A stretch of DNA of 64,000 nucleotides from Acidobacteriota bacterium (GTDB lineage: Bacteria; Acidobacteriota; Blastocatellia; Pyrinomonadales; Pyrinomonadaceae): positions 1 through 64,000 of the forward strand of contig QHXI01000064.1 in assembly GCA_003222895.1 (NCBI GenBank), written 5' to 3'. The notes below the pieces were generated by a model. The model did not search any database. It was not told where the DNA came from and worked only from the letters and a program-made list of their open reading frames with translations. Shown piece by piece: positions 1 to 64,000 of this stretch (positions are counted from its first letter, which is position 1; every line of letters begins with the position of its first letter). The position numbers and the translations under genes are program-made.

Positions 1-141
1 ATTCGCCATCACTTGTCGTATCGATCGCCGATGGTGATCGACGCGCGCAAGAAACCAAGTTTGCCAGATGAATTGATCGTGCGCGACGACGTGGCAAAGC
101 TGGTTGACGCGCGATGGCGAGAGTATTTTCCACAGTCTTGA
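1..141 (+). CDS. C-terminal tail of an unidentified protein (partial)
   Basis: Frame 1 is open from the window edge to a TGA at 139-141 and gives 46 residues ending in WREYFPQS. The tail is charged and hydrophilic with no motif I recognise. The start lies outside the window, so neither length nor function can be judged. It converges on the minus-strand gene that ends at 155. Confidence 0.45.
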   Translation: MRHHLSYRSPMVIDARKKPSLPDELIVRDDVAKLVDARWREYFPQS

Positions 142-154
142 CATCGTCTCGGTG

Positions 155-1192
155 CTAATTGCTTGGCCTTTGAAACAAGAAGGGCAGAAGCATCTGGCAC
201 TCACCCATACTAAATGATCGCCTGATTCGCTCGGCTTCAATCTCGTCATCGAACCGTTGGATATTGGAGGTTATTAAATCCGCGGTTGCCGCTTCGTCAA
301 CAGGAACTCTGACATGGGTCAAGCCAGGTAGTGTCCGTTCACCCGCCCGTGCTTTGACAACCGGCTGTGCGCTTACGAATGTCGCGTTTGGATACTCGTT
401 CATTACTTGCTGTACTCGCTCCAATTTGGCGATGCCCACGAATACAAATTGCAACGGTCTAGCTATGTCGTCGATGATACTTCGGGTTTGCGTGAGAAGG
501 CGTTCAAATGCTCGTTCAGCACGATAGCAATGGGCAAGTACGGCTAGCTTACTAACATCGCGGCGCGTACGGAGCCATTTGATAACGTTCTGATAATCGC
601 GATCACTACTGGAATTGAAAAAAAGAAAAGGAATGCACGGCACGCCAAGGTCACAAAACAAATCGTAGGTGCGAAAATTGCGATCCTGATTGAAGATTTG
701 GTCGCTCCGCGGATCTTCGTCGTATACAGAAAACGTCCCGCTTGTGACGAACTCAAATCTAAAATCAGCCAACCGTTTCCATAGATCACGACGTTCCGAA
801 AACTCCCAAGCTCGCTCGATCAATGTATCGGTTGCCGACAGGAACAGTGCGAGCCGACCGGTCTGAGGAAGTTGCAGGCCACGTCGAAGGGTCTCCGCGC
901 TCCTGTAGTGGAAGTGGCCGTAACGATCCAAAATTGTCTTCAAATAAACTCCATAAAGCCGATTCAATGGCAGCGTGGTTTCTTTAGGCATTCCACTCTC
1001 AAGGACTGGAATAAAAGAGGATGACGCAATTTGCCTATGTCTCGAAGGGCCCCGTGGAATCGGCTTACAGTCGCGCAAATATTGATAGTAGCTATTAATC
1101 CGTTTCGGATCGTGGCAGCCAATTATTCCAGGACCACGCCTCAACTCCGCAGAACCTGAAGTAATCGGACCTTCGCATCTTTGTGTCTCCAT
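155..1192 (-). CDS. Hypothetical protein, weakly DUF4417-like
   Basis: The gene encodes 345 residues and I do not recognise it with certainty. The middle part (about residues 115-215) reads like the DUF4417 pattern known from mobile elements: an aromatic-rich strand, then FSVYDEDPR, a conserved N..RN, and a GV-IPF strand followed by a helix. No signal peptide or membrane segment is visible. It lies 89 bp downstream of a small gene on the same strand (1282-1680), and the two probably form one transcript. The N-terminal 60 residues are less protein-like, so the true start may be internal, for example at the Met of MPKETTLPLNR. The family assignment is from memory and tentative. Confidence 0.5.
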   Translation of the reverse strand: METQRCEGPITSGSAELRRGPGIIGCHDPKRINSYYQYLRDCKPIPRGPSRHRQIASSSFIPVLESGMPKETTLPLNRLYGVYLKTILDRYGHFHYRSAETLRRGLQLPQTGRLALFLSATDTLIERAWEFSERRDLWKRLADFRFEFVTSGTFSVYDEDPRSDQIFNQDRNFRTYDLFCDLGVPCIPFLFFNSSSDRDYQNVIKWLRTRRDVSKLAVLAHCYRAERAFERLLTQTRSIIDDIARPLQFVFVGIAKLERVQQVMNEYPNATFVSAQPVVKARAGERTLPGLTHVRVPVDEAATADLITSNIQRFDDEIEAERIRRSFSMGECQMLLPFLFQRPSN

Positions 1193-1281
1193 GTATGGAC
1201 ACTGATCGCATGCTGGGACTCGCAGGAGACGTGGAAGTACCAGCTGGAATGACAGTTTATTCTGAGGAAGACTTTGTAGAT

Positions 1282-1680
1282 TCAGTTGAGACAGAGTTTT
1301 ACTCGAACCTCGCGCGGCGTACTTTTCAGAATCGTTCCCCGTAGCGAACCGCCATCGCCGTTATCACGTCCAGTAATAAAGAACCGCGCTACCTGTGAGG
1401 GAGCGTCACCAAGTTCGCCCGCATTCGAGACAATCGTAACTTTCGGATCGTTGAAGTCTCCCCAAATATGCATTCCTGCTTTAGCGGACAAGGCAACGCC
1501 TGTTGGACGGACGAGACCGAATATTCGACACTGACTGCCTTGAATTGGCTGAACGCGCGAGCCGTTACCACCTTGATCGGCCACTCTGATGTTAGCGCCA
1601 TCATTAATCGTCGTAATGTGTTTGGGACGAGGATTCCGGATCTTGCCCCGGTCTCTTTTAGTACCTCCACCTGAGCCCAT
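1282..1680 (-). CDS. Small hypothetical protein, first gene of a two-gene cassette
   Basis: A 132-residue protein opening with a Gly-rich, basic stretch (GSGGGTKRDRGKIRNPRPKH) followed by beta-rich sequence such as GMHIWGDFNDPKVTIVSN. The start is well supported, because GGAGG lies 7 bp upstream of the ATG on the minus strand. I recognise no family. The disordered basic N-terminus could bind nucleic acid, but this is speculation. It is followed in the same direction by the unknown 345-residue protein. Overlapping plus-strand frames lack such a ribosome binding site. Confidence 0.6.
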   Translation of the reverse strand: MGSGGGTKRDRGKIRNPRPKHITTINDGANIRVADQGGNGSRVQPIQGSQCRIFGLVRPTGVALSAKAGMHIWGDFNDPKVTIVSNAGELGDAPSQVARFFITGRDNGDGGSLRGTILKSTPREVRVKLCLN

Positions 1681-1736
1681 GATAAACCTCCAGCGCTGTA
1701 GTCATTTGCAATGTTTGTTGCCCGAAGTCTTAAAAC

Positions 1737-3182
1737 TCAAGTCGGAAGACGCACCGTAAAAACCGCGCCACCATTCGGCGCATTTGCCGCTGTCAGCGTT
1801 CCACCGTGTTGAGTAATCACCCGGTGAGCGAGCGCCAGGCCCACGCCGTGACCCTGCGACTTGGTGGTGAAGAAGGGAATGAAAATCTTTTGCAGATCGT
1901 CAGGCGCGACGCCGGGCCCGGTGTCATGAATTGAGATCGTCGCCCACAATTGTTCCGCTTCATGTTCGAGATTAATAGCGATCGTGACGCGCCGATTAGT
2001 CTTTCCCTCCGGAATAGCCTCGACCGCGTTGCGCATGAGGTTGAGAAAAGCCTGGCGAAGCATGCGCACATCGGCGCGAATCTCAATTGAGTTCCGGCCC
2101 TCAGTCAAGCCGGTGACGGGATCGCCAACGCTAAGAATGAATTCAACTTTTCGCTCGACAAACAGGGGCAGAAGTTCGCGCGCGCATTCCTGAATCAACT
2201 CGTTCAATGAAGTCTCTTCGAGCTGCAGCGCCTGCGGGCGAGCAAAATTCAAAAACGCCGTAGTCATCTCGGATAGATTCCGGACTTCCTGCAACAGCGC
2301 ATCGGTCGCTGTCTTGCCCTGCTCGTCGGTATCGATGGTTTGTAGGAATTGCGCGTATCCATGCAGCGCGGCCATCGCGTTCTTGAACTCGTGAGCGAGA
2401 CCAGCTGACATTTCACCGAGACTCTCGAGGTTACGCTTCAACGCAACCTGTTCGCGCAGTTGCGTGACTTCGGTGATGTCAGTAATCAAGCACAACGCGC
2501 CGCGCGCACCGCTTCCGGATTCAGGATCGATTGGAGCCACCGTTGCGCCGAGCCTGGCGCTGGGATTCGCTCCGTTTGTCGTTTCGATTTCTTCACGACG
2601 AAACACGCGCCCGGTTGAAAGGCACGCACCAACGAGTTCCGCCAGCGCCGGTGCGCTTGAAAAGATCGAGGCGAAATGCTCGCCTTCCGTTTTCGCGTGA
2701 CTGAAAAGCGCGCGTGCAGGCGCATTCATTACCGTCGCGTGTCCCGAGGCATCGAAAGCAATCAGACCGGTCGGCATGCTCGCGACGATGCGATCACTGA
2801 AACGCTCGGCGGAGTCGGCGCGTTGGCTCGCTTGCTCGGTCAATCGCTGCAGTTTCGTCTGTTGTTCTTGAAGTTGAGCGATGACTGACTGAAAAGTTTC
2901 CAGGACGAACGCTGCTTCATTCTGCGATTTGCCTGAATGCATGACCGGAGCGCGCTTCGCTTCGCCGACCAGTTGGCTGTATGGGCGCAACAGTCCGCGC
3001 AGCAACCAGGCCGTGGAAACCATACTGATGAACAGCGTGACTACGAATGCCGTGAGCAAGAACGGCCGGTAGACGAGCGCGGTCTCTGGGGCTACCGCGA
3101 GAACTGCGACAACGAAAACTGTGCCGAGCAGAAATATTCCGGCGAGGAAGATCAGCAAATACTGAAGACGGCTGGCATGCAT
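1737..3182 (-). CDS. Membrane sensor histidine kinase (PAS, HisKA, HATPase)
   Basis: This 481-residue two-component sensor kinase should autophosphorylate on a histidine and pass the phosphate to a response regulator. Two membrane helices lie at about residues 7-28 and 40-62. A PAS domain covers roughly 130-245. The H-box reads GLAHEFKN with His264. The N-box (NLMRNAVEAI), G1 box (DTGPGV), F-box (PFFTTK) and G2 box (GHGVGLAL) are all intact, so the kinase should be active. A longer frame exists, but it would run deep into the upstream peptidase gene. ATG at 3182 lies 5 bp after that gene's TAG and opens directly before the first helix. No response regulator gene is adjacent. The NtrB/AtoS-type arrangement suggests a sigma54 activator partner elsewhere. 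Confidence 0.88.
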   Translation of the reverse strand: MHASRLQYLLIFLAGIFLLGTVFVVAVLAVAPETALVYRPFLLTAFVVTLFISMVSTAWLLRGLLRPYSQLVGEAKRAPVMHSGKSQNEAAFVLETFQSVIAQLQEQQTKLQRLTEQASQRADSAERFSDRIVASMPTGLIAFDASGHATVMNAPARALFSHAKTEGEHFASIFSSAPALAELVGACLSTGRVFRREEIETTNGANPSARLGATVAPIDPESGSGARGALCLITDITEVTQLREQVALKRNLESLGEMSAGLAHEFKNAMAALHGYAQFLQTIDTDEQGKTATDALLQEVRNLSEMTTAFLNFARPQALQLEETSLNELIQECARELLPLFVERKVEFILSVGDPVTGLTEGRNSIEIRADVRMLRQAFLNLMRNAVEAIPEGKTNRRVTIAINLEHEAEQLWATISIHDTGPGVAPDDLQKIFIPFFTTKSQGHGVGLALAHRVITQHGGTLTAANAPNGGAVFTVRLPT

Positions 3183-3187
3183 GATGA

Positions 3188-4078
3188 CTAACGAAATTGC
3201 GACGCGTACCAAATGATTATGCGTGATCCAAACAGCAGGGAAACGATCGACCCGATGCCGAGGAAGATTCCGAAAGGTAACATCATCTGCAGGTTTCGTC
3301 CGCCGCGGCGATACATCATCGCAATCCCGGCGATCGACCCTGATAACGCACCGATCAGGATGGTCAGAATCGTCAACCGCCATCCCAGAAAGGCGCCCAC
3401 CATCATCATCATTTTCACATCGCCGAAGCCCATCGCTTCAACGCCGCGCAACTTCTCCCACATGAAACCCATTAGCCAAAGCGATCCGCCGCCAGCGAGT
3501 GCGCCGATCGCCGCACCGATGAGTGAAACCAACCAAACCGGCAGCGTCGGAAAGAACGTCATGAGCTGAGGCAGATCATCAAAGTGCGTTGGCCCCGCGA
3601 GATAAGGAATAGCCACGCGAGTGATCAGCGCGAAGAGAATGCCGGGATAAGTGATCGCGTTCGGCAGAATCATGTGTTCGGCGTCGATGAAGATCAAAGC
3701 GAGTATCGCAGCGGCGAAGGCAAGGTCGAACGCCAGCGCAAGCGATAGCCCGTCGTGCCAGCTTACCGCCGCAAACAGTATCGCTGTCAACGCTTCAACT
3801 GCCGGGTAGCGAGCCGTGATGCCGGTGCCGCATGCGCGACAGCGGCCGCGCAGAATCAGGTAACTGAAGATCGGAATGTTGTCGTAGAACTTAATTGCGA
3901 CGTGGCACTTCGGACATGTCGACGACGGAAAAACGATGGATTGCTCGCGAGGAATTCGGTGGATGACTACGTTGAGGAAGCTCCCGATGATCGCGCCGAG
4001 CGCTGCCATGAATACGCAAACGATAGGCAACGGCACGTTGATGACAGTGTCAATCGGCGGCGGCATCCGGGCGAACAT
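3188..4078 (-). CDS. pilD: Prepilin peptidase / N-methyltransferase (A24A family)
   Basis: This 296-residue inner-membrane protease cleaves and N-methylates type IV prepilins or type II pseudopilins. The N-terminal region has [12 protein letters not shown] and two zinc-binding pairs (CPKC and CRAC, about residues 54-84). The catalytic aspartates of GxGD-type peptidases are present as [10 protein letters not shown] and GFGDVKMM. Eight or so membrane helices can be traced and the length is normal. It is transcribed together with, and just ahead of, the histidine kinase. No pilin or secretion genes are in the window. Confidence 0.93.
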
Positions 4079-4147
4079 TGTAACACGGCAAGAGAACGAC
4101 GAAGTTCGTGTTTAGGTCTTTATCACGATGCAGTGGCAAGCTATTGA

Positions 4148-4540
4148 TTACTTGTTCGTTCTGCGTTCGTCGGACTTTGGTTGGTCCAGATGTGTCAATC
4201 TTCGGCGTTCGCGGCGATTCTTAGTAAGGAAGTTCAGACAGTAACGCCTTGGCGATAAGCCTTCCTCCTTTCCGAAGTCTCTTATGAAGTGGCTCCTGTC
4301 CCCAACTCCTATCGCGGACGCGATCTGCTTGATACTTAGCGTCGTACGTTCCAGAACTCCCGCGCCCGCTCAATCCGAATCGCTTTGTGGTATCTGACCA
4401 ACGCCTCAAAGTCCGCCAGCGATTTGGTCACTACTTCCCAGCCATCCAGCTATGGCTCCGAAGCGAAGTAACACTTCGGCTTGCTGTAATGCATCAAGGC
4501 CATCAAGCTTTGAAAGTAACGTTAGTCCCTAGACAGTTCA
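4148..4540 (-). pseudogene. Frameshifted AraC-type HTH regulator remnant
   Basis: Reading the minus strand upward from a TAA at 4148-4150 gives a typical AraC C-terminal helix-turn-helix: TLSIKQIASAIGVGDRSHF, then IRDF..EEGLSPRRYC. Upstream of about 4356 the matching sequence continues only in another frame (KSLADFEALVRYHKAIRIER, ending ARE before the slip), so one base has been gained or lost near 4355-4362. A further slip appears near 4440, above which LDALQQAEVLLRFGAIAGWL is readable. No intact start exists. It is a dead regulator gene. The part above 4440 is less certain. Confidence 0.7.
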
Positions 4541-4872
4541 GGAATGGATGGGTTGGTCCGACAAGGCCTTTGTACTTTACTACTCGCATGCTTCGAAGCA
4601 ATCACGGGAAGAGGCTGGCCGCTCGTTAGAAGGACTCGCCGCAACAAAGACCGCGTAAGAATCGAAACCGCAGATTTTCATCCATACTGAGAATGGCGCC
4701 GCGTAAGCGTTGTATGCCTCGAGCCGTGACGGCTCTTAGAGCCCGTCCGGCGACGTCCAAAACTTTTCGATGACACGACCAGATTCAAGAAACCGCCCAG
4801 TAGACATGCGTGGCCACAAATGGACACTAAATCAGAAAAGACGCAAATGTGCTAAGGAAATCTGAGGAAGTA
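4541..4872. other. Non-coding stretch between regulator remnant and tRNA
   Basis: About 330 bp without a supportable gene. Short readable fragments on the minus strand (for example ILSMDENLRFRF near 4690) might be more of the decayed regulator, but they are too short to claim. No hairpin terminator or repeat stands out. Confidence 0.4.
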
Positions 4873-4957
4873 TGGTGCCGAAGGGGGGACTCGAACCCCC
4901 ACGAGTTACCTCACACGCCCCTCAAACGTGCGCGTCTACCAGTTCCGCCACTTCGGC
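4873..4957 (-). tRNA. tRNA-Leu (anticodon GAG)
   Basis: Minus-strand sequence starts GCCGAAGTGGCGGAACTGG and ends TTCGGCACCA. The acceptor arms GCCGAAG and CTTCGGC pair, the D-arm carries GGTAGAC, the long variable arm fits a class II tRNA, and GGTTCGAGTCC forms the T-arm. The anticodon stem CACGT/GCGTG encloses TTGAGGG, giving anticodon GAG (codons CUC/CUU). CCA is encoded. It lies downstream of secG on the same strand, a common bacterial linkage. Confidence 0.95.
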
Positions 4958-5038
4958 TCGTTCGGGAAGGTTGTCAAACAATCATTAGGAGCGTGATTCA
5001 AGTGTGCATATCGTAGCGCGCATTGCGCTGCACGAATG

Positions 5039-5422
5039 CTATTTCTTCTTCGTCGGCGCAGGTGACGGCGTTAGCACAGTCGATGTCGGGACAGCTGCCG
5101 GAGCCGACTGAGCCGGTTGGGGCGTTGGGGCAGGCGTCGGTGTCGCCGCCGGAGTTTGCGGCGACTCACCCGCCTGCAAAACTGAACTTGTGCCGCTAAC
5201 GAATGGCAACGACAGGCACAGCCCAATTATCATAAACGACGCCGCCGCGCCAATCGTAATCTTCGAAAGCAGTGTCTGCGTTCCGCGCGGACCAAATGCG
5301 GTGCTCGAAACTGAACTCGAAAATAGCGCGCCAGCATCGGCTTTGCCGGGCTGAAGCAAGATGCTCAAAATCAAAATAACGCACGAAAGAACAAACAGGC
5401 CGTAGAAAATGTAAGTTATCAT
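5039..5422 (-). CDS. secG: Protein translocase subunit SecG
   Basis: A 127-residue inner-membrane component of the SecYEG translocon. The first 75 residues match SecG: a helix (ITYIFYGLFVLSCVILILSI), the LLQPGKADAGALF segment, a conserved polar loop (SSSVSSTAFGPRGTQTLLSK) and a second helix. The rest is a low-complexity Pro/Ala/Thr tail ending in KKK that most SecG proteins lack, probably cytoplasmic and disordered. It is the last protein gene of the gapA-pgk-tpiA-secG block. Its start codon adjoins a GTCAGT-type repeat that fills the gap to tpiA. Confidence 0.93.
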   Translation of the reverse strand: MITYIFYGLFVLSCVILILSILLQPGKADAGALFSSSVSSTAFGPRGTQTLLSKITIGAAASFMIIGLCLSLPFVSGTSSVLQAGESPQTPAATPTPAPTPQPAQSAPAAVPTSTVLTPSPAPTKKK

Positions 5423-5510
5423 AGTGTCAGTGGTCAGTAGTCAGTGGTGAGTGGCCAGTTGAAAATCGCGAACAACTGACAACTATCAACCGACGACTGA
5501 CCAATCATTG
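5423..5510. repeat. GTCAGT-family inverted repeat, copy 1
   Basis: Imperfect inverted repeat built from GTCAGTGGTCAGTAGTCAGT on one side and AACTGACAACTATC plus GACGACTGACCA on the other. It fills the tpiA-secG gap and runs into the last codons of tpiA (WSVVG-stop). A relative is at 37008-37110. Confidence 0.65.
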
Positions 5511-6259
5511 TAATTAACAATCTTCGCGAAACTTTCAGCATTAAGACTTGCTCCGCCAACGAGCGCGCCGTCGATATCCGTTTGCTTCATCAAACCTGCG
5601 ATGTTGTCGGGCTTCACTGAGCCGCCGTAAAGGACTCGCAACTCTTCAGCCGCTGCTTCAGAGTGCCTCTCCGCGAAAACGCGCCGGATAAACGCGTGCA
5701 TTTCTTGCGCTTGCTCCGGCGTCGCGGTGCGTCCAGTCCCGATGGCCCAGACAGGCTCGTAAGCAACGATGATACGGTCGAGATCTGAGGCTGTCAACCC
5801 GCTCAAACTGCCCACAATTTGGTCTTTAACGACATCCAGCGCCTTACCTCCATCGCGTTGCTCAAGGGTCTCTCCGACGCAAACGATCGCGAACAATCCT
5901 GAAGCCAGAACAGCGTGGGCTTTCTTGCTCACGACTTGATCAGTCTCGAGATAGTACTGCCGCCTTTCCGAGTGTCCGAGGATCACATGCGAGCAGCCGG
6001 CATCGTGAATCATGAAAGCAGCGACCTCGCCGGTGAATGCACCTTCGCTCCGTTCGGTCGCGCAGTTCTGAGCAGCTACTTTGACGTTCGATCCTTCCAG
6101 GCGATCGGCGACGCTCTTTAGGGCCGTGAACACCGGTGCAAGGATCACTTCGCAGTGGTTCGCGTTGGCGACCAGTGGTTTCAGCGCCAGCGCCGTCGCG
6201 ATTGAGTCGGCGACGGTCTTGTACATCTTCCAGTTTCCAGCGATGACTGGTTTACGCAT
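5486..6259 (-). CDS. tpiA: Triosephosphate isomerase
   Basis: A 257-residue cytoplasmic glycolytic enzyme interconverting dihydroxyacetone phosphate and glyceraldehyde 3-phosphate. Landmarks: GNWKMYKT with the catalytic Lys near residue 13, the HSERR histidine near 97, [11 protein letters not shown] with the catalytic Glu near 169 and start of the flexible loop 6, and phosphate-binding YGGSVKPDN and LVGGASL. The chain is slightly longer than usual: after the normal end (FAKIVNYN) it has DWSVVG, whose codons lie in a GTCAGT-type repeat. It is preceded by pgk and followed by secG. Confidence 0.97.
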
Positions 6260-6271
6260 AGTGAACTAAAG

Positions 6272-6333
6272 CTAACCACAAAGGCACAAAGAGCACAAAG
6301 ATGACAGGTTAACCTTTGTGACTTCGTGGTTAG
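6272..6333. repeat. CACAAAG inverted repeat between pgk and tpiA
   Basis: The left arm CTAACCACAAAGGCACAAAG (from 6272) is complemented by AACCTTTGTGACTTCGTGGTTAG (6311-6333). It forms an imperfect hairpin filling the gap. The pgk stop codon (6330-6332) lies in the right arm. Confidence 0.6.
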
Positions 6334-7544
6334 GTCTTATCGCTCAGCGCTGCCACTCCCGGCAGTTCTTCTCCTGCCAAAAATTCAAGCGTCGCGCCGC
6401 CGCCAGTCGAAATGTGCGTGATGCGATCGGCGACACCCGCGCGCGTCACGGCTGCGACTGAATCTCCGCCACCGACTATTACGATCGCGCCCCGGCCGGC
6501 AGCGTCGGCCACAGCCCGAGTAATTCCGATCGTACCTTGATCGAATGGTGGCTCTTCAAACACGCCCATCGGGCCATTCCAAATAATTGTTTTCGCATCG
6601 GTCAGAGCATTCGCAAAGTGATTAACGGTCTCGATGCCGATGTCCATCCCCGCGTGTCCGGCGTTCGTGAACTCGATAGGAATCGTTTTCGCCATTACCT
6701 GGTCGCCTTTTACGGGCTCGTAGCTGTCGACGACCTGATGATCCGTCGGCAGCAAAAGCTCGACTCCAGCTTCCTTGCAACGTGCTTCGATTTGTCTCGC
6801 CGTGTCGAGCATTTCGTTTTCGACGAGCGACTTCCCGACGGTGAAACCCTCCGCTTTCAAAAACGTGTAGGCCATTGCGCCCCCGATTAAGAGCCGATCT
6901 ACTTTGCGATCGACGAGCGCATTGATCACCGGAATCTTGCCTGACACTTTCGCGCCGCCGAGGATCGCGACGAAAGGATGATCGGGATTCGCGATGACGC
7001 GACCTAGATACCCAAGCTCTTTCTCCATCAGTAATCCCGCCGCCGCTTGCTTCACGAACTTCGTTATTCCCGCCGTCGAGGCATGCGCACGATGCGCAGC
7101 TCCAAACGCGTCATTGACGTAAAGACCGTCGCACAACGAAGCGAGTTGCTTCGCGAATTGTTCGTCGTTTTTCTCTTCTTCGGCGTGAAACCGCAGATTT
7201 TCGAGCAGCAGAACCTCGCCGTCACTCAATTCTGTCGCCTTCGTTTCAGCCGCTTCGCCAATGCAATCTTCCGCAAACGAAACTGATTTACCAAGCAATT
7301 CCGAAAGATGATCAGCAACGGGACGCAGACTGTATTTATCGACGCGCTGACCTTTTGGCCGGCCGAGATGCGACGCGAGAACTACACGCGCGCCGTATTC
7401 AGTTGCGTATTTGATTGTAGGAATCGCCGCGCGAATGCGCGTGTCGTCGTCGACGTTTCCGTCTTTGATGGGAACGTTGAAATCGACGCGGATGAAGACG
7501 CGCTTGCCCTTGAGGTCGAGGTCGCGGATGGAGAGCTTAGGCAT
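6330..7544 (-). CDS. pgk: Phosphoglycerate kinase
   Basis: A 404-residue glycolytic enzyme making ATP from 1,3-bisphosphoglycerate. Landmarks: [12 protein letters not shown] (substrate-binding RxDxNVP), [33 protein letters not shown], the hinge-side [12 protein letters not shown], the nucleotide loop [13 protein letters not shown], and GGGDSVAAV and [11 protein letters not shown] at the C-terminus. A longer frame runs upstream to 7706, but those extra residues only translate repeat DNA and the gapA tail. Methionine at 7544 ([16 protein letters not shown]) is the natural start. That ATG is the last triplet of a repeat element. Confidence 0.97.
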
Positions 7545-7630
7545 TGCCGATTTTTGATTGTCGATTGCCGATTCAAGAAGCCGCGGTTCATGATGCCAAT
7601 CGGCAATCGCAAATCGGCAATTGGCAATGC
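7541..7630. repeat. ATTGCCGATT-family inverted repeat, copy 1 (gapA-pgk gap)
   Basis: Left arm begins GCATTGCCGATTTTTGATTG; right arm ends AAATCGGCAATTGGCAATGC. The two are imperfect reverse complements about 33 nt long, with a short spacer. The element fills the whole gapA-pgk gap and contributes the pgk start codon (minus-strand AAATCGGCAATG). Other copies are at 10811-10909 and 32284-32322. Confidence 0.75.
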
Positions 7631-8638
7631 TTACAGTCCTTTCCCCGCAATGAACTTGATCAAATCCCGCACGCGGCACGAGTAGCCCCATTCGTTGTCG
7701 TACCACGAAAGAATCTTGATCATATTGCCGCCAATTACTTTGGTGTATTCAGCGTCGATGATTGACGAGTTTGAGTTTTGTTTGAAATCGGAGGAAACCA
7801 GCGGCTCTTCAGAAAAAGCCAGAATGCCGGCAAGTTCTTCGTTCGCCGCATCCTTCAAGGCTTTGTTTACTTCTTCGCTGGTGGTTTCTTTTTCGACATC
7901 GATTACGACGTCGACCAGAGAGACATTCGGCGTCGGCACGCGCACGCTGATGCCGTCAAACTTACCTTTCAACTCGGGCAGCACTAACGCGACGGCTTTG
8001 GCGGCGCCAGTCGAAGTAGGGATCATGTTGAGTGCGGCAGCACGCGCTCGACGCAAATCCTTGTGCGGAAGATCCAATAACTGCTGGTCGTTGGTATAAG
8101 AGTGAATCGTGGTCATCTGCGCGTTCCGGATGCCGAACTTCTCGTGAATGACCTTCGCCACCGGAGCCAAACAATTTGTCGTGCACGACGCGTTCGAAAT
8201 AATGTTGTGCAGTGCCGGATCGTACTTGTCTTCATTCACGCCCAGGACAATTGTAATGTCTTCATTTTTGGCGGGGGCTGAGATGATCACCTTCTTCACG
8301 CTGTCGTGCAGATGCTTGGAGGCGTCTTCGGCTTTAGTAAATAGACCGGTAGATTCAATCACGATTTCAGCGCCGACCAGGCCCCAGGGGATGGAAGCTG
8401 GATCGCGCTCGGAAAAAACATGAAACTCTTTTCCTTCAACTGTAATTCCGTTGCCCGAAGTCTTAATATCGTGATGCAGATTCCCCAGCACTGAATCGTA
8501 CTTCAGCAAATGCGCGAGAGTTTTCGTGTCGGTAATATCGTTCACCGCGACGAATTCGATGTCGCCGTCGCCGAGGGCCGTACGAAAAATATTTCGGCCG
8601 ATGCGACCGAAACCATTGATGCCAACTTTCACCGCCAT
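7631..8638 (-). CDS. gapA: Glyceraldehyde-3-phosphate dehydrogenase, type I
   Basis: A 335-residue NAD-dependent glycolytic dehydrogenase. The Rossmann motif is [14 protein letters not shown], the catalytic cysteine lies in [12 protein letters not shown] (about residue 151), the catalytic His in TIHSYTNDQ, and the C-terminus has [12 protein letters not shown]. The length is standard. Minus-strand AGAGGAGG lies 8-9 bp before the ATG, a strong ribosome binding site. It heads a leftward operon gapA-pgk-tpiA-secG with its own promoter at 8730-8758. Confidence 0.98.
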
Positions 8639-8729
8639 TAATACCGACCTCCTCTGAGATAATCACACACATACACCGCGGCAGTTGCTGTAGCTCTAAC
8701 TGAAACGGCTGTGCTTTGAGTGAAATTGG

Positions 8730-8758
8730 AAGATAATGCCCGCTCGACTTAGTGTCAA
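8730..8758 (-). promoter_or_regulatory. Sigma70-like promoter for the gapA operon
   Basis: Minus strand: TTGACA (8758-8753), a 17-bp spacer, and TATCTT (8735-8730). It sits about 90 bp upstream of the gapA start in the correct direction. The -35 is perfect and the -10 matches four of six bases. Confidence 0.6.
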
Positions 8759-8895
8759 GCAATGCATTTGTTAAGCTTTTTGAAACCGCGTAGAGTTAAC
8801 CGACGTAGTACGCTATGACTTGGCGCTATCTGTCTGCTCGCAGCTTGCGGCGCCGTTCGGCAAATCCCCGATAGTTTTTTAGAGGAGCATTTTCG

Positions 8896-10809
8896 ATGTC
8901 CAATCAGTTCACTCGTACGCTTACGAGAGTCTTCGTCGCGATGATGTTCGTCATTGCGATCTCGATCGTCGCGGTTGCGCAAACGCCTAGCCCAACGCCC
9001 GTCAATCCGGCAATACTGCCGCCGGGCGAGCAAGTGCCACCCGCGACTGCACCTCCGGGCGCCCAGGTTTCGCCAACGCCGCTGGTTCAGCCGACGCCGA
9101 TCACTCCGATCATTATTCAGGAACCGAATTTTCCTGAGATCAAGCCGCAGCCGTTGCCGCCGCTGCCGGATCTAACGCGCGTGGGCGTGCTAAGCAGTAA
9201 CACCGTGCCGCTATCCATGAACGATGCGATTCGTACGGCGTTGCTCAACAACAACGACATCGAGGTTTCGCGCGATGAGGTGCGGTTTGCCGAGCAACAA
9301 CTAATCTCGCTGCAAGGCGTCTACGAACCAATATTCAGTGTCACGCCGCAGTACATACACAACATCACTCCTCAACAAAGCTCACTCGGCGGTTCGGGTA
9401 GCACCGGGAAAACGACGACGACGATCTTCAACGTGAACCCGTCGGTGACGAAATCGTTCGAGAAAGGCGGAGGCACTTATACCCTGACGTTCTCCAACAG
9501 CCGCACTAACACGAGCAACAGCTTCAATCTGATCAATCCCTTCTATTCGTCGAACCTATCGCTGCAAATCAATCAGCCGTTGCTGCGCAATCGATCGATT
9601 GACAGTAACCGCCACGCGATTCGAGTTCAGAAGAAACGGCTCGAGCAATCGGATTCTGATTTTCGTCAGCGAACAATCCAAATCATTTCACAGGTTCAGG
9701 CGGCGTATTGGAATTTGGTTTTCGCGTTGCGAAATCAACAAAATCAATTAGACAGCTTAAATGTTGCGCGGCAGAACATGCGCAACATCGAAGCCGAAAT
9801 CTCAGCCGGCGCAAAAGCTCCGCTCGATCGCGCGCAAGTGCAAACGGACATCGCAACCCGTGAAGCAAATCTCTATATTGCGACGCAGAGCGTCTCTGTG
9901 GCTGAGAACAGTCTGAAGCAATTCATGCTCAAAGATCCTTCGTCGCCGCAATGGTCCGCGCAACTGACGCCGACCGACCAGCCTTCGTTTGATTTGTCGC
10001 CGGTGAATTTGAGCGCTGCGCTCGACGACGCGCACAAGAATCGTCCTGAGCTGCGGCGTCTCAACCTGCAAAAAGACATTAACGCGGTCGATATTCAGTT
10101 CTTCCAAAACCAGACTTTGCCTCAGGTTGATATTCAATCGACGGTGGCCACGACTGGATTGGCCGGAACGCAAGTCGGCACTCCTGCCGGCACGTTGGTC
10201 CCACTGATTTCCGGAAACCCAGCGACCAACTCCAGCGCGTTTCTCCTTACGCAGATTCAGGCTCTCCAGAGAAACGCAGGTCTGCCCGTCGCGACGGTTC
10301 CGAACGTGGCAACCAGCGGCGTCGCGCCTTACTTGATCGGAGGATACGGAAAAGATCTGACAAACTTGCTTGGATTTGGCACGCGCAACATGACTGTTGG
10401 TGTCGCGATTTCATTCCCGTTCCACAACAAGACGGCGCAAGCGAATCTTGCCGGCGCGCGCATTCAACGCGAACAGCTCGACGCTTCATATCGATCGCAG
10501 GATCAAGTGATCGAGATGGACGTGCGCAACGCCGCGCAATCCGTGGACACGGCACAGAAGCGAGTCGTCGCGTCGCGGGCGGCGCGCGAAAGCGCTGAAG
10601 CGCAACTGGCGGGAGAGCAGAAGCTCTACGAAGTTGGCCGCTCGACAACCTTCCTTTTGCTGCAACGTCAACAGGAATTGACGGCGGCACGCACAAACGA
10701 GTTGCAGGCGCAGACTGATTACAATAAGGCGCTTGCCGATTTGCAACGCGCAACCGGATCGACGCTGCGAGCAAACAACGTGACGGTGGATAACCCGACG
10801 AAGCCCTAG
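8896..10809 (+). CDS. TolC-family outer-membrane efflux protein
   Basis: A 637-residue outer-membrane factor of tripartite efflux or type I secretion systems. A signal peptide (VFVAMMFVIAISIVAVA, cut before QTPSP) precedes a long Pro-rich linker (about residues 30-95). Two OEP-type repeats follow, each with long amphipathic coiled-coil helices (for example QAAYWNLVFALRNQQNQLDS and MDVRNAAQSVDTAQKRV). It ends with the family's LLQRQQELTAARTNELQAQ helix. The start has AGAGGAGC 9 bp upstream. It is divergent from gapA. No inner-membrane pump or adaptor gene is adjacent, so substrate and partners are unknown. Confidence 0.88.
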   Translation: MSNQFTRTLTRVFVAMMFVIAISIVAVAQTPSPTPVNPAILPPGEQVPPATAPPGAQVSPTPLVQPTPITPIIIQEPNFPEIKPQPLPPLPDLTRVGVLSSNTVPLSMNDAIRTALLNNNDIEVSRDEVRFAEQQLISLQGVYEPIFSVTPQYIHNITPQQSSLGGSGSTGKTTTTIFNVNPSVTKSFEKGGGTYTLTFSNSRTNTSNSFNLINPFYSSNLSLQINQPLLRNRSIDSNRHAIRVQKKRLEQSDSDFRQRTIQIISQVQAAYWNLVFALRNQQNQLDSLNVARQNMRNIEAEISAGAKAPLDRAQVQTDIATREANLYIATQSVSVAENSLKQFMLKDPSSPQWSAQLTPTDQPSFDLSPVNLSAALDDAHKNRPELRRLNLQKDINAVDIQFFQNQTLPQVDIQSTVATTGLAGTQVGTPAGTLVPLISGNPATNSSAFLLTQIQALQRNAGLPVATVPNVATSGVAPYLIGGYGKDLTNLLGFGTRNMTVGVAISFPFHNKTAQANLAGARIQREQLDASYRSQDQVIEMDVRNAAQSVDTAQKRVVASRAARESAEAQLAGEQKLYEVGRSTTFLLLQRQQELTAARTNELQAQTDYNKALADLQRATGSTLRANNVTVDNPTKP

Positions 10810-10810
10810 A

Positions 10811-10909
10811 ACATTGCCGAGTGATGATTGCCGATTGCCAATTAACGCCATATATACTGGTCGTGGTCGATAGTGGAGATCGGCAATTGGCAATCGGAAA
10901 TCGGCAATG
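10811..10909. repeat. ATTGCCGATT-family inverted repeat, copy 2
   Basis: Left arm ACATTGCCGAGTGATGATTG plus CCGATTGCCAATTA; right arm GATCGGCAATTGGCAATCGG plus AAATCGGCAATGA. It fills the gap after the TolC gene and supplies the start codon of the glycosyltransferase (ATG at 10907). Confidence 0.75.
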
Positions 10910-11668
10910 AAGATCACCGCCACCATCATCACCTTCAACGAAGGCGAAAACATTCGCGCCGCCTGCGAGTCGGTGGCCTGGGCAGATGAAATCCTCGTAG
11001 TTGATTCCGAATCAACTGATGCTACTCGCGATATTGCAAACGATCTCGGCGCTCGCGTTCTCATCAATTCCTGGCCCGGCTTCTCGAAACAAAAGCAGTT
11101 CGCCGTCGACGCGGCGGCAAATGATTGGATCTTCAGTCTGGATGCTGACGAGCGAATCTCGCCTGAATTGCAATCGTCGATCGATGAACTGCGGGAAACG
11201 GAAGAATCGCAACTCGCGGACGGATATCGGGTCTCACGTCGTGCTTTTTACATGGGCCGCTGGATCAAGGGCGGAGGTTGGTACCCCGACTATCAGCTTC
11301 GTTTATTCAATCGCCGCCGCGGTCATTGGGGGGATCGTGTGATTCACGAATCGGTTGTGATGGACAAAGGAGGACGTGTCATGACTTTGCACGGCGACCT
11401 GTTGCACTATTCGATGCGCGATCCGGATCATCATCGCCGCATGATCGAAGAACGATACGCGCCGCTCGGCGCCGAGCAAATGCTCAAAGAAGGAAAGCGC
11501 ACGTCCACATTGCAAATGACGATCGCTGGACCGCTCGCTTTCGTGCGCAGCTTCATTCTGAAAGGAGGTTTTCGCGATGGCCGCGCCGGATTAAGGATCG
11601 CGAAACTGGCCGCGCATCATGCATCACTCAAGCACTCTCTGCTGCACCGGCTACAGAATCGAAACTAG
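10907..11668 (+). CDS. Glycosyltransferase family 2, WaaE/KdtX-like
   Basis: A 253-residue GT-A fold transferase likely adding a sugar to lipopolysaccharide core or another envelope glycan at the inner leaflet. The N-terminal strand ITATIITFNEGENI and VDSESTDAT are the nucleotide-sugar binding part. LDADERIS holds the metal-binding DxD-type motif (about residues 78-85). GWYPDYQLRLFNR and HESV are typical of the WaaE/KdtX subfamily. It reads in the same direction as the TolC gene, about 100 bp away. The start codon is the last triplet of a repeat, and no clear Shine-Dalgarno sequence is present. Confidence 0.85.
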   Translation: MKITATIITFNEGENIRAACESVAWADEILVVDSESTDATRDIANDLGARVLINSWPGFSKQKQFAVDAAANDWIFSLDADERISPELQSSIDELRETEESQLADGYRVSRRAFYMGRWIKGGGWYPDYQLRLFNRRRGHWGDRVIHESVVMDKGGRVMTLHGDLLHYSMRDPDHHRRMIEERYAPLGAEQMLKEGKRTSTLQMTIAGPLAFVRSFILKGGFRDGRAGLRIAKLAAHHASLKHSLLHRLQNRN

Positions 11669-11740
11669 CTTCTTCCGCAAACAACTCAACAGAAGCGCCT
11701 CGTAAGGCTGGTAGCAGAATCGGCCATCAAATAGCTTACC

Positions 11741-12010
11741 TTGAGGATGGCGTCCGTAAAGCAAGAAGTAACGGTCTCTCCCGAAAAATCTTTAAGCACA
11801 GACGCGGACCACAATGCGAGCGCCATCGTCCTGCAGGGTTGTGATCTCGATGCACTTCCGGATGATCCCGATCAATTGCTTGCCGCTTTGCAAGCTTTGG
11901 CGGGCGGCTCGGCCGGACCTGATGTTGGACAAATTTGTTTGGATGGTTTCACAGGCGGTTGCTTGCCTCCGAAAGGATCGATACGAGAGGATAAAACGAT
12001 CCTTGCCTCG
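11741..12010 (+). pseudogene. Remnant of a TonB-receptor-like plug domain
   Basis: The readable stretch (DLDALPDDPDQLLAALQALA, GGSAGPDVGQICLDGFTGG, LPPKGSIRE) matches, from memory, the plug segment of large carboxypeptidase-regulatory TonB-receptor-like proteins of Acidobacteriota. There the motif LPPKxSIREI continues into NPFSAEYD. Here similarity stops at SIRE and the frame ends at 12043 after unrelated sequence. About 90 residues survive from a protein of usually around 1000. A complete receptor of a different subtype is encoded at 13520. Confidence 0.65.
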
Positions 12011-12139
12011 GGCAATGGCTCAGATTCCAATCAAGGTTCGTGACGTGCAGTATTATCCACTCTTCAAATGTGATTTCGGGCTAACACTTTCTTAGGAACA
12101 TCTCGAAATAAAACTCGGAGTCTTACACCAAAAAAAGGC

Positions 12140-12168
12140 TTGACAGGTATTCCGTTGCGGCATATTGT
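12140..12168 (+). promoter_or_regulatory. Sigma70-like promoter of the ROK regulator gene
   Basis: TTGACA (12140-12145), 17-bp spacer, TATTGT (12163-12168). Transcription would start near 12175, some 20 nt before the chosen ATG at 12195. The placement argues against the TTG at 12165 as start codon, because that codon lies inside the -10 box. Confidence 0.65.
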
Positions 12169-12183
12169 ACGCACGCTGTACAA
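12165..12183. promoter_or_regulatory. Inverted-repeat operator candidate over the -10 box
   Basis: Perfect dyad TTGTAC-N7-GTACAA (arms 12165-12170 and 12178-12183) overlapping the -10 box and the predicted start point of the ROK gene. Position and symmetry suit autorepression by the encoded helix-turn-helix protein. That it is the ROK site is an inference. Confidence 0.5.
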
Positions 12184-12194
12184 AGTCGCCGCCG

Positions 12195-13421
12195 ATGCGC
12201 AAGATAAACACCCGAGACTTTCATGTTGCTACTCGCTCGACCTCGCGCGAGATCAATCGACGCATCGCCCTAAACGTTATTCACGAACATCAACCGATCT
12301 CGCGAGCCGAGTTGGCACGCCGAATGAAGGTCACCCGTGGTGTGGCTGGAGTTCTGGTTCAGGAACTAATCGACCAGGACTTGATCTACGAAGGAGCAAC
12401 CGGGGAAGCCGCGTTCGGGCGCAAGCCAACTTTGCTGCATATCAAGAGTCACGATCGTCTGGCAGTCGCTGTCGACGTTCGCTTCAGTAAGACGTACGTG
12501 ATGGTCTGCGACTTCTCGGGACGGCAACTAGCGGTTGAGAGTTACGACACAATTTTTTCGATGCCGGACTTCATACGTGATCTGGGCCAACGCATCCGCA
12601 GGCTCGCAAAAGCGCATGGAACAAAGGCTGGAATTGAGGGCGTGGGCGTCGCCGTTCCCGGAATGGTAGACCAACAAACGGGACGCGTTCTGAATGCGCC
12701 GGCCTTGGGTTGGCGTGATCTGGAGTTGCGAAAGCCACTGGCGGTTGCGACCGGCTTGCCGGTGGAAATCGAGAATTCAGGCCGCGCATGCACGCTGGCA
12801 TTGCTTTGGCTTGAGCACGGCGAAACAACAAGGCCTCAGAACTTTGTGTATGTCAGCGTCTCGGACGGCGTCGGTGTAGGCGTCGTCGTCAATGGCGAAC
12901 TCCTGCGCGGCGCCGATCACATCGCGGGTGAGTTCGCGCACGTACCTCTGAACCTTGAAGGTCCGCGTTGCATGTGCGGCGCAGCTGGCTGTTGGGAGGC
13001 ATACATCTCGAACCTTGCGACCCTTTCTCGTTACTTTGAATGGAATTTGTACAAGCTTAGTCCAAATAAGCTTCATGGCACCAAACAGGGTTCTTTTACG
13101 GTTCAGGATTTGATCGCGCGCGCACGACGTGGTGACGCCAAGGCAATGGCGGCGATTAAGTCGACCGGTCGCTTTCTCGGCTTAGGGCTGGCGACCATCA
13201 TCAACGTTATTAATCCGGAGTGCATTTATCTTGACGGTGAAATAACCGCAGCCTGGGATTTGATTTCCAAGCAGGTCACGAGTGGATTGGCTGAGAGAGC
13301 CTTGACGGAAAGAGTCAGTCGGACACCGTTAAGAGTCGGATCGACTCAAGAATACCCGCGACTTCGCGGCGCCGCAGCGCTGATAGCCGCGCCAACTTTT
13401 GCGGCGCCTCGCGTTGCTTAG
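12195..13421 (+). CDS. ROK-family transcriptional regulator
   Basis: A 408-residue sugar-responsive regulator (NagC/Mlc/XylR type). The N-terminus holds a winged helix-turn-helix (PISRAELARRMKVTRGVAGV, about residues 35-75). The ROK sugar-kinase-like domain follows, with VGVAVPGMVD, the GEFAHVPL signature, the zinc motif CMCGAAGCWEAY (about residues 266-277) and the C-terminal YLDGEITAAW strand. Upstream in-frame codons exist, but the promoter and operator lie over them, so ATG 12195 is preferred. The gene opens the glycan locus directly before a TonB receptor and probably controls it. Confidence 0.88.
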   Translation: MRKINTRDFHVATRSTSREINRRIALNVIHEHQPISRAELARRMKVTRGVAGVLVQELIDQDLIYEGATGEAAFGRKPTLLHIKSHDRLAVAVDVRFSKTYVMVCDFSGRQLAVESYDTIFSMPDFIRDLGQRIRRLAKAHGTKAGIEGVGVAVPGMVDQQTGRVLNAPALGWRDLELRKPLAVATGLPVEIENSGRACTLALLWLEHGETTRPQNFVYVSVSDGVGVGVVVNGELLRGADHIAGEFAHVPLNLEGPRCMCGAAGCWEAYISNLATLSRYFEWNLYKLSPNKLHGTKQGSFTVQDLIARARRGDAKAMAAIKSTGRFLGLGLATIINVINPECIYLDGEITAAWDLISKQVTSGLAERALTERVSRTPLRVGSTQEYPRLRGAAALIAAPTFAAPRVA

Positions 13422-13466
13422 AAATCAAAAGAGACAAGCAGAACACGGGGAAGACTTTTACGGAAG

Positions 13467-13485
13467 AGCAACGCGAGACGTTGCT
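13467..13485. promoter_or_regulatory. Small inverted repeat in the leader of the TonB receptor gene
   Basis: AGCAACG-CGAGA-CGTTGCT forms a 7-bp stem with a 5-nt loop, 35 bp before the receptor start. It may be an operator or an RNA hairpin. No U-run follows, so a terminator is unlikely. Confidence 0.35.
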
Positions 13486-13519
13486 TGCGGCGTTGAATTT
13501 CTAATTGGAGGTATCTGAG

Positions 13520-16500
13520 ATGCTCACAAAAACTTTTCGTTTGCGGGCGATTCAATTCGCAGTGATCGCATTGCTGCTGGCGATTCCTCTTGGTGTGGTT
13601 GGCCAGGTTACAACCGCCACGATCGTTGGTACGGTGACCGATCCCGGGGGCGCAATTGTTCCGGGCGCTCAAGTCACCGCGCGCAATACTGAAACCGGAC
13701 TGTCGCGCAGCGCGGTTTCGACTGATGAGGGCACTTACCGACTCGAATTCCTGCCCGTGGGTAAGTACAGCATTGAAGTGACCTACACGGGTTTCAAGAA
13801 GGCGCTCGTTAGCGACATAGTTCTACAGGTTAACGATACGACGCGCGTCGATGTCGCGCTCAGTGTGGGCCAGGTTAACGAAACCGTGACGATCTCTGAA
13901 ATTTCGACGCCGGCAGTGAACACTACCACAACGGAAATTGCGCGCACCATTCAGTCAGCCGAAATCACAAGTCTTCCTTTGGTTGAGCGTAACGTCTACA
14001 CGCTGCTCGATCTCACGCCGGGCGTGCAATCGAACAACAACGGCGTCGCGGCTGCCTCGACCGGGACAAGTTCTCTCATTCTTGGATTTCCCGAACAGCG
14101 CACGCTGATTAATGGCGGAGTCGATGGCGGAACTGGTTCAGTAAATTATTACCTCGACGGCGGGAACAACATGACCGGACTGCGGAACACCGGAAACATT
14201 CTGCCGAATCCAGATGCCATCCAGGAATTTAAAGTCCAAACCAACAGCTACAACGCCGAGTATGGTCGCTTTGCCAGCGGCGTCATCAACGTTCTTACCA
14301 AGTCGGGTACCAACCAGTTTCATGGTTCGGTTTTTGAATACCTTCGCAACACCGTCTTCAACGCGAATGACTGGGGCTCGACGTTGGCGCGCGCCTTCTT
14401 CTCGTATTCAGGTTTGCGCCAGACGACCAGTTCATTTTTGAATGGCGCGGTTGTGCCGACTGCTTTGGAGCGGGTCGGAGACTTCACCGCCTCCGGAACC
14501 AAGCCCGTCGATCCCAAGAACGGCTTGGCTTTCGTCTGCAACGGCGTCACCAATGTGATCTGTCCGGATCGGATCGATCCGGTGGCTGCGAAGATCATCA
14601 ACACTTACATTCCGCTTTCCAATGTCACGGGCAGCAAGTGGCAAGGCAATGTGCCCAGCCCATTTAACTCGAACGATTTTCTAACCAAGATCGATCATCA
14701 GCTCAATAGCAAGCATCGATTGACGTTCAGCTACTTCGAGACGTCGGGCACGAACAGGGTCAAAGCAGGAAGCGGCAACCTGCCGTGGGCCAGTCAACAG
14801 TTCAATTGGCGACAGCATAATGTCAACGCCAGCGATGTCTGGATCGTCAGCTCCACCAAGATCAATCAGGTTTGGGCGACTTACACGCGAAATTTTGGCG
14901 GTCGCTTGAATTTGCCGGCGACGTCGCTCGGCGACTTGGGTTCCGCATTTACGATCCAAGGTACGCCGTCCTTGCCGCAGATCACTGTAAGTGGTTTCTT
15001 CACTCTGACAAACTCGATTGGTGGACCGACCGCAGGCACTGACTTTTATTCGATCCGCGACGTGTTCAGTTGGAATAAGGGCAAACACGCGCTGAAGCTC
15101 GGCGGAGAAATCTCTCTCGACAAAGACATTCAGCAGACGTTGCTCAACAACTACGGCGTCTTCACTTTTAATAACAGCGTGACCAAGAATGCGCTGGCGG
15201 ATTTTATGATTGGAATTCCAAGTGCGATTACCCAGGACGCGCCGGTTACCGGTTACACGAATAGCTGGTACACGGCGCTTTTTGCGCAAGACGATTTCCG
15301 TGTCAGTCCGCGCGCCACGCTTAATCTAGGCTTGCGTTGGGACGCGCAGACGGCGCCAACCGATCCGCTTAACCGCGTGGTCAACTATGTGCCGGGCCTG
15401 AAGTCCACAGTTAATCCAATCGCGCCAATCGGAGCGCAGTTCTTCGGTGACCCCGGCGTCGAGCGCGGCGGTATTCCAACCGCTTACAAACATTTTTCAC
15501 CTCGCATCGGAATCGCGATCGATCCAAAAGGCGACGGCAAAACATCGATTCGCGGAGCAGTCGGTCTATTTTATGGAAGCGTTTCCGGTAACGAGTGGAA
15601 CACGATGACAAACTTTCAGCCGTTCTCCACCCGACTGACTTTCTCGAATATCAATCCGAAGACGAGTTCGACTGGTGTTCCGCTGGGCGCGTCGCTCGTC
15701 AATCCCTATAACGCGTTCGTGGGCGGCAATCCGTTTCCGTACAAGGGAACGTTCGTGACGGGCGGCGGCCTGTTTGCCGTCGCGCAAGACTTTAAGTGGC
15801 CGCACTCATGGCAAGCGAATTTTGGCGTCCAGCGTCAACTCACAAGAGATTTGATGGTGGGCGCTGCCTATGTCGTGACGCTCAGTCGCGACCTGCCGTT
15901 CGCGCGCGACGTCAACTATCCGGTACTGACCACAACCGCGACGAGTGCTGGGGCGAACATTCTCGCGCGCCGGCCGAACCCTGCGTTCGGCGCAGTGCTG
16001 CTGCTGCAATCCGATCAGAACGCTGACTATCACGGTCTTCAAATCACCAGCGCGATGCGCATGAGTCACCACCTCAGCTTCAACGCGTTCTATACTTATA
16101 GCCACACGAACGACAGCGCGCAGCTTCAGAACAATACGACTCAAGGTGGAGCGCAGAACTTCAGCATTCTTGCAGAAGATGCTGGTCGCGCTGATACGGA
16201 TCAGCGTCACGTCTTCAGCATGAGCTTCAATTACGAACCTGAATACTACAAAGGCGATAACCGTTTCATGCGGCATCTGCTGAATGGTTGGAGTATCTCG
16301 CCAATCATCAAGATACGCAGTGGCCTTCCTTTTTCGATCACGAATGGCAACGTCGATGCGAACCTCGACGGCAACACCAACGATCGCGCGCAGTTGGTAG
16401 GCAATCCCCGCATTAGCAATCCCACCGCGGCCCAGTGGTTCAATACGGCGGCGTTCTTGCAGAATAAAGTTGTTACGGGCGTTGCGACTGACGGGAACTC

Positions 16501-16744
16501 GCCGCGCAACCTTCTTGATGGACCCGGCTATTGGGTTGTTGATCTGGCACTCTCGCGCGACTTCCGTTTGAGTGAGCGCTTCCGCTTGCGCTTCCGGGTC
16601 GATGGGACGAACTTCTTTAACCATGTAAACCTCGGACAACCTGGCAACTCTGTTCCTTCAGGAGCAACCTCGACGACGTTTGGTGTGATCACTTCGGCCG
16701 GACCGATGAGGAAACTTCAGTTTGGTTTGCGGCTGAGTTTCTGA
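13520..16744 (+). CDS. TonB-dependent outer-membrane receptor, Oar-like
   Basis: A 1074-residue outer-membrane receptor of the CarboxypepD_reg/Oar type. The signal peptide (AVIALLLAIPLGVVGQ) is followed by a carboxypeptidase-regulatory beta domain (ATIVGTVTDPGGAIVPGAQV to about residue 110), a plug (LPLVERNVYTLLDLTPGVQS, YYLDGGNNMTGL, NAEYGRFASGVINVLTKSGT) and a long beta-barrel ending in the C-terminal aromatic signature KLQFGLRLSF. ATG at 13520 is chosen over an upstream TTG because GGAGG lies 8 bp before it. Between a ROK regulator and an MFS uronate permease it probably imports oligosaccharides across the outer membrane. No SusD partner is present, as usual in Acidobacteriota. Confidence 0.9.
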   Translation: MLTKTFRLRAIQFAVIALLLAIPLGVVGQVTTATIVGTVTDPGGAIVPGAQVTARNTETGLSRSAVSTDEGTYRLEFLPVGKYSIEVTYTGFKKALVSDIVLQVNDTTRVDVALSVGQVNETVTISEISTPAVNTTTTEIARTIQSAEITSLPLVERNVYTLLDLTPGVQSNNNGVAAASTGTSSLILGFPEQRTLINGGVDGGTGSVNYYLDGGNNMTGLRNTGNILPNPDAIQEFKVQTNSYNAEYGRFASGVINVLTKSGTNQFHGSVFEYLRNTVFNANDWGSTLARAFFSYSGLRQTTSSFLNGAVVPTALERVGDFTASGTKPVDPKNGLAFVCNGVTNVICPDRIDPVAAKIINTYIPLSNVTGSKWQGNVPSPFNSNDFLTKIDHQLNSKHRLTFSYFETSGTNRVKAGSGNLPWASQQFNWRQHNVNASDVWIVSSTKINQVWATYTRNFGGRLNLPATSLGDLGSAFTIQGTPSLPQITVSGFFTLTNSIGGPTAGTDFYSIRDVFSWNKGKHALKLGGEISLDKDIQQTLLNNYGVFTFNNSVTKNALADFMIGIPSAITQDAPVTGYTNSWYTALFAQDDFRVSPRATLNLGLRWDAQTAPTDPLNRVVNYVPGLKSTVNPIAPIGAQFFGDPGVERGGIPTAYKHFSPRIGIAIDPKGDGKTSIRGAVGLFYGSVSGNEWNTMTNFQPFSTRLTFSNINPKTSSTGVPLGASLVNPYNAFVGGNPFPYKGTFVTGGGLFAVAQDFKWPHSWQANFGVQRQLTRDLMVGAAYVVTLSRDLPFARDVNYPVLTTTATSAGANILARRPNPAFGAVLLLQSDQNADYHGLQITSAMRMSHHLSFNAFYTYSHTNDSAQLQNNTTQGGAQNFSILAEDAGRADTDQRHVFSMSFNYEPEYYKGDNRFMRHLLNGWSISPIIKIRSGLPFSITNGNVDANLDGNTNDRAQLVGNPRISNPTAAQWFNTAAFLQNKVVTGVATDGNSPRNLLDGPGYWVVDLALSRDFRLSERFRLRFRVDGTNFFNHVNLGQPGNSVPSGATSTTFGVITSAGPMRKLQFGLRLSF

Positions 16745-16786
16745 AGTAGATTCTGACGGTGATCCTTATGGGATTCCGCACTGGAA

Positions 16787-16960
16787 GTCGGCGAAGCCGA
16801 CGAGCGGTAGTAGCCCAGCACTTCAGTGCTGGGTTGGCAAACAGAAGATGAACGATAGTCCGCGAAGCGGACGACAGACGAAGCGGTAAGCGAAACTCTG
16901 TCGCGAGTTTCACGGGCTTTGGATTGTTGAGGCTTCACCACCCAGCGATGAATCGCTGGG
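16787..16960. repeat. Array of four small perfect hairpins
   Basis: GTCGGC-GAA-GCCGAC (16787-16801), CCCAGCAC-TTCA-GTGCTGGG (16814-16833), GTCCGC-GAA-GCGGAC (16858-16872) and CCCAGCGAT-GA-ATCGCTGGG (16941-16960). Two related pairs alternate, which is typical of REP-like or non-autonomous elements. The array occupies the 276-bp gap between receptor and permease. No T-run follows any stem. Confidence 0.7.
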
Positions 16961-17020
16961 CTCAATCGTCTGCCGCGCGGACGACATCAATCCATTCCTA
17001 ATTCCTGAGCGGTCCAACCG

Positions 17021-18358
17021 ATGCTTTCACCACAATTAACCGAAGCAGTTACAACCGACATCGGTTTCAAGCTGCGCGGTTTGCGTTGGTGGATCGTCGG
17101 CCTCATCTTCCTCGCGACGCTAATCAATTACATCGATCGATTAACGATCTCGGTGTTGGCGCCGGTGATCACGCACGATCTCGGCCTCACCAACACTGAG
17201 TTCGGCGGCATCATTTCCTGGTTTCTGCTCGCGTACACAATCAGTCAGGGGCTGTCGGGAAAACTGTACGACCGCGTCGGCACCAAACTAGGCTTTGTGT
17301 GCTCGATCGTGCTGTGGTCCATCGCGGCGATGGGGCACGCCTTCGCGCGCGGGCTGGCCAGCCTCAGCGCGTTTCGGTTTGTACTCGGATTGGGCGAAGC
17401 AGGGAACTGGCCGGGCGCAGCCAAGACTGTTGCCGAATGGTTTCCGATCCGCGAACGCGCGTTCGGAATGGCGATCTTCAACAGCGGCGCCGCTATCGGT
17501 TCGATCGTGGCGCCGCCGCTCATCGTTTGGATGAGCCTGGCTTATGGTTGGCGCACCACGTTTATTGCGACGGGCGCACTCGGATTTCTCTGGCTGGCGT
17601 TGTGGCTCGTTTTTTACGAAACTCCGCAGCGTCATCGGTGGTTGAGCGAAAAAGAGTGGGAGATAATTCGTGATGGTCAAGACAATAATGAGCGAGCTGA
17701 GAGAAGCGCGGCGCCGAAATGGAGAGAGCTGCTGCGATATCGACAGGTCTGGGCAATCGTGTTGTCGCGATTCTTGACCGATCCCGTTTGGTGGCTCTAC
17801 ATCAGTTGGCTGCCGAAGTATCTCGCGGACGCGCGCGGTTTCTCGCTGACGAAGATTGGACTGTTTGCCTGGGTGCCATACGTTGCAGCCGACGCGGGCA
17901 GTCTTTCGGGCGGTTGGTTGTCAGGGTTTCTGATTGCGCGCGGTTGGAGCGTAGACCGCGCGCGCAAAATTGTGATTCTGTTCGCGGCAGCGCTAATGCC
18001 CGCGGGAATCTTTGCAGCTTTCGCGCATGATGCGATGGTCGCGTTGGTTTTGATCGGCGTCGTGTTGTTCGGATTTCAGGTTTGGATCAATAACGTGCAG
18101 ACTTTGCCCAGCGATTTCTTTTCTGACAAAGCCGTCGCGTCGGTCGCCGGCCTCGGCGGAACTGGCGCGGGTATCGGGTCGATGATCTTTATTCTGGGGA
18201 CCGGCTGGGTCGTAGATCATTTTTCCTACGTGCCCGTGTTGGTGACGGCCGGCTTGCTTGCGCCGCTCGGGACGCTGGTCCTGTTCGCACTTTGCGGTCG
18301 CATTGAGCGCGTGTCTGATTCGAGCTGGCAGCATTTATTAGAGGAGACGAATTTGTGA
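17021..18358 (+). CDS. MFS permease, hexuronate/ACS family (ExuT-like)
   Basis: A 445-residue inner-membrane symporter with 12 predicted helices, importing hexuronates or similar organic anions with protons. The first helix has the ACS-family motif LINYIDRLTISVLAP. The loop between helices 2 and 3 reads GKLYDRVGTKLGF, and RFVLGLGEAGNWPGAAK is characteristic of ExuT/GudP-type carriers. It overlaps the following SDR gene by 4 bp (GTGA), so the two are translationally coupled. A paralogue lies at 44761. Uronate as substrate is inferred from family and context. Confidence 0.85.
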   Translation: MLSPQLTEAVTTDIGFKLRGLRWWIVGLIFLATLINYIDRLTISVLAPVITHDLGLTNTEFGGIISWFLLAYTISQGLSGKLYDRVGTKLGFVCSIVLWSIAAMGHAFARGLASLSAFRFVLGLGEAGNWPGAAKTVAEWFPIRERAFGMAIFNSGAAIGSIVAPPLIVWMSLAYGWRTTFIATGALGFLWLALWLVFYETPQRHRWLSEKEWEIIRDGQDNNERAERSAAPKWRELLRYRQVWAIVLSRFLTDPVWWLYISWLPKYLADARGFSLTKIGLFAWVPYVAADAGSLSGGWLSGFLIARGWSVDRARKIVILFAAALMPAGIFAAFAHDAMVALVLIGVVLFGFQVWINNVQTLPSDFFSDKAVASVAGLGGTGAGIGSMIFILGTGWVVDHFSYVPVLVTAGLLAPLGTLVLFALCGRIERVSDSSWQHLLEETNL

Positions 18359-19122
18359 GTAACTCATTTGATTTGACTGGAAAAGTCGCGCTCGTCACCG
18401 GTGCATCATCGGGAATCGGGGCGGCCACTGCCAAGTTGCTCGCGGCGAATGGCGCGCGAGTCGCGATTAATTTTCATCAGAATAAAGACGGAGCAGAAAA
18501 AACGCGCGAGGAAGTCGCTAACGCCGGCGGCATGGCCATTGTGATTCAGGCTGATGTCGCGAAGTCAGCCGAGGTTGATTCACTCGTCAAGCGCACGGTC
18601 GATGAACTTGGGCCAATCGATATTTTGGTGAATAACGCCGGTTCGCTCGTTGAACGGCTGCGAATCCTCGAGCTAACCGAGGAGCGCTGGGATGAGGTGA
18701 TCGATCTCAATCTTAAGAGTGCCTATCTATGCTGTCGCGCAGTTGCAACTTCAATGATCGAGCGGAAGACCGGCGCGATCGTCAACGTCTCTTCGATCGC
18801 GGGACGCACGGGCGGAGCGCTCGGCTCGATTCATTATTCGACCGCCAAAGGAGGGCTGATCACTTTCACGAAAGGGCTGGCTAAGGAACTCGCGCCGTTT
18901 GGAATCCGCGTCAACGCTGTGTCGCCCGGCGTGATCGACACGCGATATCACGAAACATTTTCAACGCCAGAGATGATCAAAGGATATGTCGCTGGGATTC
19001 CGCTGGGCAGAGTTGGCACGCCCGAGGAAGTTGCGTCGGTGATCTGTTTTCTCGCTTCTGCAGCGTCAAGTTATCTCGCTGGCGAAACCATCGAGATCAA
19101 CGGCGGCATGTTCATGGATTGA
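18355..19122 (+). CDS. SDR-family oxidoreductase (sugar-acid dehydrogenase candidate)
   Basis: A 255-residue classical short-chain dehydrogenase. The NAD(P)-binding TGASSGIG lies near residue 14, NNAG near 92, the catalytic Ser in NVSSIAG, and YSTAK carries Tyr and Lys. It starts with GTG overlapping the permease stop codon. Related to FabG/KduD; in this locus a uronate, gluconate or 2-keto-3-deoxy-fuconate dehydrogenase is more likely than fatty-acid synthesis. Two other SDRs (43874 and 48530) occur in the same locus. Confidence 0.82.
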   Translation: MSNSFDLTGKVALVTGASSGIGAATAKLLAANGARVAINFHQNKDGAEKTREEVANAGGMAIVIQADVAKSAEVDSLVKRTVDELGPIDILVNNAGSLVERLRILELTEERWDEVIDLNLKSAYLCCRAVATSMIERKTGAIVNVSSIAGRTGGALGSIHYSTAKGGLITFTKGLAKELAPFGIRVNAVSPGVIDTRYHETFSTPEMIKGYVAGIPLGRVGTPEEVASVICFLASAASSYLAGETIEINGGMFMD

Positions 19123-19133
19123 TCCGTTAATTG

Positions 19134-19231
19134 CCCTCTCCCTCTGGGAGAGGGTCAGGTGAGGGCCTAGCGACTGGTAAAGAACGATTGAACGTTCTGC
19201 TGCTGATTAACTCTCAGCGAGAGTTAATCAG
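19134..19231. repeat. Two perfect hairpins between SDR and lyase-like gene
   Basis: CCCTCTCCC-TCT-GGGAGAGGG (19134-19154) is followed by a 13-bp perfect stem CTGATTAACTCTC-AGC-GAGAGTTAATCAG (19203-19231). GTCAGGTGAGGG and GATAGGGTGAGG flank the second hairpin, as if one repeat had been inserted into another. The first may also end transcription, though no T-run follows. Confidence 0.6.
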
Positions 19232-19290
19232 GAGCGAGATAGGGTGAGGTGGCGGCTGGGCTTGCCTGGCGAAGCTTCCGAAAAACTCTG

Positions 19291-21330
19291 ATGCTTATCG
19301 ACTCAAGATTCTCTCGGCTTTTCTGCCAAATCCTGGCCCTTGGATTATGTTTTGCCGCCTCTGTTTCGCACACATCGTCGCTTGCCCAGGACTCGCGCGA
19401 ATTACAAACGGAGCGCGCTGCAAGCAACAAAATCAAAGGCGCGCATCCGCTGCTTGAGTTAATGCGGACGCGCAAGTCAACGCTGCGGCCGGAGTTGAGG
19501 GGCGTCCATCCGCGCGTTTACGTGACCGATAAGGAACTCGCTGTCCTGCGCGTGCGTGCGCACACCACGCACCGCGAACTCTGGCAGCAAGCGCTCAGCC
19601 ACGTGCGCGCACTCAACGGCGATCCGCCACCGCCTCCGGCAGAAGCCCGCCGGCAACAGAACGAAGTTGCGATCGCGATCGCAGAGGCTGCGTTCATTTA
19701 CAAGATCGAAGGTGATAAGAAATATCTCGACGCCGCGCGCAAGTACATGGATGCCGCCGTGAGTTATGACATTTGGGGTTACGCATCGAACAAACCGAAT
19801 GTCGATCTCGCCGCGGGTCATCTGCTCTACGGTTTGGGTTGGGGCTACGATTTGCTCTATCACGATCTGACTGATCAAGAGCGAACACGCTATCGCCAAA
19901 AGTTGATCAAGCAAGCGCGCTTGATGGCGGATTACTTCAAGCCGAAGTCGGGAAAGACATACTCGTACAGTCAGAACCACACGTTTATCCCCATTGCAGG
20001 TTTGGGTATCGCTGCTTACGCGCTCTATGACGAAACGCCCGAAGCCCCGGGTTGGGCCGCACTGTCGCGCGCGATTTATGATCGCGTGTTGGCGACATAT
20101 TCGCAGGATGGTTACTACTACGAAGGGTTTGAGTATTGGATATTCTCAACGCCGTGGTTGGTTCATTATCTCGATGCGCACGCGCATGCGACCGGAGAAG
20201 ATCTCTACGATCGGCCCGGCTTCCGTTTGATGCACGAGTACGTCGCGCATTCAATGCTGCCGAACGGCGATTACGTTTTCGATTTCGGCGACATTTTCGA
20301 AGGGCCGTTGACGCGCGCGCACAAAGGCGATGAGTATCCGCGGACTCATCCGCAGGGACATTTCAATACTAATTACAATTTGCTTTATCGCGTCGCGCAA
20401 CGATTTCAAAACGGCGAGGCACAGGGCGTGGCCGAATGGCTGAAAAGTTTCGGTCAAGTCAACGCGGAAGATTTCTGGTCGCTAATTTGGTACGACGCGA
20501 AATTGAAACCGGCGCCGATCGCCAAACAGGAGCGTTGGCATTACTTTCCCGATCACGAGGTCGTGTACTGGCGCAGCGATTGGTCAAAGAATGCGACGGC
20601 ATTTGCATTCAAATGTGGACCGCCCGAAGGTCATCACACCGAACCGTTGCTCAAACAGTTTCCCGATTGGCGTCTGTCTTCCGGCCACGCGCATCCTGAC
20701 GCCAACAGCTTCATCATTTTCGCGCGCGGTAAATATCTGACGGGCGACAGTGGTTACGCCGGCGTGCCGATGACTGAGCAGCACAACACTCTGCTTATCA
20801 ATGGCAAAGGTCAGGGAAAAGAAGGCGAAGGTCACGATGCGTTCGCCGATCTGTCGTATGAACTTTTGAATCGCATCAGAATCAGCGAAGTGAAGGCGGA
20901 AAAGGATCGCGTCATCGTGCGAGGCGATGCGAGTGCGGCTTACTCGCCTGATTTGGGCCTGAAGAAATTCGAGCGAGAGTTTGCTTATACTCTTGGCGGC
21001 GACTTTACCATCACCGACGAAGTAGAAACATCAAAGCCGGTAACTTTGACGTTGCTGTTGCACGCTGACGATCGAATCCAGAGAGTGGGTGACAATCGCT
21101 TTAGTATTAATATAGGTGGAGTGAAGCTGCTGATTGATCCGACAATCGACGAACCGAAAGAGCTAAAAGATTTTCAGACTGCGATCGAAACGAACACGGT
21201 GACTGCTCCAGGTCCTCCGGGCGCGGTCGACAAAGGTGAGCGTCAAGCGCGCGGTCAGAAGCTTTCGCTTTCGACTCCTGAGCCGGTAACGAAAGCGCGA
21301 TTCATTCAGCGACTGAGAATTGAAGAGTGA
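19291..21330 (+). CDS. Secreted heparinase II/III-like polysaccharide lyase candidate
   Basis: A protein of about 679 residues probably acting in the periplasm on uronate-containing chains. A signal peptide (RLFCQILALGLCFAASVSH) is followed by HPRVYVTDKELAVLRVRA, as in the DUF4962/heparinase N-terminus. An alpha/alpha-toroid with YSQNHTFIPIAGLGIAAYAL comes next, then a heparinase II/III C-terminal beta domain with SSGHAHPDANSF and YLTGDSGYAG. Tyr/His residues of lyase centres are plausible (QNHT, GHAHPD). ATG at 19291 is preferred to the upstream GTG at 19249, because it puts the signal peptide at the N-terminus. The exact substrate cannot be read from sequence. Confidence 0.75.
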   Translation: MLIDSRFSRLFCQILALGLCFAASVSHTSSLAQDSRELQTERAASNKIKGAHPLLELMRTRKSTLRPELRGVHPRVYVTDKELAVLRVRAHTTHRELWQQALSHVRALNGDPPPPPAEARRQQNEVAIAIAEAAFIYKIEGDKKYLDAARKYMDAAVSYDIWGYASNKPNVDLAAGHLLYGLGWGYDLLYHDLTDQERTRYRQKLIKQARLMADYFKPKSGKTYSYSQNHTFIPIAGLGIAAYALYDETPEAPGWAALSRAIYDRVLATYSQDGYYYEGFEYWIFSTPWLVHYLDAHAHATGEDLYDRPGFRLMHEYVAHSMLPNGDYVFDFGDIFEGPLTRAHKGDEYPRTHPQGHFNTNYNLLYRVAQRFQNGEAQGVAEWLKSFGQVNAEDFWSLIWYDAKLKPAPIAKQERWHYFPDHEVVYWRSDWSKNATAFAFKCGPPEGHHTEPLLKQFPDWRLSSGHAHPDANSFIIFARGKYLTGDSGYAGVPMTEQHNTLLINGKGQGKEGEGHDAFADLSYELLNRIRISEVKAEKDRVIVRGDASAAYSPDLGLKKFEREFAYTLGGDFTITDEVETSKPVTLTLLLHADDRIQRVGDNRFSINIGGVKLLIDPTIDEPKELKDFQTAIETNTVTAPGPPGAVDKGERQARGQKLSLSTPEPVTKARFIQRLRIEE

Positions 21331-21365
21331 AACAGGCGGAGGTTTTACTCAAGAAGTCGATCGCT

Positions 21366-22109
21366 CTATTTAAGGAAGTCTGACCCGGCTACGCTATCGG
21401 GCGCATCTCCGGAAGGTGGTAATCCCTTCAGCAGGAGCCAAAAGCCCGTCGTCAGTTCGAAGAAGAAGATCGGAGTTCCATAAATCCCAACGCCGACGAC
21501 CTTGGCAAGCTCAGGAAAAATGATGAACGAGAATGCGCTGGCTCCCATCAGCAAGGACGCAAACATTCCCCACGCTGCCAATGCTCTTGGGATATAACTC
21601 GACTTGAACCACAAATAACAAAACAGCGTGCTTCGAAGTCCAGCAAACACCAAGCCCACGCCATATCCGGCGCCATGTGCGCTCATCGAAGCCCGGGCCA
21701 ATGCTTGCAATCGATCTGGCTCAAATACTCGCAAGTAATCGGCGCCGCTCAATAGACGCAGAACCTCGAGGTCATTGAGCAGGGTGACAACAAAAATCGC
21801 CGTCTCGATCAGCCCCCAGAACGCCGCGAGCAAGGCCAGGTTCCGATTGACTGGCTTGAGTACTACGTAAAGAGCGGTGATTAGTACAATATCGATCGCG
21901 AAGACGGTGAGATTGCTGGCGGTGCCCAGACGAAAGAGTCTCTCGTGCGCCATGATATTACGAGCGGTGTCCACAGCGTTGTTGGAGACAATTAGTCGGC
22001 CGAGTACATAGAACTCGGCGAAGATCGCCGGCGGCAGCGCAAACAGATAAGAGAATCCCACAACTTTCGCTGCTTTGCGTTGTGATTCGTCGATGGTGCC
22101 GATTGTCAT
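21366..22109 (-). CDS. DUF4386 family membrane protein
   Basis: A 247-residue integral membrane protein with about six helices. The opening ESQRKAAKVVGFSYLFALPPAIFAEF and the segment LVVSNN-like/RNIMAHERLFRLGTASNL match the DUF4386 family, whose function is unknown. It is convergent with the heparinase-like gene and seems unrelated to sugar use. Downstream of the mutarotase on the same strand but separated by hairpin repeats, so it is probably its own transcript. Confidence 0.7.
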   Translation of the reverse strand: MTIGTIDESQRKAAKVVGFSYLFALPPAIFAEFYVLGRLIVSNNAVDTARNIMAHERLFRLGTASNLTVFAIDIVLITALYVVLKPVNRNLALLAAFWGLIETAIFVVTLLNDLEVLRLLSGADYLRVFEPDRLQALARASMSAHGAGYGVGLVFAGLRSTLFCYLWFKSSYIPRALAAWGMFASLLMGASAFSFIIFPELAKVVGVGIYGTPIFFFELTTGFWLLLKGLPPSGDAPDSVAGSDFLK

Positions 22110-22224
22110 TCCACTTCCCCACCGTCTCGGCGCCGCCTAACGTCTGAATTGACCGGGCGCGGGAAAAGCTTGCTTCCTAACACTTGGTCGGTCAAGCATA
22201 TTATTACCCCTTTAAGGCCGGGCT

Positions 22225-22330
22225 AAAATTCAAACCACGGCTACGGGGCGAAGACTATTGGCCACGCCACCGGAACGGAAGGTGGTCTTCGACCACCGGC
22301 TATTATCTTCCAGCCCTTCGGGCTGATTTC
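22225..22330. repeat. Hairpin repeats with TTCG loops
   Basis: GGTGGTC-TTC-GACCACC and CAGCCC-TTC-GGGCTG lie in tandem in the 219-bp gap between the mutarotase and DUF4386 genes. They resemble interspersed repeats common in Acidobacteriota. On the minus strand the CAGCCC hairpin directly follows the mutarotase stop and could also act as a weak terminator. Confidence 0.5.
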
Positions 22331-23387
22331 ATTTGACAGAAAATCTAAACACAGTCGTTTGCTTATATTCTTCGGCGGGCTTCAGCACCGTGGATGGAAA
22401 ATTCAGATGATTCGGCGCGTCGGGAAAATGCTGCGGCTCGAGACAGCAACCCGAATGCTTCACGTAAGCGCGACCACTTTTGCCGACGATGGTGCCATCC
22501 AGAAAATTACCCGAGTAGAACTGCAGGCCAGGCTGCGTCGTCAACACGTCCATGACTCTGCCCGTTTTTGGGTCGTACACTCTCGCCGCCGTTGTCGGCG
22601 CTTTGGTCGCTGTTCGCAGAACGAAATTGTGATCGTAGCCGCCCGCATTCCTCAGTTGCCCGTCGTCTTCATTAATGCGCGCACCCACGGCAGTCGCAGA
22701 TGTGAAGTCCATTGGTGTGTCTTTCACGCAGCTAATCTCGCCGGTCGGAATCAAGGTTTCGTCAATCGGGATAAATGCGTCAGCGTTGATTTGCACTTCA
22801 TGATCGAGAATTGTTCCGCTGCCACTTAAATTGAAATAAGAATGGTTCGTTAGATTAACGATCGTGTCGCGGTTTGTCGTCGCGCGATACTCAATTCGCA
22901 ATTCGTTTTCATCGGTGAGAGCGTACATGACTGCGGCGTCCAGATTTCCCGGGTAGCCTTCTTCGCCATCACAGCTTCGATAGTTCAGTTGAAGTCCGTC
23001 GTTCGTTTCTTTTGGAGTCCACACGACTTTATCGAATCCCCTGATTCCACCGTGAAGATGATTCGGGCCATTATTGATTGACAGAGAATGCTCGACGCTG
23101 TTCAAAACAAATTTTCCGCAAGCAATGCGATTCGCGTGACGTCCGATCAGCGCGCCGAAGTACCTCGAGCGATTCAGGTATCCTTCCAGTGAATTGTGGC
23201 CCAGCACCACATCGTCAAGTTTGCCGTTCCTGTCTGGCACATTGATCGCCGTGATGATGCCGCCATAGTTAATGACCTTAACTTCCATCCCCTGATCGTT
23301 CGCCAAAGAAAATAACTGTATCTGCCGGCCGGCAGGCGTAACGCCAAATGGCTCGCTAATTATTCGCAAAGTTTGGATTGCCGTCAT
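22329..23387 (-). CDS. galM: Aldose 1-epimerase (galactose mutarotase)
   Basis: A 352-residue enzyme interconverting alpha and beta anomers of aldohexoses. Landmarks: GALIGRHANRIACGKF near residue 80, the catalytic His in NGPNHLHGG and in TNHSYFNLSG, and the C-terminal LQFYSGNFLDG with LEPQHFPDAPNH. The length is normal and no signal peptide is visible, so it acts in the cytoplasm. Its ATG overlaps the TAA of the preceding gene by one base (TAATG), which makes it the third member of a leftward operon GH38 - small secreted protein - mutarotase. Confidence 0.93.
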   Translation of the reverse strand: MTAIQTLRIISEPFGVTPAGRQIQLFSLANDQGMEVKVINYGGIITAINVPDRNGKLDDVVLGHNSLEGYLNRSRYFGALIGRHANRIACGKFVLNSVEHSLSINNGPNHLHGGIRGFDKVVWTPKETNDGLQLNYRSCDGEEGYPGNLDAAVMYALTDENELRIEYRATTNRDTIVNLTNHSYFNLSGSGTILDHEVQINADAFIPIDETLIPTGEISCVKDTPMDFTSATAVGARINEDDGQLRNAGGYDHNFVLRTATKAPTTAARVYDPKTGRVMDVLTTQPGLQFYSGNFLDGTIVGKSGRAYVKHSGCCLEPQHFPDAPNHLNFPSTVLKPAEEYKQTTVFRFSVK

Positions 23388-24049
23388 TACTTTTTCGCCA
23401 CCACATCGATTTCGCTGTAGAAAGTATTGCCAAAATTGTCGGCGACTTCAGTGGGATACAAATCGAATAACAGATAGCGATATCTGCCGAGCGTTCCCGC
23501 CGGGGCGCTAATGCTGACTCCGTACTGCCCGCCATCTTCTTCGTCAGTTCGCGTATCGACGATCGCGATCGAAGTCCAACCGCACGATGCGGGATCAACC
23601 GTGCCTTTCGGTGACGCATCAAAATTTGGAGCCGAGCCATCACCGGCCCATAGACGATAAAGTTGAGGACCGCGCGAGCCTGAATGCCACGAGTAACTGT
23701 TCACCTGCGCGACGTCGATCACGCTGCCGAGGTCCATCAGCAAGCGTCCGCCGCCGCTCCCGGCACTGAGAAAGAAATTTCTTCTTGGCTGATCTTCACT
23801 GTCGGGCCACAGGCCATCGTTGAGCGCGCCGATGTCCGGCGAGTTTCCGTCGGGTTCGGCGTCAATGATGGTCCAGATCGCTTTCGCACCGGCATCGTTT
23901 CGCGAAGGCGAGGGAACTCGCTGGAATCGAAACTCGGCATTCGCCGTTTTGTTGTCGTTGTGATCAATGGTGATCCGTGGTTGCGCATAAGTTATCGACC
24001 AAAGCGCCGGCAGAATGAGAACCACGATTAGTAGTTTGTTAACGCTCAT
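23387..24049 (-). CDS. Secreted beta-rich protein, possible carbohydrate-binding module
   Basis: A 220-residue exported protein: signal peptide (KLLIVVLILPALWSITYAQ) followed by one beta-rich domain with RRNFFLSAGSGGGRLLMDLG, VIDVAQVNSYSWHSG and a closing YRYLLFDLYP. The pattern (loss of solvent-exposed strand, Gly-rich turn, LxDLGSxxxV) recalls discoidin/F5-F8-type C modules, which bind sugars, but I am not sure. ATG at 24049 overlaps the GH38 stop by 4 bp (ATGA). Co-expression with GH38 suggests it presents or binds the same glycan. Confidence 0.65.
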   Translation of the reverse strand: MSVNKLLIVVLILPALWSITYAQPRITIDHNDNKTANAEFRFQRVPSPSRNDAGAKAIWTIIDAEPDGNSPDIGALNDGLWPDSEDQPRRNFFLSAGSGGGRLLMDLGSVIDVAQVNSYSWHSGSRGPQLYRLWAGDGSAPNFDASPKGTVDPASCGWTSIAIVDTRTDEEDGGQYGVSISAPAGTLGRYRYLLFDLYPTEVADNFGNTFYSEIDVVAKK

Positions 24050-27000
24050 TCTCGCTCCAATGTGTCGTACAGCGGATGAACCAGACTCAAGATCCATGGC
24101 TCATTCGCGACGGTCACCGCCAGAATCCGAACCCGTTCGCTGTCCGGCAAGGTTAGCGTTCTTGCGCCCGGCGCCAAATCGATTGCGTAGGCAAACAGGT
24201 AGGAATAGGCGTAGGGTTCGGCGCTGCCGTCGGCCGCTCGTCGCTGGGAAGAGAACCACGCGACGTCAGCGCGTTTAATAAATCCGGGCCGCAAGCCTAT
24301 CATCTCGCCATAAATATTTGGGCGCGTGCGCACCGGCGTGCCCGGCGGCGCGTTTGGCCTGATGGGAATCGGCTCTTCAATAGTCCGCCAGATTCGATCG
24401 CCCCATTGACCGATGAAACCGGTCCATTCCTGAATCGTTAGGTCCGTCGCTTTCGAGCCAACACGGAATGTCGCTTTCTGATCACCGTTGGCCGCCGCAG
24501 CTAACAGATAAACGCGATTGAAATTTCCTGTGGGCAGATTGATCGTTTGGCCGTGAGCGATGATTGCGTTCGGTTTCCCCGCGGGCGCAAGATCGAAACG
24601 GATGCCTCCAAAAGTTATCTGGCGCGGCAACATTTCCGCGGGCAGAGCTTTTCCTTGCGACGCGCCCTGACTGTTCGGCGCCCAATCGAACGCGCCATCC
24701 GCTGGCCGGCCCATGCGGGCCGCGACAGACATTTCGTAATCAAGCGGAACAGGCTGAGAATTAATTTGCGGAATCCTGATCCGAGATGGCGCGAGTTTGA
24801 TCGCAAACGTTCGTGGTTGGTATGCATCGAACGACGTAGTCAGCTCGCCGTTCGAAACGTTCGCCGGACTGAGTGGTTGTTCTTGCCCGTTGACTTCGCG
24901 CGCGGCGATGATCACGGATGGAAACGAAATGTGAACATTCGCTTCGCGCTTGCCATCCATTTCGACCAGGCGAACGATCGTCTCGTCGCTTAGCTCCGCT
25001 TTCTTCAGGGCCATCACGCGAATCCGGTCGTTGTTAAGTTTCAGCAGCGAAAAAGTCTTTCCGAGCGCGCCCGCGTGGGACGGACTTTGAAAAGCAGTCA
25101 GCGGTTGGTTCAGACGGTAAGCTTGCCAATCGGTCTGCGACTGTCGCCAATCGTTCGCGTGTCCGGCGAGGCCAAAGATTATTTCGTGACGACCGATGTC
25201 CTGCGTTCCCTGGTCAGCATAACCGCCGCGCGTTCCGGGTGTGCGAATCAGCGTCAAACGAATCGTCTTGTCATCCAGCTTGTCTGAAGCATTCTTGCAG
25301 TCAGTCAGTATCGTGACTCCGAACGATCCGCTCTTGTCGGTCAGATCGATCCATTGATGTGACGCAACTTCAAATTGGCGTTCCTCCTCGTTCGAGCGCT
25401 GCACAGTGCCGACGTCCCAGTTGTATGTCGCGAGATTGTTAGCGGCGCTGAGCGGAAAGGTCGCCTTCAGATTCGCTTCTTTGGTCTTCCAATTAATGAC
25501 GTTGCTGAATTCAACGCGATTGCCCGCGTCACCCGTCGATAGACTGATTCGCTGCACGAACTTGCTACCTTCGGTCTCGCGCTCGACTTCGATCGCGACG
25601 CGCACGGGCCCGGTTTCCACGACGCGAACTTTCGCACTGCCAGAAACAAAACTACGCGGCGCGCGCTGCTCGTCTTCAAAGTCCATGTTCCAGGCGGGCC
25701 ATCGCCGCGGATTGTCCGTTGAAATCGCCAAGCGAATCGGCGCCGACAGCAATTCGCGGTTGAGTTGCTTGTCGAAGATGTGCGAGACATCACCGTGACT
25801 GTCGATCGCCAGGCGATAGCGAGCATTCTCGAGCGACAATTCAGTGACCTTTAGTTCGGAAGGAGATTGCAGAGAGCTGGCGGGCTGGACGTCGTAGACT
25901 GCAAAACCGACCGAGGGAACTTTAGCGAGAAACAGAACTTTGCCGTGCGACATTTGCGCCGGCACTTCAACGCCTTTGGGATCAACAATACGCACCGCCG
26001 CAGGTGGGCCATTCGGAAATTGGATGTTTGCTTCGACAACGTCTTCGCGCTGAACGTTCAGAGGATTGTAGACAACGATCGCAATTCCTTTTGCTTCGGT
26101 ATCCAAGCCGGCCGCGACTCCGTTCGCTGCGCTCGTCAACACGCCCGCGAATTGATTCATCGCGAGCACGTCATCGTTCCAGGCAAACTCGAAGGCCTTC
26201 GGCGTTGCGGTGCCGGGAAGCAGATCGTGAAACTGTCCCCCCATCACCAAGGTCCATGCGTCGTTCAAACGCTCACGCGGATACGCACGAGCGCCTAACC
26301 ATTCAGCGGCGACCGAGGCTTTCTCAGCCGCATCGGCAAGCAATTCGTTCTTGCGCATCCAACGCTTTTGATAAGCCTCCGACGTGAGCGATCCAGCGGA
26401 ATGATTAATTAATTCGAGGTCGCCTTTGTAGCGCGGCAAACGATCGGTCGAGCAACAATTGAGAATGTCTTTGAAGATTTGATCAGCTTTCGACCAAGTC
26501 ACGTGTATTGGTCCATCGCCGACCGGAACCGGCGCAGTCGGGGCTCGCGGTTGCACACCAAACGGAAAGAATGGTGGCAGCGACGATTTGCTCTTGGTGA
26601 TGATCGCTTCCATCAATTTCACCGAACTCTCGTTCGGCGAGCCGCCGACGTCGCCCGTGCCGACGTAATGATAATCAGCAAAAATCCCGGTCAAGTTGCC
26701 GTTCGTCGCGATTCGCTTGGGCCAGTCCTCCTGACTTCGATTTCGCACCTGGCTGAGTTGTGCTGTCCTAATGGGATCGGGGCCGGGCGGCGGTGGCGGC
26801 GACTTCGTGATGTCATAGTTTACCTGGCTGCCATAGCTCATCGGATTGAGCGCGGCCATCACCGTGCGTCCATCTGGACCTTCCCAAAGGCCTACATTAA
26901 AAGGAATCCCGACCGGCGTGTTCTCCAGCGAGCCGCGTCCGCCGACGTGCGGCGCCGGCTGCCACGCTGAAGAAAGTTTTTGCGTTGAGAAACCTTTAAT

Positions 27001-27600
27001 GCCTGAATGCGCGAGGATGCTTGGCAGCGAAGCAGGAAAGCCAAAACAATCGGGCAGCATGTATTCGTCGCTGGCGATTCCGAACTCTTTGCGAAACCAA
27101 TTGTTGCCGTAAAGAATCTGCCGAATGATCGATTCAGCGTTCGGCGAATTCACGTCGCCTTCTTCCATCGACGAGCCCGCCGGAAACCAACGGCCATTCG
27201 CGACGTAATGCTTCAAGCGTTCGAAGTCCGAAGGGTAATACTCCTTCATTAATCGATATCGATTCGCGCCGGTGAAATTGAAAATGTAGTGCGGGTACTT
27301 TTCGAACAGCGCGAAATTGTTCCGCATCGTCTTGGTAAGATACTCCTGAATGACCTGCGGATATTCCCAACGCCATTCAGTGTCGAGATGCGCATAGCCG
27401 ACGACGTAGAGCGTCGGGTCTTTCGATAAGTCAGGCCGAAGAGCGTTTGCGGCTGCGACCTTTGGTTTCGATTTTTCCGACGTATTGCGCGCCCGCGTTG
27501 CGTCACTGCGTCTTGAATGGCGAGTTTGGCTGGACCCGCTGACCATAAATACGGCGCACAGGAGCAACAGCAACGATGATCGGTTCAATTTGGCGAACAT
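24046..27600 (-). CDS. Secreted family GH38 alpha-mannosidase
   Basis: A large (1184 residues) retaining alpha-mannosidase. A signal peptide (SLLLLLCAVFMVSGSS) directs export. The GH38 catalytic domain begins VVGYAHLDTEWRWEY, whose HxD pair binds zinc. It continues with FNFTGANRYRLMKEYY and YMLPDCFGFPASLPSIL, where the Asp of PDCFG is the expected nucleophile. The middle helical domain is followed by C-terminal beta domains (from about residue 520) and a final NPCBM-like region. Many bacterial GH38 enzymes are cytoplasmic, so export is notable. It is first of a translationally coupled trio with a small secreted protein and a mutarotase. It would remove alpha-linked mannose from side chains. 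Confidence 0.9.
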   Translation of the reverse strand: MFAKLNRSSLLLLLCAVFMVSGSSQTRHSRRSDATRARNTSEKSKPKVAAANALRPDLSKDPTLYVVGYAHLDTEWRWEYPQVIQEYLTKTMRNNFALFEKYPHYIFNFTGANRYRLMKEYYPSDFERLKHYVANGRWFPAGSSMEEGDVNSPNAESIIRQILYGNNWFRKEFGIASDEYMLPDCFGFPASLPSILAHSGIKGFSTQKLSSAWQPAPHVGGRGSLENTPVGIPFNVGLWEGPDGRTVMAALNPMSYGSQVNYDITKSPPPPPGPDPIRTAQLSQVRNRSQEDWPKRIATNGNLTGIFADYHYVGTGDVGGSPNESSVKLMEAIITKSKSSLPPFFPFGVQPRAPTAPVPVGDGPIHVTWSKADQIFKDILNCCSTDRLPRYKGDLELINHSAGSLTSEAYQKRWMRKNELLADAAEKASVAAEWLGARAYPRERLNDAWTLVMGGQFHDLLPGTATPKAFEFAWNDDVLAMNQFAGVLTSAANGVAAGLDTEAKGIAIVVYNPLNVQREDVVEANIQFPNGPPAAVRIVDPKGVEVPAQMSHGKVLFLAKVPSVGFAVYDVQPASSLQSPSELKVTELSLENARYRLAIDSHGDVSHIFDKQLNRELLSAPIRLAISTDNPRRWPAWNMDFEDEQRAPRSFVSGSAKVRVVETGPVRVAIEVERETEGSKFVQRISLSTGDAGNRVEFSNVINWKTKEANLKATFPLSAANNLATYNWDVGTVQRSNEEERQFEVASHQWIDLTDKSGSFGVTILTDCKNASDKLDDKTIRLTLIRTPGTRGGYADQGTQDIGRHEIIFGLAGHANDWRQSQTDWQAYRLNQPLTAFQSPSHAGALGKTFSLLKLNNDRIRVMALKKAELSDETIVRLVEMDGKREANVHISFPSVIIAAREVNGQEQPLSPANVSNGELTTSFDAYQPRTFAIKLAPSRIRIPQINSQPVPLDYEMSVAARMGRPADGAFDWAPNSQGASQGKALPAEMLPRQITFGGIRFDLAPAGKPNAIIAHGQTINLPTGNFNRVYLLAAAANGDQKATFRVGSKATDLTIQEWTGFIGQWGDRIWRTIEEPIPIRPNAPPGTPVRTRPNIYGEMIGLRPGFIKRADVAWFSSQRRAADGSAEPYAYSYLFAYAIDLAPGARTLTLPDSERVRILAVTVANEPWILSLVHPLYDTLERE

Positions 27601-27656
27601 GGTTTTAGCCGCATAACGGCGAAAATGTTTATAGCCGGCCTGGGATACTTCTACTT

Positions 27657-27697
27657 CTTTCCGAATTGAGCGAACGTGCTTCGCTCAATTCGGAAAG
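27657..27697. repeat. Perfect 18-bp hairpin upstream of the GH38 gene
   Basis: CTTTCCGAATTGAGCGAA (27657-27674), a 5-nt loop, and its exact reverse complement (27680-27697). It is 57 bp before the GH38 start. There is no U-run in either direction, so a terminator is unlikely; it could be a mobile repeat or a structure in the GH38 leader. Confidence 0.65.
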
Positions 27698-27834
27698 AGC
27701 CGATGATTAGAGTAGATCCTATCTATAAATATTTCGTGCCTATGGCACTCCTTCACCGGATCTTGGTTCTTGTTGTTTCACTTTCGGCAATGTGATGTCG
27801 CGCAAAGGGCGGCTCTGATGAAGTCGAGTGTTCT

Positions 27835-27975
27835 CTCATTCTCACACGGCTTCAGCCCGGTGTTTCGGCGCGCGCATTTTAAGAGAAACCGTTTCAACCG
27901 CTTCTGAGAAACTGTTGAAAACAGTTCGAATTCAATAAACCCGGTTACACCCGGCTAAAGCCGGGTGAGAATGAG
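27835..27975. mobile_element. MITE-like element of about 141 bp
   Basis: The ends are imperfect 28-bp terminal inverted repeats: CTCATTCTCACACGGCTTCA... on the left matches the reverse complement of ...GCCGGGTGAGAATGAG on the right at 25 of 28 positions. Inside are AACTGTT-GAA-AACAGTT and GAAAC-C-GTTTC. No coding frame. The 391-bp gap between GH3 and GH38 holds this element and the 18-bp hairpin, and nothing else that I can see. Confidence 0.55.
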
Positions 27976-27991
27976 AAATAAGCAAAGCCGT

Positions 27992-30490
27992 CTACTTGAA
28001 ACGCGCGATCTCAAACTGCCCGGTCAATCTAATATCTTCGGAACCTGATCCAATCATGACCTTGAACTTACCCGGTTCGATGACGAAATGAAGTTGCCGA
28101 TTCCACAACGCAAGGTCATCATGCGCCAGCACAAAGGTAACCGTTTTGGTTTCGCCCGGCTTCAAGTGGATGCGTTCAAAGCCACGCAGATTCTTTTCAT
28201 AAGTGGTGACGCTCGTCACAAGTTCGTGGGTATATAGCTGGACGACTTCATCGCCATCGCGTGAACCAGTGTTGGTGACATCGACCGAGACTTTGATATT
28301 CGAAGTTAGATCCACCCGGAAGGTCGGGCGCATGCTTCGTCGGTTGGCACTAGTATTGCTGACCATCGTGGTCTGCGGATTAATTCTCAAATTGCCATAC
28401 GCGAAAGTCGTGTAACTCAGGCCGTGCCCGAAGAAATACAGCGCACCGTTTACGCGCGTCTTTTCCCCTTCCCATTGCGCATTGGGTTTAGTCGGAAAGT
28501 TGTAAGGAATCTGGCCGACAGTTTTCGGAAATGTGACGCTCAGTTTGCCGCCCGGATTGTAATCGCCGAACAAAACGTCAGCGATCGCGGTTCCGCCCTG
28601 AGCACCGGGAAACCAGGCTTCGATAATTCCGGGAACGTACTTGTCGATCCAGTTGATGCTCATCGGCCGGCCATTTAATAAAACGACGACGGTTGGCTTG
28701 CCGGTGACATAAACGGCTTGAACCAGCTCGAGTTGCCGGCCGGGCAAATCGAGACTTGTGCGCGAGGCCGTCTCGCCGACCGTGTTTGGTGAATCGCCGA
28801 GTACAACGACAGCAACGTCTGACTTCTTCACGGCTTCGACTGCTTTCGCAATCTCGTCCTTTTCTTTTTGCGTCAGCGGCTCAGGCAAGACTTCCGTCTG
28901 CGGCCAATGTTCGTCGGTAACGTCACATCCTTTGGCGTAATTCACTCTGACGCTATTGCCCAATTTGTTTTTGATTCCCTGGAGCACGGTAATCCCGTTA
29001 ATCTGGTTTGGCCCATAGCGATAGCGGGTAAGATTGTCGTCGTCCGCGTTTGGGCCAATGACGGCGATCGAATGAATGTCTTTGTTGAGCGGTAATGCGT
29101 TGTGATCGTTCTTGAGCAGGACGATGCTTTCGCGCGCGGCGCGCAGCGCCACCTGTTGATGTTCCGGTGAATTCACAATCTTCTCGGCACGTGCCGCATC
29201 CTCAACATAAGGATGATCGAATAAGCCCAGGATGAATTTCACTCGCAGCACGTCGCGCACGCGATCGTCGAGTGTCTTCAGCGACACCTTTCCTTCTTTG
29301 ACCAATTCGCGCAGGGGCAGAACGAAATCTTCAGGCGGCGTGAAATTTGTTTTGACGTTGAGACCGGCTTCGATCGATTGGCGCACCGCGTCCTTCATGT
29401 CTGTCGCGACGCCGTGCTTGTTGTAGAGATACTCGACGGCTGCGCTGTCGGAAACCACATAGCCGCGAAAACCAAATTCGTTTCGTAGTCTATCAGTCAG
29501 CCAATAATGACTTCCGGTAACGGGCACGCTGTCGTAGTCGTTGTAAGAACTCATGACGCCGAGAATGTTTGCTTCCTTGATCGCGGCTTTGAATGGTGGC
29601 AGGAAAATGCTCTCCACTTCGTGCAGAGTCGCTTGCGGATCGGTACGGGCCTGTCCTTCACGAGCACCCTTGGCGATGCTGTAAATGGCGAAGTGCTTGG
29701 CCGTAGACACAATTTGATAATTCTTCTGCATCGCCTTGGCCATCTCGACCCCAAGTCGCGATACGAGATAAGGATCTTCGCCGTAGGTGTCTTCAATTCG
29801 TCCCCAACGTTGGTCGCGCGAGACGTCCAGCGTCGGCGCATACACGTTTGTGTAACCCAGCGCGCGCGCCTCGTCAGCGGTGATGCTGCCGATCTCGCTG
29901 ATCAACTCCTTGTCCCACGTGTGGCCCTGGCCTAACTCGGAAGGGAAACTGGTTGAGGTTGAGTAGGCGAGGCCCCGCAGACCTTCGTTGGTGAAGTCAA
30001 CCGGAATGCCGAGCCGCGTATCTTCAATGAAGAAACGCTGCACCTCGTTCATGGCCCAGACGTGCTTCGCGATATCGGTGGCGTAGATGCTTTTGCCATG
30101 TGGGCCAATACCGTTGAGATGCTCGTGAATGTTTGCGATGCCGTCCTTCCACAACTTGGTCTTCCATTCTGGCGTCGGCAGTTCATCTTCCAACGGCGCG
30201 GGCTGACCGGTGCGACCACGGCCGACGCCGTAAAGCGTTGCGGTCTGACAGGTCTTCTCGTCGAGATTCATCTGTCGCAAAAGATCTTCGACGCGGGCGT
30301 TAATTGGCGCCCGCGGATTCTCATAAATATCCATGCGACCGTTCTTATTCAGGTCAATCCAACCCTGGTGGTAAATTGGGTTCTGACCTTGCGCTGGTTG
30401 AGCGGAAAGGGCGGCGATGGTTGGCGCGGAGAATGAGGAAACAATCAACGCGCTTAACAAGGCCAGGCAGGTAGCTTTATGTTTTTTCAT
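27992..30490 (-). CDS. Secreted family GH3 beta-glucosidase / beta-xylosidase
   Basis: An 832-residue exported glycosidase. The signal peptide follows MKKHKATCLALLSALIVSSF. The (beta/alpha)8 domain has GWIDLNKNGRMDIYENP, VDFTNEGLRGLAYSTSTSFP, VSTAKHFAIYS (KHF motif) and GYVVSDSAAVEY, whose Asp is the expected nucleophile. The alpha/beta sandwich carries AVIGPNADDDNL and VVVLGDSPNTVGE. A fibronectin III-like domain closes the chain. ATG at 30490 is chosen over an upstream TTG because it starts the signal peptide. It is divergent from the operator-bearing promoter at 30514. It probably releases beta-linked glucose or xylose from oligosaccharides. Confidence 0.92.
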   Translation of the reverse strand: MKKHKATCLALLSALIVSSFSAPTIAALSAQPAQGQNPIYHQGWIDLNKNGRMDIYENPRAPINARVEDLLRQMNLDEKTCQTATLYGVGRGRTGQPAPLEDELPTPEWKTKLWKDGIANIHEHLNGIGPHGKSIYATDIAKHVWAMNEVQRFFIEDTRLGIPVDFTNEGLRGLAYSTSTSFPSELGQGHTWDKELISEIGSITADEARALGYTNVYAPTLDVSRDQRWGRIEDTYGEDPYLVSRLGVEMAKAMQKNYQIVSTAKHFAIYSIAKGAREGQARTDPQATLHEVESIFLPPFKAAIKEANILGVMSSYNDYDSVPVTGSHYWLTDRLRNEFGFRGYVVSDSAAVEYLYNKHGVATDMKDAVRQSIEAGLNVKTNFTPPEDFVLPLRELVKEGKVSLKTLDDRVRDVLRVKFILGLFDHPYVEDAARAEKIVNSPEHQQVALRAARESIVLLKNDHNALPLNKDIHSIAVIGPNADDDNLTRYRYGPNQINGITVLQGIKNKLGNSVRVNYAKGCDVTDEHWPQTEVLPEPLTQKEKDEIAKAVEAVKKSDVAVVVLGDSPNTVGETASRTSLDLPGRQLELVQAVYVTGKPTVVVLLNGRPMSINWIDKYVPGIIEAWFPGAQGGTAIADVLFGDYNPGGKLSVTFPKTVGQIPYNFPTKPNAQWEGEKTRVNGALYFFGHGLSYTTFAYGNLRINPQTTMVSNTSANRRSMRPTFRVDLTSNIKVSVDVTNTGSRDGDEVVQLYTHELVTSVTTYEKNLRGFERIHLKPGETKTVTFVLAHDDLALWNRQLHFVIEPGKFKVMIGSGSEDIRLTGQFEIARFK

Positions 30491-30513
30491 CAATCGGCTC
30501 GTTCGAATAACTA

Positions 30514-30542
30514 TTGACAGCATCTGGAGCAATCAATAGAAT
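30514..30542 (+). promoter_or_regulatory. Strong sigma70-like promoter for the alginate-lyase-like gene
   Basis: TTGACA (30514-30519), 17-bp spacer, TAGAAT (30537-30542), reading rightward. The predicted start point near 30549 is immediately followed by a perfect palindrome. The first gene behind it is a truncated GH105 remnant, then an alginate-lyase-like gene. Confidence 0.65.
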
Positions 30543-30550
30543 CACGTTGC

Positions 30551-30566
30551 TCGTTACCGGTAACGA
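30551..30566. promoter_or_regulatory. LacI-family operator palindrome
   Basis: TCGTTACCGGTAACGA is a perfect 16-bp even-centred palindrome. The core GTTACCGGTAAC is very close to the known GntR/IdnR-type operators of the LacI family. It lies just after the rightward start point and about 60 bp before the divergent GH3 start, a good position for repressing both. The LacI-family protein at 38890 is the obvious candidate ligand (inference). Confidence 0.65.
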
Positions 30567-30599
30567 TTGTAAGCGCGCCACACTTTACAACGTAGCGTG

Positions 30600-31020
30600 T
30601 CGATTGGGCAAGAAGTTTCCTCTCGGTGCTTCACGCCGAATCGACCTGAAGACTGGGCTTTGGTTCCAGGTCGTTGATAAAGGCGATGTGGAAGGCAATT
30701 GGTTGGAAAGATCAAGCTCAAGCATGTACAGCTACATGATGTGGATGGGCGTGAAGCGAGGCTATCTGCGGAAGCATTACGAAGCGATCGCCGAAAAAGG
30801 TTATCGGGACGTGCTTTCAAAACTTTCCAAAGACGCGGACGGTATGACGAATCTGATCGACATCTGCGAAGGCACGAACGTCAGCGATCTCGTTTACTAC
30901 TTTGCGCGCAAACGAAACGTCAATGACTTTCACGGGCTCGGCGCTTTTCTAATCATGAATGAAGAATTGAGAGTCCCGAGTTTGCATTACAAGCCCACGC
31001 CAGGTTGGAGCGCGAACTGA
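30600..31020 (+). pseudogene. C-terminal remnant of a GH105 unsaturated rhamnogalacturonyl hydrolase
   Basis: The frame from about 30600 to the TGA at 31018-31020 encodes about 140 residues matching the C-terminal third of YteR-like GH105 proteins: LKTGLWFQVVDKGDVEGNWL, ERSSSSMYSYMMWMGVKRGY, AEKGYRDVL, ICEGTNVSD, GLGAFLIM. The catalytic N-terminal part of the toroid is missing and no proper start codon is found. Promoter and operator upstream look intact, so the deletion removed roughly two thirds of the gene between them. The stop overlaps the next ATG (TGATG). Confidence 0.7.
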
Positions 31021-32213
31021 TGTTCGAGATTACTCCCCTGTCGCGGCGGAGTGCGATGGTGGTGCTCGCGTCGGGGCTGTTATTGCTGAGTTGTTCGACC
31101 GCTTCGGCACAACAGCAGACGATTAATGTAGCCGCTTTCGATTGCATCCGCGTTCTCAAAGCCGCCAATCAATATCTCTCCGAAAAACCTTTTACAGTAA
31201 CAGCTTCACCAAGTTCGCGTAGCGCCGGTGGTCTGCACGACTTTTTCTCGGAGGGAGACTATTGGTGGCCCGATCCTGCGAATCCGAAGGGGCCTTACAT
31301 TCAACGCGATGGCATGACGAACCCGGATAATTTCGTCGAGCATCGCCGCGCACTAATGCGTCTGAGCGTGCAAGTGCCGACGCTGGTCGCAGCATGGAGG
31401 TTAACGAAGGATAAACGTTACGCGTCGAAGGCGGCCGAACACCTGCGAGCATGGTTCGTTGATGAGCGCACGCGCATGAATCCGAACCTGCAATACGCAC
31501 AGGCAATTCATGGAGTCACGACGGGCCGCGGCATCGGGATCATCGACACAATTCATCTAGTTGAAGTTACACGCGCCATCGAAGTGCTTAAAGACTCTTC
31601 GGCGTTATCGACAACTGAGCTTGGTTCGATCACGCAATGGTTCAAAAATTATTTGGTTTGGATGAGTACCAGCAAGAACGGAACCGATGAACGCGACGCG
31701 AAGAACAATCATGGAACTTGTTGGCTGCTGCAGGTCGCGGCATTCGCGCATTTGGTTGGTGATCAAAAGCAGCTCGATTACTGTCGCGAACGTTTCAAGA
31801 CCGTGACCGTTCCTAATCAGATCGCCGAGAACGGTAGCTTTCCCGAAGAATTGAGGCGAACAAAGCCCTATGGCTATTCGCTTTTTAATCTTGAGGCGAT
31901 GGCGACAGTTTGCCAGATTCTAAGTACCCCGAAAGACAATTTGTTTACCTATGAAACCGCGAACGGTCGCAGCTTTCGACGTGCGATGGAATACATGGCG
32001 CCGTTCATTGGCAATAAGAAATCGTGGCCGCTCAAACCTGACGTGATGTACGACAAAGAATGGCCGATGCGACAAGCGAGTCTCCTGTTTGCCGGAATCG
32101 CGTTCGACCGCAGAGACTACATTGAACTGTGGAAGACCCTGCCGGCAGACTCAAACGTTGAGGAAGTCATTCGCAATTTTTTCATTCGTCAGCCGGTGTT
32201 GTGGGTGAATTGA
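31020..32213 (+). CDS. Secreted alginate-lyase-family protein
   Basis: A 397-residue exported protein with an alpha/alpha-toroid of the alginate-lyase type (Pfam Alginate_lyase, PL5/PL38-like). The signal peptide (VVLASGLLLLSCSTASA) could be cut by signal peptidase I after ASA, or lipidated at the Cys of LLSC. Conserved elements: DYWWPDPANPKGPYIQRDG, AAWRLTKDKRYASKAAEHL, and NNHGTCW, the Asn-Asn-His motif of the active site. ATG 31020 is used rather than an in-frame TTG 15 bp upstream that would lie in the preceding remnant. It follows the GH105 remnant by a TGATG overlap. It likely cleaves a uronate polymer by beta-elimination, generating unsaturated ends for GH88. Confidence 0.82.
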   Translation: MFEITPLSRRSAMVVLASGLLLLSCSTASAQQQTINVAAFDCIRVLKAANQYLSEKPFTVTASPSSRSAGGLHDFFSEGDYWWPDPANPKGPYIQRDGMTNPDNFVEHRRALMRLSVQVPTLVAAWRLTKDKRYASKAAEHLRAWFVDERTRMNPNLQYAQAIHGVTTGRGIGIIDTIHLVEVTRAIEVLKDSSALSTTELGSITQWFKNYLVWMSTSKNGTDERDAKNNHGTCWLLQVAAFAHLVGDQKQLDYCRERFKTVTVPNQIAENGSFPEELRRTKPYGYSLFNLEAMATVCQILSTPKDNLFTYETANGRSFRRAMEYMAPFIGNKKSWPLKPDVMYDKEWPMRQASLLFAGIAFDRRDYIELWKTLPADSNVEEVIRNFFIRQPVLWVN

Positions 32214-32228
32214 TCCGCGAGAGCCCGC

Positions 32229-32282
32229 ATGAAACTAACTTTCATTGATTGGACCGTCATGGTCGTCTACTTCGTTCTCTAG
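32229..32282 (+). pseudogene. N-terminal stub of a sodium:solute symporter
   Basis: ATG at 32229 opens MKLTFIDWTVMVVYFVL and then a TAG. This is the hallmark first helix of SSS-family transporters. The rest of the gene is absent, and a half copy of the ATTGCCGATT repeat begins 2 bp after the stop. Only 17 residues survive, so the call rests on a short but distinctive motif. Confidence 0.5.
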
Positions 32283-32283
32283 A

Positions 32284-32322
32284 TATTGCCAATTTTGGAT
32301 TGCCGATTGCCGATTGATCGTT
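32284..32322. repeat. ATTGCCGATT-family repeat, half copy
   Basis: ATTGCCAATTTTGGATTGCC followed by GATTGCCGATTGATC, similar to the arms at 7541 and 10811 but without a second arm. It directly follows the symporter stub. The remainder of this gap (32323-32574) holds no gene I can support. Confidence 0.55.
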
Positions 32323-32574
32323 ATACTCCCGTCGATTAGTTCGCACGTGGTCGCGCGATGAGCCTGCGCTCACGCGATGCTGTTCATAGGATGATGAATC
32401 GCGATCCTGACGCCGGTCGCACTTTCGAGCTGAGTTCGTTTCTCGTGCGCGTGCTGGGCGTCGACGATGTCAGGGCTAGCTTTCATGGCAGAGTTACCTG
32501 GTTTAGACTCCGGACTTGTCCGGCGGCCGCACGAGTGCTTCTTCCAAACGTCAATCCCTGGCTTAGAGGTCATT

Positions 32575-33570
32575 ATGCGCAAAATATTTTTTCTATTGAT
32601 TGCCTTAGCGCTGGTCGCGGCGGTCAGCTGCAATCGCTCGGGCACGAAGAATTCAAAGAAGCTCACCATCGCCGTGATTCCCAAAGGAACATCGCACGAA
32701 TTTTGGAAGAGCATTCATGCGGGCGCGATCAAAGCAGCCCGCGAGCTTTCTTCACCCGGCGCTGAAGTCGAAGTGATTTGGAAAGGCCCGCTGCGCGAGG
32801 ACGATCGCGAACAACAGATTCAGGTCGTGGAAGGGTTTGCTTCACAGGGAGTAAGCGGAATGGTCCTGGCGCCGCTCGACAATCGCGCCTTGGTGCGACC
32901 GGTCGAAGAGGCAAAGAACGCCGGCGTGCCGACTGTGATCATTGACTCGGCGCTCGCATCCCAATCGATCGTGAGTTTCGTCGCAACCGACAATCGCAAA
33001 GGTGGAATGCTGGGAGCAGATCGTTTGGGAGAATTGCTGGGCGGAAAGGGCAAAGTAATTCTGCTTCGCTATGCGGAAGGATCGGCGAGTACGGAAGAAC
33101 GCGAGGCGGGCTTTCTTCAGGAGATGAAGCAGAAGTTTCCGAACGTGGAATTAATCTCGACCGATCAGTATGCGGGCGCGACGCGCGATACTGCCAAGCG
33201 GGCGTCAGAGAACCTGCTCAACCGGTTTGGCGATGACGTGCAGGGGATTTTTTGTCCGAATGAATCGACCACGGCGGGAATGCTCTCGGCGTTACAGGAC
33301 ATCGGCAAAGCGGGCAAGGTGTTGTTCGTCGGATTCGACACGAGTCAGATGTTCGTCGACGCGATGCGCGCCAAGCAGCTCCACGGGATTGTGGTGCAGA
33401 ATCCTTTTAATATGGGCTACCTCGGAGTCCGAACGTTGGTCGAGAGTCTGAAAGGCAAGCCTGTCGAAAAACGCATCGATACCGGCGTGACTGTGATTAC
33501 CCCGGACAATCTGGATGCTAAGGAGATGCAGGCGCTGCTGCATCCGCCGTTGGATGAGTATTTGAAATAG
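32575..33570 (+). CDS. Sugar ABC transporter substrate-binding lipoprotein (RbsB-like)
   Basis: A 331-residue periplasmic-binding protein of the ribose/galactose type (Peripla_BP_4). A lipoprotein signal (FFLLIALALVAAVSC, lipobox AVSC) anchors it in a membrane. Two lobes are visible: TIAVIPKGTSHEFWKSIHAG at the start, then SGMVLAPLDNRALV, VPTVIIDSAL, FVATDNRKGG, and VLFVGFDTS near the hinge. The ATG at 32575 has AGAGG upstream and puts the lipobox at the right distance, so the longer frame from 32467 is rejected. First gene of an importer whose permease and ATPase follow at 33690 and 37112. Confidence 0.9.
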   Translation: MRKIFFLLIALALVAAVSCNRSGTKNSKKLTIAVIPKGTSHEFWKSIHAGAIKAARELSSPGAEVEVIWKGPLREDDREQQIQVVEGFASQGVSGMVLAPLDNRALVRPVEEAKNAGVPTVIIDSALASQSIVSFVATDNRKGGMLGADRLGELLGGKGKVILLRYAEGSASTEEREAGFLQEMKQKFPNVELISTDQYAGATRDTAKRASENLLNRFGDDVQGIFCPNESTTAGMLSALQDIGKAGKVLFVGFDTSQMFVDAMRAKQLHGIVVQNPFNMGYLGVRTLVESLKGKPVEKRIDTGVTVITPDNLDAKEMQALLHPPLDEYLK

Positions 33571-33683
33571 AGTTTCAGGTTTCAAGTTTCAAGTTACTTC
33601 TTCCTCGGAATTGCTGTAGCAACCTGGCGCCAATTGTTTCGCCGGACTTGAACCTGAAACCTGAAACTTGAAACTTGAAACTT
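33571..33683. repeat. TTTCAAG inverted repeat between binding protein and permease
   Basis: Left: TTTCAGGTTTCAAGTTTCAA (from 33572); right: TTGAACCTGAAACCTGAAAC plus TTGAAACTTGAAACTT (to about 33683). The arms are reverse complements made of a 7-bp word repeated several times. It starts directly after the stop of the binding protein and ends a few bases before the permease ATG. Confidence 0.6.
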
Positions 33684-33689
33684 CGATTA

Positions 33690-34694
33690 ATGGTCGCTGA
33701 AACAAAAGCTGATTGGTTCAGGCCGAGCGCGGGATTAGCGCGCACGTGGCTGAATCGCCTGGCGCCGTTTCTCGGATTGATACTGGTAATCGTTATCTTT
33801 GCGATCCTGATTGGCGCTCCCGAAAAATATCTTTCGCTGAAAAACCTCCGCACCGTCCTGGCGCAAACTGTAATCGTAGCCATCGGCGCTATCGGCATGA
33901 CCGTGATCATAATCAGCGGTGGCATCGATCTATCAGTCGGATCGGCGATCGCCTTGACTGGAGTGATTACTGCGCTCGGTATCAATGCCGGCTGGTCGAC
34001 AAGCTTGGCAGTTTCAGTCGGAATTTTGGTCGGCGGATTCGTCGGCGTGGTGAATGGTCTGGCGATTACGCGGATGCGCGTCGTGCCGTTCATCGCGACG
34101 CTGGGAATGCTGGGAGTTGCGCGCGGAGTCGCGAAGGGCATCGCCGGATCGCAAACGGTCAACATGCCTGAGACTTGGGCCAATGATTTGCTCCTGACAA
34201 TTCCGAAACAGAGTTGGATGTTGGTTGCGCCGGGCGTTTGGATCGCGATCGTACTCGCGGTCGTCGCGGCAGTAGTTCTGCGCCGAACGGTTTTCGGCCG
34301 GCGGGTGTTTGCGTTGGGATCGAATGAAGCTGCCGCGCGTGCCTGCGGCATCGCGACTAATCGTTTGAAGATTTACATTTACGCCTTGGCAGGCCTGCTG
34401 TTTGGTCTCGCGGGTGTAATGCAGATGTCGCGTCTTCGACAGGGCGATCCAACCGTCGCCGCCGGGTTGGAGCTGGACATAATAGCGGCCGTGGTTATCG
34501 GCGGCGGCAGTTTGAGCGGCGGCGAAGGGAGCATTCTCGGTTCGATGATTGGCGCGCTCATCATGGCGTTTCTGCGCAACGGCTGCCAGCAAGTCGGTTG
34601 GCCCAACTACATTCAGGAAATTATCATCGGCGCGTTGATTGTTTTCGCCGTGGCCATCGATCGTTGGCGGCACTCGCGAATGGCAATCGCTTAA
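33690..34694 (+). CDS. Sugar ABC transporter permease (RbsC-like)
   Basis: A 334-residue inner-membrane channel subunit with 8-10 helices. Family hallmarks: NLRTVLAQTVIVAIGAIGMT, ISGGIDLSVGSAIALTGVIT (the characteristic GGIDLSVG), FALGSNEAAARACGI (the EAA-like loop contacting the ATPase), and ELDIIAAVVIGGGSLSGGEG. ATG 33690 is chosen over an in-frame TTG at 33675 that lies in the repeat. Works with the RbsB-like protein and the RbsA-like ATPase at 37112, with two enzyme genes placed between. Confidence 0.92.
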   Translation: MVAETKADWFRPSAGLARTWLNRLAPFLGLILVIVIFAILIGAPEKYLSLKNLRTVLAQTVIVAIGAIGMTVIIISGGIDLSVGSAIALTGVITALGINAGWSTSLAVSVGILVGGFVGVVNGLAITRMRVVPFIATLGMLGVARGVAKGIAGSQTVNMPETWANDLLLTIPKQSWMLVAPGVWIAIVLAVVAAVVLRRTVFGRRVFALGSNEAAARACGIATNRLKIYIYALAGLLFGLAGVMQMSRLRQGDPTVAAGLELDIIAAVVIGGGSLSGGEGSILGSMIGALIMAFLRNGCQQVGWPNYIQEIIIGALIVFAVAIDRWRHSRMAIA

Positions 34695-34718
34695 GTTCAG
34701 GAATCCAGGAATCGATAC

Positions 34719-35690
34719 ATGAACTATCGTCGTTTTGGCCGCACCAAGTGGAAAGTCAGCGAGATCGGCTATGGTATGTGGGGCATGGGTGGTTGGAGCG
34801 GTTCGGACGACGAAGAATCGTTGAAGGCGCTCCAGCACGCAGTCGACCAAGGTTGTAATTTTTTCGATACCGCCTGGGCGTACGGCGAGGGCCGAAGCGA
34901 GCGCTTGCTTGGTCAACTGGTGCGTGCGAACCCGGATAGGCAGCTCTATACGGCCACAAAGATTCCGCCGAAGAACTCGACTTGGCCCAGCCGGCGCGAA
35001 TTTACTCTCGACGAAACTTTTCCTTCCGATTATATCGAGCAACGTGTGTACGAGAGTTTAGAACACGCGGGTTTGCCCAAATTCGATCTCATGCAGTTTC
35101 ACGTCTGGGAAGACACCTGGGCCGAGGACGATCGATGGGCCAGGAAAGTTGATGAGCTTCGTTCGCAAAAACTATTCAGCGCGATTGGCATCAGCATCAA
35201 TCGGTGGGAGCCTTGGAACGGCGTGAAAGCAGTGCGCAGCGGCCTGATCGATTCCGTCCAGGTTATCTACAACATCTTCGATCAAAATCCCGAAGACCAA
35301 CTGTTTCCCGCGTGCGCCGAGATGGACGTCGCCGTTATTGCGCGCGTGCCGTTCGACGAAGGGACACTGACCGGTGCGCTTACGAAAGACAGCACATGGC
35401 CGGAAGGCGACTGGCGAAATACCTATTTCGTTCCAGCGAACCTGATTCCGAGCGTTGAGCGTGCCGAGAAACTCAAAAGCATCTTGCCAGCGGGCATGAC
35501 GTTGCCTCAGATGGCGCTGCGTTTTATTCTCAGCAACACAAACGTCAGCACGATCATTCCTGGCATGCGCAAGCTTTCGCATGTGGATTCGAATATCGCT
35601 GCCAGCGATGCAGCCGCGCTGCCGAAAGATCTTGTTTCAGAGTTGCAAGCACATCGGTGGGAACGCAGCCCGACAAAATGGTCACAGTAA
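34719..35690 (+). CDS. Aldo/keto reductase (possible L-fucose or aldose dehydrogenase)
   Basis: A 323-residue NAD(P)-dependent (beta/alpha)8 oxidoreductase. The catalytic tetrad is visible: Asp50 and Tyr55 in FFDTAWAYGEG, Lys81 in YTATK, His128 in LMQFHVW. The length is typical. It lies between the permease and L-fuconate dehydratase genes of the importer cluster. AKR-type L-fucose dehydrogenases feed the non-phosphorylative fucose route, so this could perform the first oxidation. The substrate is an inference from context. Confidence 0.82.
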   Translation: MNYRRFGRTKWKVSEIGYGMWGMGGWSGSDDEESLKALQHAVDQGCNFFDTAWAYGEGRSERLLGQLVRANPDRQLYTATKIPPKNSTWPSRREFTLDETFPSDYIEQRVYESLEHAGLPKFDLMQFHVWEDTWAEDDRWARKVDELRSQKLFSAIGISINRWEPWNGVKAVRSGLIDSVQVIYNIFDQNPEDQLFPACAEMDVAVIARVPFDEGTLTGALTKDSTWPEGDWRNTYFVPANLIPSVERAEKLKSILPAGMTLPQMALRFILSNTNVSTIIPGMRKLSHVDSNIAASDAAALPKDLVSELQAHRWERSPTKWSQ

Positions 35691-35704
35691 ATTAAGACGA
35701 ATCG

Positions 35705-37030
35705 ATGCCGACTACGATTACAAATGCATCGGTTCGCGATATTCGTTTTCCAACGTCGCGCACGCTCGACGGATCCGACGCCGTGAATGTCGATCCCGAT
35801 TACTCGGCGACCTACGTCGTCCTTGAAACCGACGACGCGCGCGGCCTGCGGGGCTACGGCTTAACATTTACGAATGGCCGTGGCAATGAAATTTCGGTCG
35901 CTGCCGTGCACGCCTTGAAGCATCACCTGCTGGGCCGCACGCTTGAATCGATCACACAGGATTTCGCCGGCTTTTGGCTCGGCCTTACTTCAGATAGTCA
36001 GGTGCGTTGGCTTGGACCAGAGAAGGGTGTGATTCATCTCGCGGCCGGCGCGCTGGTCAATGCGTTGTGGGATTTGTATGCGAGAAGTGAAGGCAAACCG
36101 GTGTGGAAGCTTTTGGTGGACATGTCGCCTGAGCACCTCGTCGCGTGTATTCCGTTTCGTCACATCACCGATGCGCTGACGCCTCAGGAAGCGCTCGAAA
36201 TTCTAAAACGTAATGAAGCAACGAAATGTGATCGCGAGAAAGAGATGCGCGCGGTCGGCTATCCGGCTTACACGACATCGGCGGGTTGGCTCGGCTATTC
36301 AGACGACAAAGTGCGCCAGCTCGTGCGCGAAGCTCTTGTGGATGGATGGTCGCATTTCAAGATGAAGGTTGGACGCGATCTCGATGACGATGTTCGCCGC
36401 GCGGCGATCATCCGCGAAGAGATCGGACCCGATCGCACATTGATGATGGACGCGAATCAAATTTGGGACGTCGACCAAGCGATCGAATGGATGAAACCGC
36501 TGGCGCAATTCAATCCGTGGTGGATCGAAGAACCGACTTCACCCGACGATGTTCTTGGTCACGCGAAAATAGCGAAAGCGGTCGCGCCGATTGGTGTTGC
36601 TACCGGCGAAGCTTGTCAGAACCGCGTCATCTTCAAACAGTTCTTGCAGGCGAAGGCAATTGCGTTCTGCCAAATCGATAGTTGCCGTTTGGCGGGTGTG
36701 AATGAAGTGCTCGCGGTAATTCTGATGGCGGCAAAATTCGGCGTGCCGGTCTGTCCGCATGCAGGCGGCGTCGGGCTTTGTGAATACGTGCAGCATCTTG
36801 CGCTGTTCGACTACATCGCGGTCAGTGCATCGCTCGAGAATCGCATCACGGAATACGTCGATCATTTGCACGAACATTTTGTCTACCCAGTGAAGATGAA
36901 AGACGGACGATATTTGCCGCCGCTCGATCCGGGATACAGCATCGAGATGAGAACCAAGTCGCTTGACTGCTACGAGTTTCCAAATGGGGAAGCTTGGAAG
37001 ACCAAATCGTCAGTTGTTAGTGGTCAGTAG
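35705..37030 (+). CDS. fucD: L-fuconate dehydratase (enolase superfamily)
   Basis: A 441-residue mandelate-racemase-type enzyme that dehydrates L-fuconate to 2-keto-3-deoxy-L-fuconate. Catalytic Lys221 lies in FKMKVG and His352 in VCPHAGGVGL, almost the same positions as in the characterised Xanthomonas enzyme. Metal ligands are Asp249 (MMDANQ), Glu275 or Glu276 (WWIEEP) and Glu302 (ATGEAC). CIPFRHITD and the long N-terminal capping domain also fit. The final KSSVVSGQ is encoded by a GTCAGT repeat rather than family sequence. Next to an aldo/keto reductase and sugar ABC genes; lactonase and hydrolase steps are not in the window. Confidence 0.88.
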   Translation: MPTTITNASVRDIRFPTSRTLDGSDAVNVDPDYSATYVVLETDDARGLRGYGLTFTNGRGNEISVAAVHALKHHLLGRTLESITQDFAGFWLGLTSDSQVRWLGPEKGVIHLAAGALVNALWDLYARSEGKPVWKLLVDMSPEHLVACIPFRHITDALTPQEALEILKRNEATKCDREKEMRAVGYPAYTTSAGWLGYSDDKVRQLVREALVDGWSHFKMKVGRDLDDDVRRAAIIREEIGPDRTLMMDANQIWDVDQAIEWMKPLAQFNPWWIEEPTSPDDVLGHAKIAKAVAPIGVATGEACQNRVIFKQFLQAKAIAFCQIDSCRLAGVNEVLAVILMAAKFGVPVCPHAGGVGLCEYVQHLALFDYIAVSASLENRITEYVDHLHEHFVYPVKMKDGRYLPPLDPGYSIEMRTKSLDCYEFPNGEAWKTKSSVVSGQ

Positions 37031-37110
37031 TCAGTTGCTTCTGTTGATGATCACGACGTTGACCACCGATAACTAATGACTTTTTGACAAGTGACAACGG
37101 ACCGCTGACG
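37008..37110. repeat. GTCAGT-family inverted repeat, copy 2
   Basis: Left part CGTCAGTTGTTAGTGGTCAG plus TAGTCAGTTG, right part GTTGACCACCGATAACTAAT, ending GACCGCTGACG. It covers the last codons of the fuconate dehydratase and ends two bases before the ATPase ATG at 37112. Related to the repeat at 5423-5510. Confidence 0.6.
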
Positions 37111-37111
37111 T

Positions 37112-38611
37112 ATGACTGCGCTTTTATTATCAAATATCTCTAAACGCTTTGGCCCAACCGCGGCGTTGGCCGGTGTGAACCTGCGCCTGGACAAAGGCGA
37201 AGTGCATGCGCTCATCGGTGAAAACGGGGCGGGCAAGAGTACTTTGATGAACGTGCTCGCAGGTTTAATGAAGTTCGACGAAGGCACGATGGAGGTGGAC
37301 GGCGATCATTATGATCCTTCGAGTCCGCTTGATGCGCGCGACCGCGGAATTGCTCTGATTCATCAGGAACTTTCTTTGTTTCCGCACTTATCTGTGGCTG
37401 AGAACATCATGATGGGCATGGAGCCTTCGCGTTGGGGTTTGCTCGACTCTGACGCCTTGTGTGCGCGCACGCTTGAAGTGCTCGAAACTTTTCATCACAC
37501 GGAAATCAAACCTGAGACACGCGTCTCGACTCTTTCAATCGCGGCGCGTCAGATTGTCGAAATTTGTCGTGCGCTGGCCGCGCGCGCGCGACTCATTTTG
37601 ATGGACGAACCGACAAGCAGCTTGCAACGCGAAGACGTCGAGCATCTGTTTCACTTGATCAGACAATTCAAGGGTCACGGCATCAACGTCATTTATATCA
37701 GCCACTTTCTGGAAGAGGTGCGCGAGATTGCCGACAACTTCACGGTTCTGCGCGATGGGCGTAGTGTCGCGACCGGCGAGATTTCGTCCGTGTCTGACGA
37801 TGAACTAATCATGCACATGGTCGGCCGTTCAGTTGAAAATCTCTTTCCCAGTCGCGCTCCGGCTTCAACGGGCCGCGAGACCGTTCTCGAAGTCAAGAAT
37901 CTGTCGTCGCCACCGGCGTTGAAGAACGCGACGTTCGAACTGAAACGCGGAGAAATTGTTGGAATCGCGGGTCTGATGGGATCGGGAAGAACAAACGTGG
38001 TGCGCAGCATCTTCGGATTGGATGAATGTGCGGGCGGTTCGATCAGAGTGATGAATCAAAGCTCAACACAGTCCGCGACACCCGCGACGCGTTTGTCACA
38101 AAGCATCGGATACCTTAGCGAGGATCGCAAGAACGAGGGACTCGCAATCACTCTCTCGATCGCCGATAACGTAACGATGACGCGTTTCAGATCGTGCTCG
38201 CGATTTGGTTGGCTTAACTTGTCGCGGCAACGTTCGCGATCTCAAGACGTCGTCAATTCACTCGCAGTGAAAGCTCGCAGCGTGCAACAACCAGTGGCGT
38301 CACTGTCTGGTGGCAATCAACAAAAGATCGCGTTGGCACGTCTGCTGCACCAGCAGGCTGAAATCCTTTTGCTTGACGAACCGACGCGCGGTATCGACAT
38401 CGGCAGCAAGGCTCAAGTCTACAAAACCATCGCCGATTGTGCTGCCGCGGGAAAAGCGGTCCTGATGATTAGCTCGTACCTGCCTGAGTTGTTTGGCATG
38501 TGCGATCGCCTGGCGGTGATGAGTCGTGGGCGCTTGTCGGCGATTCGTCCGATCGATGAATGGACGCCCGAGGCCGTGATGCAAGCGGCGATTGCCGGTG
38601 AAGGGAATTGA
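37112..38611 (+). CDS. Sugar ABC transporter ATP-binding protein (RbsA/MglA-like)
   Basis: A 499-residue fused double ATPase that energises the ribose-type importer. The first domain has GENGAGKST (Walker A), LSIAARQIVEICRAL (degenerate signature) and LILMDEPTSSL (Walker B). The second has the atypical GLMGSGRTN loop, LSGGNQQKIALARLL and ILLLDEPTRGIDIGS. This asymmetry is normal for RbsA. Domains of this type pair with RbsC-like permeases such as the one at 33690. The gene is separated from the permease by two catabolic enzymes. Confidence 0.93.
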   Translation: MTALLLSNISKRFGPTAALAGVNLRLDKGEVHALIGENGAGKSTLMNVLAGLMKFDEGTMEVDGDHYDPSSPLDARDRGIALIHQELSLFPHLSVAENIMMGMEPSRWGLLDSDALCARTLEVLETFHHTEIKPETRVSTLSIAARQIVEICRALAARARLILMDEPTSSLQREDVEHLFHLIRQFKGHGINVIYISHFLEEVREIADNFTVLRDGRSVATGEISSVSDDELIMHMVGRSVENLFPSRAPASTGRETVLEVKNLSSPPALKNATFELKRGEIVGIAGLMGSGRTNVVRSIFGLDECAGGSIRVMNQSSTQSATPATRLSQSIGYLSEDRKNEGLAITLSIADNVTMTRFRSCSRFGWLNLSRQRSRSQDVVNSLAVKARSVQQPVASLSGGNQQKIALARLLHQQAEILLLDEPTRGIDIGSKAQVYKTIADCAAAGKAVLMISSYLPELFGMCDRLAVMSRGRLSAIRPIDEWTPEAVMQAAIAGEGN

Positions 38612-38829
38612 GGCGCGAAAAAAATCAAGGCATTGAACGAGTGGATGCGCAGCTATGCCGAAAAGAATAAGTTGACCTATCTTGATTATTATTCGGCTAT
38701 GATAGACGAGAAGGGATTCTTGAAAGACGAGTTGAGCGAGGATGGTTTGCATCCAAACGCAAAAGGCTATGCGATCATGGCGCCGCTGGCGGAAGCTGCG
38801 ATTGCAAAATCGTTGAAGAGCGGAAGCTA
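38612..38829 (+). pseudogene. C-terminal remnant of an SGNH/GDSL hydrolase
   Basis: Directly after the ATPase stop the frame reads IKALNEWMRSYAEKNKLTYL, DYYSAMIDEKGFL, then DELSEDGLHPNAKGYAIMAP. This is the C-terminal end of GDSL-type acylhydrolases, including block V (DxxH, here DGLH). The N-terminal GDSL block with the nucleophile is missing, and no ribosome binding site or ATG is present. Such esterases deacetylate glycans, which would fit the locus before its loss. Confidence 0.7.
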
Positions 38830-38889
38830 GTGGTTCAAGTTTCGCGTAGACGCGATCGCTTATCGACGGGACCTCTGAAGTGGAACTGC

Positions 38890-39909
38890 ATGCCGACAAC
38901 CTTAGCTGACATCGCGCGCGCTCTGGGCGTCTCAAAGATGACGGTCTCGCGCGCCATCAACAATCATCCGGAGATCAGCCCGGAGACGCGTGCGCGCATC
39001 CTGGACGCTGCGCATCGCATGAACTACCGGCCAAATCAGTTCGCCCGCGCGCTGACGACGAATCGTTCTTATCTGCTTGGCGTGATTGTTCCGGACCTAA
39101 TGCACTCTTATTTTGCCGAGATTTGTCGTGGCGTTGAAACCATCGCCAAGCCTTTGGGTTACCAAAATTTGATTTGCAGCACCGACGAGGACCCCGCGAA
39201 TGAAGAATCGGAAATCGAAGCCCTGTTGCCGCGGACTGATGGTTTGATTCTCGCCTCGTCTGCATCGCCGGCCGAGACGAAATTCTATAAGCGGGTGATT
39301 CGCGAACGCGCGAAGATTGTTTTGATCGATCGGCAGCTCGAAGGAATCAAGTGCCCTTCGGTTACTACAGACGACATTAAAGTCGGACGGATTGCAACTG
39401 AGCATCTGCTGAGCCTCGGCCATCGCCGAGTAGGTCACTTGAAAGGCACGGTCGCATCAACCGCCGCGTTGCGGTTTGAAGGTTACAAAAGTGCTTTGGC
39501 CAACAACCGATTATCTTTCAATCCGGACTTGGTTCGCGAGGGCGGCTTCACAGAAGCTGACGGCAATCGCGCGATGAAGAAATGGCTGCGCGAAGGCAAT
39601 GTGCCGTCAGCAATTTTTGCGGCGAACGATCCGGCGGCCATCGGCGCCATAGCGGCCATCACCGAAGCCGGACTGAGTATCCCCGAAGACATCGCCATGG
39701 TCGGCGGCGGCAATATTCATTACGGCGACATGTTGCGCGTGCCCCTGACGACCGTTTCTTGGTCCACGTCCGAAATGGGACAGGCGGCCGCGCGGCTCCT
39801 GATCGATCTGGTCGAGGGTAAGAGGGGCATAAAAGAACAACACGTGATCGTTGAACCTGAATTGGTCGTGCGTGCTTCGTGCGGCGCAACCCAGGCGGCG
39901 TTCGTTTAA
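38890..39909 (+). CDS. LacI-family transcriptional regulator
   Basis: A 339-residue repressor. The helix-turn-helix opens the chain (TTLADIARALGVSKMTVSRA, about residues 3-22) followed by the hinge helix (RPNQFARALTT). A periplasmic-binding-like effector domain follows (LLGVIVPDLMHSYFAEIC, GLILASSAS, VTTDDIKVGRIATEHLLSLG, AIFAANDPAAIGAIAAI). ATG 38890 is chosen because it places the HTH at the N-terminus as always in this family; an upstream GTG at 38830 would add a non-homologous stretch. It is the best candidate to bind the palindrome at 30551-30566. Sits just before the DUF4861-GH88 gene. Confidence 0.93.
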   Translation: MPTTLADIARALGVSKMTVSRAINNHPEISPETRARILDAAHRMNYRPNQFARALTTNRSYLLGVIVPDLMHSYFAEICRGVETIAKPLGYQNLICSTDEDPANEESEIEALLPRTDGLILASSASPAETKFYKRVIRERAKIVLIDRQLEGIKCPSVTTDDIKVGRIATEHLLSLGHRRVGHLKGTVASTAALRFEGYKSALANNRLSFNPDLVREGGFTEADGNRAMKKWLREGNVPSAIFAANDPAAIGAIAAITEAGLSIPEDIAMVGGGNIHYGDMLRVPLTTVSWSTSEMGQAAARLLIDLVEGKRGIKEQHVIVEPELVVRASCGATQAAFV

Positions 39910-39931
39910 GTTTTTCCTCTAAAAAGTTATC

Positions 39932-42499
39932 ATGCGTATCATTTGTACAATCTTAATACTAAGTTGCCTAATGTTTGCGGGACAGGCCAATGCGGCGCCC
40001 CGCATCAAGGTGCTTAAGCTGTCGGTGACGAATCCGTCCAACGAAATTCGGTCGGCGGCAGATATCGTCGTCAGTGTCGCTGAGCTGAAGCGCATCGCGC
40101 CGGACTTCAAGGCGGGCGACGTCATCGTGACGACGAGCGATGCGTCAACCGTCGAGGAGGACGCGCGCACGCTGCAAACGATCGAACTGCCTTCACAAGC
40201 AGACGATCTCGATGGCGACAATAAGCATGACGAGCTTGCTTTTCAAATTGATTTGAAACCGCGACAGACGCGAATCGTGACGATCGCTTATGGAGACACG
40301 GCGACGATTCAGCGTTTGCGCAGCGACTATCCGAAACGAACCGCGGCGAAGTTCACGATGAAATTTGACGGGCTCGGTTGGGAGTCCGAAGCGACGGCGT
40401 GGCGAATCTATTTCGATAAGCGCAACGCGATCGATGTCTGGGGCAAGCGTCGGCCGGGCTTGTACCTCGAAATGTTTGGGGCGCCCGAATACGTCTATCA
40501 TTGGGAATCGCCGTTGGGCCGGGACATTTATCGAATCGGCGATGCGATTGGAATTGGGGCGGTGGCTGCGCTCGTCGATGGCAAAGCGGTCAGAGTTTCG
40601 GACGTCGTCGAACGTAGATGGAGAATCATCAGCGCCGGTCCAGTTCGAGTGATCGTCGACTTGAATTATAAGGGCTGGAAAATCGGCGGAAAGGAAGTCA
40701 ATCTTACGAGTCGTATGACTCAATGGGCCGGCGAGCGCGGCTTCGATCATCGAGTCACCGCCGAAGGCGCCGACGGAGTGACACTGGTAACGGGAATCGT
40801 TCGTCAGCCTGATCTGCAGGAAAAGATTTTCAACCCATCAGAGAGCGTGCCTGCCTTTACGCGTGCATGGTGGGGACATCAGGTCGAAGAAGAAGGTCCG
40901 CCGGCGACGGCGATTCATATGTTGCCTGGTCAGAATTTAGGTTTGGCAATAATCGCGCTCGGTAAACAGAGCAAGGCAATCGCTGATGATCCGCTCAACT
41001 TGCTCGTTCAGCCACAGTTCGAAAATGGCAAAGCCGATTGGTATGTTACGGGTGTTTGGGATCAAGAGAACACCGACAACCTGAGCGTACCGGCCAGCAC
41101 TGCTGATGCGAGAATTCGTTATGGTTCCCTGGCGTCGCCGCGCGCGACGCCGAGGACGCTCGATGATTTCCTAAACTTTGTTCACGACACGAGCATTCGC
41201 CTGACGAACCCAGCGCGGGTGGCTATTCTTTCATCCGCAGCATCGGCGCAATCGGCTCCGCCGGATACCTTGCAACCGGCGAAAAAGAAAACTTATGCGG
41301 AAGCGATCGACTTGTTGAAGCAATCCGCGGAACGCACTGCGCAGAAATTCGAGCCGCTGATTTCCCGAACCGCGCCGGCCGATACGGATCGCGACACCGG
41401 CGAAGGTTTTTTCACCGAAGGCGATAATGAAACCGGTGAATGGAAATCGCAGAAAGGCTTTTTCTGGACGGGCAGTTTTTGGGTTGGCGAGTTATGGCAG
41501 CTCTACGCCAAAACAAAAGATGAGCGGTTTCGCCGTTGGGCCGAGCTTTGGAACGCGCGGCTCCTCGGCAAGGAAGCAAACGAGAATCATGATACGGGTT
41601 TTCTCAACTTCTATTCATCAGTCCTTGGTTATCGCGCGATAAAGGATTCGAAGTATCGCGACGGCGGCTTGCGTGCAGCGACTCGCTTGAAGCAACTCTA
41701 CAATCCGACGACGGAACTCGCTGCTTCGTGGGGCGTTAACGGCGACGACACGATCATCGACACGATGATGAACCTGCAAATCTGGTGGTGGGCCGCGCGC
41801 GAGACCGGCGATGCAGAATGGCGCGAGCTGGGATTAAAGCATGCGCTGAAATCCGCGGACTGGCTGGTGCGACGCGATGGTTCGGTGGCGCAATCCGTTC
41901 ATTACAATCCCGGCGACAATCGTCAGGAGTTCACTTCTTCGCAGGGCACAAACAATTCAATCAAGTACCCAAACTCGGCGAAGCCCGGCGAAAAGGTTTT
42001 CACGCATACGCATCAGGGCTTCGCGGCAGACACGACCTGGTCTCGCGGCGCCGCCTGGGCTCTCTATGGGTTCACGGTTGCCTACAGCGAGACGAAGAAT
42101 CGGGGCCTGGTGGCAACGGCTGAGAAGGTCGCCGATTACATCCTGGATCATCTGCCTGAAGACGGAGTGCCATGGTATGACTTTATCGATGAAGGCGTGC
42201 ACTTTCGCAATCGCGATAGTTCCGCGGCAGCGATTATCGCCGGCGGGCTGCTGAGACTTTCTGAACAGACCGCAGACCAAACACGCGCCGCCACTTATCG
42301 CCGCGAGGGCGAACGCATCACGCGGTCGCTTATCGATCGATATCTGACGCCGGTTTCGGCCGGCGACAAAACGGCGCCGGGAGTGTTGCGTCACGGATCG
42401 AGCACGCGCCCGAGCGATGTGAGTTTGGTCTATGGAAATTACTATCTGCTGGAAGATTTGTTATGGCTGGAAGAGCATAGGGCAGTAGCCCGACCGTAA
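39932..42499 (+). CDS. Secreted DUF4861 - GH88 fusion (unsaturated glucuronyl hydrolase)
   Basis: An 855-residue exported protein with two parts. After a signal peptide ([17 protein letters not shown]), residues about 25-430 form a beta-rich DUF4861 domain ([41 protein letters not shown]). Residues about 450-850 form a GH88 alpha/alpha-barrel: [28 protein letters not shown] with the first catalytic Asp, [16 protein letters not shown] with the second, and [16 protein letters not shown]88 enzymes hydrate and release 4,5-unsaturated glucuronate from lyase products. DUF4861 and GH88 are usually separate genes. The product feeds KduI/KduD encoded next. Confidence 0.87.
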
Positions 42500-42528
42500 G
42501 GGAGGGCCCACAAAAAAGGAGAGCCATC

Positions 42529-43353
42529 ATGAGCGCACAAATGAAAGAGCAAGACAAGCAACTCGTTTTTCGCAAGACAAACGCGCAGAAGGGCCGCACG
42601 ATTTCGGTGACGCCTGAAAACAGTTCGATGAAGCACTTGTCCTACGGCCGCATAATTCTCGACAAAGAAGTGCCGCGGGTGAGCTTTGCAACCGGCAATC
42701 AGGAGTCCGGCTTAATCTGTCTCTCCGGCAAATGCACGATCATGTGCGACCGAGAGGCGACCCAGATTGAGCAATATGATTCGATCTATTTGCCACGCGA
42801 CAGCCAGGTCGAAGTCGCGACTGAAAGCGCGGTCGATCTCGCTGAGTGTTCCGCGGATGTCGAGACGAAATATCCTCTGCAGGTCGTGCGCTATTCCGAC
42901 GTTGAGAAGGACGGTTCGCTGAGATTCAAGACTGGCGGCGCATCCAACTCGCGCACCGTCAATATCACGCTGGGAAAGAACGTCGAAGCGGGGCGCATCC
43001 TGGCGGGCTTTACAACTTCAGAACCGGGTCATTGGACCAGTTGGCCGCCGCACGAACACGCGTCGATCCTTGAAGAACTTTACGTCTACTATGACATGCC
43101 GGCGCCGGCATTTGGCGTGCAGTTCGTCTACACGAATCCGGATGAGCCAGAATTCATCGGCATCGTGCGCGATGGTGATGCGGTGATTATGCCGAAGGGT
43201 TTTCATCCAAACGTTTCTGTGCCTGGCCATCCAATTAATTTTGTTTGGATGATGGCCGCGCATCGTGAAGTGGAAGATCGGCAGTTCGGTGTAGTCAGAG
43301 TGCAGCCCGGTTTCGATCAAGCGGGCAGCGGGTTGGAAGCAAGTCGAAAATAA
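42529..43353 (+). CDS. kduI: KduI/IolB-family sugar-acid isomerase
   Basis: A 274-residue bicupin isomerase. The metal site is seen as WPPHEHASILEELYVY (His, His, Glu) with a later His in GFHPNVSVPGH; AAHREVEDRQFG is a strong family signature. Sequence features lean to the IolB side (5-deoxy-glucuronate isomerase). The neighbours kduD, KDG kinase and KDPG aldolase point to 5-keto-4-deoxyuronate isomerisation as its role. A good ribosome binding site (AAAGGAGAG) precedes ATG 42529. The choice between the two activities cannot be made from sequence alone. Confidence 0.82.
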   Translation: MSAQMKEQDKQLVFRKTNAQKGRTISVTPENSSMKHLSYGRIILDKEVPRVSFATGNQESGLICLSGKCTIMCDREATQIEQYDSIYLPRDSQVEVATESAVDLAECSADVETKYPLQVVRYSDVEKDGSLRFKTGGASNSRTVNITLGKNVEAGRILAGFTTSEPGHWTSWPPHEHASILEELYVYYDMPAPAFGVQFVYTNPDEPEFIGIVRDGDAVIMPKGFHPNVSVPGHPINFVWMMAAHREVEDRQFGVVRVQPGFDQAGSGLEASRK

Positions 43354-43363
43354 ACGGAGGCTG

Positions 43364-43873
43364 ATGATGACTCTATTGCGGATAATGCTGGTTGCGGTTT
43401 TTTTAATGATTGCGACTGGAACAGCGTACGCGCAACGCAAACCCAGCGAAGCAAGCCGGCCGTTCGTGGTCATGTCAGCACAGTCGCTCGATGATTTGCA
43501 GAAGACAATTCGGCCGGAGAACAAAACGTCAGAGCTCATCGACAGCGGTGGAATGCAACTGCGGGTTGCCGTCCAGCACGAGAAAGACAAGACGGGCGCG
43601 GCGGCGGAATTGCACGATGCTTCAGACGATGTCTATTACGTACTGGATGGGTCAGCGACGCTGGTGCTCGGCGGAAAATTGGATTCGCCGAAAGAAACCG
43701 ATCCGGGCGAGTGGCGCAGTCCACGCATCATTGACGGGAAGACGGTTGAAATTAAGAAAGGCGATCTGGTGATCGTTCCGCGCGGCACGCCGCATCAACG
43801 CAGCACAGAGAATAAAGACCTCACCATGATCCTGATTAAGATCTATGCTGAGCCGCTGAAAAAGAAACCTTGA
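43364..43873 (+). CDS. Exported small cupin protein
   Basis: A 169-residue single-cupin protein with an N-terminal signal peptide (LLRIMLVAVFLMIATGTAYA). The cupin core shows AVQHEKDKTGAAAELHDASD, VYYVLDGSATLVLGG and VEIKKGDLVIVPRGTPHQ, with the metal-binding pattern incomplete in the first motif. Tightly placed between kduI and an SDR gene (the SDR ATG directly follows the stop). GGAGG precedes the start. Function unknown; it may bind or isomerise a sugar acid in the periplasm. Confidence 0.8.
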   Translation: MMTLLRIMLVAVFLMIATGTAYAQRKPSEASRPFVVMSAQSLDDLQKTIRPENKTSELIDSGGMQLRVAVQHEKDKTGAAAELHDASDDVYYVLDGSATLVLGGKLDSPKETDPGEWRSPRIIDGKTVEIKKGDLVIVPRGTPHQRSTENKDLTMILIKIYAEPLKKKP

Positions 43874-44650
43874 ATGAGTTACAAGTCCTTGGAACTTACC
43901 GGGAAGACGGCTGTCGTCATCGGCGGCACATCCGGCATTGGACGCGCGATCGCGCACGGACTTGCCGAAGCCGGCGCGGATGTTGTGCCGACGTCGCGCC
44001 GCGCCGATCAGGTTGAAGCCGCAGCGAAAGAGATTGAGGAACGCGGACGGCGAACCCTGCTCGTCACTTCCGATGTTGGCGATCGTGAATCGCTTGAACG
44101 ACTGAGAAACAAAAGCATCGAAGTATTCGGCAAGGTCGATATTCTCGTGAACTGCGCGGGCCGGACGAAACGAGCGCCGACGATTGATTTTGCTGAAACT
44201 GACTGGAACGACATCTTTGATACGAACCTCACCGGAACGTTGCGAGCATGTCAGATTTTCGGCGAGCACATGCTTGAGCGTGCTTACGGACGAATCATTA
44301 ATATTGCTTCGTTGTCTACATTCGTCGCGTTGTTTGAAGTCGCGGCGTATTCCGCGAGCAAAGCAGCGGTTGCATCGCTCACGAAATCACTGGCGATTGA
44401 GTGGGCGCCACGGGGTGTGAATGTTAACGCGATTGCTCCGGGAGTCTTTCGCACAGCGCTCAATCAAAAACTTCTGGATGAAACTGATCGCGGGCGTGAG
44501 TTCCTGATGCGCACCCCGATGAAGAGATTCGGCAACGTCGAAGAGCTCGCCGGTGCGGCGGTATTTCTGGCATCAGACGCAGCGAGTTTTGTGACCGGCG
44601 AGATTCTGGTTGTCGACGGCGGATTTTTCGCCAGCGGCGTCAATCAATAG
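43874..44650 (+). CDS. SDR-family oxidoreductase (uronate pathway candidate)
   Basis: A 258-residue classical short-chain dehydrogenase: VIGGTSGIGRAIA for nucleotide binding, NCAGRTKRAP, NIASLSTFVALFEVAAYSAS with the catalytic Ser and Tyr, then Lys in SKAA, and a C-terminal VVDGGFFASG. It begins with no gap after the cupin stop. Close relatives reduce or oxidise deoxy-keto sugar acids. It may act as a fuconate-route 2-keto-3-deoxy dehydrogenase or as a gluconate/mannonate-type oxidoreductase. The closer KduD candidate is at 48530. Confidence 0.83.
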   Translation: MSYKSLELTGKTAVVIGGTSGIGRAIAHGLAEAGADVVPTSRRADQVEAAAKEIEERGRRTLLVTSDVGDRESLERLRNKSIEVFGKVDILVNCAGRTKRAPTIDFAETDWNDIFDTNLTGTLRACQIFGEHMLERAYGRIINIASLSTFVALFEVAAYSASKAAVASLTKSLAIEWAPRGVNVNAIAPGVFRTALNQKLLDETDRGREFLMRTPMKRFGNVEELAGAAVFLASDAASFVTGEILVVDGGFFASGVNQ

Positions 44651-44659
44651 GAGGCTGTG

Positions 44660-44738
44660 TCAGAACCGGAGCGGTAGCGACCGGGATCAGCAAGTTAAGT
44701 TGACTATACAATCCCGTCGCTACGGCTCAGGGTTCTGA
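44660..44738. repeat. TCAGAACC...GGTTCTGA inverted element, copy A
   Basis: Arms of about 28 nt: TCAGAACCGGAGCGGTAGCG... (44660) and ...TACGGCTCAGGGTTCTGA (ending 44738), reverse complements apart from small gaps. It lies 22 bp before the MFS gene. Related copies are at 59751-59832 and, as a single arm, at 48106-48137. Confidence 0.7.
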
Positions 44739-44760
44739 GACTGGCTTCCGTTTTAAGATC

Positions 44761-46152
44761 ATGGATGAAATCAGCGAATCGGTAAGATCAACGGCCTTCC
44801 CGAAATCTCAATCAAGTGTTCCGCCGTCTCAGGCAGCGGGCGCCAGTGCAACCGGCGCCGTCGCGGCGGTTTTTGAAACTGTCGATACCAGGATAGGCAA
44901 TTATCGTTGGGTGATCTGTGCGCTGCTCTTCTTTGCCACGACGATAAATTATGTAGACCGTCAGGTTCTTGGCATTCTGGCGACCGACGAGACTTTCAAA
45001 CACACGATCGGTTGGAGCGAGGCTCAGTACGGCTATGTTAATACGGCATTTCAAGCTGCGTATGCGTTGGGCTTGCTCGTCGTCGGAAATCTGATGGATC
45101 GATTCGGCACGCGCAAGGGTTTCTCGCTCGCTATCGTTTTCTGGTCAGTTGCGGCCATGTGTCACTCGCTGGCGCGTTCGGCCTTTGGTTTCGGCACGGC
45201 GCGCTTTGCATTGGGCCTCGGCGAAGCGGGCAACTTTCCCGCTTCAATCAAGACGATCGCCGAATGGTTTCCAAAAAAAGAACGAGCGCTAGCCACCGGC
45301 ATCTTTAACAGCGGCTCGAACGTGGGCGCGATCGTGGCGCCTTTGGTCGTGCCGTTCATCGCGATCAATTACGGCTGGCAATGGGCTTTCATCATCACCG
45401 GCACTCTGGGTTTTATCTGGCTGGCTTTTTGGTTGCTGGTTTATCGACGCCCCGAAGAGCATCCGCGACTGTCGAAAACTGAGCTTGCGTACATCCAATC
45501 AGACCCGGCCGAACCGATGAGCAAAATTCCGTGGGCCCGGCTCGTTCCGCACCGGCAGACGTGGGCGTTCGCTGTCGGTAAGTTCATGACCGATCCGATC
45601 TGGTGGGTTTATCTCTTCTGGATGCCGAAATTTCTGAACACGAATTATGGCTTGAAGATCACTCAAATCGGTTTGCCGCTGGTGGTAATTTACGTTGCGG
45701 CCGATGTCGGCTCGATCGGTGGCGGTTGGCTTTCGTCGACACTTATCAAACGCAACTGGTCAGTGAACAAAGCACGGAAGACCGCGATGCTCGTGTGCGC
45801 ACTGGCTGTTGTGCCGGTCATGTTTGCGGCGCGCGCTTCGAACCTTTGGGTCGCGGTCGGTTTCGTTGGTTTAGCAGCGGCGGCGCACCAGGGTTGGAGC
45901 GCAAACATTTTCACGATGGCGTCCGACATGTTCCCACGTCGCGCAGTCGGCTCGGTGGTTGGTATCGGCGGCATGGCCGGAGCGATTGGCGGCATGCTGA
46001 TCGCTTCTACTGTCGGGTTGGTACTTCAATACACCGGCTCTTATCTTCCCATCTTCGTGATTGCCGGGAGCGCCTATCTCGCCGCGCTGGGAATTATTCA
46101 TTTACTAGCGCCGCGCCTTGAACCCGCGAACGTCGAAGACGCAATGGCCTAA
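44761..46152 (+). CDS. MFS permease, hexuronate/ACS family, second copy
   Basis: A 463-residue inner-membrane symporter with 12 helices after a 45-residue hydrophilic extension. Markers: TINYVDRQVLGILATDE, LMDRFGTRKGFSLA, RFALGLGEAGNFPASIK, EWFPKKERALATGIFNSGSN. It is a paralogue of the carrier at 17021. Lying between an SDR gene and the KDG kinase gene, a role in importing uronates, unsaturated uronate products or 2-keto-3-deoxygluconate is likely. It is followed after 7 bp by the sugar kinase. Confidence 0.87.
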   Translation: MDEISESVRSTAFPKSQSSVPPSQAAGASATGAVAAVFETVDTRIGNYRWVICALLFFATTINYVDRQVLGILATDETFKHTIGWSEAQYGYVNTAFQAAYALGLLVVGNLMDRFGTRKGFSLAIVFWSVAAMCHSLARSAFGFGTARFALGLGEAGNFPASIKTIAEWFPKKERALATGIFNSGSNVGAIVAPLVVPFIAINYGWQWAFIITGTLGFIWLAFWLLVYRRPEEHPRLSKTELAYIQSDPAEPMSKIPWARLVPHRQTWAFAVGKFMTDPIWWVYLFWMPKFLNTNYGLKITQIGLPLVVIYVAADVGSIGGGWLSSTLIKRNWSVNKARKTAMLVCALAVVPVMFAARASNLWVAVGFVGLAAAAHQGWSANIFTMASDMFPRRAVGSVVGIGGMAGAIGGMLIASTVGLVLQYTGSYLPIFVIAGSAYLAALGIIHLLAPRLEPANVEDAMA

Positions 46153-46159
46153 GAATAGG

Positions 46160-47263
46160 ATGAGCACCGTTCTGAACGTAAAACCAAAAGAAGACTGCCG
46201 TTGGGACCTGGTAAGCCTGGGCGAAGTGATGCTGCGTCTTGATCCTGGTGATGGTCGAGTCGCGACGACGCGCAGCTTTCGCGTCTGGGAGGGCGGCGGA
46301 GAATACAACGTCGCACGCGGATTGAAGCGAGGCTTTGGAATGGATACTACCGTGGTGACTGCGCTGGCTGATAATCCGGTGGGCCGACTCGTTCAGGACT
46401 TAATTTATCAGGGCGGTGTCGATCAATCACACCTGCGCTGGGTTGCGTACGACGGAATCGGCCGACAAGTCCGCAATGGATTGAATTTTACTGAGCGAGG
46501 GTTCGGCGTACGCGGCGCAGTTGGATGTTCAGATCGCGGACACACCGCCGTGTCGCAATTGCAGCCGGGCGAGATCGATTGGGAGAAGATCTTCGGCGAT
46601 GAAGGCGCTCGGTGGTTTCACACCGGCGGAATCTTCTGCGCGCTTTCGGAGACGACGCCGCAGGTTGCTCGTGAAGCAATCGAAGTCGCGAGAAAGCACG
46701 GCACGATCGTTTCTTACGATCTGAATTATCGCGAGTCGCTCTGGAAATCAATCGGGGGCAAGGCGCGCGCGCAGAAAGTGAATCGAGAGCTGGCTCCGCT
46801 GATCGATGTGATGCTTGGCAACGAAGAAGACTTTACGGCGTGTCTTGGCTTCGAAGTCGAAGATGTTGACGCAAATCTTTCGAAACTCGATACCGAAAAT
46901 TTCCGACGAATGATCCAACGGGCCACCAAAGAATTCCCGAACTTTAAAGTTGTCGCCACGACATTAAGAAATGCGAAGACTGCGACCATTAACGATTGGG
47001 GCGCAGTGTGTTTTGCCAGTGGCGAGTTTTACCAAGCGACGACGCGAGAGAACCTGGAAATCTATGATCGCGTCGGCGGCGGCGATTCGTTTGCGTCAGG
47101 ATTGATCTATGGCTTCTTGATGAACCAAGGCGTGCAATACGCCGTCGATTGCGGCGCGGCGCACGGCGCGCTGGCGATGACGACGCCCGGAGATACGACG
47201 ATGGCCACACTCAGTGATGTTGAGAAGTTGATGAAGGGTGGCGGGGCGCGAGTCGCGAGGTGA
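46160..47263 (+). CDS. kdgK: PfkB-family 2-keto-3-deoxygluconate kinase
   Basis: A 367-residue ribokinase-family enzyme that should phosphorylate KDG to KDPG. Seen: LVSLGEVMLRLDPGDGR at the start, the substrate-side GGGEYNVARGL (family signature 1), VSYDLNYRESLW, LGNEEDF, and YDRVGGGDSFASGLIYG, the catalytic signature with Asp as base. ATG 46160 with AGGA upstream is preferred; the longer frame from 46118 would overlap the permease by 35 bp. The KDPG aldolase gene follows after a repeat-filled gap. The KDG assignment is from context and similarity of the N-terminus. Confidence 0.86.
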   Translation: MSTVLNVKPKEDCRWDLVSLGEVMLRLDPGDGRVATTRSFRVWEGGGEYNVARGLKRGFGMDTTVVTALADNPVGRLVQDLIYQGGVDQSHLRWVAYDGIGRQVRNGLNFTERGFGVRGAVGCSDRGHTAVSQLQPGEIDWEKIFGDEGARWFHTGGIFCALSETTPQVAREAIEVARKHGTIVSYDLNYRESLWKSIGGKARAQKVNRELAPLIDVMLGNEEDFTACLGFEVEDVDANLSKLDTENFRRMIQRATKEFPNFKVVATTLRNAKTATINDWGAVCFASGEFYQATTRENLEIYDRVGGGDSFASGLIYGFLMNQGVQYAVDCGAAHGALAMTTPGDTTMATLSDVEKLMKGGGARVAR

Positions 47264-47267
47264 GGTT

Positions 47268-47418
47268 GCAGCTATGCTGCCGCACAGTGCGGAAAGGCTT
47301 TGTCTTTCCGGCCGATGCCAATTTCAGATTCGCGGCGAGGCTGAGCCTCGCCGTCTTCAAAGATTAGGAAGGAATCGGTAAGGCAGAGCCTGACCGCACT
47401 GTGCGGCGGCAAAGCCGC
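47268..47418. mobile_element. MITE-like element of 151 bp between kinase and aldolase
   Basis: Terminal inverted repeats of 25 bp: GCAGCTATGCTGCCGCACAG... (47268-47292) and its near reverse complement at 47394-47418, matching 22 of 25. The ends contain CCGCAC-A-GTGCGG. An inner hairpin GGCGAGGC-T-GAGCCTCGCC (roughly) lies at 47333-47352. No coding frame. Confidence 0.6.
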
Positions 47419-47458
47419 TTCATCCAACTAAATTGTTTGTCCTCTCGACTGATAATTC

Positions 47459-48142
47459 ATGACGAAGATTGAAATCATCAAACGCATCCGTGATATCGGC
47501 GTCATCCCGGTGGTGCGCGCATCGTCTGCCGACGAAGCAATTCAAGTTGTCGAAGCAATTAAAGCCGGCGGCGTTTCGTTGCTTGAAATCACCATGACCG
47601 TCCCTGGCGCGGTGCAGGTAATTGAACAGCTGACGAAACGTTTCGTTGACGAAGCAATTGTTGGCGCGGGAACTGTGCTCGATCCCGAAACTGCCCGCGC
47701 CTGCATCAACGCCGGAGCCAAGTTTATCGTTAGTCCCGCGCTGAATCTCGAAACGATCGCCTGTTGTCGTGAATTGGACGTGCCGGTGATGCCGGGCGCG
47801 CTCACCCCGACTGAAATTGTTCAAGCATGGAATGCCGGAGCGGATTTCGTAAAAGTATTTCCGTGCGGTGCGATGGGCGGCGCGAACTATATCAAGTGGT
47901 TGAAGGCGCCGCTGCCGCAAATCGAATTGGTTCCGACGGGCGGCGTCACGCTCGCGACTGCTGCAAGTTTCATTGAAGCCGGTGCGGCAGCAATTGGTGT
48001 CGGCGCTGATCTGGTAGACGTGAAAGCGATTCGTGCAGGTCAACCAGAGAAAGTTACGAAAGCGGCGCGTGCTTTTATCGAAGCCGTAAGCAAAGCCCGA
48101 ATGAGGTCAGTACCGGGAGCAGTAGCGACCGGGTCTGTATAA
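47459..48142 (+). CDS. eda: KDPG/KHG aldolase
   Basis: A 227-residue class I aldolase splitting 2-keto-3-deoxy-6-phosphogluconate to pyruvate and glyceraldehyde 3-phosphate. The barrel has GVIPVVRASSADEAI, LLEITMTVPGA with the catalytic Glu, AIVGAGTVLD, and FVKVFPCGAMGG with the Schiff-base Lys. PTGGV is the phosphate loop. The last 14 residues (MRSVPGAVATGSV region) are not family sequence: their codons are one arm of a dispersed inverted repeat. Enzyme function should be unaffected because the barrel is complete. It is third of the block kdgK-eda-cupin-kduD. Confidence 0.92.
   Translation: MTKIEIIKRIRDIGVIPVVRASSADEAIQVVEAIKAGGVSLLEITMTVPGAVQVIEQLTKRFVDEAIVGAGTVLDPETARACINAGAKFIVSPALNLETIACCRELDVPVMPGALTPTEIVQAWNAGADFVKVFPCGAMGGANYIKWLKAPLPQIELVPTGGVTLATAASFIEAGAAAIGVGADLVDVKAIRAGQPEKVTKAARAFIEAVSKARMRSVPGAVATGSV
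48106..48137. repeat. GGTAGCGACC element, single arm, inside eda
   Basis: GTCAGTACCGGGAGCAGTAG plus CGACCGGGTCTG matches the arms of the elements at 44660 and 59751. It overlaps the last codons of the aldolase gene and supplies its stop region. Confidence 0.65.
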
Positions 48143-48161
48143 CAGAAGGGGAAAACAATAG

Positions 48162-48533
48162 ATGTCCGCGGTTCAAGAACTAAGCAAGGCGAAGCACCTC
48201 AACTGGTCCACCGTTCCCGTCGAACATCCGGCGGAAGGAATCGAACGCCAGATGGTTGTTGGTCAGCAGATGATGATCTGCCGGTTTCGCTTCGCGCCTT
48301 TGCTCGTTACTCCCGAACATCGTCATCCGCACGAGCAAATGTCGATGGTGGTTAGCGGCCGCGTGCGTTTCTTCGTCGAGGGCGAAGAGCGAATCGTTTC
48401 ACCGGGCGACGTTCTGCACTTTCCTTCAAACTGTCTGCACGGCGCGACCATGATGGATGAAGAGGTCGTGCTTATAGACATCTTCACGCCTCTGCGCGAA
48501 GACTTTCTGTCGCCTCGTTACCCGACTAAATGA
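48162..48533 (+). CDS. Small single-domain cupin protein
   Basis: A 123-residue cytoplasmic cupin. The metal-binding motif is clear: [18 protein letters not shown] (His, His, Glu) and [11 protein letters not shown] with the later His. Such cupins beside kdu genes (KdgF-like) help linearise unsaturated uronates, turning 4,5-unsaturated monouronates into keto forms. KdgF is about this size, so a KdgF role fits well, but this is an inference. It ends with a 4-bp ATGA overlap into kduD. Confidence 0.82.
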
Positions 48534-49291
48534 TTCTCGATCGATTCAAGCTTGATGGACGAGTCGCACTCGTGACAGGAGCTTCGACTGGGCTGGGCCA
48601 GGCGATTGCGATCGCATTGGCTGAAGCTGGCGCCGACGTCGCCTGTCATGGGAACACTCGGTCGCCCGAAGGAACGTGCGATGCGATTTCACAGATTGGA
48701 AGGAAAGCGTCGGGGGTGACGGGCGATCTGTCCAAGAAGGAAACGCCGCGCGAATTGATCGATGCAACCATTAAGGAATTCGGTCGGCTCGACATTTTAG
48801 TTAACAACGCCGGCACGATTCGCCGAGCATCCGCAATAGATTATTCAGAAGACGATTGGGCCACCGTAATCCAAGTTAACCTCTCTGCCGTCTTTCGTCT
48901 TTCACAGCTCGCCGGCCGACGGATGATCGAGCAAGGGAACGGGAAAATTATCAACATCGCTTCTCTGCTTTCCTTTCAAGGCGGCATCACTGTGCCCGCT
49001 TACGCTGCTTCCAAAGGCGGCGTCGCGCAATTGACCAAGGCGCTGGCGAACGAATGGGCCGGGAAGGGAATCAACGTCAACGCAATCGCGCCCGGCTACA
49101 TGCGCACCGATAACACGCGCGCGCTACAGCAGGATGAAACGCGCAACCGCCAGATTCTTGAACGCATTCCAGCCGGCCGTTGGGGCGAACCTTCCGATCT
49201 AGCCGGCGCGGCAGTATTCCTGGCATCGTCGGCGAGCGATTACGTAAACGGCGAAATTCTGGTGGTTGACGGCGGATGGATGGGAAGATGA
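48530..49291 (+). CDS. kduD: 2-dehydro-3-deoxy-D-gluconate 5-dehydrogenase (KduD)
   Basis: A 253-residue SDR that reduces 2,5-diketo-3-deoxygluconate to KDG. The opening [20 protein letters not shown] and the segments [37 protein letters not shown] and [13 protein letters not shown] are hallmark KduD sequence. Ser, Tyr and Lys of the catalytic triad are all present. It overlaps the cupin gene by 4 bp. With the isomerase at 42529, kinase at 46160 and aldolase at 47459 it completes the uronate route. Confidence 0.92.
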
Positions 49292-49322
49292 TTTTAGAGT
49301 CGATGTCAGTCTCATGCGAGGC

Positions 49323-50552
49323 TCAAACCAAATACAAATCTCGTCCCGCCCGTTCCACTACCAGGGTATCCGGATCGTTTTCATAATCTTCACGCCGAAA
49401 CTGTCGATAGTCCATGAATCCAAGATGCACGCGCCGGCACGTTTCCTCGTCGAGCGCCGAAGCCATCGTAATCCGGTAACGCGGAACTACGCGGCCTTGT
49501 TCATCGCGCTTGCCCGCATAGGACACATGCGCGAGATGCGCCGCGACCGCAAGATTGCTTTGTAGCTCGGTCGAGAGCGCTACCATTTCTCGAACTCGAT
49601 CCAACGGAGCATAGCCGTACTTTTCAATTAAGCGCCCGTGCGTTTCGGAAATCGATCGAAGATGGGGCGCATAAATGATCAGCTCGCCGCCTTCCTCGAT
49701 GATTCCGCCGAGCTTGTAACTCGCCTTGCCGCCAACCCAAAGCTCGTCGTAATGCTCATCGAGTAAAGCCACGACTCGTTTATATTTGCGGCCGGTATAT
49801 TTGATGTGAACATGCCGGCTCACTTCTGCGGCCGCGCGAAATGCTTCGCGAAAGTCTCCCGCGAATAATGCGTGCGTACGCAACCGATCGTTGTCATCGC
49901 GCGAAACGACAGAGTTCAGCGTGATGATTTGAGCAGAGACAAAATCCGCCGCCGCTTCAATCATGTGACGGGTTGGAGTTTCGACGCGGCCAATGACGTT
50001 CTCGATGCTGGCGAGCGCGCCCAACCAATGCGTTGCGTGCGTGAGGTCGGGACCGGCAACTCCGGGAAAAAGATATTTCGCGCCGCCGGCGAATCCGGCG
50101 ACTTCATGCGGCACGGTCGCGCTGAAAATCAGAATCGTGTCGTAGATTCCCGGCGCCAGACGACGATTCAGTTCACCGATCGTCGCCAGCTCTTGGGGAT
50201 CGTTCCACCGGTGATCGAAAATTTCGCCTAGCCCGGCCAGTGTCTTGTCTTCCGACGATCCGATCTTCAAACGCTTTTCAGCTTCCGACATTGCCACGTG
50301 CGTTCCCTGAGCGACGAGGGCGTCGAATTGCACAACCTGGCGTTCCGACAGAATCTCGGCCGCGAAGGGAAACAAAACATCGGTGTTGTCATCGCGAGTC
50401 CTGTCAGGAATGATTGCGAGGACGCGCGCGTCCGGTCCGACATTCATCAGCGACTGCTCCACGATCGCGCGCAAGTCCGCCGATGAAAGATCGGCGTCCG
50501 CGGATCCTCTACCGATAACTTCTGCTATTTGTTTACTGGCGGTTGTCTGCAA
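49323..50552 (-). CDS. LarA-like nickel-pincer racemase/epimerase (DUF2088)
   Basis: A 409-residue protein of the lactate racemase family. LarA features can be seen: VLAIIPDRTRDD near residue 45, the His of AQGTHVAMSEAE, VPHEVAGFAGGAKYLFPGVAG with the Lys that binds the pincer cofactor, and a C-terminal DUF2088_C-like part. The start is a TTG codon at 50552-50550; no better ATG is near. It converges on kduD. Several LarA homologues racemise or epimerise other hydroxy acids, including sugar acids, so an aldonate epimerase is possible here. Cofactor-making LarB/C/E are not in the window. Confidence 0.8.
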   Translation of the reverse strand: MQTTASKQIAEVIGRGSADADLSSADLRAIVEQSLMNVGPDARVLAIIPDRTRDDNTDVLFPFAAEILSERQVVQFDALVAQGTHVAMSEAEKRLKIGSSEDKTLAGLGEIFDHRWNDPQELATIGELNRRLAPGIYDTILIFSATVPHEVAGFAGGAKYLFPGVAGPDLTHATHWLGALASIENVIGRVETPTRHMIEAAADFVSAQIITLNSVVSRDDNDRLRTHALFAGDFREAFRAAAEVSRHVHIKYTGRKYKRVVALLDEHYDELWVGGKASYKLGGIIEEGGELIIYAPHLRSISETHGRLIEKYGYAPLDRVREMVALSTELQSNLAVAAHLAHVSYAGKRDEQGRVVPRYRITMASALDEETCRRVHLGFMDYRQFRREDYENDPDTLVVERAGRDLYLV

Positions 50553-50946
50553 GAGGCTTAAGGCTGAATTCAGCTCTACAAATCTTGACGATCGAAACGC
50601 GCGTCTACTTTATGTATTCCCAATGCCACGGCTCGGCCCGTTGTGAATCAAGAAAGTCTACGCCGAACCAGGCAGCAACGGTTAATAGGCGATGTTGATT
50701 CTCAACTTCATAAAAAACATCGGCGGCAGATTAGCAGATGAATGGACACATGGTCACGGTTTGTTCGTACAGGCGATTGTCTTAATCTGAGATTCTCAAC
50801 TGCTTCTCTGCGGTCTCTGCGTTTACGGCTTCTTTTAATCTGCGGTAAATCATTTTCTGGGGGACTCTTCAACGCAGAGGCCGCAGGTTTTCACAGAGGT
50901 ACCAGAGAAAAACAATAACTGAGACACGACGAAGAACGGCCGGCGT
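50553..50946. other. Non-coding gap upstream of the his promoter, with one inverted repeat
   Basis: About 390 bp without a supportable gene. CTGCGGTCTCTGCGTT (50808-50823) and AACGCAGAGGCCGCAG (50871-50886) are near-perfect reverse complements 47 bp apart, another dispersed-type repeat. Nothing else stands out. Confidence 0.55.
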
Positions 50947-50976
50947 TTGACATCAGCGCCGTGACTCGCGTATACA
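50947..50976 (+). promoter_or_regulatory. Sigma70-like promoter of the his operon
   Basis: TTGACA (50947-50952), 18-bp spacer, TATACA (50971-50976). Transcription would begin near 50983, about 17 nt before the leader peptide ATG at 51000. Confidence 0.7.
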
Positions 50977-50999
50977 CGGGGTTGCAAAAGGCTGATTGA

Positions 51000-51095
51000 A
51001 TGAGTTTTAGTTGCCATCATCATCACGGACATCACCACCATGCCGCTCATCATCGGCATGTGGCAGCGTGTTCCGGATGGTTGACTAGGGACTGA
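51000..51095 (+). CDS. hisL: His operon leader peptide
   Basis: A 31-codon frame starting ATG AGT TTT AGT TGC and then HHHHGHHHHAAHHRH, ending at TGA 51093-51095. Eleven of 31 codons are His. It lies between the his promoter and a terminator hairpin, 88 bp before hisZ. Ribosome stalling at the His codons when charged tRNA-His is scarce would favour an antiterminator. AAGG lies 9-10 nt upstream of the ATG. A minus-strand frame over the same bases is only the mirror of the CAT repeats. Confidence 0.88.
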   Translation: MSFSCHHHHGHHHHAAHHRHVAACSGWLTRD

Positions 51096-51140
51096 TCGAG
51101 CTTAGCCAAAACACAAACGGAATTTTTAGACCCGCTGCCA
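51061..51140 (+). promoter_or_regulatory. Antiterminator pairing of the his attenuator
   Basis: TGGCAGCG (51061-51068), directly after the His codon cluster, is exactly complementary to CGCTGCCA (51133-51140), which is the 5' arm of the terminator. Pairing would prevent terminator formation. A competing hairpin ATGCCG...CGGCAT (51040-51059) lies over the last His codons. Confidence 0.6.
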
Positions 51141-51170
51141 GAACCCATGTTTGGCAGGGGTTTTTGTTTT
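51131..51170 (+). terminator. Attenuator terminator of the his operon
   Basis: The stem CTGCCA (51135-51140) pairs with TGGCAG (51152-51157), extended by CCC/GGG across a bulged G. It is followed by TTTTTGTTTTT. This is a typical intrinsic terminator 14 bp before the hisZ start, so uninterrupted transcription must read through it. Confidence 0.85.
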
Positions 51171-51183
51171 TAGCGAGAGATTT

Positions 51184-52308
51184 ATGAGCGATCCACTTTC
51201 AGGAATTCCCAGCGGCTTGCGCTACTTCTTTGGCCGCGAAGCGCAGGTTCGCCGAACGATCGAAGACACCGCGCTAGCTGTGTTCGCAGGCTGGTCTTAC
51301 GAAGAAATAACCACGCCCACGATCGATTACTACTCGCTGTTCGAGCAAGGCATGGGCAGCGAAGCGAGCAACTCGTTCCGCTTCATGGATGGGGACGGAA
51401 AGCTGCTCGCGTTGCGGCCCGACGTGACTTCAGGCGTCGCGCGCGCGGCGGTGACGCTGCTTAATCGACGCGAAAGGCCTCTGCGACTTTGGTACGTCGC
51501 ACCCGTTTTTCGACAGCACGCAAAATCACAAGCGGAGTTCCGACGAGAGCTGACTCAGATTGGCTGTGAGCTGTTTGGAGTCAGCGGCGGCCCGGCCGAA
51601 CTCGAAATTCTTTTAATCGCCGGCGAGATTTTTGATCGGTTGGGACTGCGAGATGATTTTGTCATCACTTTGAATGACGTGGAAGTCTTTAATGGTGTTG
51701 TTGAAAATCTAAAGCTCGATTCGACGCAGCGCGCTGCTATGCGAGAGCTGGTGGATAGTCGCAACGCAACCGACTTGGAACGACTGGTTTCACAATTCGC
51801 TTCGGTTGAAGAAAGCAGACGCTTTGCCGACCTCACTCAACTGTCGGGCAAAGGTGATGTGCTCGATGCGGCGCGTCAGGTGATTATGAACGAGCGATCG
51901 CGGGCGGCTTTGGATCGCCTGGAGCGCGTCTGGGAAATAATCACGTCTTTGAACTTGACGGATCGTTTCGAGATCGACTTGGGCGATGTTTCGACGCTGG
52001 ATTACTACACGGCTTTGAACTTCAAGATTTATCTGAAAGGCGCCGGAGTGCGCGTCGGCAGCGGCGGCCGATACGATCATCTAACGGCGAAACTCGGAAA
52101 AGCGGAACCGGCAATTGGCTTCGTAATCGATCTCGATGCTCTGACTGACGTGATGCTTGCTCGCGATGGACAAGAACCGGAAGCGCAAGCGGAAGCGACT
52201 ATGCTCCGCGTCACATCGAACGACAGCCTCACCACGTTTCAAGAAGCGATCGCCGCGCGATGGCGAGGTGAGCGCGTGCTGATTTCACCGCAGGAGGTAA
52301 AGCGATGA
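51184..52308 (+). CDS. hisZ: ATP phosphoribosyltransferase regulatory subunit
   Basis: A 374-residue histidyl-tRNA-synthetase-like protein that activates short HisG. Class II motifs remain: SGLRYFFGREAQVRRTIE, GYxxI-type SYEEITTPTIDYY, LALRPDVTSGVARAA, LRLWYVAPVFRQHAKSQAEF and VGSGGRYDHL. It lacks a C-terminal anticodon-binding domain. ATG 51184 is used; the longer frame begins inside the terminator. First structural gene after the attenuator, overlapping hisG by 4 bp. Its presence agrees with the 215-residue HisG. Confidence 0.9.
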   Translation: MSDPLSGIPSGLRYFFGREAQVRRTIEDTALAVFAGWSYEEITTPTIDYYSLFEQGMGSEASNSFRFMDGDGKLLALRPDVTSGVARAAVTLLNRRERPLRLWYVAPVFRQHAKSQAEFRRELTQIGCELFGVSGGPAELEILLIAGEIFDRLGLRDDFVITLNDVEVFNGVVENLKLDSTQRAAMRELVDSRNATDLERLVSQFASVEESRRFADLTQLSGKGDVLDAARQVIMNERSRAALDRLERVWEIITSLNLTDRFEIDLGDVSTLDYYTALNFKIYLKGAGVRVGSGGRYDHLTAKLGKAEPAIGFVIDLDALTDVMLARDGQEPEAQAEATMLRVTSNDSLTTFQEAIAARWRGERVLISPQEVKR

Positions 52309-52952
52309 GTCAACTGACGATTGCGATCGCTAAAGGCAGGCTGCAATTTGACGCGTTGGAGTTGCTGAAGCGGATCGGCATAAATCTGACAGATGCGACT
52401 GAGACATCCCGCCGTCTCTCGGTCGAAGATCAAACCGGCGAGTATAGATTTCTTTTTGCGAAACCAGGCGACGTCGCCGTCTATGTCGAACATGGTGTGG
52501 CTGATTGCGGGATTGTTGGGCGCGACGTTTTGCTGGAAACAAACGCGGACGTTTTACAACCGCTCGATCTGACGATTGGCCGTTGTCGCATGGTTGTCGC
52601 CGCGCTGGCAGCTGCGCCAGGGAACGGCCATGGAATGCTGAAGGTCGCGACGAAATATCCGGGCATCGCGACGCGCCACTTCGGCTCGCGCGGACAACCC
52701 GTCGAGATTATTCAACTCTCGGGCTCGGTAGAATTAGCGCCGGTGCTTGGCCTCGCCGATTGCATCGTCGATTTGGTCGAGACCGGCCGCACGTTGCGTG
52801 AAAATGGCCTGGCAGTCGTCGAAGAGATCTTTTCTTCGACCGCTCGTCTAATATCTAATCGCGCGAGTTATCAATTGAAAGCGGAGTCGATGATGAAGTT
52901 GCTCGATGCAGTGAGATGTGCGGTCCGTGAAGGAGTTAAGGCGGATGATTGA
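52305..52952 (+). CDS. hisG: ATP phosphoribosyltransferase, short form
   Basis: A 215-residue catalytic subunit performing the first step: ATP plus PRPP to phosphoribosyl-ATP. Seen: LTIAIAKGRLQFDALELL, YVEHGVADCGIVGRDVL, KVATKYPGIATRHF, and ADCIVDLVETGRTLRENGL, the PRPP-binding loop. The C-terminal ACT-like regulatory domain of long HisG is missing, as expected when HisZ is encoded. Start ATG overlaps the hisZ stop. Confidence 0.95.
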   Translation: MSQLTIAIAKGRLQFDALELLKRIGINLTDATETSRRLSVEDQTGEYRFLFAKPGDVAVYVEHGVADCGIVGRDVLLETNADVLQPLDLTIGRCRMVVAALAAAPGNGHGMLKVATKYPGIATRHFGSRGQPVEIIQLSGSVELAPVLGLADCIVDLVETGRTLRENGLAVVEEIFSSTARLISNRASYQLKAESMMKLLDAVRCAVREGVKADD

Positions 52953-54237
52953 AACTATCAACAGCAACGATCGCCAGACGTGGGCGACGAAGCTCAAGCG
53001 CATCCGCGAACGAAGCGTGGCGTTGAACGCGCAACTGATGAATGACGTCGCCAAAATCATCCACAACGTGCGAATAGAAGGCGATGCCGCGTTGATTGAA
53101 TACGCAGCGCTGTTTGACGGCGTGACGATGAATCAATCTGAGCTTCGCATGGATGAAGCGAAACTGAGTGAGCTGTCGAAGCAAATTGATGAGAAGTTAT
53201 TGAGCGCGCTGCGCGACGGAATCGCGAACGTGCGCGCTTTCCACGAGCGGCAGCGCGAGTCGTCGTGGGAGATTGCGCCGACCAATGGCGTGCGCCTGGG
53301 CCAACGAATCATGCCCATCAGCAAAGCCGGATTGTACGTGCCGGGCGGAACCGCGAGTTATCCATCGTCGCTGATCATGAACGTCGTACCGGCGCAGGTC
53401 GCGGGCGTGGAACGAATCGTTGTGGCGACACCGCCGAACGCGCTACAACAGAATCCGGCGATTGCGGCAGCGTTGATCGAACTTGGCGTGACCGAGGTTT
53501 ACGCAGTCGGCGGCGCTCAGGCCATCGCTGCGCTGGCCTACGGAACGGAAACGGTCGCCGCCGTCGACAAAATCACTGGTGCTGGCAATCGCTACGTCGC
53601 CGCAGCGAAAAAGCTCGTGTTTGGCGTCGTGGGCATCGATTCAATCGCGGGCCCCAGCGAGGTGGTGATCCTCGCGGACGACAACGCGCGCGCCGATTTC
53701 ATCGCGGCTGATTTGCTCGCACAAGCCGAACACGATGAAGACGCGTCGTCGGTGCTGATTACAACCAGCGAAACATTGGCGCGTGAAGTTGCAGCGGAGC
53801 TGGATCGACAACTCTCGGCGCTTCCGCGAAAAGCTATCGCCGAAAAATCGCTGGCCCAATTTGGCGCGCTGATCGTTGTTTCGGATTTGGATGAAGGAGT
53901 TTCGATCATCAACGATCTCGCTCCGGAACATCTGGAAATCGTAACCGGTGAGGACGAGGCAATCGCCGCGAAAATCAAAAACTCGGGCGCAATCTTCTTT
54001 GGTTCCTACACGCCGGAAGCTGTGGGCGATTATTTCGCCGGGCCGAATCATGTTCTGCCGACGGGTGGCGCCGCCCGATTTTCTTCTGCGTTGGGCGTCT
54101 ACGACTTCATGAAACGAACCAGCATGCTGCGATATTCACGCGAAGCCCTCGCGGAGTGCGCTGATAAGATCTCGACGTTGGCAAGCGCCGAAGGGCTCGC
54201 CGGGCACGCGCGTTCGGCAATGATCAGAGTGAAATGA
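52945..54237 (+). CDS. hisD: Histidinol dehydrogenase
   Basis: A 430-residue zinc enzyme oxidising L-histidinol to L-histidine in two steps with NAD. Landmarks: GLYVPGGTASYPSSLIMNVVPA, AVGGAQAIAALAYGTETV, ITGAGNRYVAAAKKLVFG, GIDSIAGPSEVVI, LLAQAEHDEDA (zinc/active site), and NDLAPEHLEIV. ATG 52945, with AGGAG 9 bp upstream, overlaps the hisG stop; the longer frame from 52918 would extend further into hisG. Confidence 0.96.
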   Translation: MIETINSNDRQTWATKLKRIRERSVALNAQLMNDVAKIIHNVRIEGDAALIEYAALFDGVTMNQSELRMDEAKLSELSKQIDEKLLSALRDGIANVRAFHERQRESSWEIAPTNGVRLGQRIMPISKAGLYVPGGTASYPSSLIMNVVPAQVAGVERIVVATPPNALQQNPAIAAALIELGVTEVYAVGGAQAIAALAYGTETVAAVDKITGAGNRYVAAAKKLVFGVVGIDSIAGPSEVVILADDNARADFIAADLLAQAEHDEDASSVLITTSETLAREVAAELDRQLSALPRKAIAEKSLAQFGALIVVSDLDEGVSIINDLAPEHLEIVTGEDEAIAAKIKNSGAIFFGSYTPEAVGDYFAGPNHVLPTGGAARFSSALGVYDFMKRTSMLRYSREALAECADKISTLASAEGLAGHARSAMIRVK

Positions 54238-54238
54238 A

Positions 54239-55315
54239 ATGAGCAAGCCGATCGACATCATCAAACCGAGCGTTCGCGAGTTGCGCGCGTACACACTTTC
54301 ACCGCATCGCGCGACGGTGAAAATCAATCAGAACGAAAACCCGTGGGACGTGCCCGCGCGAATCAAACAAGAAACGGAGCGCCGGTTATCAGAGCGAAAG
54401 TGGTCGCGTTATCCGGACTTTGTTCCCATTGCCTTGCACGAACGATTAGCAACGTTTTCGAATTGGACCGCCGCAGGGGTACTCGCCGGAAATGGATCAA
54501 ATGAATTAATCCAGGCGCTTCTGATGGTAACGGTCGGCCAGGGAAAGCGCGTGCTGATTTCGGAGCCCACATTCACACTCTACCGGCAAATCGCAACCGT
54601 GCTCGATGGCGAAGTGTTGAGCGTGCCGCTGAATGAAAGTCTTGAATATGACCCGGACCGGTTGCGAAGCGCGGTGGCTGACTCCAAACCCGATGTAACG
54701 ATCATCTGCTCGCCAAACAATCCGACTGGTTGCCTGATCGATGATGACGATTTGGGTGATCTGCTTAACGCCTCGAATGGTTTTGTTGTGGTCGATGAGG
54801 CTTATCACGAATTCAGCGAGCATTCGGTAGTTTCATTGTTGAAGGATCATCCGAACCTCATTGTCCTGCGAACATTTTCAAAAGCGATGGCCATGGCCGG
54901 ATTGCGAGTTGGTTATTTACTGGCGGCGCCGGAGTTGACGCGCGAAATTGGCAAAGCACTTCTGCCTTATAACCTAAACGTGATTTCGCAGACGGCGGCG
55001 GAAGTTGCGATCGAATTCTACGAAGCTGAAGTGCGGCCGCTGGTGCGCGCGATCATTGTCGAGCGCGATCGGCTATTTACTGAACTTGAAAACATTGATG
55101 GTCTGGCGCCAGTTAAGTCGAACGCGAATTTCATAGTCGTGCGTTCGCGAATAAGTCCGCGAGAGGTCTTCGATCAATTGCTGAAACGCGACATTCTGAT
55201 CCGCGATGTCAGCGGTTATCCGATGCTGTCGGACTACTTTCGCGTAAGCGTCGGGACGCCGGAAGAGAACGACAAATTGATTGCGGCCTTGCGAGATATT
55301 TTCAAACAGGAGTGA
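54239..55315 (+). CDS. hisC: Histidinol-phosphate aminotransferase
   Basis: A 358-residue class I/II PLP aminotransferase converting imidazole acetol phosphate to histidinol phosphate. Landmarks: VKINQNENPWDVP at the start, LAGNGSNELIQALLM, CSPNNPTG, VVDEAYHEFSE and the PLP lysine in RTFSKAMAMAGLRVGY. It starts one base after the hisD stop. Ends overlapping the region of the hisB start. Confidence 0.95.
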   Translation: MSKPIDIIKPSVRELRAYTLSPHRATVKINQNENPWDVPARIKQETERRLSERKWSRYPDFVPIALHERLATFSNWTAAGVLAGNGSNELIQALLMVTVGQGKRVLISEPTFTLYRQIATVLDGEVLSVPLNESLEYDPDRLRSAVADSKPDVTIICSPNNPTGCLIDDDDLGDLLNASNGFVVVDEAYHEFSEHSVVSLLKDHPNLIVLRTFSKAMAMAGLRVGYLLAAPELTREIGKALLPYNLNVISQTAAEVAIEFYEAEVRPLVRAIIVERDRLFTELENIDGLAPVKSNANFIVVRSRISPREVFDQLLKRDILIRDVSGYPMLSDYFRVSVGTPEENDKLIAALRDIFKQE

Positions 55316-55323
55316 ACGAAAGC

Positions 55324-55932
55324 ATGGCGACAACGAAGAAGACCACAACGCGATCTGCCGCGGTCAATCGGCGGACGAAAGAGACCGATGTCCGCGTCAA
55401 ATTGAATCTGGATGGCCGCGGCCGCGAGCGTATCGAGACTGGCTTGCCGTTTCTCGATCACATGCTTTCGCTCTTCGCTCGGCATGGACTGTTTGACCTC
55501 GAAATAGTTTGCCAAGGCGACCTGGAGATTGACGATCATCATTCGGTCGAAGACATCGCGCTAACGCTGGGCCAAGCTTTACGCGAAGCGTTGGATGACA
55601 AAGCGGGAATCAATCGTTACGGCGAAGCGGTCGTCCCGATGGATGAAGCGTTATGTCGTTCAGTTATCGACCTGTCAGGCCGTTTCTATCTGGTCTATGA
55701 AGTGCAAACCAAGCGCCAGAAGATCGGGAATTTCTCAGTCGAACTCGCGGAACATTTCTGGCGCTCGTTCGCCGAAACGGCAAAGTTCAATCTGCACATC
55801 GATTGTTTACGCGGGCGAAACACTCATCACATCCTCGAAGGAACGTTCAAGGCGACAGCGCGCGCGCTGAAACAAGCGGTCGCGCGCGACCCGCGTATTC
55901 AAGGGGTGCCGAGCACGAAAGGAATTCTGTAA
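55324..55932 (+). CDS. hisB: Imidazoleglycerol-phosphate dehydratase
   Basis: A 202-residue Mn-dependent enzyme removing water from imidazole glycerol phosphate. Typical motifs: FLDHMLSLFARHGLFDLEI, DDHHSVEDIALTLGQAL, RYGEAVVPMDEALCR and DCLRGRNTHHILEGTFKA. No phosphatase domain is fused; HisN is encoded separately. Both GTG at 55312 and ATG at 55324 are possible. ATG is preferred because AGGAG sits 11 nt before it but abuts the GTG. Confidence 0.95.
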   Translation: MATTKKTTTRSAAVNRRTKETDVRVKLNLDGRGRERIETGLPFLDHMLSLFARHGLFDLEIVCQGDLEIDDHHSVEDIALTLGQALREALDDKAGINRYGEAVVPMDEALCRSVIDLSGRFYLVYEVQTKRQKIGNFSVELAEHFWRSFAETAKFNLHIDCLRGRNTHHILEGTFKATARALKQAVARDPRIQGVPSTKGIL

Positions 55933-55938
55933 CACTCA

Positions 55939-56556
55939 ATGACGCGCGTCGCAATCATCGATTACGGAGTCGGCAATCTGCGTTCGGTTGAGAAAGCGTT
56001 TGTCGCGGCCGGATGCGACGCCGTCGTTAGTTCCGATCGAGACATTCTCATGAAAGCCGAACGATTAGTGTTGCCGGGCGTCGGCGCCTTCGCGGCATGC
56101 ATGAAAGAGCTATCGCAACGCGGCTTTGATGAAGTGGTGCGACAGCGCGCGGCCGAAGGCGTGCCGCTACTCGGTGTATGCGTCGGAATGCAAATGTTGT
56201 TTGAAGAGTCGGAAGAGTTCGGGCGCACGCGGGGCTTGGCGTTGTTGCCAGGCCGTGTGCGAGCTTTCAAAACGGATCTGCCGATCCCTCATGTTGGGTG
56301 GAACCTGGTTCGACACAAGAAAGCGCATCAGTTGTTCGAAGGGATTGGCGATCGCTCGTTTTTCTATTTTGTTCACTCGTTCTTTTGCGAGCCGACGGAG
56401 GAGGATGTTGTCATCGGCGAGACTGAATACGGTTCACACTTCGCGTCGATCGTAGCGCGCAAGAATATTTGTGGCGTGCAGTTTCATCCCGAGAAGAGTC
56501 AGCAGGACGGGCTGCGCCTGCTTAGGAATTTTGCGATCAGTGATCAGATAAGCTGA
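55939..56556 (+). CDS. hisH: Imidazole glycerol phosphate synthase, glutaminase subunit
   Basis: A 205-residue class I glutamine amidotransferase supplying ammonia to HisF. The nucleophile Cys lies in [13 protein letters not shown] (about residue 79); His and Glu follow in [20 protein letters not shown] is the HisF-contact region. It starts 6 bp after hisB and is followed by hisF after 4 bp, as needed for equal expression of the two subunits. Confidence 0.96.
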
Positions 56557-56560
56557 ACTC

Positions 56561-57328
56561 ATGTTGGCGAAACGAATCATTCCGTGTCTCGATGTCGATC
56601 GCGGTCGCGTGGTCAAGGGAATCAAGTTTGTTTCACTTGTTGACGCCGGCGATCCCGTCGAGCAAGCGCGTGCTTACGATGCGCAGAGCGCGGACGAACT
56701 TACGTTCCTCGATATCACCGCGTCGTCGGACAAACGCGCGATCATGATCGGAATGGCGCGCCGTGTCGCCGACGAAGTATTCATTCCTTTGACGATTGGT
56801 GGTGGCCTGAGTTCGGTGGAAGACATTCGCGCGGTGTTGCGCGCGGGAGCGGATAAAGTTTCGGTGAACACCGCCGCGGTTGAACGGCCGGAATTGATTC
56901 CGGCGGCCGCGGAAACCTTCGGTAGCCAATGCGTAGTCCTCGCGATCGATGCGCGCCGCAGAAATGCAAACGATGTCTCGCAAGGCTGGGAGGTTTTCAC
57001 CCATGGTGGCCGAAAGAGAGTCGATCTGGATGCGATTGAATGGGCGAATCGAGCCGAAGATTTGGGTGCCGGGGAAATTCTTTTGACGAGCATGGATCGC
57101 GATGGCACGCGTGACGGTTATGATCTCGAATTGACGCGCGCGATCAGTTCCTCGGTTCGTATTCCTGTGATTGCGTCCGGCGGTGCGGGAAAGCTCGAAC
57201 ACTTTTTTGAAGCACTGACGGTTGGAGGAGCGAGCGCAGTGCTGGCCGCTTCCCTGTTTCATTTCGGTGATTACAAAATTGAAGACGTGAAGAATTATCT
57301 GCGCGAGCGAGGAGTGGTAGTGCGATGA
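56561..57328 (+). CDS. hisF: Imidazole glycerol phosphate synthase, cyclase subunit
   Basis: A 255-residue (beta/alpha)8 enzyme forming imidazole glycerol phosphate and AICAR. Catalytic Asp11 is in [18 protein letters not shown] and the second Asp in [10 protein letters not shown]. Phosphate loops [13 protein letters not shown] and [12 protein letters not shown] are intact. It overlaps hisIE by 4 bp (ATGA). Confidence 0.97.
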
Positions 57329-57966
57329 ACATCAACGAGATAAAGTTGGACAAGCAGGGTCTGGCGCCCGCGATCGTGCAGGACGCTCAGACGCGGCGCG
57401 TGCTCACGCTCGCCTACATGAACAACGAAAGCCTGCAACGCACGCTGGAGACCGGCGAGACCTGGTTTTGGTCTCGTTCGCGTCAAAAGCTTTGGCACAA
57501 AGGCGAAACTTCCGGCTACACGCAACGCGTGGAAAAAATCTCGATGGATTGTGATGCTGATGCTTTGCTGGTCAGCGTTACGCCGAAGGGCCCGGCTTGT
57601 CATACCGGCGCGGAATCATGTTTCTTCAACACCTTGTTTGATCAGAATACGCAGACAGAAGCCAACTTGGGTGAGACGCTGACACGCCTTTACGAATTAA
57701 TCGCGTCGAGACAACGCGAACGGCCTGAAGGTTCCTACACAACGTACTTGTTCGATCAGGGCATTGACAAGATTCTGAAAAAGCTTGGCGAAGAAGCTAC
57801 GGAAACGATCGTCGCAGCAAAGAATGACGATCGCGAAGCGCTTATTAATGAAGCATCCGATCTGCTCTATCACCTCGTTGTCTTGTTAGTCGAACGGGGC
57901 GTCACGCTAAAGGAAATCAGCGACGAATTGGCAAAGCGCGGCGGCACACGCAAGGAAGCATCTTGA
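57325..57966 (+). CDS. hisI: Bifunctional phosphoribosyl-AMP cyclohydrolase / phosphoribosyl-ATP pyrophosphatase
   Basis: A 213-residue fused HisIE. The N-terminal cyclohydrolase half (about 1-110) has [37 protein letters not shown] and DCDADALLV (metal and Cys sites). The C-terminal pyrophosphohydrolase half has [15 protein letters not shown] and [13 protein letters not shown]. Its stop overlaps the TTG start of hisN. Confidence 0.95.
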
Positions 57967-58739
57967 AAACAGACGAGGCGAAACAACTTCTCGATTTCAC
58001 CGTACGAATTGCGGAAGAAGCAGGCGCGATCACTTCCGGCTATTTCAAAAAATCGATTGCTGTAGAGCGGAAGGCCGACAACTCTTTCGTCACCATTGCC
58101 GATCGTGAAGCGGAACGCCACATTCGCGCGCGCATCGAGAAAGCTTTTCCCGACGACGGCATCCTTGGCGAAGAAGAAGGCGAGAAAGACAGCAGGTCCG
58201 GACGACGTTGGATCATCGATCCGATCGACGGTACTTACTCGTTCGTTCACGGCGTACCGCTTTATGCAATTCTGCTGGCGCTGGAGATCGACAATGAAGC
58301 AACCATTGGCGTGGTGAATCTGCCCGAACTGAACGAGATCGTTTTCGCGGCTAAGGGCCTCGGCTGTTTTCACAACGACCAGCCGGCGCGAGTTTCTACG
58401 ACAAAGTCGCTCAACGAAGCACTCTTGCTGTGCACGGATTTCGGCACGTGTTATCAGCACGGCTTCGGCGCGGCGTGCGAACGTTTGCAGCAGCGGGTCG
58501 AGGCGCGGCGCACTTGGGGAGATGCGTACGGATATGTTCTGGTTGCGACTGGCCGGGCCGAGATCATGCTCGATCCGGTTATGAATGTTTGGGATTGCGC
58601 TGCCCTCGCGCCAATTCTCGAAGAGGCCGGCGGTAATTTCACGGACTGGCGCGGCAAAAAAACAATCTATGGAGGAAACGCGATCGCGACAAACGGCGTG
58701 TTGTTCGATGAAGTAATGTCGGTCATTAACGAATGCTGA
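57963..58739 (+). CDS. hisN: Histidinol-phosphatase, inositol-monophosphatase family
   Basis: A 258-residue Mg-dependent phosphatase. Metal sites: [10 protein letters not shown] (Glu), [15 protein letters not shown] (Asp-x-Ile-Asp-Gly-Thr) and [18 protein letters not shown]. The start is TTG in a 4-bp overlap (TTGA) with hisIE. HisN-type phosphatases replace the HAD-type domain of E. coli HisB, and the position in the operon makes the function nearly certain. It overlaps hisA by 7 bp. Confidence 0.92.
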
Positions 58740-59464
58740 TTATTCCCGCAATTGATCTTCGCGATGGTCGGTGTGTGCGTCTGAAACAGGGGCGCAAGGA
58801 TGACGTCACGGAATATGAGGGCGATCCGATTGAGGTCGCAAAAGGATTTCAAAATCAAGGCGCGCAATGGCTGCATGTGGTCGATCTCGATGGAGCATTC
58901 GCTGAAAGTAATTCGACGAATCGGCAAAAGCTGAAGTCGATCGTCGAAGCGGTGAACGTTCCCGTTCAATTCGGCGGAGGATTGCGGCGCTTCACTGACG
59001 TCGAACAGGCGCTGCAACTCGGTGTATCCCGTGTCGTCATCGGCACGCTCGCGGTTGAATCTCCCGAGATTTTAAGAACGCTGCTCGATTCATTCGGATC
59101 GGATCGCCTTGTTGTCGGGATCGATGCGAAGAGCGATCAGGTTGTAATTCGTGGATGGGAGGAATCGCAACCGATTAGCGCGCTCGACCTCGCGCGGGAT
59201 GTTGTTCGAGCGGGAGTGAAACGAATCATCTATACCGATGTGGCGCGGGACGGTATGCTCGACGGACCGAATTTTGAAATGACGCGGATGATGGCGCACG
59301 AGAGTGGCGCGTCGGTAACCGCATCAGGCGGCGTTTCTTCACTTGAAGACATTAAGCGTCTGAAGAAATTAGAGGATTCAGGCGTTGACTCACTAATCGT
59401 TGGCCGGGCAATTTACGAAAAACGATTCACACTTGAAGAGGCAATTCGTGCAGCTAACGAGTGA
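58733..59464 (+). CDS. hisA: ProFAR isomerase
   Basis: A 243-residue (beta/alpha)8 isomerase opening the ribose of ProFAR. Catalytic Asp8 is in [18 protein letters not shown] and the second Asp in IYTDVARDGM. VQFGGGLRRFTDV and ASGGVSSLEDIKRL bind phosphate. It closes the operon. The usual order has hisA next to hisF, so its place at the end after hisN is less common. Confidence 0.96.
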   Translation: MLIIPAIDLRDGRCVRLKQGRKDDVTEYEGDPIEVAKGFQNQGAQWLHVVDLDGAFAESNSTNRQKLKSIVEAVNVPVQFGGGLRRFTDVEQALQLGVSRVVIGTLAVESPEILRTLLDSFGSDRLVVGIDAKSDQVVIRGWEESQPISALDLARDVVRAGVKRIIYTDVARDGMLDGPNFEMTRMMAHESGASVTASGGVSSLEDIKRLKKLEDSGVDSLIVGRAIYEKRFTLEEAIRAANE

Positions 59465-59576
59465 TTGTTCCGGCAAATTCTCTGACCATTGATCATGGCC
59501 GCTCGGGACCGTCATGCCGCGGCCGCATCTCATTTCGCATCTGCTGAAATTTCTGCCACTGATGTTTCGCTCGCCA

Positions 59577-59728
59577 TTCCCAAAATGCTTGGTTGGCCGA
59601 CGCTGATCTCAACGATGGCAATAATCGGTTCTGTGATCTTCTCAGTCGCGGTAGGAATCTTCTTCGGTTATTACCCGGCGCGCAAAGCCGCAGCGCTGGA
59701 TCCGATCGATGCGCTCAGATATGAATAA
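59577..59728 (+). pseudogene. C-terminal remnant of a MacB/FtsX-type permease
   Basis: The last 50 codons before the TAA at 59726-59728 read [20 protein letters not shown] then [22 protein letters not shown], the final helix and C-terminus shared by MacB-like ABC permeases. Upstream codons (from 59489) are not membrane-like and the first three helices are absent. A cut-down remnant between hisA and an inverted repeat element. Confidence 0.7.
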
Positions 59729-59750
59729 CGCTTGATCGCGCGCTTCGCTT

Positions 59751-59832
59751 TGTCAGAACGGGGAGCGGTAGCGACCCGATCAAAGCGCAACTTGAGTGGA
59801 TGATCCCATCGCTACCGCTCCGGGTTCTGACA
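59751..59832. repeat. TGTCAGAAC inverted element, copy B
   Basis: Left arm TGTCAGAACGGGGAGCGGTA... (59751-59782) and right arm ...CGCTCCGGGTTCTGACA (59801-59832) are reverse complements at about 27 of 32 positions. Total length 82 bp. It lies between the MacB remnant and the ABC ATPase gene; the long frame at 59796 begins inside it. Confidence 0.75.
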
Positions 59833-59912
59833 CGAACGCCGCGCGGCTTGGCGATCGAGGAAAACTTCTTCGCTTCCCAGCGAACAGCATTCGTGTTAAG
59901 ACTCTCCATCGC

Positions 59913-60635
59913 ATGAGCCTGCTTACCGTTAAGAATTTATCTGTTCGGATCGAAGACAAGCTGATCGTGGATGACGTGAGCTTCGATTTGTCGGAGCGAG
60001 AGCGTCTGAGCATCCTCGGTCCAAACGGCGCCGGCAAGACCGTCCTGCTTAAAGCTCTGTTAAACCTAATTCCGTCGACCGGCAAGATCGGGTGGAGTCC
60101 GGAAGCGCGAATCGGTTACGTTCCACAAAAGATCGATGCCGAGATCCACCTGCCGTTAACTTTCAACGATCTGTTTCAGGCCAAGTGCAGCACGTTGAGA
60201 GTTTCGATTCACGATGCGAGAAACGTCGCAGAGAGCGTCGGCCTGACGAAGGATATTTTGGCCACGCCGGTGGGCCATCTTTCCGGCGGCCAATTTCAAC
60301 GCGGCTTAATTGGATTTGCGTTGATTGGCGAGCCGAACGTTCTGCTGCTGGATGAGCCGACCGCAAGCGTCGATGAGCCGGGCGAAGAGCACATCTATGA
60401 ATTGATTCATCGACTGCAGGAAGAGCGAAACCTCGCGAGCATCATGGTGTCGCACGATCTGAGTTTTGTATTTCGTTATGCCACCACCGTTTTGTGTTTG
60501 AATCGCCAGCGCGTCTGTTTTGGCAGTCCGCGAGATGCGTTGTCGCATGACGTGCTCGAAAAACTCTACGGAGAATCGGTCGGTTTCTACGCTCACGATC
60601 ATCACGTGTCAGTTTCGCAACCTGTTCAATCGTGA
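59913..60635 (+). CDS. Metal ABC transporter ATP-binding protein (ZnuC/MntB-like)
   Basis: A 240-residue single ATPase. Walker A GPNGAGKTVLLKALL, signature LSGGQFQRGLI, Walker B VLLLDEPTASVD and switch His in MVSHDLSFVFRYA are intact. FVFRYATTVLCLNR and a C-terminal His cluster (YAHDHHVSVS) are typical of zinc/manganese transporters. ATG 59913 (MSLLTVKNL) is chosen because the longer frame begins in repeat DNA. It overlaps the permease start by 4 bp. Confidence 0.87.
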   Translation: MSLLTVKNLSVRIEDKLIVDDVSFDLSERERLSILGPNGAGKTVLLKALLNLIPSTGKIGWSPEARIGYVPQKIDAEIHLPLTFNDLFQAKCSTLRVSIHDARNVAESVGLTKDILATPVGHLSGGQFQRGLIGFALIGEPNVLLLDEPTASVDEPGEEHIYELIHRLQEERNLASIMVSHDLSFVFRYATTVLCLNRQRVCFGSPRDALSHDVLEKLYGESVGFYAHDHHVSVSQPVQS

Positions 60636-61429
60636 CTGCGCCGGAAATATATTCACTTGTGCTCGTCCTCTTGACCGCGCTCGCCGCCGGCCTGGTCGGG
60701 AGTTTCGCGCTGATGAAGCGCATGAGTCTCGCCGGCGATGTCGTGTCGCACATCGCGCTGCCGGGTTTAGGTCTAGCGCTTCTGTTCAATATGAATCCGT
60801 TGGTCGGCGCCGCGGTCGCTTTGTTCTGCGGCACGATTCTGATTTGGCGTTTGCAAGAGAGCGCGACGATGACGACTGACGTAGCCATCGGTGTGATCTT
60901 CACAGCCGCGCTGGCGATCGGGATCGTTTTGACGCCGAGTGAAGATTTGATCGAAGCACTCTTCGGTGGATTTCAAAGCTTGACGCCGCCATGGTTTGCG
61001 ATCGGATTGCTCGCCGTGAGCGTGATTGTGGCGTTCATCTGGAGGTTTCGTCACCAGTTGATCCTGTCCCTCTTCTCGCCGGAACTCGCGGCAGCGACAG
61101 GTGTGAAAGTCTCGCGACTAAATCTTTATTTTCTGCTCGTGTTCTCGCTGACGGTTTTACTGGGCTTAAGATTTCTCGGCGCGATGCTGGTGGGCGCGCT
61201 GATCATTATTCCCGCGGCGATTGGCCGGCAGTTGACTCACACGCTCAGCGCTTTTCTGATGGCGTCGTCAGCAGCCAGCGTGCTTTCGGTGCTGCTGGGT
61301 TTCACGATTAGCCGATTTTATCCGCATTTCACGATTGCGAACGTTAGGCTCAACCTCACGCTGGGCCCGGCAATCATTGCGATGGCCACGATTCTATTCC
61401 TGCTCAGTCTGCTGAGAAAGAAGATTTAG
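60632..61429 (+). CDS. Metal ABC transporter permease (ZnuB-like)
   Basis: A 265-residue inner-membrane protein of the ABC-3 family with about eight helices. Family sequence: LVGSFALMKRMSLAGDVVSHIALPGLGLALL, DVAIGVIFTAALAIGIVL, LLGLRFLGAMLVGALIIIPAA. (Each quoted run is part of a longer match.) It begins with GTG overlapping the ATPase stop. No substrate-binding lipoprotein or Zur/MntR-type regulator lies nearby, so the binding protein must be encoded elsewhere. Zinc versus manganese cannot be decided. Confidence 0.87.
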   Translation: MTAPEIYSLVLVLLTALAAGLVGSFALMKRMSLAGDVVSHIALPGLGLALLFNMNPLVGAAVALFCGTILIWRLQESATMTTDVAIGVIFTAALAIGIVLTPSEDLIEALFGGFQSLTPPWFAIGLLAVSVIVAFIWRFRHQLILSLFSPELAAATGVKVSRLNLYFLLVFSLTVLLGLRFLGAMLVGALIIIPAAIGRQLTHTLSAFLMASSAASVLSVLLGFTISRFYPHFTIANVRLNLTLGPAIIAMATILFLLSLLRKKI

Positions 61430-61621
61430 CGCCCGCGGCTATCAAAGTCTTGTTTTCGGCTGCGGCGGTGTCGTATAGTCGAAAGTAGGAAGTTCAATCT
61501 CGCCCCGACTTCCCGGACAGCGAATTGGCTGTCGCCCAAAAGCATCCTCTCAAAGCCACGACGACAATCAGCCCTTCGGTTCGCCAGAGCTTTCGGATTC
61601 TGATTCAAATAATCGCGTCGC

Positions 61622-62974
61622 ATGGAAAATCCTTCGTCGCCCAACACAAAAACAGATCGTCGTCCGCTATTAGCTGCGGGTGCGGTGCTTCAGAATCGCT
61701 ATCGCATCCTGCACCAGCTTGGCTCGGGCGGAATGGGTGCGGTCTACGAAGCCGTCGATCAGCGTCTTGATGCAACGGTCGCTATCAAAGAGACTTTTTC
61801 CGTGGACGATCGTTTGCGTCGTCAGTTCGAACAAGAGGCGCGGCTGCTCGCTCAGCTTCATCATCCCAATCTGCCGCGCGTCAGCGATTACTTCACTGAA
61901 GAAGGCCGGGCATTCCTCGTCATGCAATTCATCGCCGGGAACGATCTCGCGCAGATCATTTCACAACAGCCCGGACCATTTCCGACGAATCAGGTAATCG
62001 CCTGGGCCGATCAATTATTGGACGCTCTGATCTATCTGCACACTCGGGATCGTCAAATCATTCATCGCGACATCAAGCCGCACAATCTGAAGCTGACAGC
62101 GTCGGGACAAATCGCGCTGCTCGATTTCGGGTTGGCCAAGACGTACTCGAACGATCATTCGACGACGCAATCCGCGCACAGCGTGTTCGGCTTCACGCGA
62201 CGCTATTCGCCGCTTGAACAGATTCAGGACGAAGGCACTTCGCCGCGCAGCGACATCTATGCCTTGGGCGCGACGCTTTATCATCTGTTGACGGGAATCA
62301 AACCGCCGGACGCGTTGGCGCGTGCTGCGGGGGTCGCGAATTCGGAAGCCGATCCCCTGCGACCAGCGCACGAAATTCATCGGGCAGTCGGCGCCGACAT
62401 CGCGGTGATTCTGAACAAGGCGATGGCGCTGAACGCCGCTGATCGTTTTGCGAGCGCGAACGAATTTCGCGACGCGTTGCGGCGTTTGGGTCGAAGAGCG
62501 TTCGAGCCGAGAGAAGTTCAAAGTTCGTCGCGTCAGATCGAATCGGTCGCGCGACCGGTGACGCCCATGAAGAACACGAGGCCAACTGATCCGTTCGACA
62601 GCTATTCGATTCTGAAACCTGAGGATGAAGTCTTTCGAGTGCCGCGCGCAAATCGAAAGCCACTGGTGTTCGCCATCGCGATCGCAACCATTCTGATCGT
62701 AATCACCGCATCGTATCCGGCTTGGCTGCTCGATTCGTTCGCTCGCGTTTTGGACTCGCGAAATGCGAATGCGATCAAGGAAACGAGCGGTACGTCTTCC
62801 ATTCGGCGGGCGAGAAACGAAGGGGCGGCGACGAAGCCCGCAATCGTGAAACCAACCCCGGCGTCGCCGACTCCCGAAACAAATCATCAAAACGAAACAT
62901 CTAAACGTCGGGCGCGCCAAAATAAATCAACCGCCAGCGCAATCAAGCCACCGCCGTTTTCGATCGCGCCCTAG
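61622..62974 (+). CDS. Membrane-anchored Ser/Thr protein kinase
   Basis: A 450-residue Hanks-type kinase. The kinase domain (about 20-290) has LGSGGMGAVYEA (glycine loop), AIKETF (catalytic Lys), IHRDIKPHNLKLT (HRD), LLDFGLAK (DFG) and GFTRRYSPLEQ (activation segment). HNLKLT has Leu instead of the usual Ile and keeps the Asn. A single membrane helix (VFAIAIATILIVITASYPAW) follows near residue 345-365. The outer part is a short basic, Ser/Thr/Pro-rich tail with no PASTA or sensor domain. Its last 32 bp overlap the end of the convergent DUF885 gene. Confidence 0.9.
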   Translation: MENPSSPNTKTDRRPLLAAGAVLQNRYRILHQLGSGGMGAVYEAVDQRLDATVAIKETFSVDDRLRRQFEQEARLLAQLHHPNLPRVSDYFTEEGRAFLVMQFIAGNDLAQIISQQPGPFPTNQVIAWADQLLDALIYLHTRDRQIIHRDIKPHNLKLTASGQIALLDFGLAKTYSNDHSTTQSAHSVFGFTRRYSPLEQIQDEGTSPRSDIYALGATLYHLLTGIKPPDALARAAGVANSEADPLRPAHEIHRAVGADIAVILNKAMALNAADRFASANEFRDALRRLGRRAFEPREVQSSSRQIESVARPVTPMKNTRPTDPFDSYSILKPEDEVFRVPRANRKPLVFAIAIATILIVITASYPAWLLDSFARVLDSRNANAIKETSGTSSIRRARNEGAATKPAIVKPTPASPTPETNHQNETSKRRARQNKSTASAIKPPPFSIAP

Positions 62975-64000
62975 TCCAACCCAGCCCGCCATAGAATCTC
63001 CAGCTCGTCTTGTAATCCCGCGTCAGTTTCTGGTTCGTCAAAACCGCGCGAATCATTTCAATCGGAATTCGATTCTCATGCAGCAGTGCGTCGTTGAATT
63101 GCCGGTTCGTCATCTTGCCGGAATCGACCAGATCGTGATGCAGCGAGTACTGCTGTAATCCTCCAATCAAATATGCGATTTGATAGAGCGGTCCGTAACT
63201 TCCATCGAACGATCTGCGAACTTCCGCGGTAGCGTTGTCGCGCTCGTGTCCGACGCGATCGACGAGGAAATCGATACACTGCTGTGGCGTCATCTTTTCC
63301 AGATGAAAGCTGAGCGAGAAGATGATGCGCGCGCAGCGATGCATGCGCCAGAACAACATGCCGATGCGATTCTCTGGTGTCTTCGGAAATTTCAAATCCC
63401 AGAAAAGCAATTCCCAATAGAGCGCGTTACCTTCTGTCCAAAAAGGCGTGCCAAATAGCGCTCGATAAGGTTTGTAGCGCGCCGACATGAAGCCCTGCAA
63501 ATGATGGCCCGGAATCAATTCATGAAAGACAGTTGCGCGCGAGAAATGAGGATTGTTACCGCGCATGCTCATCATCTTTTGCTCGTGCGACATGGTGTTA
63601 GTTGGATACGAAACGAGAATTGTTTCGCCGCCGAGGAAGAACGGACTTACGAGTTGGCGCTCGGGCGTCATCATTTCCATGCGCCAGGTGTCGCGAGCGA
63701 GTTGGGGCACCGTCACGAGATCGTGATCGTCGACGAACTTGATGGCTTCGAGCGCGAGGTCGCGAATCATCTCGGGTTGTTTGCCCGGCTCGACGTACGT
63801 GTTCTTCACATGCTCAAGCGCTTTCTTCCATTCGTCGCCGTAGCCTAGATCACGCGAAGCCTTCTTCATCTCGTTCTCGCACCAGGCCATCTCCTTGTTC
63901 GCGATAGCGATCAATTCTTCCGGCGTATAAGGAATCATCTCGGATTGAAGTTCACTCAGCAGCGCTTCGCGTCCAATCGGATCGCCGACGATGTCGCTGG
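62943..64000 (-). CDS. DUF885 family protein, probable metallo-carboxypeptidase-like hydrolase (5' end outside window)
   Basis: The open frame continues to the right window edge, so the N-terminus is missing. The C-terminal 352 residues are present. TVFHELIPGHHLQGFM is the HExxPGHH metal site of DUF885 proteins, followed by FWTEGNALYWELLFWDL (downstream Glu) and DRVGHERDNATAEVRRS. DUF885 proteins are mostly secreted and act as peptidases or related zinc enzymes. An internal Met (63938) is not a plausible start because homologous-looking sequence (EALLSELQSEM) continues upstream. It ends with a 32-bp tail-to-tail overlap with the kinase gene. Confidence 0.85.
   Translation of the reverse strand, partial: SDIVGDPIGREALLSELQSEMIPYTPEELIAIANKEMAWCENEMKKASRDLGYGDEWKKALEHVKNTYVEPGKQPEMIRDLALEAIKFVDDHDLVTVPQLARDTWRMEMMTPERQLVSPFFLGGETILVSYPTNTMSHEQKMMSMRGNNPHFSRATVFHELIPGHHLQGFMSARYKPYRALFGTPFWTEGNALYWELLFWDLKFPKTPENRIGMLFWRMHRCARIIFSLSFHLEKMTPQQCIDFLVDRVGHERDNATAEVRRSFDGSYGPLYQIAYLIGGLQQYSLHHDLVDSGKMTNRQFNDALLHENRIPIEMIRAVLTNQKLTRDYKTSWRFYGGLGWTRARSKTAVA

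Follow-up and report, generated by a model that had tools for sequence, protein, structure and literature searches.

The region preceding the histidine biosynthesis operon hisZGDCBH in the genome of a soil acidobacterium (Pyrinomonadaceae, Acidobacteriota) very probably encodes a ribosome-mediated transcription attenuator of this operon, as indicated by its sequence parts and their conservation and, for the switch itself, by modelled folding. According to the folding models, the attenuator would most likely let the cell turn the his operon off when histidine is plentiful. In the window (the whole analysed stretch of DNA, 64,000 nucleotides) a leader with 11 histidines among its 31 codons adjoins the start of hisZGDCBH, and an intrinsic terminator lies between the leader ORF and the first gene. 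The predicted attenuator is a solid, well-conserved and ordinary kind of switch, located in a family for which no description of one was found in the literature searched. It extends leader-peptide control of histidine synthesis, as a prediction, to the Pyrinomonadaceae and accounts for an unannotated region missed by Rfam.

Organisation and distribution of the leader

The leader region and the operon comprise the following features:

50947–50976, forward strand: promoter-like elements TTGACA (50947–50952) and TATACA (50971–50976) with a spacer of 18, recognised from the sequence
51000–51095, forward strand: His-rich leader ORF by translation, 31 codons, 11 His, stop codon TGA at 51093–51095
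51035–51063, forward strand: predicted 1:2 protector or pause-like hairpin, 51035–51038 and 51040–51045 with 51054–51063, fold of −14.3 kcal/mol
51061–51068, forward strand: region 2, lying within the ORF and forming the core 5' arm of the antiterminator, exact complement of 51133–51140
51070–51123, forward strand: distal antiterminator predicted by folding, 51070–51075 with 51118–51123 and inner pairs, enclosing the stop codon
51130–51171, forward strand: intrinsic terminator, stem 51130–51142/51150–51161 with G51134 bulged, U-tract to 51171, −17.0 kcal/mol
51133–51140, forward strand: region 3 by sequence, 5' arm of the terminator, common to antiterminator and terminator
51184–52308, forward strand: hisZ, first gene of the putatively regulated operon, TIGR00443 at 265.7 bits, just under the cut-off of 271.65
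52305–56556, forward strand: hisG, hisD, hisC, hisB and hisH (NCBIfam TIGR00070, TIGR00069, TIGR01141, HisB models and TIGR01855)

The leader ORF encodes MSFSCHHHHGHHHHAAHHRHVAACSGWLTRD, followed by the stop codon, and each of the genes from hisG to hisH matches at least one NCBIfam model above its cut-off. An initial sequence-only reading of this DNA had noted an 8-bp complementarity between region 2 and the 5' arm of the terminator, a competing hairpin over the last His codons, and the location of region 2 within the ORF about 25 nt before its stop. All three were borne out: TGGCAGCG at 51061–51068 and CGCTGCCA at 51133–51140 are complementary to the base, ATGCCG (51040–51045) and CGGCAT (51054–51059) are present, and the stop codon starts 24 nt after the end of region 2. 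RNAfold lengthens the hairpin by CCAC (51035–51038) with GUGG (51060–51063), leaving C51039 bulged, to a total of 10 bp. In this form it spans the last His codons and takes in the first three bases of region 2, so that 1:2 and 2:3 are mutually exclusive and would truly compete.

The 8-bp match is only the core of the predicted antiterminator. Folding of 51061–51140 gives 17 further pairs enclosed by the 8 core pairs (about 25 bp, −26.2 kcal/mol); the loop contains the stop codon of the leader. The other homologs have 8–27 enclosed pairs built from differing sequences, and the distal helices of relatives differ yet are complementary, for example in L003 (UUCGGGU/ACCCGAA-type). The alignment is too gappy for column-wise covariation of the distal helix, and no claim is based on it. 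Leaders L020, L021 and L023 contain additional strong hairpins within the tail as well as around the stop codon (e.g. GCGTGAGTAG..CTCACGC), which would make the antiterminator multibranched there.

The family sample consisted of 119 genomes, including Pyrinomonas methylaliphatogenes, and 31 of them carry a close hisZ. A His-rich leader was found in 28 of these 31, twice in one of them, giving 29 copies; in two of the remaining hisZ genomes the contig end is too near hisZ to tell, and L037 has no leader. The His-rich ORF is found at the same place, and the terminator is kept, in all 29 copies, while the antiterminator core is clearly in register in all but one. In L017 the architecture is retained with the pairing shifted toward the base of the terminator arm. 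No His-rich ORF was found within 700 nt of hisZ in 18 hisZ genomes of other families (L038–L055). The hisZ gene of L037 is preceded by a CCGCTGCC..GGCAGCGG terminator, located after the end of a LysM-like gene.

A putative promoter, consisting of TTGACA and a TATAAN-like −10 element with a spacer of 17–18, precedes the leader ORF in 26 of 27 homologs. In L025, L027, L030 and L031, as well as in L020, L021 and L023, the leader ATG is located 9–13 nt past the −10 hexamer, mostly with no obvious Shine-Dalgarno sequence, and judging from this arrangement the leader peptides of these genomes may be translated from nearly leaderless mRNA.

Folding of the leader and the position of its stop codon

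At low levels of charged tRNA-His the ribosome would stall on the His run (codons 6–20), keeping 1:2 open and region 2 free; 2:3 could then form, the terminator would not, and the operon would be transcribed. With enough histidine the ribosome would proceed over region 2 into the tail of the ORF, at first covering region 2. Afterwards region 2 would lie behind the ribosome, where 1:2 can refold, and the ribosome would stand between regions 2 and 3; the terminator 3:4 would then form. Placed past region 2, the stop codon probably holds back release of the ribosome until the terminator has been made, and basal read-through would thereby stay low.

Folding with ribosome-masked segments, which the sequence-only reading had proposed, was performed on transcripts ending just past region 3, with all RNA as far as 12 nt downstream of the A site blocked. 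In all 27 homologs a stall on His codons frees the antiterminator in the model before region 4 exists, with P(2:3) of 1.00 at the best stall and 0.94 on average, and a ribosome past the His codons abolishes it, P(2:3) dropping to about 0 once region 2 is reached. His-stalled real leaders gave 0.95, as compared with 0.71 for codon-shuffled and 0.48 for base-shuffled ones, and the real leader lay above the mean of both kinds of shuffles in 27 of 27 cases (P = 7e-9, a value that overstates the independence of these related sequences). The antiterminator computed in the 27 homologs, with shuffled controls, thus excludes the terminator in a way gated by the position of the ribosome.

Equilibrium folding of full-length leaders was discarded as the main test, as the terminator always wins in most homologs. 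Among 12 homologs tried, it won at all ribosome positions in most, and in these the predicted switch must therefore be kinetic. For the window, full-leader equilibrium folding also displays the switch for stalls at codons 9–11 and 17. If pairing across the ribosome is allowed, a ribosome on the last codons or the stop of the window leader still permits 2:3 with P above 0.9, and termination in the presence of histidine would therefore depend on steric blocking or on refolding of 1:2. In ribosome-free RNA 2:3 is favoured by 11 of the 27 leaders, and super-attenuation is therefore no uniform prediction; for the window P(2:3) is 0.18.

Region 2 is located upstream of the leader stop in all 27 homologs. 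The tail between region 2 and the stop ranges from 4 to 44 nt (mean 24, SD 13, n = 27; 24 nt in the window), while the distance between regions 2 and 3 is nearly constant at 65 ± 10 nt. Longer tails go with shorter distances from the stop to region 3 (rho = −0.55, P = 0.003, without correction for relatedness). The suspicion of the sequence-only reading, that region 2 would be less well masked once the ribosome stands at the stop, holds for 18 leaders, i.e. the window and 17 others, whose tails of at least 18 nt leave region 2 uncovered; it fails for the nine with tails of 12 nt or less, in which a ribosome at the stop covers region 2.

The consequences of this placement were estimated in a kinetic sketch that took its rates, which are E. 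coli values, from Elf and Ehrenberg (PMC1183508) and assumed 2:3 to be blocked by a ribosome standing between regions 2 and 3. The mean read-through was 0.16 with histidine, 0.88 under starvation, and 0.33 with histidine and the stop moved before region 2; the corresponding values for the window were 0.12, 1.00 and 0.18. The probable role of the tail is inferred from this sketch. Elf and Ehrenberg described two ways to lower basal read-through, namely, a stop codon far downstream in region II, and an extra hairpin as used by the enteric his leader (PMC1183508). We tentatively propose, with somewhat less than even confidence, that the coding tail and the drifting stop act in the Pyrinomonadaceae as a timing device, retaining the ribosome between regions 2 and 3 until formation of the terminator, and that two designs of his attenuator occur within the one family: a long-tail class I associated with hisZ, and a class II, associated with a long hisG, in which region 2 abuts the stop. 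Such a tail is the design that Elf and Ehrenberg put forward in place of the additional hairpin found in the enteric his leader (PMC1183508).

Credible as well, if on the whole doubtful, is a variant compatible with attenuation in which termination in the presence of histidine results mainly from refolding of 1:2 after departure of the ribosome, the tail being neutral. The drift of the stop over 4–44 nt while the spacing of regions 2 and 3 is maintained would agree with this variant, as would the low P(2:3) of the ribosome-free window RNA. However, 2:3 is favoured in the free RNA of the 11 homologs mentioned above, and the kinetic sketch, with its assumed rates, gives higher basal read-through when the tail is removed. 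The natural series of stop positions at nearly constant spacing of regions 2 and 3 is suited to testing how stop placement affects basal read-through.

Conservation of the alternative pairings

The 1:2, 2:3, 3:4 switch proposed by the sequence-only reading is supported, as a model, by covariation and by conservation independent of the codon frame, in addition to masked folding in the 27 homologs. Core 2:3 is found at the same place in the 27 complete leaders, with standard pairs in 85% of cells versus 26–56% when the partner is slid, and for hairpin 1:2 the paired fraction is 76% versus 22–49%. The pairs of terminator 3:4 are retained across homologs, and its 5' arm is CCGCTGCC-like in nearly all of them. 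Compensatory changes were looked for and found. The 2:3 pair 51065/51136 is standard in 28 of 28 leaders, as A-U, G-U or G-C, with G-C on distinct branches of the HisZ tree (L026; L024 and the L033/L035/L036 clade). The 1:2 pair 51043/51056 is C-G in nine homologs and G-C in nine others. Loss of the 8-bp pairing in close relatives that keep the terminator, named by the sequence-only reading as evidence against the switch, was not seen: GGCAGCG/CGCTGCC is retained in L003, the nearest relative. The codon frame of GGCAGCG varies, from GTG GCA GCG in the window to GGC AGC GTG in its sister L003, and it is therefore the RNA pairing rather than the peptide that is conserved.

These data bear on the possibility, which we consider very improbable, that the terminator acts constitutively or marks the end of a short sRNA, and that the GGCAGCG match is a by-product, due either to a repeated GC motif or to conservation of Gly-Ser-Ala codons. 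Region 2 is indeed similar to region 4, GSA is read there in many homologs, and an 8-bp match has a probability of about 0.01 by chance in one leader. More precisely, when the window leader is shuffled, an exact match of at least 8 to the terminator arm turns up in 1.1% of cases by dinucleotide and in 0.6% by codon shuffling. On its own this is weak evidence for the pairing; conservation across homologs decides. A by-product is contradicted by the retention of the motif in different frames, by 2:3 pairs that change on both sides among homologs, and by pairing that exceeds the shuffles in 26–27 of 27 leaders, own-leader pairing being better than that of codon-shuffled leaders in 26 of 27. The energies of own and swapped duplexes differ little (−19.3 vs −17.4 kcal/mol) because the terminator arms of the homologs are alike.

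Still more remote is a functional metal-binding micropeptide followed by a coincidental terminator: His runs in other small proteins bind Ni, Zn or Cu, but this ORF sits just before the his operons of both HisG types, and its length, C-terminus and frame vary while the RNA pairing is conserved.

Relation to known leaders and a second class in the family

The same method applied to E. coli K-12 leaders served as a yardstick. The antiterminator arm lies after the stop in trpL, pheL and hisL, around it in ivbL, and inside the ORF in leuL (33–28 nt before the ORF end), ilvL (33–18) and thrL (10–2). An in-ORF region 2 was initially considered as an unusual feature and rejected, E. coli leuL and ilvL being alike in this respect. 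The sequence-only reading suggested that the detailed mechanism might depart from the textbook model; the geometry does differ from that of E. coli trp, his and phe, but it is also that of leuL, ilvL and thrL. The geometry of the window, shared by the 27 homologs, is already known and stands out solely in comparison with trp and his. The leuL and ilvL leaders of the leu and ilvGMEDA operons likewise have an ORF with control codons that contains the 5' arm of the antiterminator; in these two the arm lies 18–33 nt from the ORF end, and about 20 nt separate the stop from the start of the terminator. The amino acid, the sequence and the phylum are different.

The E. coli trp attenuator (RF00513) has the same four-region 1:2, 2:3, 3:4 logic, but its region 2 begins after the stop codon. 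The E. coli his leader (RF00514) likewise combines a His-codon leader before the his operon, alternative hairpins and an intrinsic terminator; however, for most His stalls its antiterminator arm lies 36–47 nt past the stop, and the leader employs an additional hairpin. At E up to 1 the RF00514 model did not match the window, nor did it match the homologs at the gathering score, while E. coli scored 131.6 bits. With the same E limit the T-box model of Rfam was likewise without a match in the window. Rfam detects the his and trp leaders of E. coli and yields no leader match at this locus.

His leader peptides have been described for Proteobacteria and Firmicutes (PMC9413887, PMC2965389). The his attenuators of Firmicutes (PMC9413887; Naville and Gautheret, PMC2965389) resemble the predicted one in having a His-rich leader peptide, a terminator and an antiterminator before his genes, hisZ included, but are described there for Firmicutes only. 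In the literature searched no description of a his leader peptide was found for Acidobacteriota, although an earlier prediction is possible in the wide attenuator survey of Lopatovskaya 2010.

In the 19 family genomes examined that have a long HisG and no hisZ, a His-rich ORF is located upstream of hisG in every case (L073 being less certain). About half of these class II leaders have a TCGCG-like region 2 that directly adjoins the stop codon and pairs with the terminator arm. Class II leaders (L058–L076) are unlike class I also in a promoter region with GCTTGCAAA, a leader ending in ..RVN before the stop, and an AU-rich spacer. The leader class therefore follows the HisG type within the family.

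Histidine synthesis is itself patchy across the Pyrinomonadaceae by hisG counts. The gene is present in just 66 of the 119 genomes (40 of the 69 of good quality), and four genomes of the genus to which the window belongs do not have it. The whole G000 genome has no match to trpE (TIGR00564) or ilvB (TIGR00118), although his genes are present, and its best leuA match (L080) runs through two stops, which suggests amino-acid auxotrophies or assembly gaps. Elsewhere in the window, positions 16786–16833 of the reverse strand match the Rfam Acido-Lenti-1 sRNA at 39 bits, with a gathering score of 37.
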